A DNA stretch of 34,077 nucleotides, taken from the NCBI GenBank assembly GCA_013393545.1, contig JABXHG010000578.1, positions 1-34,077 of the forward strand, in the 5' to 3' direction. Below are positions 1-34,077 of this stretch, piece by piece (position 1 is the first letter of the stretch; each line of letters opens with the position of its first letter). The position numbers and the translations under genes are program-made. The notes under the pieces are model-generated. The model was given only the letters and a program-made list of their open reading frames with translations. It made no database searches and had not been told where the DNA came from. The DNA comes from Alteromonadaceae bacterium (GTDB lineage Bacteria > Pseudomonadota > Gammaproteobacteria > Pseudomonadales > Oleiphilaceae).

Positions 1-20
1 CGCCACTCAATACCCGTTAT

Positions 21-86
21 CTACGCGAAAGCAATCCAGATTTCGGGAATTAATCCGCCTTCAAGGGCAAGAAATGCGAGTTCCAC
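21..86 (-). CDS. possible 21-residue micro-ORF
   Basis: A GTG codon at 86 (minus strand) is preceded by a perfect AGGAG (complement at 93-97) at a spacing of six bases. It opens a 21-codon frame ending in TAG at 21-23. The peptide is hydrophobic with three acidic residues (starts MELAFLALEG, ends IWIAFA). It could be a leader peptide, a small membrane-associated protein, or chance. It lies divergent from cysH, so it may share the cysH control region. I recognise no family. The ribosome binding site is the main support, because a frame this short has no statistical weight by itself. Confidence 0.25.
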   Translation of the reverse strand: MELAFLALEGGLIPEIWIAFA

Positions 87-223
87 AACGGTCTCCTGAA
101 AATAGATGAAAATTCGAGGGTACGAGTCGGCACCCTGGATGACAGGCAGGTATGATATGAAAAACCGCGCCGGAATGCATGGAAATCCGCCAGAACCAAC
201 AAGGTTAAGCGCATAAAGTTATA

Positions 224-243
224 GTTATTGATTTCTTAATAAC
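224..243. promoter_or_regulatory. inverted repeat in the cysH upstream region
   Basis: GTTATT at 224-229 and AATAAC at 238-243 form a perfect six-base inverted repeat around an AT-rich centre, about 55 bases before the cysH start. The whole stretch 211-250 is much more AT-rich than its surroundings. CysB sites are poorly conserved and AT-rich, so this is a plausible CysB-binding or promoter element for cysH. That assignment is inference from position and composition. Confidence 0.35.
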
Positions 244-296
244 ATATCAGGTTTAGTGTTAGCCTTGAGCCACTTGATCCCAACCCCTGGATAACC

Positions 297-2043
<1,747 letters not shown>

Positions 2044-2142
2044 TCATTCTTTTTCGGTATACATTATGGCACTTCCATCAGTGTAGACCAAATGCCACTT
2101 TTCGGTCGCATCGTCAGCCGGTGCACGGGCGGTCGGGCAGAG

Positions 2143-4344
2143 CTATGAGTATTCGATAACACGCCGAAACGGCGGCAAGGCATCAAGCAGCAGCTGGCCG
2201 TAACGACGGGCAATAATGCGACGGTCCAGGATAGTTACCCGGCCGGTGTCCTGCTCGGTACGTAGCAGCCGCCCCACCGCCTGTACCAGTTTGACCGAGG
2301 CGTCCGGTACGGTGATTTCCATGAACGGATTGCCTCCACGCTGGGTTACCCACTCGGCCAGGCTGGCTTCGATGGGATCGTCCGGTACCGAGAACGGCAG
2401 GCGGGTGATCACCACGTGGTGCAGGTACTTGCCGGGCAAATCGATGCCCTCGGCAAAACTGGCCACGCCGAACAGCACGCTGGGTTTGCCTTCGTCCACG
2501 CGGCTGCAGTGCTGGCGCAACACTTCATTGCGAGCCATGTCGTCCTGGGTGAGGATCAGTTCCGGGTGATTGGGCGCCAGAGCGTCACGCACCTGCTGCA
2601 TCTGGCGGCGCGAAGTGAACAGGACCAGCGTGGCTTTTTCACCCGCCCACAGATCCGGCAAGCGCTGGATGATGGCGTCGGCGAAGCCGTCGTCGGTGGG
2701 CATCGCGGCCATGAACGGCACTTCCACGGTGGCCATTTCGGCGTAACGGAACGAACTCGGCACCACCATGTAACGGCTGGCCTCGGGCAAGCCGGCCCGG
2801 GAACGAAGGCGGTCAAACCGGCCGAGTGCGGTGAGCGTGGCGCTGGTCAGCACCGCGCCATAAGTGCGGGACCAGAGCCTCGCATACAGCAGGTTATCGG
2901 CGAGCACCGGCGAACTGTATAGCGTAATGTCTTCGGCATGATCCCAGCGCTGGCGAATGGACCACCGGGCCGGTGGCGGGCCGTAACGCGGTTTTTTGGC
3001 GCCCTCTTCCGCTTTTGCCTGATCCGTCGACTCACTGCTGTTATCCGACTGGTTCACGCCTTCACACCAGGCGGCCCAGAGCCGTAACTGATCTTCGGCG
3101 CGACTGTGGAAACTGCCAATCACCGGGAACCAGGATTCGGCAGTCTCTCGATCCAGTTCCGGATCCTTGCGTTCATCAAAGGCGGAATTGAGCTCATCCA
3201 CCAGCACACCCAGTTGGCGTACCAGCCCGGCGGTGACAATACGGGTGTCAGCAGCCAGCGCCGCCAGCTGTTCCGGCAGTTCACCTTCGGGATAACGCCA
3301 CTGGGCGCTGCGTCGCTCTTCATTGAAGTCCCAGCCGGTGTTTTGCTCCACTTCCTCGTAAACTTTGGCCAACTCCTGGTCCAGATCCCGGCCAGAGGTG
3401 CTGATTTTCTCAATTGCCTTGGCGGCCTGCGAACCACCAGGCACCCAGGGCTGCATTTTGGCCAGGGCCTGGGACAACTGCTTCAGCCATTGGCGGGTGC
3501 TGTTCAAGGGCACTGAGGCGGCGAAATGGTTCAGCGCCTTGTCTGGCAGGTGGTGGGCCTCGTCGAAAATAAACAGAGCGTTTTCCGGTTCGGGCAGTAT
3601 CGCCCCGCCACCCAGTGCCAGATCTGCCAGCACCAGATCGTGGTTGGCCACCACTACCTCGGCATCATCCAGTTCCTTGCGGGCATCAAAAAAGGCGCAG
3701 CTGTCGAAATAGGCGCAGTGCCGGTTGGTGCACTGGCGGTGGTCGGTGGTCACCTGGCGCCAGGTTTCATCGGGAATCTGCTCCGGCCAGTGGTCACGGT
3801 CGCCATCCCATTCCCGGGAGCCGTAGGCAGCCAGCATTCGTTCGAAGGTGGCGGTATCGTCGGCATCGCCATCCCCGGGCTTGTCCAGCAGAAACAGCGG
3901 CATGGTGTCACTGTCGCCGTGACCCTCGTCGTGCAGGCGGCTTTCCAGCCGGGACATGCACAGGTAGCGGCCCCGCCCCTTGGCCAGGGTCCAGCTGAAA
4001 TCCAGTTTGCTGTGCTTGCGCAAATCCGGCAGATCTTTCAGGACAATCTGGTCCTGCAGGGCAACCGTGGCGGTGGAAATCACCAGGGTTTTACCCAGGG
4101 CCTTGGCCACGGGGATGGCGGCAATCAGATAGGCGAGGGTTTTGCCGGTACCGGTGCCCGCCTCCACCACACAGGTAGCGGGCGGCGAGGTTCGCTGGCC
4201 GTCATTTTCGTCAATATCGCCCATGTATTTAGCGATTTCGGCGATCATCAGCCGCTGGCCATAGCGGGCACGAATATCCTTGCCGGCCAGGACATCCCGG
4301 TAGGCTTGCTGAATCTGCTGTTTGACGTCGTCGCTCAGTGCCAT
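2143..4344 (-). CDS. dinG: ATP-dependent DNA helicase DinG
   Basis: An XPD-like superfamily 2 helicase with 5'-3' polarity that unwinds R-loops, D-loops and forks during repair and replication-transcription conflict. The 733 residues are close to E. coli DinG (716). Visible motifs are Walker A EAGTGTGKT near residue 62-70 and the four iron-sulfur cysteines (GRYLCMSRL near 128, then C..C....C within QCTNRHCAYFDSC near 203-216). The DEAH box is FDEAHHLPD near 258, and the C-terminal helicase motif VI is QAVGRLLRT near 690. A charged Ser/Glu/Lys-rich insertion (NQSDNSSESTDQAKAEEG) sits around 450. The ATG at 4344 shares one base with the stop of the upstream gspB-like gene (TGATG), so translation is probably coupled. 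No clear terminator follows the stop. Confidence 0.93.
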   Translation of the reverse strand: MALSDDVKQQIQQAYRDVLAGKDIRARYGQRLMIAEIAKYMGDIDENDGQRTSPPATCVVEAGTGTGKTLAYLIAAIPVAKALGKTLVISTATVALQDQIVLKDLPDLRKHSKLDFSWTLAKGRGRYLCMSRLESRLHDEGHGDSDTMPLFLLDKPGDGDADDTATFERMLAAYGSREWDGDRDHWPEQIPDETWRQVTTDHRQCTNRHCAYFDSCAFFDARKELDDAEVVVANHDLVLADLALGGGAILPEPENALFIFDEAHHLPDKALNHFAASVPLNSTRQWLKQLSQALAKMQPWVPGGSQAAKAIEKISTSGRDLDQELAKVYEEVEQNTGWDFNEERRSAQWRYPEGELPEQLAALAADTRIVTAGLVRQLGVLVDELNSAFDERKDPELDRETAESWFPVIGSFHSRAEDQLRLWAAWCEGVNQSDNSSESTDQAKAEEGAKKPRYGPPPARWSIRQRWDHAEDITLYSSPVLADNLLYARLWSRTYGAVLTSATLTALGRFDRLRSRAGLPEASRYMVVPSSFRYAEMATVEVPFMAAMPTDDGFADAIIQRLPDLWAGEKATLVLFTSRRQMQQVRDALAPNHPELILTQDDMARNEVLRQHCSRVDEGKPSVLFGVASFAEGIDLPGKYLHHVVITRLPFSVPDDPIEASLAEWVTQRGGNPFMEITVPDASVKLVQAVGRLLRTEQDTGRVTILDRRIIARRYGQLLLDALPPFRRVIEYS

Positions 4345-5042
4345 CAGTCAGGGCTCACCCAATTGCGCTGGGCGCCCACCCGAAAACGCTGGGCTCCCTT
4401 GCGGAACACCACCGCATCCTCACCAATGCTCTCAAGCCACAACGAGCCCAGGCGGTCGCCAACACGCAGATACTGGTTATTGACCATGACGCTACTGGCG
4501 GCAGGGTTGGAAGAGACGATATGACTGTTGAACATCAAATCCGGCACACTCTTTTGAAAGGAAAGCGGTAATTCTACCAGATGAGGCACTCTTCCCGGAG
4601 GCGGTGTCGCCGCCAATGATGAGCCTCTGCCGGCAGCCCGGGGAACAATAATGGTGGGTTGACCATAATCAGGCGCCGGGGGCTCTGGTTCCACGTTAGT
4701 TTCAGCAGGCGCGGCAGAATCCGGCTCGCCTGCCGCAAGAGACACTTGAGCGGCCTGATCACCGGCGGACTGCTTTTGGCCGGCCGAGGCGTTTGCAGAC
4801 CTCTCTTTGGCGGCAAGCGATGCAGGCCGATCCGATGGCGTCCAGGCCGAGCTCAACTCCGGCCAGAACACGACTCCCAGGACCACTGCATTCAGCGCCA
4901 GCGCCAGCCCAATCCATACGACGGCTGCCACTGGCTTTTTACCGGGCCGATAAACCATTTGCACTGACTGACCCAGATCCGGCGCCTTGCCCTGCCGGCG
5001 CTCAGCTTCGGATTTTTTGAGTGCCTCGAGAATGTACGACAT
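4344..5042 (-). CDS. gspB: GspB-like general secretion pathway protein B
   Basis: Partner of the GspA/ExeA ATPase. In Aeromonas the ExeA-ExeB complex moves and assembles the type II secretin ExeD through the peptidoglycan. The protein starts MSYILEALKKSEAERRQG, the conserved cytoplasmic N-terminus of this family, which is why I place the start at 5042 and not at the longer frame beginning at 5090. One transmembrane segment lies at about residues 38-60 (VVWIGLALALNAVVLGVVF). A long Ala/Pro/Glu-rich periplasmic linker follows. The GspB C-terminal domain lies at about 150-232 (ELPLSFQKSVPDLMFNSH and VNNQYLRVGDRL are recognisable). It begins four bases after the gspA stop and overlaps dinG by one base, so gspA-gspB-dinG looks like a transcription unit. 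No other type II secretion gene is in the window. Confidence 0.85.
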   Translation of the reverse strand: MSYILEALKKSEAERRQGKAPDLGQSVQMVYRPGKKPVAAVVWIGLALALNAVVLGVVFWPELSSAWTPSDRPASLAAKERSANASAGQKQSAGDQAAQVSLAAGEPDSAAPAETNVEPEPPAPDYGQPTIIVPRAAGRGSSLAATPPPGRVPHLVELPLSFQKSVPDLMFNSHIVSSNPAASSVMVNNQYLRVGDRLGSLWLESIGEDAVVFRKGAQRFRVGAQRNWVSPD

Positions 5043-5046
5043 AAGC

Positions 5047-6687
5047 CTATCTCTCGCCCTGAAGCGTCGGAACCTCTGCACCGAGATCATTGTTAATGCG
5101 AATCAGGGTACGGGCTCCGGCGATACCGTCGACCATTAGCCCGCCATGTTGCTGGTACCACTCAATTTGCTCGGTAAGAGGCAAGGCTTTTACTCGGGCG
5201 ATTTCCTGTTCGGAACCGCCCAGTTTTTCGGCCAGCTGCATCATCCGTGCGCCCAACCAAAGCTCCCTTTCAGCCGACTCCGTGTAAAGATTACCGGAGT
5301 CGGCGTAATCAGGCAGTTGCCATAGCAACAGAAACTTTCCAAACCAGTATTGCTCAAGCTCCGCCAACGAGACTGTAAGCAAACCGGATTCAGTCAATAA
5401 TGTCGCCCGCCGCCCGTGTAATGACCGCAGCACTGCGTAGCCTGGTTCAACACCCGGCGCCTCGAGCGTCAGCATAACGGGGCGGTCCAGAAATACCAGG
5501 CTTCGCAGGCTGCCTCGCTGCTCCAGGCAGGATAAGCCAACGTCCACAGCCCGATCACAGGCAAGCTCGCCGCTAGATGGGTCGAATGAGTGTCCCCAAA
5601 CCTGGAAAAGCTGAGCAAAGGCAGCCGGTCGACTCAGCGCGTGCCGGGTCAGCTCAAATTCCGGCGAAGTGTCGGCCGGTGTTTCGGAGGCGCTGGGTAT
5701 TTCAGCCACCGGGTAATCGGATGGCTCAGAGGACACTTCCATCGGCGAAGAGGACGGTGCCAATGAAGCCCACCCCGGCAGCCATGTTGTTTCTTCCAGG
5801 GTCAGCCAGCTGGTGGCAAGTACTGCCAACACCACCGATGCGAACACCAAAACTCCATGCCCGCGGACTCCAGCCTGACCGCGCTCACCCAGCACCTCTC
5901 TGGCCGCCTTGCGTACCTGGGGTTTAGCCACCCGATGCTCACCCTCGGCGTAGGCGCCAAGCAAGGCCCGATCAGCAATCAGATTGATCAAGCGTGGAAT
6001 GCCACCACTGCAGCGATACAGGTGCCGGATTGCACCGGAGGTGAACACCTCGCCACGCAGGCCGGCCACCGACAAGCGATAATGCAGGTAATCAGGCAAT
6101 TCGAAGCGTTCCAGCGCATCGAGGTGATAGCGGGCCGTCACCCGCTGATTCAACTGGCGCAGCTCGGGCAAAGCCAGAAGCTGCTGCAACTCGGGCTGGC
6201 CCACCAGCACAATCTGTAGCAGCTTTTTCTCCGCAGTTTCCAGATTGGTGAGCAGTCGCAATTGTTCCAGTACGTCGGCAGACAGGTTCTGCGCCTCGTC
6301 GATCACCAGCACCTTGTGCCGACCTTCGGCGTGCGCTCGCAGCAGATCCTGGTTTATGGCATCCACCAGCAGCTTGGTGCTGGCTTCCGGAGAATGATCG
6401 ATGCCCAACTCGTCGCATATGGCAGACAGCAACTCACGAGCAGACAGACGAGGGTTAAGAATAAGCGCGATATCAACGTGATCCGGCACGTTTTCGATGA
6501 AACAGCGGCACACGGTGGTTTTACCCGTACCCACCTCGCCGGTGATGACGATAAAACCGCCCTGACCCTGTACGCCATACATCAGATGAGCGAGCGCCTC
6601 CTTGTGGCGCCCACTCAGGTACAAATAGCGGGGGTCTGGGGCAATCGAGAAAGGCGCTTCCCGAAAACCGAAAAAATCATAATACAT
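5047..6687 (-). CDS. gspA: GspA/ExeA-type AAA ATPase with peptidoglycan-binding domain
   Basis: Inner-membrane ATPase that, with GspB, helps secretin assembly across the cell wall. It has 546 residues. The N-terminal AAA domain (1-270) starts MYYDFFGFREAPFSIAPDP, with Walker A GEVGTGKTT near 50-58 and Walker B VLVIDEAQNLS near 126-136. One transmembrane segment lies at about 280-298 (VLVFASVVLAVLATSWL). The periplasmic part has a Ser/Pro/Glu linker (305-345). A degenerate C39-peptidase-like module follows (about 355-460), recognisable from the pattern FQVWG...C...GLSCLEQRGSL...LDRPVML. A PG_binding_1 repeat ends the protein ([20 protein letters not shown], about 500-530). TIGR03015-type exosortase-locus ATPases share the N-terminus but lack this periplasmic tail, so I prefer GspA. 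gspB starts four bases after the stop. The gene begins 30 bases after the mlaA-like stop. Confidence 0.87.
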   Translation of the reverse strand: MYYDFFGFREAPFSIAPDPRYLYLSGRHKEALAHLMYGVQGQGGFIVITGEVGTGKTTVCRCFIENVPDHVDIALILNPRLSARELLSAICDELGIDHSPEASTKLLVDAINQDLLRAHAEGRHKVLVIDEAQNLSADVLEQLRLLTNLETAEKKLLQIVLVGQPELQQLLALPELRQLNQRVTARYHLDALERFELPDYLHYRLSVAGLRGEVFTSGAIRHLYRCSGGIPRLINLIADRALLGAYAEGEHRVAKPQVRKAAREVLGERGQAGVRGHGVLVFASVVLAVLATSWLTLEETTWLPGWASLAPSSSPMEVSSEPSDYPVAEIPSASETPADTSPEFELTRHALSRPAAFAQLFQVWGHSFDPSSGELACDRAVDVGLSCLEQRGSLRSLVFLDRPVMLTLEAPGVEPGYAVLRSLHGRRATLLTESGLLTVSLAELEQYWFGKFLLLWQLPDYADSGNLYTESAERELWLGARMMQLAEKLGGSEQEIARVKALPLTEQIEWYQQHGGLMVDGIAGARTLIRINNDLGAEVPTLQGER

Positions 6688-6717
6688 GCGCGCTCAGGGC
6701 CCCGCCCGGGTGGTTGC

Positions 6718-7515
6718 TCAGAAATCCTCGAGCATCAGGTCTTCGTCGTCATCAGCGGCGAACGGGTCATTGGTAATTTTACCATCATTGATCAAGAATT
6801 CACGGCGCTGAAGAAAGCCGTTACGGAAGAAAGTATAGCGGTCGCCGGAAATAAAGCGCTCGGCCGGAATCAGGTCCGCCCGCGTGTCAATAAGCTGCAG
6901 AGAACGCAAGTAGTACCACTCAGGCGAATCCACTTCGTCCCAGGGCGAAGGCAACAAAAAACCATCTGTCAGAAAACCGGTGGTGTGTCGCGGTGTTGAT
7001 GGGCCAAGCAGTGGCATGACCAGGTATGGACCGGAGCCCACACCCCAGGTCGCAAGAGTCTGACCAAAGTCCTCTTCCTGTTCGGGCAGGTCAAAACTGG
7101 TGGCCACGTCGAAAATTCCGCCGAGGCCAAACACGGTATTGAAAGTGAACCGGCCAAAAGCAACGACCGCAGATTCACCCTTGCCCTGCAGCGCACTGTT
7201 GGCAAAATTGCCAATCTCTCCAATGTTACTGAAAAAATTAGTCACACCAGTGTCCACAATTTCGGGAGTAACAGTGCGATACGCCTTGGCAACCGGGCGA
7301 AGCACCCATCGGTCCAGGCCATCGTTAAAGGCAAACACTTTCCGGTTCCAGCTCTCGAAGGGGTCCTCGTAAAGACTCGTCTCGGAGACATCAGGTGCAT
7401 CTTCCTGCGCTGGCTCCCGCATGGTCTGGGCCAACACACTCTGTTGGCATACGAGGGCCAGAGTCAGGCCGGCGGCCGCCAACCAGGTCCGGCGCAAGAG
7501 GCGGGTCTTTTCCAT
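6718..7515 (-). CDS. mlaA: MlaA (VacJ) family outer-membrane lipid-asymmetry protein
   Basis: MlaA proteins form a doughnut in the outer membrane that removes misplaced phospholipids and passes them to MlaC. The family core is plain: EDPFESWNRKVFAFNDGLDRW (residues about 48-66), the FFSNIGEIGNFANS region, FGRFTFNTVFGLGGIFDVA, and the DFGQTLATWGVGSGPYLVMPL block near 150. I place the start at 7515 (MEKTRLLRRTW), because this gives a proper signal peptide with arginines and a hydrophobic core. Cleavage after VLA (near residue 29) by signal peptidase I looks possible. A canonical lipobox is missing: the only cysteine, in ALVCQQS, has Val at -1. The C-terminus is acidic (AADDDEDLMLEDF). No mlaBCDEF genes are nearby. 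The FabH-like gene ends 49 bases upstream. Confidence 0.9.
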   Translation of the reverse strand: MEKTRLLRRTWLAAAGLTLALVCQQSVLAQTMREPAQEDAPDVSETSLYEDPFESWNRKVFAFNDGLDRWVLRPVAKAYRTVTPEIVDTGVTNFFSNIGEIGNFANSALQGKGESAVVAFGRFTFNTVFGLGGIFDVATSFDLPEQEEDFGQTLATWGVGSGPYLVMPLLGPSTPRHTTGFLTDGFLLPSPWDEVDSPEWYYLRSLQLIDTRADLIPAERFISGDRYTFFRNGFLQRREFLINDGKITNDPFAADDDEDLMLEDF

Positions 7516-7564
7516 GCTCAATTCCGGTTTGTTGATAGGGTTACGTGTTTTGTCACATTCATGC

Positions 7565-8683
7565 TCATCGGTGGCGCACCACCACACTGCCAATCGAGTA
7601 ACCAGCGCCGAACGAGCAGATCACACCCAGATCGCCGGCTTGCAAATCATCCTGATGCTTGTGAAAAGCAATCACGGAACCAGCGGAGCTGGTGTTGGCG
7701 TACTCATCCAGAATAACCGGTGCTTCGCTTTCGCTGGCCTCGCGGCCCAGCACTTTTTTGGCAATCAGCTGGTTCATGTTCAGGTTGGCCTGATGCAGCC
7801 AAAGGCGGGACAGGTCTTCGGGTTTCAGAGCAAGTGTTTCAAGGTGTTGCTGAATGGTCTGGGCGACCAGCGGCGACACTTCCTTGAATACTTTCCGCCC
7901 CTGTTGAATGAACAGCTTGTCCGGCATTCCTACGCCGGATTCGTCCGTACGGTTCAGAAAACCAAAGTTATTGCGGATGTTGTTGGAAAATTGTGTTTTC
8001 AGGCGGGTCCCCAGAATTTCGAAGCCCTGCCCCGGCTGAGCTGCCTCCTCGCGCTCCACCAGGATCGCGGTACAGGCGTCGCCGAAAATAAAGTGGCTGT
8101 CACGGTCCCGGAAGTTCAGGTGGGCGGAGCATATCTCCGGGCTGATCACCAGCACTGAGCGGGCAGTGCGATTTTCGACCGAGTTTACAGCGGCCTGCAG
8201 GCCAAAGGTGGCGGAGCTGCAGGCCACGTTCATGTCGTAGGCGAAGCCGTCAATGCCCAGGGCGGCCTGCACTTCTATGGCAACTGCCGGGTAGGCGCGT
8301 TGCAGATTGGAGCAGGCCACGATCACTGCTTCCACGTCGGCGGCGGTTTTGCCGGCCTGTTCCAGCGCCTGTTTGGCGGCGGCCACGGCCATGTCGCACT
8401 GCACGGACGGTTCGTCGTTGCTGCGTTCGGGGATGTAGGGTTTCATGCGCCGGGGATCGAGGATGCCATCCCGGTCGATCACGTGCCGGCGTTTGATGCC
8501 GGAGGCTTTTTCGATGAATTCGGAGGAGGAAGGCTGCAGGGCCTCGATGTCTCCGCGTTCAATCGCGTCCGCGTGTTCGCTGTTGAACAGTTCCACGTAC
8601 TGGTTAAAGGCCTCGACCAGTTCGTCATTGGTTATGCTGGCCGGCGGTGTGTACAGTCCGGTTCCGCTGATGACGGCTTTCAT
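7565..8683 (-). CDS. beta-ketoacyl-ACP synthase III (FabH-like)
   Basis: A condensing enzyme that joins an acyl-CoA primer to malonyl-ACP to start or feed fatty acid synthesis. The Cys-His-Asn triad is visible: NVACSSATFG (Cys near 155), LWLHQANLNM (His near 297) and EYANTSSAGS (Asn near 330). At about 372 residues it is longer than housekeeping FabH (about 317) because of an insertion near residues 25-60. This shape resembles Pseudomonas PA3286, which was reported to take octanoyl-CoA from beta-oxidation; assigning that specificity here is inference. I chose the ATG at 8683 (MKAVISGTG) over the GTG at 8692, since GGGG lies about nine bases upstream. It lies between hrpA (gap about 59) and mlaA (gap 49). 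Confidence 0.88.
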   Translation of the reverse strand: MKAVISGTGLYTPPASITNDELVEAFNQYVELFNSEHADAIERGDIEALQPSSSEFIEKASGIKRRHVIDRDGILDPRRMKPYIPERSNDEPSVQCDMAVAAAKQALEQAGKTAADVEAVIVACSNLQRAYPAVAIEVQAALGIDGFAYDMNVACSSATFGLQAAVNSVENRTARSVLVISPEICSAHLNFRDRDSHFIFGDACTAILVEREEAAQPGQGFEILGTRLKTQFSNNIRNNFGFLNRTDESGVGMPDKLFIQQGRKVFKEVSPLVAQTIQQHLETLALKPEDLSRLWLHQANLNMNQLIAKKVLGREASESEAPVILDEYANTSSAGSVIAFHKHQDDLQAGDLGVICSFGAGYSIGSVVVRHR

Positions 8684-8742
8684 CACAAACACCCCACGTT
8701 TTTGTTACAAGCCTGATATGTCGAAGATACTAACACAGGTCA

Positions 8743-11700
8743 TCAGACCCGCGTCTTCTCCCACTGTTTATCCAACCGTTTGACCGACACAGTCATGGCG
8801 GTTCCAAGCTGCTGGGCAAAGAACGACACGCGGAATTCCTCCAGCATCCAGCGGTAGAGCTCCAGCTCCGGGTCTTTTACGCCCTGGCGTTTCTGCTGGT
8901 CCCGTTTGGTGGCGTAGCGGGCCCACAACGGCTCGATGGTGTGCAGGAATTCCCGCTCGCGGCCCATTTCCCGGGGCATTTTCTCCAGCCGGATGTCCGC
9001 TGCCTCGAAATAGACCCCGAAACGGGCGAGCCACTGTGCGGGCGTATCCACCAGAAAGCCGGGGTACACCAGGTTCTGCATCTGGAATTTCAGGTCCGCC
9101 ATGCTGTTGGCCTGGGCCAGGCTGATTTTGCCCTTTAGCTGTTTGGCGATTTTCTGGTAGCCGGTCATGGCCTGGTAGAGTCGTTCGTCAGCTTCCTCCA
9201 GTGCCGGGATGAAATCCCCGCGATGCTGATCAAAGCATTTCAAGAAACTGTCACGGTTCCGTGGGACTTCTTCCGCCAGGAAATGCTGCATTACCGTGGA
9301 CAACAGGAGGTCGTCCAGAAGCACTTTTGCCTTGCCGACAGGCGCGAACATCAGCGCCGACTGTCGGAATCTCGGCAGCTTTCGCTCCAGATCGCTGAGG
9401 GTGTTGCCGAATCGGTGGATGATCAGGCGGGCGATGCCGCGCCGCGTGGTGTCTTCGGCGGTCAGTTTGTCCAGACAGCGGGTGGTGCGCACCTTCTGCC
9501 CCAGGTCTTCCAGGGCCGGGTATACGGTGACCTGCATGCCACCTTTTTCGGTCTGGACCTGCTCGGGCAGCTTGCCGAACTGCCAGTCGGTGTATTCCGC
9601 CGGTTCGCTATCGTCGGTCTCCTGATCGGTGGCCGAGGCCAGGGCCTGTTCCGCCCTACCCTCCAGCTTGTCCTGAAGCTCACCGGCATCGCGGCTTTCG
9701 GCGATGGTCTTGCCCTTGTCGCCGGTCACTCGCAGGTTCATGCGCAGGTGCCGGGGCAACTCGCCCTGCGGCCAGGCGTCCGGGTCAATCTGCACGCCGG
9801 TCATGCGGCGCAGTTGCTCACCCAGCTTGAGGGCCAGGGGCTCGTTGTCCGGCTGCATGTTTTCCAGGGCGGCGTCGACGAAATCCGGCACCGGTACGAA
9901 GTTGCGGCGCAGGGATTTGGGCAGTCCCTTGACCAGAGCAATGCATTTCTCCCGCAGCAGGCCGGGCACCAGCCATTCCAGCCGGCGTTCGGGGATTTGT
10001 TTCAGGGCCATCAGGGGCACCTGGAGGGTGACGCCATCACGTTCGCTGGTCGGCTCAAACTCATAATTCAGCGGGTATTTCACGCCCTGCCATTCCAGGT
10101 AATCCGGGTACAGCTCGGCGGCGGACTGGTCCACCGGGCGCTGCAGCACATCCGCTTCGGTCAACTCGAGTTTTTTCAGTTCTTCGGCGGACAGCCCCTT
10201 CCACCAGCTTTCGAAGTGGCGGCCACTGACGATGTCATCCGGCAGACGTTCGTCATAGAAGGCCACCAGCACTTCGTCGTCCACCAGCAGGTCGCGGCGC
10301 CGGGTTTTCTTCTCCAGATTCTCGACGGTGTCGAGCATTTCCCGGTTGCGGGCGATGAAGGGTGCCTTTGAGCGGTAGTCTCCTTCCACCAGGGCCCGGC
10401 GGATAAACAGATCCCGACACTCCTTCGGGTCCACCTTGGCGTAGGGAATCCGGCGCTTCGGGACCACATCCAGCCCGTACAGGGAGACCTTTTCATAGCC
10501 CATCACCTGGGCGCGCTTCTGCTCCCAGTGAGGCTCGAAATAATGGTGCTTCACCACATGACCTGCCAGTGGTTCCACCCATTCCGGCTGGATGCCGGCC
10601 ACCATCCGGGCGAAGACCTTGCTGGTTTCGACGATTTCCGCCGCGACAATCCACTTGGGGCCACTTTTCGCCACTTTCGAGCCGGGAAAGATCATCACCT
10701 TGCGGTTGCGAGTGGCCAGGTATTCGCGTTTTTCCACTTTCACCGCCACCTGGCCCAACAAACCGGCCAGAATGGCCTTGTGGATGGGGTCGTAACCGGC
10801 GGGCTCCTTGTTCAGGGCCAGCTTTTGTTCCCGGCAAATCAGCGTCAGCTGGCGGTGAATGTCCCGCCATTCGCGCATGCGCATCCAGCTCAGGAAGGTT
10901 TTCTGGCAGAGTTTTTTCAGCTGGTTCTGGGACATTTCCTGGCGCTGCTCTTCAAACCAGTTCCAGATATTGAGCAGCGTGGCGAAGTCCGATTCCTTGT
11001 CGTTGAACGGCGCATGGGCCTGGTCGGCGGCCTGCTGTTTTTCCTGGGGCCGCTCGCGTGGATCCTGGATGCTGAGCCCAGCGATGACGATCAGTACTTC
11101 GGCGAGGCTGCCCTGATCGGCCGAAGTCACCAGCATGCGCGCCAGTCTCGGGTCCAGCGGCAGCCGGGCCATGGTGCGGCCAAGCTTGGTGACCCGTCGT
11201 TTGGCATCCACCGCACTCAACTCTTCCAGCAGCTTGTAGCCGTCGTTAATCTGCTTGCGCTCCGGCGCTTCCAGGAACGGGAAATGGCGAATTTCACCGA
11301 GCCCGGAAGTACTCATCTGCAGGATGACCGAGGCCAGGTTGGTGCGCAGGATTTCCGGGTCGGTGTATTCCGGGCGGTTGATGAAGTCGGTTTCATCGTA
11401 CAGGCGGAAACAGATACCCGGCGCCACCCGGCCACAGCGCCCTGCCCGCTGGTTGGCACTGGCCTGGGAAATGGGCTCGATGGGCAGGCGTTGGATTTTC
11501 GAGCGCACGCTGTAACGGCTGATGCGGGCCACACCGGTGTCGATGACGTAACGGATGCCCGGCACGGTCAGGGAGGTTTCCGCCACGTTGGTGGACAGCA
11601 CAATGCGCCGGCCCTTGTGGGCCTGGAATACCCGGTTCGGCTGCTGGTTGCTCAGCCGGGAGTACAGGGGCAACACTTCGGTATGGCGCAACTCGGCGTG

Positions 11701-12663
11701 GCGCAGAACCTTGCTCAGGGCGCGAATTTCCCGCTCACCGGGCAGGAACACCAGCACATCGCCCGGGGGCTTTTTCTCCTGGCGCTCGTGCTGCTCGATT
11801 TCCTCCATGGCCGAGAGGACGCCGTCGGTCCAGCTCTGGTCCCGGTCGTCCTCGTCGCCGGCCAGGGGGCGGTAGCGAACGTCCACCGGATAGGTGCGCC
11901 CACTCACCTCGATGACGGGCGCCTCGCCAAAGAATTCGCTGAAGCGCTCCACCTCGATGGTGGCGGAGGTGATGATCACTTTCAGGTCCGGGCGCTTGGG
12001 CAGCAGCTGTTTCAAGTAACCCAGCAAGAAATCGATGTTCAGGCTACGCTCGTGGGCCTCATCGATAATGAGCGTGTCGTAGCGGTCCAGGAAGCGATCG
12101 TGCTGGATCTCGGCCAGCAGGATGCCGTCGGTCATCACCTTCACCCGGGAGCTTTCCGAGGTGTTGTCGGTGAAGCGCACCTGGTAGCCAATCTGTTGGC
12201 CCACGGATTCGCCAATTTCCTCGGCAATGCGGCTCGACACGCTGCGGGCGGCGATGCGCCGGGGCTGGGTATGACCGATCAACCCACGAATGCCCCGGCC
12301 CTGGTTCAGGCAGATCTTGGGAATCTGGGTGGTCTTACCCGAGCCGGTCTCGCCGGCGATGATTACCACCTGGTGCTTTTCAATCGCTGCACTGATGTCT
12401 TCGACCCGGTCACTGACCGGCAACCCCGCCGGGAAGCTGGCTGGTTTGTGAAGGGCCTGGCGCGCCTGGACCTTTTTCTTGCCCCGCTCCAGCCAGTCGA
12501 CCATTTTCGCCAACTCTTTTTCACCGGGCTTGCCCTTGTGCCGGCTGACCGAGCGAATGATTCGGGCCGCCTCCTGCTGGTTGCAGGCGTCCAGCTGGCC
12601 CATCAGGTCAGCCACGGTGGCTTTGGGTTTGTCGGCTTGTTTCGTCTGCGTGGTGTCAGTCAT
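8743..12663 (-). CDS. hrpA: ATP-dependent RNA helicase HrpA
   Basis: A DEAH-box RNA helicase. In E. coli HrpA resolves stalled or collided ribosomes and acts on mRNA. The protein is about 1306 residues, matching E. coli HrpA (1300). Motifs in order (numbered from the chosen start): Walker A GETGSGKTTQ near 101-110, DEAHERS near 199-205, SAT near 230, and the motif VI block QRAGRCGR near 402. The ratchet/OB-fold domains and a long C-terminal DUF3418-type region complete it. The frame opens at a GTG at 12717, but the ATG at 12663 (MTDTTQTKQ) gives the usual short charged N-terminus; neither has a good ribosome binding site. The opposite strand carries a 725-codon open frame, a by-product of codon bias. 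Upstream lies the fadD terminator, so hrpA has its own promoter in about 12664-12750. Confidence 0.93.
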   Translation of the reverse strand: MTDTTQTKQADKPKATVADLMGQLDACNQQEAARIIRSVSRHKGKPGEKELAKMVDWLERGKKKVQARQALHKPASFPAGLPVSDRVEDISAAIEKHQVVIIAGETGSGKTTQIPKICLNQGRGIRGLIGHTQPRRIAARSVSSRIAEEIGESVGQQIGYQVRFTDNTSESSRVKVMTDGILLAEIQHDRFLDRYDTLIIDEAHERSLNIDFLLGYLKQLLPKRPDLKVIITSATIEVERFSEFFGEAPVIEVSGRTYPVDVRYRPLAGDEDDRDQSWTDGVLSAMEEIEQHERQEKKPPGDVLVFLPGEREIRALSKVLRHAELRHTEVLPLYSRLSNQQPNRVFQAHKGRRIVLSTNVAETSLTVPGIRYVIDTGVARISRYSVRSKIQRLPIEPISQASANQRAGRCGRVAPGICFRLYDETDFINRPEYTDPEILRTNLASVILQMSTSGLGEIRHFPFLEAPERKQINDGYKLLEELSAVDAKRRVTKLGRTMARLPLDPRLARMLVTSADQGSLAEVLIVIAGLSIQDPRERPQEKQQAADQAHAPFNDKESDFATLLNIWNWFEEQRQEMSQNQLKKLCQKTFLSWMRMREWRDIHRQLTLICREQKLALNKEPAGYDPIHKAILAGLLGQVAVKVEKREYLATRNRKVMIFPGSKVAKSGPKWIVAAEIVETSKVFARMVAGIQPEWVEPLAGHVVKHHYFEPHWEQKRAQVMGYEKVSLYGLDVVPKRRIPYAKVDPKECRDLFIRRALVEGDYRSKAPFIARNREMLDTVENLEKKTRRRDLLVDDEVLVAFYDERLPDDIVSGRHFESWWKGLSAEELKKLELTEADVLQRPVDQSAAELYPDYLEWQGVKYPLNYEFEPTSERDGVTLQVPLMALKQIPERRLEWLVPGLLREKCIALVKGLPKSLRRNFVPVPDFVDAALENMQPDNEPLALKLGEQLRRMTGVQIDPDAWPQGELPRHLRMNLRVTGDKGKTIAESRDAGELQDKLEGRAEQALASATDQETDDSEPAEYTDWQFGKLPEQVQTEKGGMQVTVYPALEDLGQKVRTTRCLDKLTAEDTTRRGIARLIIHRFGNTLSDLERKLPRFRQSALMFAPVGKAKVLLDDLLLSTVMQHFLAEEVPRNRDSFLKCFDQHRGDFIPALEEADERLYQAMTGYQKIAKQLKGKISLAQANSMADLKFQMQNLVYPGFLVDTPAQWLARFGVYFEAADIRLEKMPREMGREREFLHTIEPLWARYATKRDQQKRQGVKDPELELYRWMLEEFRVSFFAQQLGTAMTVSVKRLDKQWEKTRV

Positions 12664-12751
12664 CAAAGGGTAATTGGCTCGCGACTCAGGGGTTTCTGTC
12701 GTTGAATAAGGCGCCACAGTCTAGCGGGAAAAGTGTCCCGTAGAAATACGA

Positions 12752-12773
12752 AGACCCCGCCGAAGCGGGGTCT
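12752..12773 (-). terminator. rho-independent terminator of fadD
   Basis: AGACCCCGC (12752-12760) and GCGGGGTCT (12765-12773) form a perfect nine-base stem with a four-base loop. Read on the minus strand it is followed by TTCGTATTT, a modest U-tract. It sits 35 bases after the fadD stop and before hrpA, so it closes the fadD transcript. Confidence 0.85.
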
Positions 12774-12808
12774 CAGTCTGGCAAGGCAGAAGCTGATGCT
12801 TTTGGGGA

Positions 12809-14494
12809 TCAGCCCTTGTGCTCCTTGTTGGCCTCGTCCCGCAGCTCCCGCCGCAGGATTTTGCCGACGTTGGTTTTCGGCAGTTCATCGCGGAATTCAA
12901 AGTGCCTGGGCACTTTGTAGGCGGTCAGCCGCTCACGGCAATACTCTTTGAGCTCGTTGGCACTCACGCCCTCCTTGTTGGCCACCACGTAGACCTTCAC
13001 GGCTTCGCCACTCTTGGGATCGGCGATGCCTACAGCCGCACATTCCACCACGTTCGGATGGCTGATCACCACGTCTTCTACTTCGTTCGGGTACACGTTG
13101 AAGCCGGAGACAATGATCATGTCTTTCTTGCGATCAACAATCCGCAGATAACCGTCTTCCTGGATCAGGGCAATGTCACCGGTCTTGAAGTAACCGTCAT
13201 CGGTGAACGCTTTGCGGGTGTCTTCCGGCCGCTGCCAGTAACCATGCATCACCTGCGGGCCTTTCACGCACAGCTCGCCAGGCTCTCCGATCGGCGTTTC
13301 ATTGCCCTCGTCATCCAGGGTTTTTACCAGTGTGTTGGGCACCGGCAAACCAATGGTCCCGATCTGGATGGAGCTCGGCGGGTTGAAGGTAACCACCGGT
13401 GAGGTCTCGGTCAGGCCGTAACCTTCACAGATTTCCGTGCCGGTCACCCGATGCCAGGTTTTCGCGGTGTCACTGGTCAACGCCATACCACCGGAAGCGG
13501 TAAGCTTGAGGCCGGAGAAGTCCAGATCCTGGAAATCCTCATTGTTGCAAAGCGCCACAAACAGGGTATTCAGGCCCATGAATGCAGAGAACTTGTGATT
13601 CTTCAGTTCCTTGGCGAAGCCCGGAATGTCGCGCGGGTTGGGAATCAACACGTTATGGGCGCCGGCTTCGAGCATGATGCCGCAGTTCAGGGTAAACGAA
13701 TAAATATGGTACAGCGGCAGGGGGGCGATGATGGTTTCTTCGCCATCGACAATCAGCCCCTCAAGCATCGGGCGTACCTGAATGAGGTTGGCCATCAGGT
13801 TGGCGTGGGTGAGCATGGCACCCTTGGCCACGCCGGTGGTGCCGCCGGTGTACTGGAGCACCGCCAGGTCATCCGCCTTGATTTCAACCGGCGTGAATTT
13901 TTCCTTTTCCCCGGCCGCCAGAACCGCCGGCAACTTGTGGGCTCCGGGAATATTGAACGGCGGCACCATTTTCTTCAGGTATTTGACCGCCGCATTCATC
14001 AGGGTGCGCTTGAACGGCGAGTGCATGTCCGCTACTTCAGTGACGATGACATGCTCGATACCGGTATTAGGGACGACCTTCTCGGCGTTTTCAGCCATGT
14101 TCGCCAACACCACCAGCGCCCTGGCGCCGGCGTCGTTAAACTGATGCTCCATTTCCCGCTTGGTGTACAGCGGGTTGGTATTAACCACAATCAAACCGGC
14201 GCGCATAGCGCCGTACACCACCACCGGGTACTGACTGACGTTGGGCATCTGCACGGCAATGCGGTCACCCGGTTCAAGGTTGGTGTGGTTTTGCAGCCAG
14301 GCAGCGAAATTACGGCTTTGCTGGTCCAGGTCCCGATAGGTCAGAGTTGCGCCAACCGCGGAGAAGGCAGGCTTGTCCGCATATTTTTTGACGGCCTGCT
14401 CAAGAACATCCACCATGTTTTTATATTGTTTGAGGTCGACCTCTAGAGGTACGCCGGCGGGGTATTTATCTTGATAGAACTGCTTGAGATCCAT
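12809..14494 (-). CDS. fadD: long-chain fatty acid-CoA ligase FadD
   Basis: Activates long-chain fatty acids with ATP and CoA, committing them to beta-oxidation or lipid synthesis at the inner face of the membrane. The 561-residue protein is the length of E. coli FadD (561). The AMP-binding motifs are complete: P-loop YTGGTTGVAKGA near 215-226, GYGLTETSP near 358-366, the YFKTGDIALI hinge near 435, the fatty-acyl signature DRKKDMIIVSGFNVYPNEVE near 450-470, and the C-terminal lysine in TNVGKILRREL. The start is one of two adjacent ATGs (14497 and 14494). An AGGAG lies six bases before the second, so I use 14494. It is transcribed away from the MaoC-type gene across a 220-base control region and ends at the terminator at 12752-12773. 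Confidence 0.94.
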   Translation of the reverse strand: MDLKQFYQDKYPAGVPLEVDLKQYKNMVDVLEQAVKKYADKPAFSAVGATLTYRDLDQQSRNFAAWLQNHTNLEPGDRIAVQMPNVSQYPVVVYGAMRAGLIVVNTNPLYTKREMEHQFNDAGARALVVLANMAENAEKVVPNTGIEHVIVTEVADMHSPFKRTLMNAAVKYLKKMVPPFNIPGAHKLPAVLAAGEKEKFTPVEIKADDLAVLQYTGGTTGVAKGAMLTHANLMANLIQVRPMLEGLIVDGEETIIAPLPLYHIYSFTLNCGIMLEAGAHNVLIPNPRDIPGFAKELKNHKFSAFMGLNTLFVALCNNEDFQDLDFSGLKLTASGGMALTSDTAKTWHRVTGTEICEGYGLTETSPVVTFNPPSSIQIGTIGLPVPNTLVKTLDDEGNETPIGEPGELCVKGPQVMHGYWQRPEDTRKAFTDDGYFKTGDIALIQEDGYLRIVDRKKDMIIVSGFNVYPNEVEDVVISHPNVVECAAVGIADPKSGEAVKVYVVANKEGVSANELKEYCRERLTAYKVPRHFEFRDELPKTNVGKILRRELRDEANKEHKG

Positions 14495-14591
14495 CATGCT
14501 CTCCTGTCTGGTTAACGCTTTTTGGAGTGGACCGGACGGGCGCGGCGACTCCCTGATTATTATATTGTTCGAAGGTCGAGTTGGTTAAAAA

Positions 14592-14619
14592 ATCAACCCT
14601 ACAAAGGTATCAACCTTTG
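14592..14619. promoter_or_regulatory. candidate operator in the fadD / maoC control region
   Basis: CAAAGG (14602-14607) and CCTTTG (14614-14619) make a perfect inverted repeat. ATCAACC occurs twice in direct orientation at 14592-14598 and 14609-14615, 17 bases apart. The block lies about 98 bases before fadD and 96 before the MaoC-type gene, midway between divergent lipid genes. A TetR-type fatty-acid regulator such as PsrA or FadR-like proteins could bind here, but the sequence does not match a consensus that I can assert. Confidence 0.4.
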
Positions 14620-14677
14620 AAGGCGATCTGAGAATAGCAGTTTTATTCCTGATGAGGTAGTTTTCCGCCCGACATTC

Positions 14678-14688
14678 TGTAACTTACA
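14678..14688. promoter_or_regulatory. TGTAA-C-TTACA palindrome upstream of maoC
   Basis: A perfect 11-base palindrome (TGTAA, one base, TTACA) centred 32 bases before the ATG of the MaoC-type gene. This places it in or just after the likely promoter. Position suggests an operator for that gene. I cannot name the regulator. Confidence 0.35.
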
Positions 14689-14714
14689 CGAAAACAGCCA
14701 ATTCGGAGCGGTTA

Positions 14715-15200
14715 ATGAGCGATACCCTGGATATCCTGGAAAACATCACCTACCAGGAACTGAACGAAGGCGACTCCGCCACCTTTACCCGCACGCTTAC
14801 CGAAGACGAACTGGTGTTGTTCGCTGCCGTGTCCGGCGATGTGAACCCGGTGCATCTGGATTCCGAGTTTGCCGCTGAATCCATGTTCAAGGAGCGCATT
14901 GCCCACGGCATGTGGAGTGGTTCGCTGATTTCCGCCGCGCTGGCCACCGTCATGCCAGGCCCCGGCACTATCTATCTTGAACAGAGCCTGGCATTCAAAC
15001 GGCCGGTAAAACTGGACGATACGCTTACAGTCACGCTCACCGTTGACCGCAAGGAACGTCGCAATCGGGTGGTTTTCCAGTGTGAAGTGCGCAACCAGAA
15101 TGATGAAAAAGTCGTTACCGGCGAAGCAAAAGTGGTCGCCCCTACCGAGAAGATTTCCCTGCGCAAACCCAATTTGCCGAAGATCACCATCGAAAACTGA
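14715..15200 (+). CDS. MaoC-type (R)-specific enoyl-CoA hydratase / dehydratase
   Basis: A hot-dog-fold hydratase acting on enoyl-CoA or 3-hydroxyacyl-thioesters. PhaJ proteins of this type divert beta-oxidation intermediates to (R)-3-hydroxyacyl-CoA. The 161-residue protein carries the hydratase-2 motif: an Asp and His in VSGDVNPVHLD (near residues 43-49), then IAHGMWSGSLISA (near 65-77). EQSLAFKRPVKLDDTLTV in the second half is typical of MaoC domains. The N-terminal ENITYQELNEGDSATF is a usual lead-in. The ATG at 14715 follows GGAG at six bases. It diverges from fadD, which supports a lipid role. Whether it feeds PHA, fatty acid synthesis or wax-ester metabolism cannot be told from sequence alone. 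No terminator is seen directly after the stop; the next one is at 15378-15408. Confidence 0.85.
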   Translation: MSDTLDILENITYQELNEGDSATFTRTLTEDELVLFAAVSGDVNPVHLDSEFAAESMFKERIAHGMWSGSLISAALATVMPGPGTIYLEQSLAFKRPVKLDDTLTVTLTVDRKERRNRVVFQCEVRNQNDEKVVTGEAKVVAPTEKISLRKPNLPKITIEN

Positions 15201-15244
15201 ACGCTGGTGTCAGCTAACTTAACACTTTGTCGCGCGGCCTGATC

Positions 15245-15259
15245 GAAAGACGATCTTTC
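15245..15259. promoter_or_regulatory. inverted repeat, possible enhancer-binding-protein site
   Basis: GAAAGA (15245-15250) and TCTTTC (15254-15259) form a perfect inverted repeat with a three-base centre. The centre lies about 85 bases before the start site predicted from the sigma-54 elements at 15311-15325. That is the normal distance for an upstream activator site. The assignment depends on the promoter call. Confidence 0.4.
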
Positions 15260-15310
15260 TGCACTACGCCCAGCCTACTTACCATTGTTTTTAAAGGAAA
15301 ATTTGCAAGC

Positions 15311-15325
15311 TGGCCTTCCACTTGC
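15311..15325 (+). promoter_or_regulatory. sigma-54 (RpoN) -24/-12 promoter
   Basis: TGGC (15311-15314) and TTGC (15322-15325) are separated by exactly seven bases, giving the invariant GG-N10-GC spacing of RpoN promoters. The preceding base is C, matching the YTGGC consensus. The middle CACG part of the consensus is not conserved. An AT-rich block at 15287-15303 upstream could bend or bind IHF. The predicted start is near 15337. The only thing downstream on this strand is the structured region ending at 15408. Confidence 0.55.
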
Positions 15326-15336
15326 GAAAGAAAGGC

Positions 15337-15408
15337 TGGCGGGGAGCTTCCGGCCCCCGCCGGACACGCCGAGCCTTGCCGATGCCTTCACCCGCATCGG
15401 CTTTTTTT
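15337..15408 (+). ncRNA. candidate sigma-54-dependent small RNA, about 72 nt
   Basis: Between the sigma-54 promoter and a strong terminator there is no reading frame worth naming. The DNA encodes two hairpins: GGCGGGG / CCCCGCC (about 15338-15344 and 15355-15361), then the terminator stem at 15378-15401 followed by seven T. A single-stranded linker of about 16 bases joins them. A short, well-terminated RNA from its own promoter fits a regulatory sRNA; GlmY/GlmZ and CrcZ are known sigma-54-dependent sRNAs. I recognise no known family in the sequence. Alternatively it is the trailing end of the maoC transcript. Confidence 0.45.
15378..15408 (+). terminator. rho-independent terminator
   Basis: GCCGATGC (15378-15385) pairs perfectly with GCATCGGC (15394-15401) around an eight-base loop and is followed by seven T (15402-15408). 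It works only on the plus strand; read on the other strand there is no T-run. It lies 178 bases after the maoC stop, far for a simple gene terminator, and ends the candidate sRNA. Confidence 0.88.
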
Positions 15409-15418
15409 CGGCTCGAGA

Positions 15419-16597
15419 TTACTTGCTCAACTCGTGCATGGCGGCTTCCAGTCCCTCGTTGGTCAGCGGATACATCTGGTCGTTGACCAGCTGACGCGTG
15501 ATCGCCAGTGAACCACGCGGGTTCCAGAAGGACTCTGGCAACGGATTGAGCCACACCACTTTATCAAAATGATCGGTAATGCGCTGGAACCAGGTGGCAC
15601 CGGCTTCCTCGTTCCAGTGTTCGATGGAGCCACCGGGGTGGGTAATTTCATAGGGCGCCATGGTGGCATCACCCACGAAAATCACCTTGTAGTCCAGGCC
15701 GTAGGTATGAAGGATATCCCGGGTATCCACGGTTTCATTCATTCGCCGCAGATTGTGCTGCCACACGCTTTCATAGATGAAATTGTGGAAGTAGAAGTAC
15801 TCCATGTGCTTGAACTCCAGCCGTGCGGCGGAGAACAGCTCTTCACACACCTGAACGTGCGGGTCCATGGACCCGCCCACATCGAAAAAGATCAGCACCT
15901 TGGCTGCGTTATGGCGCTCAGGCACCATTTTCAGGTCAAGGTAGCCGGCATTTCTGGCAGTGGAGCGAATAGTGTCATCCAGATCCAGCTGGTCGGCGGC
16001 CCCTTCCCGGGCAAACTGGCGCAAACGGCGTAATGCCAGCTTGATATTGCGAACCCCCAGCGTCACGCTGTCGTCCAGATCCCGAAACTCACGCTTCTCC
16101 CACACTTTCACCGCCCGACCCTGGCGACCGCCATCCTGGCCAATCCGGTAGCCCTCGGGGTTATAGCCATAAGCACCGAAAGGCGAGGTACCGCCAGTGC
16201 CGATCCACTTGTTGCCGCCGGCATGCCGCTCTTTCTGCTCTTTCAGCCGCTCCTGGAAGGTTTTGATCAACTCTTCCAGGCCGCCGAGGGAGTCGATCTT
16301 CGCTTTTTCATCGGCGCTCAGATGCTTTTCGAACTCTTTGCGTAACCACTCATCCGGGATGAGCGTTTCCAGCAGTCCATCCAGATCCTCGATGCCCTGG
16401 AAATACACCTGAAAGGCACGGTCGAATTTGTCGAAGTGGCGCTCATCCTTGACCAGACACAGCCGGGCCAGATAGTAAAATTCCTGGACATCGGCAAATG
16501 CCAGACGTTTTTGCAGGGCCTCCAGCAAATCCAGGAACTCCCGCAGACTCGCCGGCACGCCCACACGGCGCACTTCCAGAAAAAAGTCGATCAGCAT
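15419..16597 (-). CDS. VWA domain-containing CoxE-like protein
   Basis: A cytoplasmic von Willebrand A protein of the CoxE-like type, usually paired with a MoxR ATPase in chaperone-like modules that assemble or insert cofactors or act on envelope complexes. It has 392 residues. The N-terminal helical part starts LIDFFLEVRRVGVPASLREF. A basic Gly-rich stretch lies at about 115-150, and the VWA domain at about 230-370. The metal-site loop reads FFDVGGSMDPH near 237-247, so the usual DxSxS is DxGxS here. The gene starts 21 bases after the moxR stop, the last gene of the long leftward array. No signal peptide is seen. The exact client is unknown. Confidence 0.85.
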   Translation of the reverse strand: MLIDFFLEVRRVGVPASLREFLDLLEALQKRLAFADVQEFYYLARLCLVKDERHFDKFDRAFQVYFQGIEDLDGLLETLIPDEWLRKEFEKHLSADEKAKIDSLGGLEELIKTFQERLKEQKERHAGGNKWIGTGGTSPFGAYGYNPEGYRIGQDGGRQGRAVKVWEKREFRDLDDSVTLGVRNIKLALRRLRQFAREGAADQLDLDDTIRSTARNAGYLDLKMVPERHNAAKVLIFFDVGGSMDPHVQVCEELFSAARLEFKHMEYFYFHNFIYESVWQHNLRRMNETVDTRDILHTYGLDYKVIFVGDATMAPYEITHPGGSIEHWNEEAGATWFQRITDHFDKVVWLNPLPESFWNPRGSLAITRQLVNDQMYPLTNEGLEAAMHELSK

Positions 16598-16618
16598 AAA
16601 GCCAGCCTGTGCCCGGAA

Positions 16619-17461
16619 TCAGTTTCGGCGACGGACCATGAACGCCAGTTTCTGCAGCAGGTGCACATCCTGCTCATTTTTCACCAGGGCCCCGTACAAT
16701 GGCGGCAAGGCCGAGCTCTGGTCTTTGTCCTGCAGGGATTGGGCGGACAGTTCGTCTGCCATCAGCAGTTTGAGCCAGTCAATCAGCTCCGAGGTGGAGG
16801 GCTTTTTCTTCAGGCCCGGCACCTTGCGCACATCGAAAAAGACCTCCAGTGAATCCCGCACCAGCTGCTGTTGGATACCCGGAAAATGGACATCCACGAT
16901 GTGTTGCATGGTGTCGTGGTCCGGGAAGCGAATGTAGTGGAAGAAACACCGGCGCAGGAAGGCATCCGGCAGTTCTTTTTCGTTATTACTGGTAATCACC
17001 ACCACCGGCCGGTGTTTTGCCCGAACGGTTTGCTGCGTCTCATAGACAAAAAATTCCATGCGATCCAGTTCAAGCAGCAAATCGTTGGGAAATTCGATGT
17101 CCGCCTTGTCGATTTCGTCAATCAGCAGGACCACAGGCTCGTCGGCTTCGAAGGCTTCCCAGAGCTTGCCTTTAACAATGTAGTTGCCGATGTCGTGTAC
17201 CCGCTCATCTCCCAACTGGGAATCACGCAGGCGAGAAACCGCATCGTACTCATACAGCCCCTGCTGGGCCTTGGTGGTGGACTTGATGTGCCAGGGAATC
17301 AGGCGCATGCCCAGGGCCTGCGCCATTTCTTCGGCCAACAGGGTTTTGCCGGTGCCAGGTTCACCCTTGATCAGCAACGGCCGCTGGAGGGAAATGGCCG
17401 CATTCACGGCCATTTGCAGATCGTCGGTGGCTACGTAGTTGTCGGTACCGGTAAATTTCAT
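16619..17461 (-). CDS. MoxR-family AAA+ ATPase
   Basis: An AAA+ chaperone-like ATPase that normally works with VWA proteins. The 280-residue protein has Walker A GEPGTGKTLLAEE near 37-49, Walker B VVLLIDEIDKAD near 110-121, a sensor-1 region with VVITSNNEKELPDAFLRRC near 154-172 including the arginine finger pair, and a lid domain with LIDWLKLL near 227. The start MKFTGTDNYVATDDLQ is typical of the CoxD-like branch. Gaps are 18 bases from the upstream VWA/(EP)n gene and 21 bases to the CoxE-like gene, so all three are probably cotranscribed and act together. Confidence 0.9.
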   Translation of the reverse strand: MKFTGTDNYVATDDLQMAVNAAISLQRPLLIKGEPGTGKTLLAEEMAQALGMRLIPWHIKSTTKAQQGLYEYDAVSRLRDSQLGDERVHDIGNYIVKGKLWEAFEADEPVVLLIDEIDKADIEFPNDLLLELDRMEFFVYETQQTVRAKHRPVVVITSNNEKELPDAFLRRCFFHYIRFPDHDTMQHIVDVHFPGIQQQLVRDSLEVFFDVRKVPGLKKKPSTSELIDWLKLLMADELSAQSLQDKDQSSALPPLYGALVKNEQDVHLLQKLAFMVRRRN

Positions 17462-17479
17462 CGGTTCGTATCCTGTCGG

Positions 17480-19768
<2,289 letters not shown>

Positions 19769-19822
19769 TGTTACCCACCTTTTCCGTTTTTATTTGAGTC
19801 GGGTTGATTGGCGGCGAACCGG

Positions 19823-20167
19823 TTACCGCCGGGACAAACGGTACCGCACCAGATCCAGCAGCCAGACCAACAGCATGATCACCGCCGCCACGGCAAAGTT
19901 GAACAGGCCGTTCACCGCCGCCTGGGTATCGCCGAGTACGAGCTCGTAACCACTGAACAGCCAGGCCGGAATCCACCAACCGGCCACGGCGGGCGATTCC
20001 ACCGGCGTCAGCAGCAACACCACCAGCGTCGACAGCAGCAGCGTGCGTAAGCCGTAGAACGGCAGAAACCGGAATAACGACTTCATCATGTAGAAAAACA
20101 GGACGAAGCCGAGGCAATAGGCCACCCAGAAAATGCCATAGGCCAATGTTGTTTCTGTATCGAACAT
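19823..20167 (-). CDS. small multi-pass membrane protein, unknown function
   Basis: A 114-residue protein with three or four hydrophobic segments: about 8-30 (LAYGIFWVAYCLGFVLFFYMM), 40-57 (LRTLLLSTLVVLLLTPV), 60-75 and 86-106 (LFNFAVAAVIMLLVWLLDLV). It ends in the basic RYRLSRR, placing the C-terminus in the cytoplasm. I do not recognise the family. The ATG at 20167 shares one base with the ycgN-like stop (TAATG), which strongly supports it as a real, translationally coupled gene. The VWA/(EP)n gene follows 54 bases later, so it may be a membrane partner of that module. Confidence 0.75.
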   Translation of the reverse strand: MFDTETTLAYGIFWVAYCLGFVLFFYMMKSLFRFLPFYGLRTLLLSTLVVLLLTPVESPAVAGWWIPAWLFSGYELVLGDTQAAVNGLFNFAVAAVIMLLVWLLDLVRYRLSRR

Positions 20168-20613
20168 TACAGTACCCAGTGAATGATGTGTTCCTGCCAG
20201 TCGTCTTCCGGCACCTGATCTTCGCTGATCACCTTGCCGCGCACCGACACTCCGGCACGATGCACCGATTCAGGGTCACCGCTGCGTAACGGATGCCAGT
20301 CTGCCAGTGGCCGGCCCTCGGCAAGGGTCCGGTAGGCGCAGGTAGCCGGCAGCCAGGGGTAATCGGCCACGGTTTCCGGTGTCAGCACTGTGCAGCCGGG
20401 CACTTTTTTCAACCGCTCCGGATATACCGTACATCGGCAGGTATTCTGATTCATGAAGCGACACACCAGCTCAGTGTTGAACACATCACCGGTTTCCTCG
20501 TCTTCAAGCTTTTGCAGACAGCACTGCCCACAGCCGTCGCACAGGGATTCCCATTCGGCCTGCGACATTTCGTTCAGCTTCTTTCGCTGCCAGAACGGAA
20601 TCTCGGCAATCAT
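20167..20613 (-). CDS. ycgN: YcgN family (UPF0260) cysteine-rich protein
   Basis: A conserved gammaproteobacterial protein of unknown biochemical role, in the family grouped with putative zinc- or iron-chelating proteins. The 148 residues include eight cysteines: CDGCGQCC near 25-32, then single cysteines in ELVCRFM, NTCRCTVYP, PGCTVL and ATCAYRTL. These are the expected metal ligands. The N-terminus, PFWQRKKLNEMSQAEWESLCDGCG, is the family signature. It overlaps ycgL upstream by four bases (ATGA) and the small membrane protein downstream by one base. In E. coli, ycgL and ycgN are also neighbours. Confidence 0.9.
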   Translation of the reverse strand: MIAEIPFWQRKKLNEMSQAEWESLCDGCGQCCLQKLEDEETGDVFNTELVCRFMNQNTCRCTVYPERLKKVPGCTVLTPETVADYPWLPATCAYRTLAEGRPLADWHPLRSGDPESVHRAGVSVRGKVISEDQVPEDDWQEHIIHWVL

Positions 20614-20903
20614 TGGCGATGCTGCTCGATTTTTCGTTTGAAATCGACGATATAGGTCTCCTGCTCCTCAGGCATTTGCAGGTAAAAGTCCTTTTCCGCC
20701 AGTGCGTCCAGCACTTCCCTGCCGCTGGTGCGCGCGAGTTTTTTCGACGGCTCCAGCAACAGATCCATGGCGTGAACCGGCTGGCCGAAGATAGTGCGCA
20801 GAGCTTCGGGCAGCTCGTCCCATTTCTGGCCACGACGCACGTAAAGGTAGGTGTCGGCTTTCTTGCTGCTTCGGAAGACCGAAACGAATTGACGATCTTT
20901 CAT
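20610..20903 (-). CDS. ycgL: YcgL domain protein
   Basis: A 97-residue member of the YcgL family, which has a known alpha/beta fold but no settled function. Recognisable parts are the FRSSKKADTYLYVRRG start (about 10-25), LPEALRTIFGQPVHAMDLLL (31-50), and the end FYLQMPEEQETYIVDFKRKI. Length is normal. It overlaps rnd upstream and ycgN downstream by four bases each (ATGA), so all three are translationally coupled. The rnd-ycgL-ycgN order is seen in other gammaproteobacteria and hints at a role near RNA metabolism, which is inference. Confidence 0.9.
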   Translation of the reverse strand: MKDRQFVSVFRSSKKADTYLYVRRGQKWDELPEALRTIFGQPVHAMDLLLEPSKKLARTSGREVLDALAEKDFYLQMPEEQETYIVDFKRKIEQHRQ

Positions 20904-22051
20904 TGTTTCAGGGTTTCCTCGATATCGGCCCGTACCGGCTCCAAAAGTGCCAGCCGCCAGCCCTGGAAAAACGGGTTGTTCGCCAGTGTCTGCTCTTTGA
21001 CAGCCTTTTCCAATCTCTTCCTTGGCGCAATAATTTCTATTGGAATATCAGACTCTTCGGCGATTTTTTTAACGTATTTTTTTACTTTTCGGTAGGTGGT
21101 CTGCTGCTCTCTGGTGAGTGGCCCCGGGATAAGCTCCAGATCGGACGCATCGGTTTGCCGGGCATCGTCAATCAAGGCCAGTATCTGCTCACCGTAGCGG
21201 CGCACAAAACCGCCGGGCACACCCTGCACATCTTTCAGCTCTGCCGCCGAGGCCGGTTGGCGTTCGGCGATGGCAATCAGCAGGCCGTCATTGAGCACGC
21301 GGTTACGAGGCCGGTCCAGGCGCCGGCATTCGCCCTCGCGCCAGGCCACCAGGGCCTGCAGCACCTTTTGTTGCTGCGGCGTCAGAGTCCAGCCGCCACG
21401 CAGCTTGAGGTAGTGTTCCTGCGGGTCCTCGTTTTCAGCGCCCTCTTCGGCAAACCGGCGGGACTCCTCCCGCAACGCCTGCTCCAGATCACGGGCTTGC
21501 AGTTTTTCCCGCACCCAGTGGTACAGGGGAGCCAGAAAGCGGATGTCCTCGATGGCGTAACGCTGCTGTTCCGGCGTCAAAGGGCGAGCCAGCCAGTCCG
21601 AGCGGGTGGCGGATTTATCCAGGGTTTCCCCAAACAGCGTTTCCACCAGTCTGGCATAACCCACTGAAAACCCGGCACCGGCCAGGGCCGCGCCCAGTTG
21701 CAGGTCGAGCACGCCGGCGGGATGAACGTTCAGCCAGTGGCGGAACAGTTCCAGATCTTCGCTCATGGCGTACAGCAGTTTCGGGCGATTCGGGTCGGCA
21801 AGCATCTCACGAAAGGTTTCAGAACCGGCGACCACCTCCGGCTCCGCCAGCCAGAGCGCCTCCCCGGCACCAAGCTGTACCAGGCCGGGAATGGGGTAGA
21901 AGGTGGACACGCGTTCGAACTCAGTGTCCAGAGCTAGAGGCACATCCGGGGCCAGGCTGTTCAGCCAGGCATCCAGCGCCTCGGGCGTGTCCAGCCAGTG
22001 GACCGTTTCAGGAGACGGGGGCACGGCCACGGCCGCGAGGGTATTTGTCAT
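20900..22051 (-). CDS. rnd: ribonuclease D
   Basis: A 3'-5' exoribonuclease that trims tRNA and other stable RNA ends. The 383-residue protein has the DEDD nuclease residues: ALDTEFERVSTFYP (Asp and Glu near 41-43), AMSEDLELF (near 95-103) and the third motif YAIEDIRFLAPLY (near 165-177). The HRDC domain lies at about 215-295 (QKVLQALVAWREGECRRLDRPRN). E. coli RNase D is 375 residues. The stop overlaps the ycgL start by four bases. The start at 22051 has no visible ribosome binding site, with recR ending 15 bases before it. Confidence 0.92.
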   Translation of the reverse strand: MTNTLAAVAVPPSPETVHWLDTPEALDAWLNSLAPDVPLALDTEFERVSTFYPIPGLVQLGAGEALWLAEPEVVAGSETFREMLADPNRPKLLYAMSEDLELFRHWLNVHPAGVLDLQLGAALAGAGFSVGYARLVETLFGETLDKSATRSDWLARPLTPEQQRYAIEDIRFLAPLYHWVREKLQARDLEQALREESRRFAEEGAENEDPQEHYLKLRGGWTLTPQQQKVLQALVAWREGECRRLDRPRNRVLNDGLLIAIAERQPASAAELKDVQGVPGGFVRRYGEQILALIDDARQTDASDLELIPGPLTREQQTTYRKVKKYVKKIAEESDIPIEIIAPRKRLEKAVKEQTLANNPFFQGWRLALLEPVRADIEETLKQ

Positions 22052-22066
22052 AAAAAACCGGGTTGT

Positions 22067-22669
22067 TTAGTCGGCCAGTGGTTTGCGGCCGCGAAATGCA
22101 TGAGTCAGGGTGAAGCCGTCGACATAGCCAAGCTCGCCACCCACCGGAATGCCATGGGCCAGGCGGGTGATCAGTACATCCTTGCCGTCCAGCCGGTCGG
22201 CAATGTAATGGGCCGTGGCTTCGCCTTCCACGGTGGGGTTGGTGGCCAGGATCATTTCCGTGACGCCTTCCTCCTCAACCCGCGCGAGTAGCCGTTCAAT
22301 GCCGATTTCTTCGGGACCCACGCCATCAATCGGCGACAAATGCCCCATCAGCACAAAGTAACTGCCCTTGTAGTCGCCGGCCTGTTCAATGGCCAGCAGA
22401 TCGGACGGGCTTTCCACCACGCACAAGGTGCCGTTTCGACGCTCGGGCTTTTCGCAGATCGGACACAGCTCGGTGTCGGCAAAATTCTGGCAACGGTTAC
22501 AGCGACGAACACCGTCCATCGCACGATTCAGCGAACCAGCCAGGCGTACGCCACCGGAGCGGCCCCGCTCCAACAGATGAAAAGCCATGCGCTGGGCGGT
22601 TTTCTGGCCAACGCCGGGCAGGCAACGCAGTGATTCCACCAACTCATCAACCAACGGGCTGAAAGCCAT
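22067..22669 (-). CDS. recR: recombination mediator RecR
   Basis: Works with RecO (and RecF) to load RecA on gapped DNA. The 200 residues match the family (about 201). It has an N-terminal helix-hairpin-helix ([20 protein letters not shown], 14-33), a C4 zinc finger ([16 protein letters not shown], about 57-72) and a Toprim domain from about 80 ([15 protein letters not shown] through [13 protein letters not shown]). GAGGAG lies five bases upstream of the ATG at 22669. The order dnaX-ybaB-recR is widely conserved in bacteria and indicates one operon. Confidence 0.96.
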
Positions 22670-22701
22670 GCACTCTCCTCAAAGCGACAACGAAACTGGC
22701 G

Positions 22702-23025
22702 TTAAAACGGCATCTTGAAGCCCGAGGGCATGCCCATACCAGACATCATGCCGGACATTTTTTCTTTCTGGTTGGCTTCCACCCGGCGCACGGCGTCATT
22801 CACGGCGGCAGCCAGCAGGTCTTCCAGAATTTCTTTCTCTTCACTCAGCAGAGACGGATCAATATCCACCTTGCGCACGTCATGCCGGCCATTCATGGTG
22901 ACCTTGACCAGACCCGCGCCCGCTTCACCGGTAACCTCGGCTTTGGCGATCTCTTCCTGAGCCTTCTGCATTTCTTCCTGCATCTGCTGGGCCTTTTTCA
23001 TCATATCGCCCATATTATTCATCAT
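22702..23025 (-). CDS. ybaB: YbaB/EbfC family nucleoid-associated protein
   Basis: A small DNA-binding dimer found between dnaX and recR in most bacteria. The 107 residues start [20 protein letters not shown], the Met/Gln-rich family opening. [21 protein letters not shown] (about 40-60) and [13 protein letters not shown] (about 70-83) follow, and a Met/Gly-rich tail ends the protein. AGGAG lies seven bases before the ATG at 23025. The start is four bases after the dnaX stop. Confidence 0.95.
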
Positions 23026-23028
23026 CGC

Positions 23029-24900
23029 TTATCTCCTACCTGAATCTGCCGGGCGGATGCTGTCTTCAACGACCCGCCCTTCAAATTGTTCAACAATGCG
23101 TTGCACCAGCGGGTCCTTGCGGATGGACTCTTCAGCCGCCTGCTGCCTGGCCTGGCGCTGACGCTCTTCGTAGGCGGCCGGGGTATTCGGCCCGGCATCG
23201 CCCCGCTCTATGTTCAGTTTAATGGAGTCGCCAAAGTAGGATCTCAAGGCGCCCAGGATTTTCTCTTCGTGCCGGGCGTTAAGCAGCCGGGCGTGGCCTT
23301 CGTCCATGGTCAGATGGATACTGTCGCCGTCCCGGCGCATGGACGAATGCCCGGCCAGGTTACCGGGCATTCCCTTGATGCCAAGCTGGCGAAAATCCCG
23401 CTCCCAGACAAATTCTCCGTCATTCTGTGCCGGAGCAGGCCCGGCTGCCTCGGCCGCTTGCGGCACCGATACCGACGCCGGTTCAGGATCCGGTTGAGGC
23501 GCCGGCTCTGGCCGGGGTTCGAACTTCGCAGCCGGCTCCGGTTCGGAAACAGGCGGTGGCGCGGGCTCCGGCTCCACCGCAACTGGCTGCTCCGGTACCG
23601 GAGGCGCAGTCTCCGGGCCGGTATCCCACGGCGGCGGATCCATTTCGGGCGTCGGTTCCGGCCCCGACTCGGGCATTGCCGGTTCCGGTTCGGGATTAGC
23701 GGGCGGCTCGGGTGATGGTTGCGGGACTGGCGACGGCGCGGGGTCGGATTCGGCGTCGGCGCCACTTTCCCGTCCGTGATTGACCGAAGAGACCGCCGGT
23801 GGCTCGCGACGATCCGTACCCGGCCGGAACGCCAGCATGCGTAGCAAGGTCATCTCAAAACCCATGCGGGCGTCCGGCGTTACTGCCAGGTCTTTACGGC
23901 CAATCAGCGCAGTCTGGTAGAACAGTTGGGCATCTTCGGCACTGAGCTGCCGGGCCAGGGTTTGCACCTGCGCGGCATCGCCCATGGCATTGTCGGCGCT
24001 GCCGGGCACCACCTGTTCCATGGTCACCCGATGGAACAGCGATAACATGTCCGACAGGATCACGCTGTAATCCGGAGCAAACTCGGAAATGCGCTGGATC
24101 TCCGCCAGCAATCCCGGCCCGTCCCGCTCCACCAGCGCATGGACGATGCGCTCGATATCCCGCTGATCAATGGTGCCCAGCATATTGCTGACATCACTGG
24201 CAGACAGGGTCTCATTGCCAAAGGCAATGGCCTGGTCGGTCAGACTCAAGGCATCTCGCATACTGCCGTCGGCGGCGCGAGCCAGAAGCCACAGGGCCGG
24301 GTCCTCGAACGGAATGGTTTCTTCGGTCAGCACATGGCGCAGGTGACCCACGATGTGCTCCGGCGTCATGCGTTTGAGGTTGAATTGCAGGCAGCGGGAC
24401 AACACGGTCACCGGCAGCTTTTGCGGGTCGGTGGTTGCCAGCAGGAATTTGACGTGCTCGGGCGGCTCTTCCAGGGTTTTCAAGAAGGCGTTGAACGACT
24501 GATTGGTGAGCATGTGCACTTCGTCAATCAGGTACACCTTGTAGCGGCCACGGGTCGGTGAATACTGAACGTTGTCCGTGAGTTCGCGCATGTCGTCCAC
24601 ACCAGTGCGCGAAGCGGCATCGATCTCAATCAGGTCCACAAACCGGCCTTCCAGAATTTCCCGGCAGCTGTCACATTCGCCGCAGGGGTTGGGCGTAATG
24701 CCGGTTTCGCAGTTCAGGCAACGTGCCAGCAGGCGACCAATGGTGGTTTTGCCCACCCCACGGGTACCGGTAAACAGGTAGGCATGGTGCAGCCGTTCAT
24801 GTTCGAGGGCATGAACCAGTGCCTGCAACACGTGCTCCTGGCCAACCATGTCTTCGAATGTACGGGGGCGCCATTTTCTGGCTAAAACCTGATAGCTCAT
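23029..24900 (-). CDS. dnaX: DNA polymerase III subunits tau/gamma
   Basis: The clamp-loader ATPase that couples the polymerase cores to the helicase. It has 623 residues. The N-terminal AAA+ domain starts MSYQVLARKWRPRTFEDMVG, with Walker A GTRGVGKTT near 45-53, the zinc module C..C..C (CLNCETG and NPCGECDSC, about 64-82), Walker B VYLIDEVHML near 122, and TTDPQKLPVTVLSR near 155. Domain III runs to about 365. A Pro/Glu-rich linker (about 385-490) precedes a tau C-terminal domain (GEFVWERDFRQLGIKGMPGNL, from about 497). The linker is the likely point of gamma formation in other species, but I see no A-AAA-AAG slippery heptamer. ybaB and recR follow. Its promoter must lie in 24901-25003, behind ffs. 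Confidence 0.95.
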   Translation of the reverse strand: MSYQVLARKWRPRTFEDMVGQEHVLQALVHALEHERLHHAYLFTGTRGVGKTTIGRLLARCLNCETGITPNPCGECDSCREILEGRFVDLIEIDAASRTGVDDMRELTDNVQYSPTRGRYKVYLIDEVHMLTNQSFNAFLKTLEEPPEHVKFLLATTDPQKLPVTVLSRCLQFNLKRMTPEHIVGHLRHVLTEETIPFEDPALWLLARAADGSMRDALSLTDQAIAFGNETLSASDVSNMLGTIDQRDIERIVHALVERDGPGLLAEIQRISEFAPDYSVILSDMLSLFHRVTMEQVVPGSADNAMGDAAQVQTLARQLSAEDAQLFYQTALIGRKDLAVTPDARMGFEMTLLRMLAFRPGTDRREPPAVSSVNHGRESGADAESDPAPSPVPQPSPEPPANPEPEPAMPESGPEPTPEMDPPPWDTGPETAPPVPEQPVAVEPEPAPPPVSEPEPAAKFEPRPEPAPQPDPEPASVSVPQAAEAAGPAPAQNDGEFVWERDFRQLGIKGMPGNLAGHSSMRRDGDSIHLTMDEGHARLLNARHEEKILGALRSYFGDSIKLNIERGDAGPNTPAAYEERQRQARQQAAEESIRKDPLVQRIVEQFEGRVVEDSIRPADSGRR

Positions 24901-25003
24901 AGTCCGTCAACTGCCGTGAAAAATGGGCCCAACTTTAGCACGGACCGGGCACAGACAGAAGTTGACAAGATGAATACAGGAGGGGATCGAGGGGAAATCT
25001 GGG

Positions 25004-25113
25004 GGTGACCCCACCAGCAATCCTCCGGCACACAAATCCACCGCTGCGGCTGCTCCCTTCCGGGCCTGACCGGGTTCACGGTTTCATGTTGCGGAGGCAC
25101 CAATGGGGCCACC
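25004..25113 (-). ncRNA. ffs: 4.5S RNA (signal recognition particle RNA)
   Basis: Scaffold of the bacterial SRP, which binds Ffh and targets membrane proteins cotranslationally. On the minus strand the conserved apical domain is complete: GGTCAGGCCCGGAAGGGAGCAGCC with its GGAA tetraloop and the asymmetric and symmetric internal loops (about 25045-25072). The ends pair: GGTGGCCCCA at the 5' side (25113-25104) and TGGGGTCACC at the 3' side (25013-25004), with one G-U pair. That sets the length at about 110 nt, like E. coli 4.5S RNA (114). The GTGTGCCGGAGG / CCTCCGCAAC part of the long stem is also present. No strong U-tract follows the 3' end. Confidence 0.93.
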
Positions 25114-25122
25114 ATAACGGCG

Positions 25123-25143
25123 TTTCAGGACTTTTCCCTGAAA
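25123..25143 (-). repeat. hairpin in the ffs leader
   Basis: TTTCAGG (25123-25129) and CCTGAAA (25137-25143) form a perfect seven-base stem with a seven-base loop. It lies between the ffs promoter and the mature 5' end and would be part of the precursor RNA, so it may be a processing signal. There is no U-tract behind it, so it is not a terminator. Confidence 0.5.
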
Positions 25144-25152
25144 GCGGCGCGC

Positions 25153-25181
25153 ATAGTAACAGAAGGTTTCAGACTCTACAA
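25153..25181 (-). promoter_or_regulatory. sigma-70 promoter of ffs
   Basis: On the minus strand TTGTAG (25181-25176) and TACTAT (25158-25153) are 17 bases apart, the optimal spacing. A GC-only discriminator (GCGCGCC) follows, typical of stable-RNA promoters under stringent control. Transcription would start near 25145, giving a leader of about 30 bases before the mature ffs. The -35 lies a few bases after the stop of the oxygenase gene. Confidence 0.7.
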
Positions 25182-25185
25182 CGCT

Positions 25186-25947
25186 TTACAGTGGCAGGGG
25201 CACTTCGTCCTGGCGAAACCAGCAGGCAATGCTGAAGCGGGTGCGCTGGGCCGGCAGCACTTCATGGGGCACTTCCTCGCTCAAAAACAGCACGGCCCGC
25301 CCGGCCGACGGGCGTACCAGCGCCACCGCCTGTTCCTGGTCCCGGGTGTCGAATACCTTGAGCTCACCGCCGTCTTCCTGGGTCCAGCCGTCATTCAGAT
25401 ACAAAACCAGGCTGACCACCCGCGATGCACGGCCCCGGAAGCTGTCCAGATGGCGTTTGTAAAAATCGCCCGGCTGGTAAGTGGCGTAATGGGCCTCGAA
25501 TCGTTTCAGGTTCAGGAACAGGCGCTGATTCAGGCCTTCGCGCAGCTCGTCCAGAAAGCCGAATAGCGCAGCCTGCGCCTCTGTGAAGCCATCCAGCCAG
25601 GCAATTTTGTCGCGGCGCACGCTGCGGTCTTTCACCAGCGCCTGGCCCCGGCCAATACCGGCCCGTGCCATGGCCTCGCTCTGGTGCAAGATCGCCACTT
25701 CATTCTGCAGCGCCGGCAGCAATCCCGGCGGCAACCGCTCGCACAAATCCAGCTCCAGCCAGCCATGCTCACTCAAACCATCGGCCAAGGCCTCCACCCA
25801 TTCATTCGGCATGGACGGCTGGCCCGCGGAACCGGCTTCCGGGCCAGCCGTTTCCGCGCCGGCAGCTTTATCCAACTGCTCACTGGCAGGGGCCAGCAGT
25901 GGGTCAGGCAAGGCAACTATTTTGTTTTGTCGGTTTTGGGATTGCAT
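25186..25947 (-). CDS. 2-oxoglutarate/Fe(II) oxygenase, prolyl-4-hydroxylase type
   Basis: Predicted Fe(II)- and 2-oxoglutarate-dependent hydroxylase. The 253-residue protein has a variable Ala/Glu-rich N-terminus (1-50) and the catalytic double-stranded beta-helix from about 150. The HxD...H triad is visible in FYKRHLDSF (near 164-172) and EEVPHEVLP (near 224-232). The 2-oxoglutarate arginine is in RTRFSIACWFR. ARAGIGRGQ and LNQRLFLNLKRFEAHYATY are strongly reminiscent of the Pseudomonas prolyl hydroxylase (PPHD) reported to modify EF-Tu. That substrate is inference. GGAGG lies seven bases before the ATG at 25947. The gene stands upstream of ffs and diverges from prsK. Confidence 0.85.
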   Translation of the reverse strand: MQSQNRQNKIVALPDPLLAPASEQLDKAAGAETAGPEAGSAGQPSMPNEWVEALADGLSEHGWLELDLCERLPPGLLPALQNEVAILHQSEAMARAGIGRGQALVKDRSVRRDKIAWLDGFTEAQAALFGFLDELREGLNQRLFLNLKRFEAHYATYQPGDFYKRHLDSFRGRASRVVSLVLYLNDGWTQEDGGELKVFDTRDQEQAVALVRPSAGRAVLFLSEEVPHEVLPAQRTRFSIACWFRQDEVPLPL

Positions 25948-26048
25948 TGGCGGGCCTCCGGATTTTTGGGCTATTGTAAAGTCAAACGCGCCCGCCGGGC
26001 GGTTTTAATTCACACTGCGGCTAAGCAGATTCACGTAAGGACAGCCCG

Positions 26049-28109
26049 ATGCTCAGGGACCCAGGCATCATCAGTTACGGTCTGGCCGTGGCCCTTTATG
26101 CCATGCTTTCAGCCATGGTGGCGGTGCGTTATCTGCGCCGCAATATTGACCGGGCCTTGCTGGTGGCAGCGTTGGTCAGCTGCCTGTGGGCTCTGTTGAT
26201 AGCTGGCCAGGCTTTAACGGGCGGGCCGAATGTCGCCCTGCGGTATTTATTCGAAGTGCTGCGGGACGGCGCCTGGATTCTGCTGTTATTGGCAATTCTC
26301 CACACGGCCGCGCACCAGAAACCGACCAGCGACCGGGTTCGGGTAATTACCCGTCTCGGCCTGGTCACCCTGGCACTTGCCCTGATCGTGCTGGTGGCTG
26401 TCGAATGGCTGATCAGCCAGGGATTACTTAACGGCAAGAGTCGATTAATCGGCCAGATCGGCCTGTCGTTGATCGGGTTATCACTGGTAGAGCAGATCTG
26501 GCGTAACTCACCCGGTTTTGGCCGTTCCGCCCTGAAATACCTGTGCATTGGCGTGGTAACCATCTTTGCCTATGACTTCCTGATGTATGCCGATGCCCTG
26601 CTGTTCGGCCGCTTGTCGGACCCGTTCTGGCAGGCCCGCGGGCTGGTGAATGCCGCTCTGGTGCCGTTGTTTGCCGTCAACATTATTAACACCCGCCGCC
26701 AACCGGTGGACTTCCGGCTGTCCCGTACCGCAGTTTTCCACGCCGGCACGCTGGTACTGGGCGGTGGCTATCTGCTGTTTCTGGCGCTTGGCGGCTATTA
26801 CGTGCAGGCCCTGGGCGGACATTGGGGCGAGGCTCTGCAGGTGGTGTTCGTCACCCTGGCTCTGGTGTTTTTACTGACCGTGCTGCTGTCCCGCCGAGTG
26901 CGAGCCAGGATGATGGTCTTCATTGGCCAGAATTTTTTTGATTACAAATACGATTACCGGGAAGAATGGTTGAAAATGACCCGGGAACTGGCCGATCTGG
27001 AGTACGACTCTCCGTTGTCCGAGCGGGTGATCAGCTTTTTGGCCGGCCTGGTGGAAAGTAACCGGGGAGCCATCTGGTTGAAAGACGACACCGGTCATTA
27101 TGCTCTGAAAGCCACCCTGAATCTGGCCACCGGCAAGCACGGCAATGTCGATTACCAGTCCCCGCTGGTGGAGTATTTCCGACACCACGAATGGATCGTC
27201 GATTTCAACGAATACCGTTCAGACCCGGCAACCTACGATTTTCTGGAACTGCCCGAAAACGTGCAATCATTCGAGCAGCCCTGGCTCCTGATTCCCCTTT
27301 ACCTGGGCAACGAGCTTTACGGGTTTTGCCTTATATGTTCCCCCTATACCCGGGTAGATCTGAACTGGGAAAACTTTGATCTGATCAAAGTGGTGGCCCG
27401 CCAGGCCTGCAACCTGCTCGCCCAGGAAGACGCCCAGAACCGGCTTTTGCAGGCCCGGCAATTCGAAGCGGTGAACAAGGTGTCAGCGTTCATGGTGCAC
27501 GACCTGAAAACGCTGATCGCCCAGCTTTCGTTGCTGGTCAAAAACGCTCCCCGACATCGCAACAATCCCGCATTCGTTGACGACATGATCGCCACCACCG
27601 ACCATGCCGTACGCAAGATGTCGAATTTGCTCGAGCATTTGCGCAACCCGGACAGCCAGCAACAGGCGCCCCGCAGGGAAATTGATTTTGTGGCCGTGCT
27701 ACGCGAAGTACTTGAACGCACCAGCCAAAACCACCCGGTTCCGCGCCTCAACGAGCATCCCGACAGCCTGTGGCTGTGTGCCAATGCCGAGAAACTAAGG
27801 GCTGCGCTGGAACATCTTATCCGCAACGCCCAGGACGCCACCCCGGCCAATGGTGAAATCATTCTCAGCCTGAAGGTCTCACCGGACCATGCCGTGTTGT
27901 TTATTCAGGACTCCGGCTGCGGCATGACCGAGGAGTTCATCCGCGATCAGCTGTTCAAACCCTTTGAAAGCACCAAGGGGCTGACCGGTATGGGCATTGG
28001 CGCCTACCAGGCCAGGGAATACATTCGCGAGCTGGGTGGCGAGATCAACGTTACCAGCAAGCCGGGCGCCGGCTCCTGTTTTTCCATTGCCTTCCCGGTA
28101 ACCGTCTAA
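26049..28109 (+). CDS. prsK: PEP-CTERM system histidine kinase PrsK
   Basis: Membrane sensor kinase of the exosortase-associated PrsK/PrsR two-component system. The 686-residue protein has about eight N-terminal transmembrane segments (residues 1-285; for example LALVALALIVLVAVEWLI-like runs and HAGTLVLGGGYLLFLALGGYY). A GAF domain follows (about 320-460, SERVISFLAGLVESNRGAIW onward), then the kinase core. The H-box is FMVHDLKTLIAQLSLL near 482, the N-box HLIRNAQDATP near 592, and the G-boxes IQDSGCGMTEEF and LTGMGIGAYQAREYI. AAGGA lies eight bases before the ATG at 26049. It is followed after about 148 bases by prsR. The kinase presumably responds to envelope or polysaccharide status, which is not shown by the sequence. 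Confidence 0.9.
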   Translation: MLRDPGIISYGLAVALYAMLSAMVAVRYLRRNIDRALLVAALVSCLWALLIAGQALTGGPNVALRYLFEVLRDGAWILLLLAILHTAAHQKPTSDRVRVITRLGLVTLALALIVLVAVEWLISQGLLNGKSRLIGQIGLSLIGLSLVEQIWRNSPGFGRSALKYLCIGVVTIFAYDFLMYADALLFGRLSDPFWQARGLVNAALVPLFAVNIINTRRQPVDFRLSRTAVFHAGTLVLGGGYLLFLALGGYYVQALGGHWGEALQVVFVTLALVFLLTVLLSRRVRARMMVFIGQNFFDYKYDYREEWLKMTRELADLEYDSPLSERVISFLAGLVESNRGAIWLKDDTGHYALKATLNLATGKHGNVDYQSPLVEYFRHHEWIVDFNEYRSDPATYDFLELPENVQSFEQPWLLIPLYLGNELYGFCLICSPYTRVDLNWENFDLIKVVARQACNLLAQEDAQNRLLQARQFEAVNKVSAFMVHDLKTLIAQLSLLVKNAPRHRNNPAFVDDMIATTDHAVRKMSNLLEHLRNPDSQQQAPRREIDFVAVLREVLERTSQNHPVPRLNEHPDSLWLCANAEKLRAALEHLIRNAQDATPANGEIILSLKVSPDHAVLFIQDSGCGMTEEFIRDQLFKPFESTKGLTGMGIGAYQAREYIRELGGEINVTSKPGAGSCFSIAFPVTV

Positions 28110-28179
28110 AAACACCCATAACCAAAAGCAATTACTTTTCCCGCCTCATCGCCCGAAACCTATCGCTTTTACATTTTAT

Positions 28180-28206
28180 GTAACAATACATTGCAAAACG
28201 TAACAA
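28180..28206 (+). promoter_or_regulatory. paired GTAACAA direct repeats upstream of prsR
   Basis: GTAACAA occurs at 28180-28186 and again at 28200-28206, 20 bases apart, i.e. two helical turns on the same DNA face. They lie in an AT-rich stretch 50-80 bases before the prsR start and are preceded by ACAT-TTT-ATGT (28171-28181). The layout suits a dimeric activator or repressor, or a duplicated promoter element. It may serve autoregulation by PrsR. Confidence 0.4.
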
Positions 28207-28257
28207 AGGTGTTAAAACTGCTGGTAGGAAGCAAGAAACGAAGGATTGATCATCGCC

Positions 28258-29628
28258 GTGAAACAATTACTGATCGTCGAAGATGACCCCGGCCTGCAGA
28301 GCCAAATGCGCTGGTGTTTCAGCGAAGACATTAACGTATCGGTCGCCTGTGACCGGGAGTCCGCCATTACCGCATTACGACGCCTCGAGCCCGGGGTTGT
28401 CACGCTGGATCTGGGACTGCCACCAGACCCCGGAGGCGCCAGTGAAGGCTTTGCCCTGCTGGATGAGATTCTGCGCCTTGCACCCACCACCAAGATTATT
28501 GTGGTAACCGGCCGTGAAGACCGGGACAACGCCGTGCGCGCCATCGCCCGGGGTGCCTGCGATTTCTACCAGAAGCCGTTGGATGCCGAGATCCTCGCCT
28601 TTGTAGTCAATCGCGCCTTTCGCCTGGCGGAGCTGGAACTGGAAAACCGCGAACTGGCCAGCCGGGATCAACGCAGCAACATCAAGGGCATGGTGGCCAA
28701 CAGCCCGGAAATGCTATCGATCTGCCGCACCATCGAAAAAGTCGCGCCCACCGACATCACCACACTGATCAATGGCGAGACCGGCACCGGCAAGGAATTA
28801 CTGGCCCGAGCACTGCACGATCTTGGGAGCCGAGCCGACAAACCGTTTACCGCCATCAACTGCGCCGCCATACCGGAAAACCTGCTGGAAAGTGAATTGT
28901 TCGGCTTTGAGAAGGGCTCCTTCACCGGGGCCACCCAGTCCCGGGCCGGCAAAATTGAAAGCGCCAACGGCGGCACCCTGTTTCTGGATGAAATCGGCGA
29001 CATGCCCATGGCACTGCAGGCCAAACTGTTGCGGTTTCTGCAGGAGCGCGTGGTTGACCGGTTGGGTTCCAACCGCCCGGTTCCGGTGGATGTGCGCGTT
29101 GTCTGCGCGACACACCGTGACGTTCGGGAGCTCATTGATCGCGGAGAATTCCGGGAAGACCTGTATTACCGCATCAGTGAAATCACTCTGGATGTGCCGC
29201 CACTCAGAGAACGGGATGGCGATGCCCTGGTGATTGCTCGGTCTCTGCTGAACAGCCTGGGCAACCAGCTGGACCGCCCTTGCCTGGCCTTTTCCGAAGA
29301 CGCCGTGCGGGCCATTACAACCTACCCGTGGCCGGGCAATGTCCGTGAAATGATCAACAAAGTGAAGCGCGCCATCATCATGGCCGACGGCAAACAGATC
29401 AGCGCGGCGGATTTGCAGCTGCAGATCCCCGAAGATACGGCGGAAACCCAGCTCAACCTGAGACAGGTACGGGAACAGGCCGAACGCCGGGCCATCATGC
29501 AAGCCCTGCAAAACAGCGGGTTCAACATGTCGCAGGCATCACGACTGCTTGGCGTGACCCGACCAACGCTTTACAACCTGACAGACAAATACCGGATAGA
29601 AACCTCGGCTGCCCTGCCCGCTTCGTAA
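28258..29628 (+). CDS. prsR: PEP-CTERM system sigma-54 response regulator PrsR
   Basis: Bacterial enhancer-binding protein that activates RpoN promoters when phosphorylated by PrsK. Receiver domain: LLIVEDDPGLQ, the phospho-aspartate in VTLDLGLPPD near 49, and the lysine in FYQKPLD near 105. The AAA+ domain runs from about 145: Walker A GETGTGKELLARAL near 170, the sigma-54 contact loop GSFTGA (instead of GAFTGA) near 220, Walker B LFLDEIGDMP near 241-250, and RISEITLDVPPLRER near 305. A Fis-type helix-turn-helix ends it (SGFNMSQASRLLGVTRPTLYNL, about 418-440). The frame opens with TTG at 28246. I prefer GTG at 28258 (MKQLLIVEDD), with AAGGA twelve bases upstream, although that spacing is long. 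Confidence 0.92.
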   Translation: MKQLLIVEDDPGLQSQMRWCFSEDINVSVACDRESAITALRRLEPGVVTLDLGLPPDPGGASEGFALLDEILRLAPTTKIIVVTGREDRDNAVRAIARGACDFYQKPLDAEILAFVVNRAFRLAELELENRELASRDQRSNIKGMVANSPEMLSICRTIEKVAPTDITTLINGETGTGKELLARALHDLGSRADKPFTAINCAAIPENLLESELFGFEKGSFTGATQSRAGKIESANGGTLFLDEIGDMPMALQAKLLRFLQERVVDRLGSNRPVPVDVRVVCATHRDVRELIDRGEFREDLYYRISEITLDVPPLRERDGDALVIARSLLNSLGNQLDRPCLAFSEDAVRAITTYPWPGNVREMINKVKRAIIMADGKQISAADLQLQIPEDTAETQLNLRQVREQAERRAIMQALQNSGFNMSQASRLLGVTRPTLYNLTDKYRIETSAALPAS

Positions 29629-29686
29629 ACATCCCCTGTAAAAGCCGGCTGCAGCCATCAAGGAGCGATCGCTCAGGAGTGATACC

Positions 29687-31855
29687 ATGGCAATCCGTTC
29701 ATACGCCCAGGGCTCTTACCGTGTAGCCCGCCGCTTTTCTTTTGCAATGATACTGGCGCTGCCGCTGTTAAGCGCCTGCGGCGGCTCCGAACCGGGCTCC
29801 GAAGCGATGTCCCACATCGAACGCGCCGACACCTATTCCGCCCAGGGCCAGTACCGCTCCGCCATGCTGGAGGTGCGCAACGCCTTGAAGGCGGAACCCG
29901 ACAACGTGGCCCATGTGGTGGCGCTGGCAGACCTCTACCTGACGATTGGCGCCGCACGGGAAGCGACCGATCTGCTCACGCCCTGGCTTGAGCAACACAC
30001 CGAAGCCGTTGCCCTGCCCCTGGCCCGGGCTCATGTGCGCCTGGGCAAACACCTGTCGGCCCGGGAAACTCTGGATGCCTTCACCCCGCAAACACCCAGG
30101 CAACAACAGGATGCGGCGCTGATACGGGCCGAAGCCATGCGACTGGCAGGTGATCAGGCCGGGGCTCTATCGGCTTTCCGAAGCCAGACCGAAAGCCAGC
30201 CAGGTGACCCGGAAGCCGTGGTTGGCCTGGCACGCACCCAAATGGACCAGAACCGGCCGTCCGAGGCCGTGCGCACCACCCGGGACTGGCTGGAAAGAAA
30301 TGGCCCGGAGCCAGAGGTCCAGTACTGGCTGGCCACTGCACAACACCGGCTTGATCAGCTGGAGCAGGCAGCCGCCACCCTTACCGATGCCACCGGCAAC
30401 CTGCCCGGTTCAGATGTATTTCTGCCGCTTCGCCGGGAAATTCTGACACTGCTCTCCCGGGTACTGACAGAACAAGGCAAGATGGCCGACGCCCAGGTGT
30501 ACAACAACATCCTCGCGGAAAATCAGAACAGCGATGCTCTGGCCCAGGGCGAGGCGGTGGTGGATGCCCTGCGCAATAACGACATCGAACAGGCCAAATC
30601 CATTCTCGCGGACATGCTCAAGGCCAATCCGGACAACCAACAGGCGGCCCTGATGCTGGGCGCCCTGAACACCGGCACCGGCAACCTGGACGAAGGCAGT
30701 CGCCTGCTGGAAAAAAACGTTGACCCGGAAACCACACCCACCGCCTTTCTCCGTGCCGCCGCCATGGCGCAAATTGACACCGGCAAACGTGAAGAGGCCC
30801 TGCAAACTCTCGACCGCGCCCTGCAGGCCCGCCCGAACGACATCGAATTACTGGCCATGCACGGCGTGCTCGCACTCAGCCTGCCCGACCATGCACAGGC
30901 CGGCCTGCAAAGCCTGGAGAAAGCCCTTGAGCGTGAACCGGACCGGACCAGACTGCGTTTGGCCATGGCTCATTATTACATCGCTAACGATCAGCCTGAA
31001 CCGGCCCTGGAACAAATGCGCCGAACCTTCGCCAGCCAACCGGACGATTGGGTGAGCACGGAAACCTACCTGCACCTGCTGCTGGAACAGAATGAAACAG
31101 CGGAGACCGAAGAGCTGCAGCAGTCACTCAGCAACGGGTATCCCGACTCCATTAATGCCCGCTACCTCGTGGCTATTGCCGATGCGGGCCTAGGCAATCT
31201 TGATCAGGCCCGAAGCCGGCTAGAAGAACTGGTCAGGCAGGAACCGGATCTTCCCCGCCCCAAAAACACCCTGCGACGCCTGCTGTTTGCCGAAACCAAC
31301 GTAGCGGTCGCGGCGGAGGACTATGAATTGGCCCGTACGAAAGCCCGGCAGGCTATTGCTCTGGCGCCGGAAAATACCGGCACTGCACTGTTGCCTGCGG
31401 CCATTGCCCAGGCCGAGGGCAAACCGGACCAGGCATTGCGGGAAATCGCCGCTGTTGAGCAGTCACTGGGTGCCACCGATGGTACCCGCCTTGCAAGACA
31501 AGCCATTCTCGGCAGTTGGCTTGAAGAGGCAGGCCAGGCGATGGGTAACGGAGAGCTCGACAAGGCCGCCAAGCACTATCAGCGGGTATTGGAACACCAG
31601 CCGGACAACATCACGGCCCTGAACAATCTGGCCTGGCTACTCAAGGATACCAACGCGAACGAAGCACTGGCCATGATCAGACAGGCCGGGGAACTGGCAC
31701 CGAATAACGCCCTGGTCGCTGATACCCACGGCTGGATACTGCATCTGACTGGCGACCACTCGGGCGCGGTAACCGTATTGGAAAAAGCACTGGCTCTTGC
31801 GCCGGATAACGAAGAAATCGCACACCATCTGGAGCAGGCCCGGTTGGCCCTGTAA
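29687..31855 (+). CDS. prsT: PEP-CTERM system TPR-repeat lipoprotein PrsT
   Basis: Large TPR lipoprotein that accompanies PrsK/PrsR in exosortase-bearing genomes; its exact role is not established. The 722 residues begin with an arginine-rich signal peptide and a good lipobox, LLSA|C at Cys31. Gly at +2 suits outer-membrane sorting. From residue about 40 to the end there are many tetratricopeptide repeats with the W/A-L-G-Y-A pattern, such as AKHYQRVLEHQPDNITALNN near 625 and AVTVLEKALALAPDNEE near 695. AGGAG lies seven bases before the ATG at 29687. A stop-free gap of only 58 bases separates it from prsR, so they are likely cotranscribed. No exosortase or PEP-CTERM substrate gene is in the window. 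Confidence 0.88.
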   Translation: MAIRSYAQGSYRVARRFSFAMILALPLLSACGGSEPGSEAMSHIERADTYSAQGQYRSAMLEVRNALKAEPDNVAHVVALADLYLTIGAAREATDLLTPWLEQHTEAVALPLARAHVRLGKHLSARETLDAFTPQTPRQQQDAALIRAEAMRLAGDQAGALSAFRSQTESQPGDPEAVVGLARTQMDQNRPSEAVRTTRDWLERNGPEPEVQYWLATAQHRLDQLEQAAATLTDATGNLPGSDVFLPLRREILTLLSRVLTEQGKMADAQVYNNILAENQNSDALAQGEAVVDALRNNDIEQAKSILADMLKANPDNQQAALMLGALNTGTGNLDEGSRLLEKNVDPETTPTAFLRAAAMAQIDTGKREEALQTLDRALQARPNDIELLAMHGVLALSLPDHAQAGLQSLEKALEREPDRTRLRLAMAHYYIANDQPEPALEQMRRTFASQPDDWVSTETYLHLLLEQNETAETEELQQSLSNGYPDSINARYLVAIADAGLGNLDQARSRLEELVRQEPDLPRPKNTLRRLLFAETNVAVAAEDYELARTKARQAIALAPENTGTALLPAAIAQAEGKPDQALREIAAVEQSLGATDGTRLARQAILGSWLEEAGQAMGNGELDKAAKHYQRVLEHQPDNITALNNLAWLLKDTNANEALAMIRQAGELAPNNALVADTHGWILHLTGDHSGAVTVLEKALALAPDNEEIAHHLEQARLAL

Positions 31856-31872
31856 ACCAAACCGACACCCAA

Positions 31873-31899
31873 CGGCCTGGCTCCCCACAAACCAGGCCG
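31873..31899 (+). terminator. hairpin after prsT, possible weak terminator
   Basis: CGGCCTGG (31873-31880) and CCAGGCCG (31892-31899) form a perfect eight-base GC-rich stem with an 11-base loop, 18 bases after the prsT stop. No U-tract follows, so it may stop transcription only poorly or protect the mRNA end. Confidence 0.5.
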
Positions 31900-31930
31900 C
31901 AGCATCGGGCACTGCCTGTAGAGCCGCGCC

Positions 31931-31964
31931 ATATTTGGCACCGTGACGCGAGATATTTGGCACC
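31931..31964. repeat. duplicated 12-mer, possible insertion-sequence end
   Basis: ATATTTGGCACC occurs at 31931-31942 and again at 31953-31964 as perfect direct repeats 22 bases apart. They sit exactly where the core genes stop and phage-like genes of different character begin. Repeated short motifs of this kind are known at the ends of IS21-family elements. No transposase gene is present here, so if it is an insertion-sequence end it is a remnant or solo end. It could also be a protein-binding site. Confidence 0.4.
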
Positions 31965-31985
31965 ACCGATCCCTTCCATAATGGC

Positions 31986-32008
31986 AAAATTAATTGCTCA
32001 ACCGAGCA
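31986..32008 (-). terminator. terminator of the leftward phage-like genes
   Basis: On the minus strand TGCTC-GGTT-GAGCA (32008-31995) forms a five-base stem with a four-base loop, followed by ATTAATTTT (31994-31986). It lies 22 bases after the stop of the small membrane-protein gene. The stem is short, so the call is moderate. Confidence 0.5.
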
Positions 32009-32029
32009 GTACTCCACGCGCAAAAAAAA

Positions 32030-32602
32030 TCACGTCTGGATTAGGTCCACGACATGGATCATGGGGACAGCAACAGCCAGTGCGATTGGGAGAACAATAT
32101 CTGTAACCACGGTCGTGTGCATGGACGTTTTATACATGGCTTTTACCGAAATCTTACCGGCTTCTGCTAACGGCACAGCCCAATCCTCAATATGCGTCTC
32201 TGTGCGGTCATGATAATCGCCATGGTTGGGCTTATAGAGTTGGGCTTGCCACCCACGGACGCCCCAGCGCCCCCGCCCAAAGTGGGGATGTATTCGAACT
32301 CCCGCGGTACTCTGCTCACCAAAATGCTCAAGGGCTGCCTCTTGGAGAAATGCTCTTCGGGCGTTATTGAACGCTGCGAAAACTGAACTGTCGTCTTGCG
32401 CAACCAGATATTGAGAGTAACGCACCAACAGGTACGCCCAAATGAGCCATGCAGCCAGCTCTAACACTTCGGGCCTACCTACCAGCAGCTCTGTGCCAAG
32501 CAAGCTGACCTTGGCTATCTCGATGTTGGCAAAATCATAAATAAGCAGGAATATGCTGATCAGCATCAGATTCCGCCGCTGCCGAATGAATCCTTCTGAC
32601 AT
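32030..32602 (-). CDS. hypothetical membrane protein
   Basis: I do not recognise this family. From the preferred start at 32602 (MSEGFIRQRRN) it has 190 residues. GGAGGGG lies a few bases before that ATG, a better site than for the GTG at 32620 or the ATG at 32614. Two hydrophobic segments occur at about 11-27 (LMLISIFLLIYDFANI) and 46-66 (LELAAWLIWAYLLVRYSQYL), and a third lies at the C-terminus (TDIVLPIALAVAVPMIHVVDLI). The middle part is soluble and basic. It is the last gene of the leftward set and has a separate ribosome binding site about 100 bases after the papain-like gene. A holin-like or accessory role is possible but unsupported. Confidence 0.6.
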   Translation of the reverse strand: MSEGFIRQRRNLMLISIFLLIYDFANIEIAKVSLLGTELLVGRPEVLELAAWLIWAYLLVRYSQYLVAQDDSSVFAAFNNARRAFLQEAALEHFGEQSTAGVRIHPHFGRGRWGVRGWQAQLYKPNHGDYHDRTETHIEDWAVPLAEAGKISVKAMYKTSMHTTVVTDIVLPIALAVAVPMIHVVDLIQT

Positions 32603-32702
32603 CAGCCCCTCCATAGACACTCAACTCAACGGTAACGAATTGGATCAGCACTTTATCATCTCGGGCTGGAATGCGTTAGAAATGCGCCTTACCGGACAGC
32701 CT

Positions 32703-33179
32703 CTAACGTGGTTCTGCGACTGAGCCTATCTCATGAGTGCCACACTTGCCCCGGAGAGCTACCAGAATCACCCGCAATCGTTCAGGTGCAATCCGGCTCT
32801 CTTCGAACAGGTCGCCGATGTACTCCAGTACGATCAGCAATGCGGCCGCGAATTCGGAGCAGAACCAGCGGCCAGGCTTTTGCCAGTCTTCACGGAACGG
32901 GAGTGCTACCAGGGCGCTTAGGTCGTAACCGGCACCGAGCTGGCTTGTTAGCCACTCCCGCGCCTTCTGCTCATCCGTTCCTTGAATCTCGAATGTTTCG
33001 ACATGGTCGTACCCGTCAACGAATCCTTCGGCAGGGAGGGCGTGTACGCCTTTCAGGAATGTTGAGTGGTAAATTACGCCATCCAGTTCGATGGCGACGT
33101 GGTTAAATTCACTGAACGTGATGGCGCGTATTGCTGCACCGACAATGCCTTTGGAATGACAGAAGTGTATTTTGATCAT
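32703..33179 (-). CDS. permuted papain-like (YiiX/C92-type) hydrolase
   Basis: A 158-residue protein with the arrangement of circularly permuted papain-fold enzymes. The histidine comes first, in FNHVAIELDGVIYHS (near 26-40), and the cysteine later, in GRWFCSEFAAALL (near 103-115). A short N-terminal strand, IKIHFCHSKG, precedes them. Such proteins (YiiX, YaeF, NlpC/P60 superfamily) cleave amide or ester bonds, and phage versions sit in late or tail regions. The ATG at 33179 overlaps the upstream stop by four bases (ATGA), so it is translationally coupled to the tail-assembly-like gene. No signal peptide is visible. The exact bond cut is unknown. Confidence 0.65.
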   Translation of the reverse strand: MIKIHFCHSKGIVGAAIRAITFSEFNHVAIELDGVIYHSTFLKGVHALPAEGFVDGYDHVETFEIQGTDEQKAREWLTSQLGAGYDLSALVALPFREDWQKPGRWFCSEFAAALLIVLEYIGDLFEESRIAPERLRVILVALRGKCGTHEIGSVAEPR

Positions 33180-33613
33180 CTGGCCACCGCTTTTCTGAAG
33201 AAATCATCCATGTCATTTGGGGTCTTGTTCAACGCTTCTGCAGCTTCGATCAGTTCGGGGTTGTATCGCTCGAACACTTGGCTGTCTCGGTACCATGCTC
33301 GGGTTAATTTGCGTTGTATCGGGTCTGAAATTGACTCAATGAACGACTCTACAGCGTCATCAAGCCCATCAATGATGAGCTGTTGCATAAATTGTCGCCT
33401 TGAGGCTGAACCAGGGACAGGAGATTCAGGGAATGACGGCTCAATGCGGGTGATTCGCCACCCGTTCTGACCGGAGAAAACAGCCCACTCGCCATTTGCT
33501 AGGGGCGGTGGTTCTCGGCGAGTCCAGCCGAGGGGAACACCTTCACTATCGGGGATCTCCTTCGTAGCGCCAGTGAAAACTCGGCGTTCATCGAATTGGA
33601 ACGTCATTACCAT
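33176..33613 (-). CDS. phage tail-fibre-assembly-like protein
   Basis: A 145-residue protein. The N-terminal half has the pattern of phage tail fibre assembly (Tfa) proteins: GVPLGWTRREPPPLANGEWAV (about 24-44), then NGWRITRIEP. The C-terminal half is helical (LTRAWYRDSQVFERYNPELI near 103-122, then AAEALNKTPNDMDDFFRKA) and resembles short helical segments of phage tail proteins. I infer a phage origin from these patterns and the neighbours. GAGGG lies about eight bases before the ATG at 33613. The start shares one base with the stop of the propeller-like gene (TAATG) and the end overlaps the papain-like gene by four bases. Confidence 0.55.
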   Translation of the reverse strand: MVMTFQFDERRVFTGATKEIPDSEGVPLGWTRREPPPLANGEWAVFSGQNGWRITRIEPSFPESPVPGSASRRQFMQQLIIDGLDDAVESFIESISDPIQRKLTRAWYRDSQVFERYNPELIEAAEALNKTPNDMDDFFRKAVAR

Positions 33614-34077
33614 TATTTGGCCCTCACGTATGGTTTACCCGCAACATCTGGCACCCAGGTACCCACCGCCTCCGGTGTTAACGACGCAACATCCGGCACA
33701 TAAAACTCTGTATTGATGTCGAAGGGGTATGCGGGCTCAAATACTGCGAAGCTTTGACTGTTAGCGGCGAACAAAAAACGCTCGTCCTCCGATAGCCACA
33801 TAAAACTGGACTCAATACCCAGAACAGTTTCCTCGACGTAAGAAGACTGAGACTGAATGTATATTTGTGTGGGGGACCCTGAACCGTTCGTAGAAACAGC
33901 GCTGAACTTGCCATCTTTCGACATTTCCACGGCAGAAACATAGCTTCCGCCGCCAAGGCTCGTTCGAAACAATTCAGTGTGAACGCCGCCTTCAATACCA
34001 ATAATTGCAAAGTGTCCAGTGCCATCACCGCCTTTTCCGTTTGATGCAACCGCTAACCGGCTGCCAGTGGCGTTAAA
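33613..34077 (-). CDS. beta-propeller-like protein, C-terminal fragment (runs off the right edge)
   Basis: The frame is open to the last base of the window, so only about 154 C-terminal residues are seen and the start is outside. An apparent TTG start at 33972 is inside the frame and is not real. Three similar blades can be read: FNATGSRLAVASNGK near the edge, MSKDGKFSAVSTNGS, and LSEDERFLFAANSQS. This is the 'sxDGxxxAvss' pattern of WD40/lactonase-type propellers. After them, the tail YVPDVASLTPEAVGTWVPDV may form an oligomerising or attachment segment. With tail-like genes behind it, a phage tail-tip or receptor-binding protein is the inference. A host secreted protein is not excluded. Confidence 0.6.
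   Translation of the reverse strand, partial: FNATGSRLAVASNGKGGDGTGHFAIIGIEGGVHTELFRTSLGGGSYVSAVEMSKDGKFSAVSTNGSGSPTQIYIQSQSSYVEETVLGIESSFMWLSEDERFLFAANSQSFAVFEPAYPFDINTEFYVPDVASLTPEAVGTWVPDVAGKPYVRAK

What the first reader, a model, noticed from the sequence alone, without database searches (positions are those of the whole stretch)
15245..15408. Candidate sigma-54-dependent small RNA between maoC and the CoxE-like gene
A 218-base gap holds, in order: an inverted repeat (GAAAGA-N3-TCTTTC), an AT-rich block, a TGGC-N7-TTGC promoter with exact RpoN spacing, a GC-rich hairpin, and a perfect eight-base terminator with seven T. The predicted transcript of about 72 nt contains no reading frame. 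Known sigma-54-driven sRNAs (GlmY, CrcZ) are rare and important; this one resembles none I can name. A chance match to the eight core bases in a gap this size is under 1%.
Basis: partly seen in the sequence, partly recalled or inferred. Interest (0 to 1): 0.7.

Follow-up and report, generated by a model that had tools for sequence, protein, structure and literature searches.

The report
Sigma-54-driven small RNA of Marinobacter
A short non-coding RNA gene with its own sigma-54 switch, lying in the gap after one gene, turns out to be kept with little change in most Marinobacter genomes searched, so it is very probably a real regulatory RNA, although what it regulates and what turns it on are not yet known.

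Summary
In the window alone the promoter match is not beyond chance (1 exact match in 34 kb, 2.56 expected). Relatives settle it. A covariance model of the predicted RNA hits 110 of 124 genomes of the genus (E<=0.1; I judge 106 intact). Of 128 loci read, 123 have it convergent with the CoxE-like gene, 12 also have maoC upstream. The -24/-12 promoter was not in the model, yet of 55 held-out loci 21 carry it exactly and 20 with one mismatch, against 0.3% and 3.3% of control stretches. New here: a TGTC-N9-GACA palindrome about 102 bases upstream (93 of 115 loci with <=1 mismatch; control 4 of 575) and, in part of the loci, an IHF-like site at about -32. That is the layout of an activator-dependent sigma-54 promoter. 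Stems covary, the possible reading frame is broken in several loci, Rfam has no match. The GAAAGA/TCTTTC repeat is absent from the closest relative. Most likely a 72-80 nt trans-acting base-pairing RNA with a nearly invariant linker as seed. Activator and targets are unknown; several activators were tested and not supported.

The parts
15208..15224 (+). Upstream activator (enhancer) palindrome TGTCAGCTAACTTAACA, 103 bases before the promoter; 1 mismatch to TGTC-N9-GACA
   Evidence: Similar spacing in relatives: 93 of 115 loci with <=1 mismatch in -112..-88, control 4 of 575; top dyad of the upstream regions, 38 of 90 versus at most 7 for any dyad in 20 shuffles
15280..15292 (+). Place where part of the relatives carry an IHF-like site (YAANNNNTTGATW); the window itself has only a poor match (3 mismatches)
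   Evidence: 15.7% exact and 43.5% with <=1 mismatch of 115 loci, against 0.4% and 8.4% in resampled sequence; 40 of the 50 such matches start at -32 to -34
15311..15325 (+). Sigma-54 -24/-12 promoter TGGCCTTCCACTTGC
   Evidence: exact in 70 of 73 sequences found by their terminator; exact in 21 and one mismatch in 20 of 55 held-out loci
15337..15408 (+). Predicted sRNA, about 72 nt (start inferred as 12 bases after the -12 GC)
   Evidence: Fold; covariance models R1 and R2; window scores 72.5 bits; no Rfam match above gathering score over it
15338..15361 (+). 5' hairpin; sequence varies, pairing largely kept
   Evidence: in A2 8 of the 9 pairs of its two helices have changes on both sides
15362..15377 (+). 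Linker, in most relatives UUGAUAUGCCGAGCUUU, nearly invariant in its core and mostly unpaired: candidate seed
   Evidence: alignment; mean unpaired probability 0.53-0.96 from five bases before CCGAGC to the end of the core, lower (0.31-0.64) just upstream, 115 loci
15378..15408 (+). Intrinsic terminator: 8-pair stem, 8-base loop, seven T; stem letters nearly fixed in the genus
15419..16597 (-). CoxE-like VWA protein gene, convergent neighbour
   Evidence: PF05762; convergent neighbour in 123 of 128 loci
14715..15200 (+). MaoC-like dehydratase gene, upstream neighbour only in a minority of relatives
   Evidence: PF01575; 12 of 128 loci, the window included

Best explanation
It is a free-standing small RNA gene. 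An activator protein of the bacterial enhancer-binding type binds the TGTC-N9-GACA palindrome about 102 bases upstream, IHF bends the DNA between (at least in many relatives), and the looped activator opens a sigma-54 polymerase at TGGC-N7-TTGC. The transcript of 72-80 nt begins with a GC-rich 5' hairpin, carries an exposed, nearly invariant linker (UUGAUAUGCCGAGCUUU), and ends in a strong intrinsic terminator with a long U tail. It most likely acts in trans by base pairing of the linker with several mRNAs, probably with Hfq. Shown here by computation: the conserved unit, its promoter, its enhancer palindrome and its pairing. Inferred: transcription, start site, activator class, IHF, Hfq and trans-pairing. 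Unknown: the activator, the signal and the targets.
For: RNA model hits in 110 of 124 genus genomes and 125 of 163 family genomes, mostly one per genome. Promoter exact in 70 of 73; in held-out loci 21 exact and 20 with one mismatch of 55, control 0.27% and 3.3% of 9875 stretches. Enhancer with <=1 mismatch at similar distance in 93 of 115, control 4 of 575. IHF-like site in part of the loci. Covariation: 94 cells changed on both sides versus 22.3 shuffled; 94.4% paired versus 33-51% when slid. Coding unlikely: frame broken by indels in several loci, SD-like motif before the linker ATG in 1 of 128 loci examined, window has ACG. 12 of 15 coxE-bearing genomes without a good hit lack RNA and promoter together.
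Against: No expression data. The enhancer motif was found and counted on the same loci, and 13 of 128 loci were dropped before that count. Sequences are related, so counts are not independent. 14 of 55 held-out places have two or more promoter mismatches; most are weak, remnant or distant, but L202 is a good RNA without a recognisable promoter. No recurrent target found. No activator that I could compare matches the enhancer. The upstream part of the linker is only partly unpaired, and the window's own linker differs from the consensus. A2 was fitted to the structure it supports.
Confidence: 0.85

Rival explanations
1. The hairpin is only the transcription terminator of maoC (or a terminator between maoC and coxE), and the promoter match is chance.
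For: In the window the terminator stem begins 177 bases after maoC on the same strand; the promoter match alone is not significant.
Against: maoC is seen upstream in only 12 of 128 loci. The element persists elsewhere with promoter and enhancer at similar spacing. Linker and stem letters are more conserved than a terminator needs.
Confidence: 0.04
2. A real sigma-54 RNA whose main job is local: antisense to the 3' end of the convergent coxE message, or transcription interference with it.
For: Convergent with coxE in 123 of 128 loci, often ending only a few bases from its stop codon.
Against: L095 carries RNA and promoter without coxE in the fetched stretch; L234 too, but without a promoter match. 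In L002 the RNA lies about 174 bases from the coxE stop. Conservation includes an exposed linker, not only the bases nearest coxE.
Confidence: 0.12
3. A short peptide gene (MPSFADALNRIGFF in the commonest frame).
For: An ATG stands in the linker in 109 loci and the commonest first 14 residues recur in 38.
Against: Other loci read on in shifted frames, the window and a few others have ACG, and an SD-like motif precedes it in 1 of 128 loci examined. Stems covary as RNA.
Confidence: 0.02
4. A protein-binding RNA (decoy or sponge) rather than a base-pairing one; the GCCGA repeated in linker and terminator stem would be the binding letters.
For: Terminator stem letters hardly vary although pairing alone would allow change (7 of 8 pairs never vary in A1; 4 of 8 in A2).
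Against: No known protein-binding motif recognised; distant relatives change the stem with compensation.
Confidence: 0.12

Closest known systems
GlmY/GlmZ of enterobacteria (sigma-54, GlrR/QseF)
   Same: sRNA from a sigma-54 promoter with an upstream TGTC...GACA palindrome
   Different: GlrR site is TGTC(N)10GACA (PMC4987338, passages seen), here the spacing is N9; no Rfam match; none of the 7 G001 activators scanned reached the GlrR model cut-off (the eighth, L280, was not in that scan)
CrcZ/CrcY of Pseudomonas (sigma-54, CbrB)
   Same: sRNA driven by sigma-54 and a two-component activator; Marinobacter has a CbrB-like protein (named from recall)
   Different: CbrB subsites are TGTTAC/GTAACA (PMC6296734, passages seen), not the palindrome here; the window transcript has no AANAANAA (CA) motif (that motif is recalled); no Rfam match
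Qrr sRNAs of Vibrio (sigma-54, LuxO) and NrsZ of Pseudomonas (sigma-54, NtrC)
   Same: small RNAs activated from sigma-54 promoters (recalled)
   Different: No Rfam match; none of the 10 activators scanned reached the LuxO model cut-off; sequence and layout unlike (recall, not tested)

Membership tests
Sigma-54-dependent gene | GG-N10-GC at -24/-12 conserved across relatives | tested here: met
Sigma-54-dependent gene | Enhancer for an activator at a distance | tested here: met
   Palindrome at similar spacing; binding itself not tested
Sigma-54-dependent gene | IHF site between enhancer and promoter (common, not universal) | tested here: inconclusive
   Enriched in relatives, 43.5% with <=1 mismatch versus 8.4%; poor in the window
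Sigma-54-dependent gene | Expression lost without RpoN | not testable with these tools
   Needs an rpoN deletion
Intergenic trans-acting sRNA | Own promoter and own intrinsic terminator, no kept reading frame, conserved structure | tested here: met
Intergenic trans-acting sRNA | Conserved seed with conserved mRNA targets | tested here: inconclusive
   Seed conserved; exact 11-mer complement in 13 genomes gave no recurrent leader target
Intergenic trans-acting sRNA | Hfq binding | not testable with these tools
   Only the U-tailed terminator suggests it
GlmY/GlmZ | TGTC-N10-GACA GlrR sites | tested here: not met
   Spacing is N9
Any Rfam 15 family (GlmY/GlmZ, CrcZ and Qrr among them, by recall) | Match to an Rfam model at its gathering score | tested here: not met
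   Window and five relatives: no such match over the element; in a lax scan only gyrA, E 0.39, other strand
CrcZ/CrcY | CbrB subsites TGTTAC/GTAACA upstream | tested here: not met
   Not seen in the upstream stretch of window and L001; GTAACA copies in other loci lie in a block that persists where the RNA is lost
CrcZ/CrcY | Several Hfq/Crc-binding CA motifs (AANAANAA, recalled) | tested here: not met
   None in the 72-nt window transcript, read directly

The most novel reading that the evidence does not exclude
A lineage-wide core regulatory RNA of Marinobacter and near relatives, switched on by an activator whose binding site (about GTGTCGA-N-TTATTTGACAC) matches none of the activators compared here: an undescribed signal-to-sRNA circuit, in which even the terminator stem is kept nearly letter by letter because it binds a partner.
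Probability: 0.3. Interest if true: 0.72.

Novelty: new member of a known kind. Interest (0 to 1): 0.6.

Why it matters
Sigma-54-driven sRNAs are few, and the described ones sit at global switches (carbon, nitrogen, cell envelope, quorum; recalled). Marinobacter is common in the sea and in oil degradation (recalled). Four searches of an open-access library showed me no paper on a sigma-54 sRNA of this genus (listings only, one search listed 15 of 616). The finding gives an element with promoter, enhancer and seed that can be deleted and tested at once, and a clean question: which activator reads TGTC-N9-GACA.

Tried and rejected
Activators (protein names are recalled except NtrC and the PEP-CTERM regulator, which reach a model cut-off). 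PilR: of 13 distinct pilin genes read, 7 show by eye GTGAC..GTCAC-type repeats (such as GTGACAAA..TTTGTCAC) before a sigma-54-like promoter; only one (L320) has the RNA's palindrome, with one mismatch. Not supported. TRAP-associated DctD-like regulator: one genome without the RNA (G048) has an exact TGTC-N9-GACA 108 bases before a TAXI promoter, but of 16 TAXI promoters read 13 show TGGGTG and CACCCA repeats, one a weaker form, two neither, by eye. Not supported. FleQ: the fleQ genes of G001 and G003 have an N8 box (GTCATAAAATTGAC and its reverse complement) just upstream, matching the Pseudomonas motif (PMC8125075, passages seen). FleQ/FleR: of 55 sigma-54-like sites listed in about 80 kb around these genes in each of two genomes, 4 have the palindrome with <=1 mismatch in the 220 bases before, none within -112..-88, the nearest at -115. 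V4R-type regulator: the promoter beside its gene shows TTGATCAAA. NtrC and the CbrB-like protein were compared only through recalled or published sites. Seven activators are shared by G001 and G003. PMC6058289 (passages seen) speaks of a NifA-like TGT-N11-AGA near PilR targets, which has the same spacing as TGT-N11-ACA here; this slightly favours PilR against the pilin comparison.

Other places with the composite of palindrome and promoter: most look like chance inside genes, and the backward control also matches in some genomes. Four with a TGTCG..TGACA-like repeat were read: before a TAXI gene (G048), a laminin-G-domain protein (G027), a metallophosphatase-like protein (G055) and an unnamed protein (G086). 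No common theme.

Targets: the exact complement AAGCTCGGCAT has 84 places in 13 genomes. 78 were read; the other 6 are the RNA itself. Of the 78, 6 are the RNA; of the 72 others 12 lie near a possible start, none recurring in more than two genomes. One coding match (an AMP-ligase-like protein) recurs in three genomes. Wobble or shorter seeds were not tried.

Order-level search: 20 of 390 genomes at E<=0.001; 16 were already known, 4 new ones (E 7e-5 to 8e-4) were not inspected. The weak hits L225-L227 are judged false (no coxE beside them). RNAalifold on the MAFFT alignment saw only the terminator stem, probably because hairpin 1 is misaligned; I then named the structure and refitted by covariance model, which leans towards that structure.

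Full report
What was claimed and what is there. All are present at the stated places. On this sequence alone the promoter proves nothing: the window holds one exact TGGC-N7-TTGC where shuffles give 2.56. The question had to be settled by relatives.

Conservation. The closest relative found, a record titled Marinobacter persicus (L001, CoxE-like protein 98% identical), has promoter, linker and terminator but not the GAAAGA/TCTTTC repeat. L002-L007 have promoter and RNA, with no end of maoC in the roughly 330 bases shown; L008 lacks the RNA. A search for the terminator hairpin found 81 of 124 genus genomes at up to 3 mismatches. I kept matches with up to 2 mismatches, 72 loci plus the window: 70 of these 73 have an exact TGGC-N7-TTGC in the 75 bases before the stem, two have one mismatch, and one has two.

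Held-out test. A covariance model (R1) was built from 65 distinct RNAs, each taken from a few bases before the predicted start, so the promoter is not in it. It found 110 of 124 genus genomes at E<=0.1 and 125 of 163 family genomes. I count 106 of the 110 as intact: G053, G085 and G095 look like remnants and G071 like a false match. The 55 places outside the first set were read. The best promoter match near the start was exact in 21 and had one mismatch in 20; 14 had more: the remnants L222-L224, L225-L227 (judged false), the distant or weak L234, L236-L238 and L240-L242, and L202, a good RNA without promoter. Control stretches of the same loci gave 0.27% exact and 3.3% one mismatch (9875 stretches).

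Structure. On the plain alignment A1 the second pair of hairpin 1 occurs as G-C, G-U and A-U (38, 17 and 8 sequences). On the model-fitted alignment of 100 loci, 11 of 17 pairs have changes on both sides, 94 cells against 22.3 in shuffles, and 94.4% of cells pair against 33-51% when partners are slid; that alignment leans to the structure. The terminator stem hardly varies in A1 but changes with compensation in more distant members. The linker core AUGCCGAGCUU and the terminator are the most conserved stretches; the linker core is mostly unpaired.

Promoter anatomy. For 115 of the 128 loci (13 dropped: L202, L222-L227, L234, L236, L237, L240-L242) up to 300 bases before the promoter were searched without a prior motif. 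The top inverted repeat was TGTC-N9-GACA, in 38 of 90 dereplicated regions; no repeat in 20 shuffles exceeded 7. Other repeats also exceed the shuffles, the next (CTTG-N8-CAAG, 27) lying in the second block listed under things noticed in passing. Matches of the palindrome cluster at about -101 to -105 from TGGC: in the range -112 to -88, 52 exact, 41 with one mismatch and 21 with two, of 115; control stretches with <=1 mismatch 4 of 575. In the window it is TGTCAGCTAACTTAACA at 15208. Between it and the promoter an IHF-like site is enriched, mostly at -32 to -34: exact in 15.7% and <=1 mismatch in 43.5%, against 0.4% and 8.4% in resampled sequence. The window's own copy is poor. Activator site, IHF bend and -24/-12 promoter is the textbook layout of an activator-dependent sigma-54 gene (established knowledge).

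Loss as a unit. Of 18 genus genomes without a good hit, 15 keep the CoxE-like gene. In three (L442, L444, L445) linker and terminator remain in altered form while enhancer and promoter are gone. In the other 12 the unfiltered model finds no RNA and no promoter-enhancer pair is seen; single one-mismatch sites occur in L441 (promoter-like, at the end of coxE) and in L443 and L447 (palindrome-like). In L443 maoC seems to end directly at coxE. Promoter and RNA thus come and go together.

Setting. The RNA converges on the CoxE-like gene in 123 of 128 loci; maoC is seen upstream in 12 of 128, the window included. The stretches reach only 1-1.5 kb upstream in most loci, so a more distant maoC would be missed. 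L095 carries RNA and promoter without coxE nearby. Of the 73 coxE loci L008-L080 (Pseudomonas and others) only L011 gives a match below E 0.1 (2.9e-6). The RNA thus seems a feature of Marinobacter and near kin; the order search added nothing secure.

What it is not. A peptide gene is unlikely: frames break, no SD. No Rfam family fits. Not a GlmY member by its enhancer: spacing N9, not N10. Not CrcZ-like in letters: no CbrB subsites seen in window or L001 and no CA motifs.

Which activator. G001 has eight sigma-54 activators at E<=1e-20, seven shared with G003. In the same genus, pilin, TAXI-TRAP, fleQ and V4R-neighbour promoters carry other repeats, so PilR, the DctD-like protein, FleQ and the V4R protein are less likely. 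NtrC, the CbrB-like protein and FleR remain; none has a known site like this one as far as I recall. This is open.

Targets. The 11-base complement of the seed gave no recurrent leader target in 13 genomes. Shorter or wobble pairing was not tried, so this is weak evidence.

Print. Four searches of the open-access library (listings only) showed me no paper on a sigma-54 sRNA of Marinobacter. Judgement: very probably a real, new sRNA family of a known kind; confidence 0.85 in the mechanism as stated, about 0.93 that it is a sigma-54-driven RNA gene.

Noticed in passing
window 25009-25105 (-): Bacterial small SRP RNA, the only Rfam match in the window at gathering score.
   Followed up: no
L248, L442, L444, L445, L449 and many loci without maoC: A second conserved block, GTAACAC..GGTAAC..AAGAACGGTATCCAGATCACCAAATG, lies upstream; in L248 beside a divergent ~180-aa gene without Pfam match. 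It stays where the sRNA is lost or decayed, so it likely belongs to that gene.
   Followed up: partly
L366-L381, upstream of the TAXI gene: TAXI-TRAP genes lie a few kb from a DctD-like regulator in G001 and G003; 13 of 16 promoters read show TGGGTG and CACCCA repeats, a likely activator site (by eye).
   Followed up: partly
L318-L325, upstream of pilin genes: 7 of 13 distinct pilin genes read combine a sigma-54-like promoter with a GTGAC..GTCAC repeat, a likely PilR site (by eye).
   Followed up: partly
L008 and L450, beside the CoxE-like gene: Several copies of a repeat GATCGCGGTTGAAACCGCTCCTAC stand where others have the sRNA.
   Followed up: no
L202 (genome G110): A well-conserved RNA with no recognisable sigma-54 promoter: a natural promoter loss or a switch to another promoter.
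   Followed up: no
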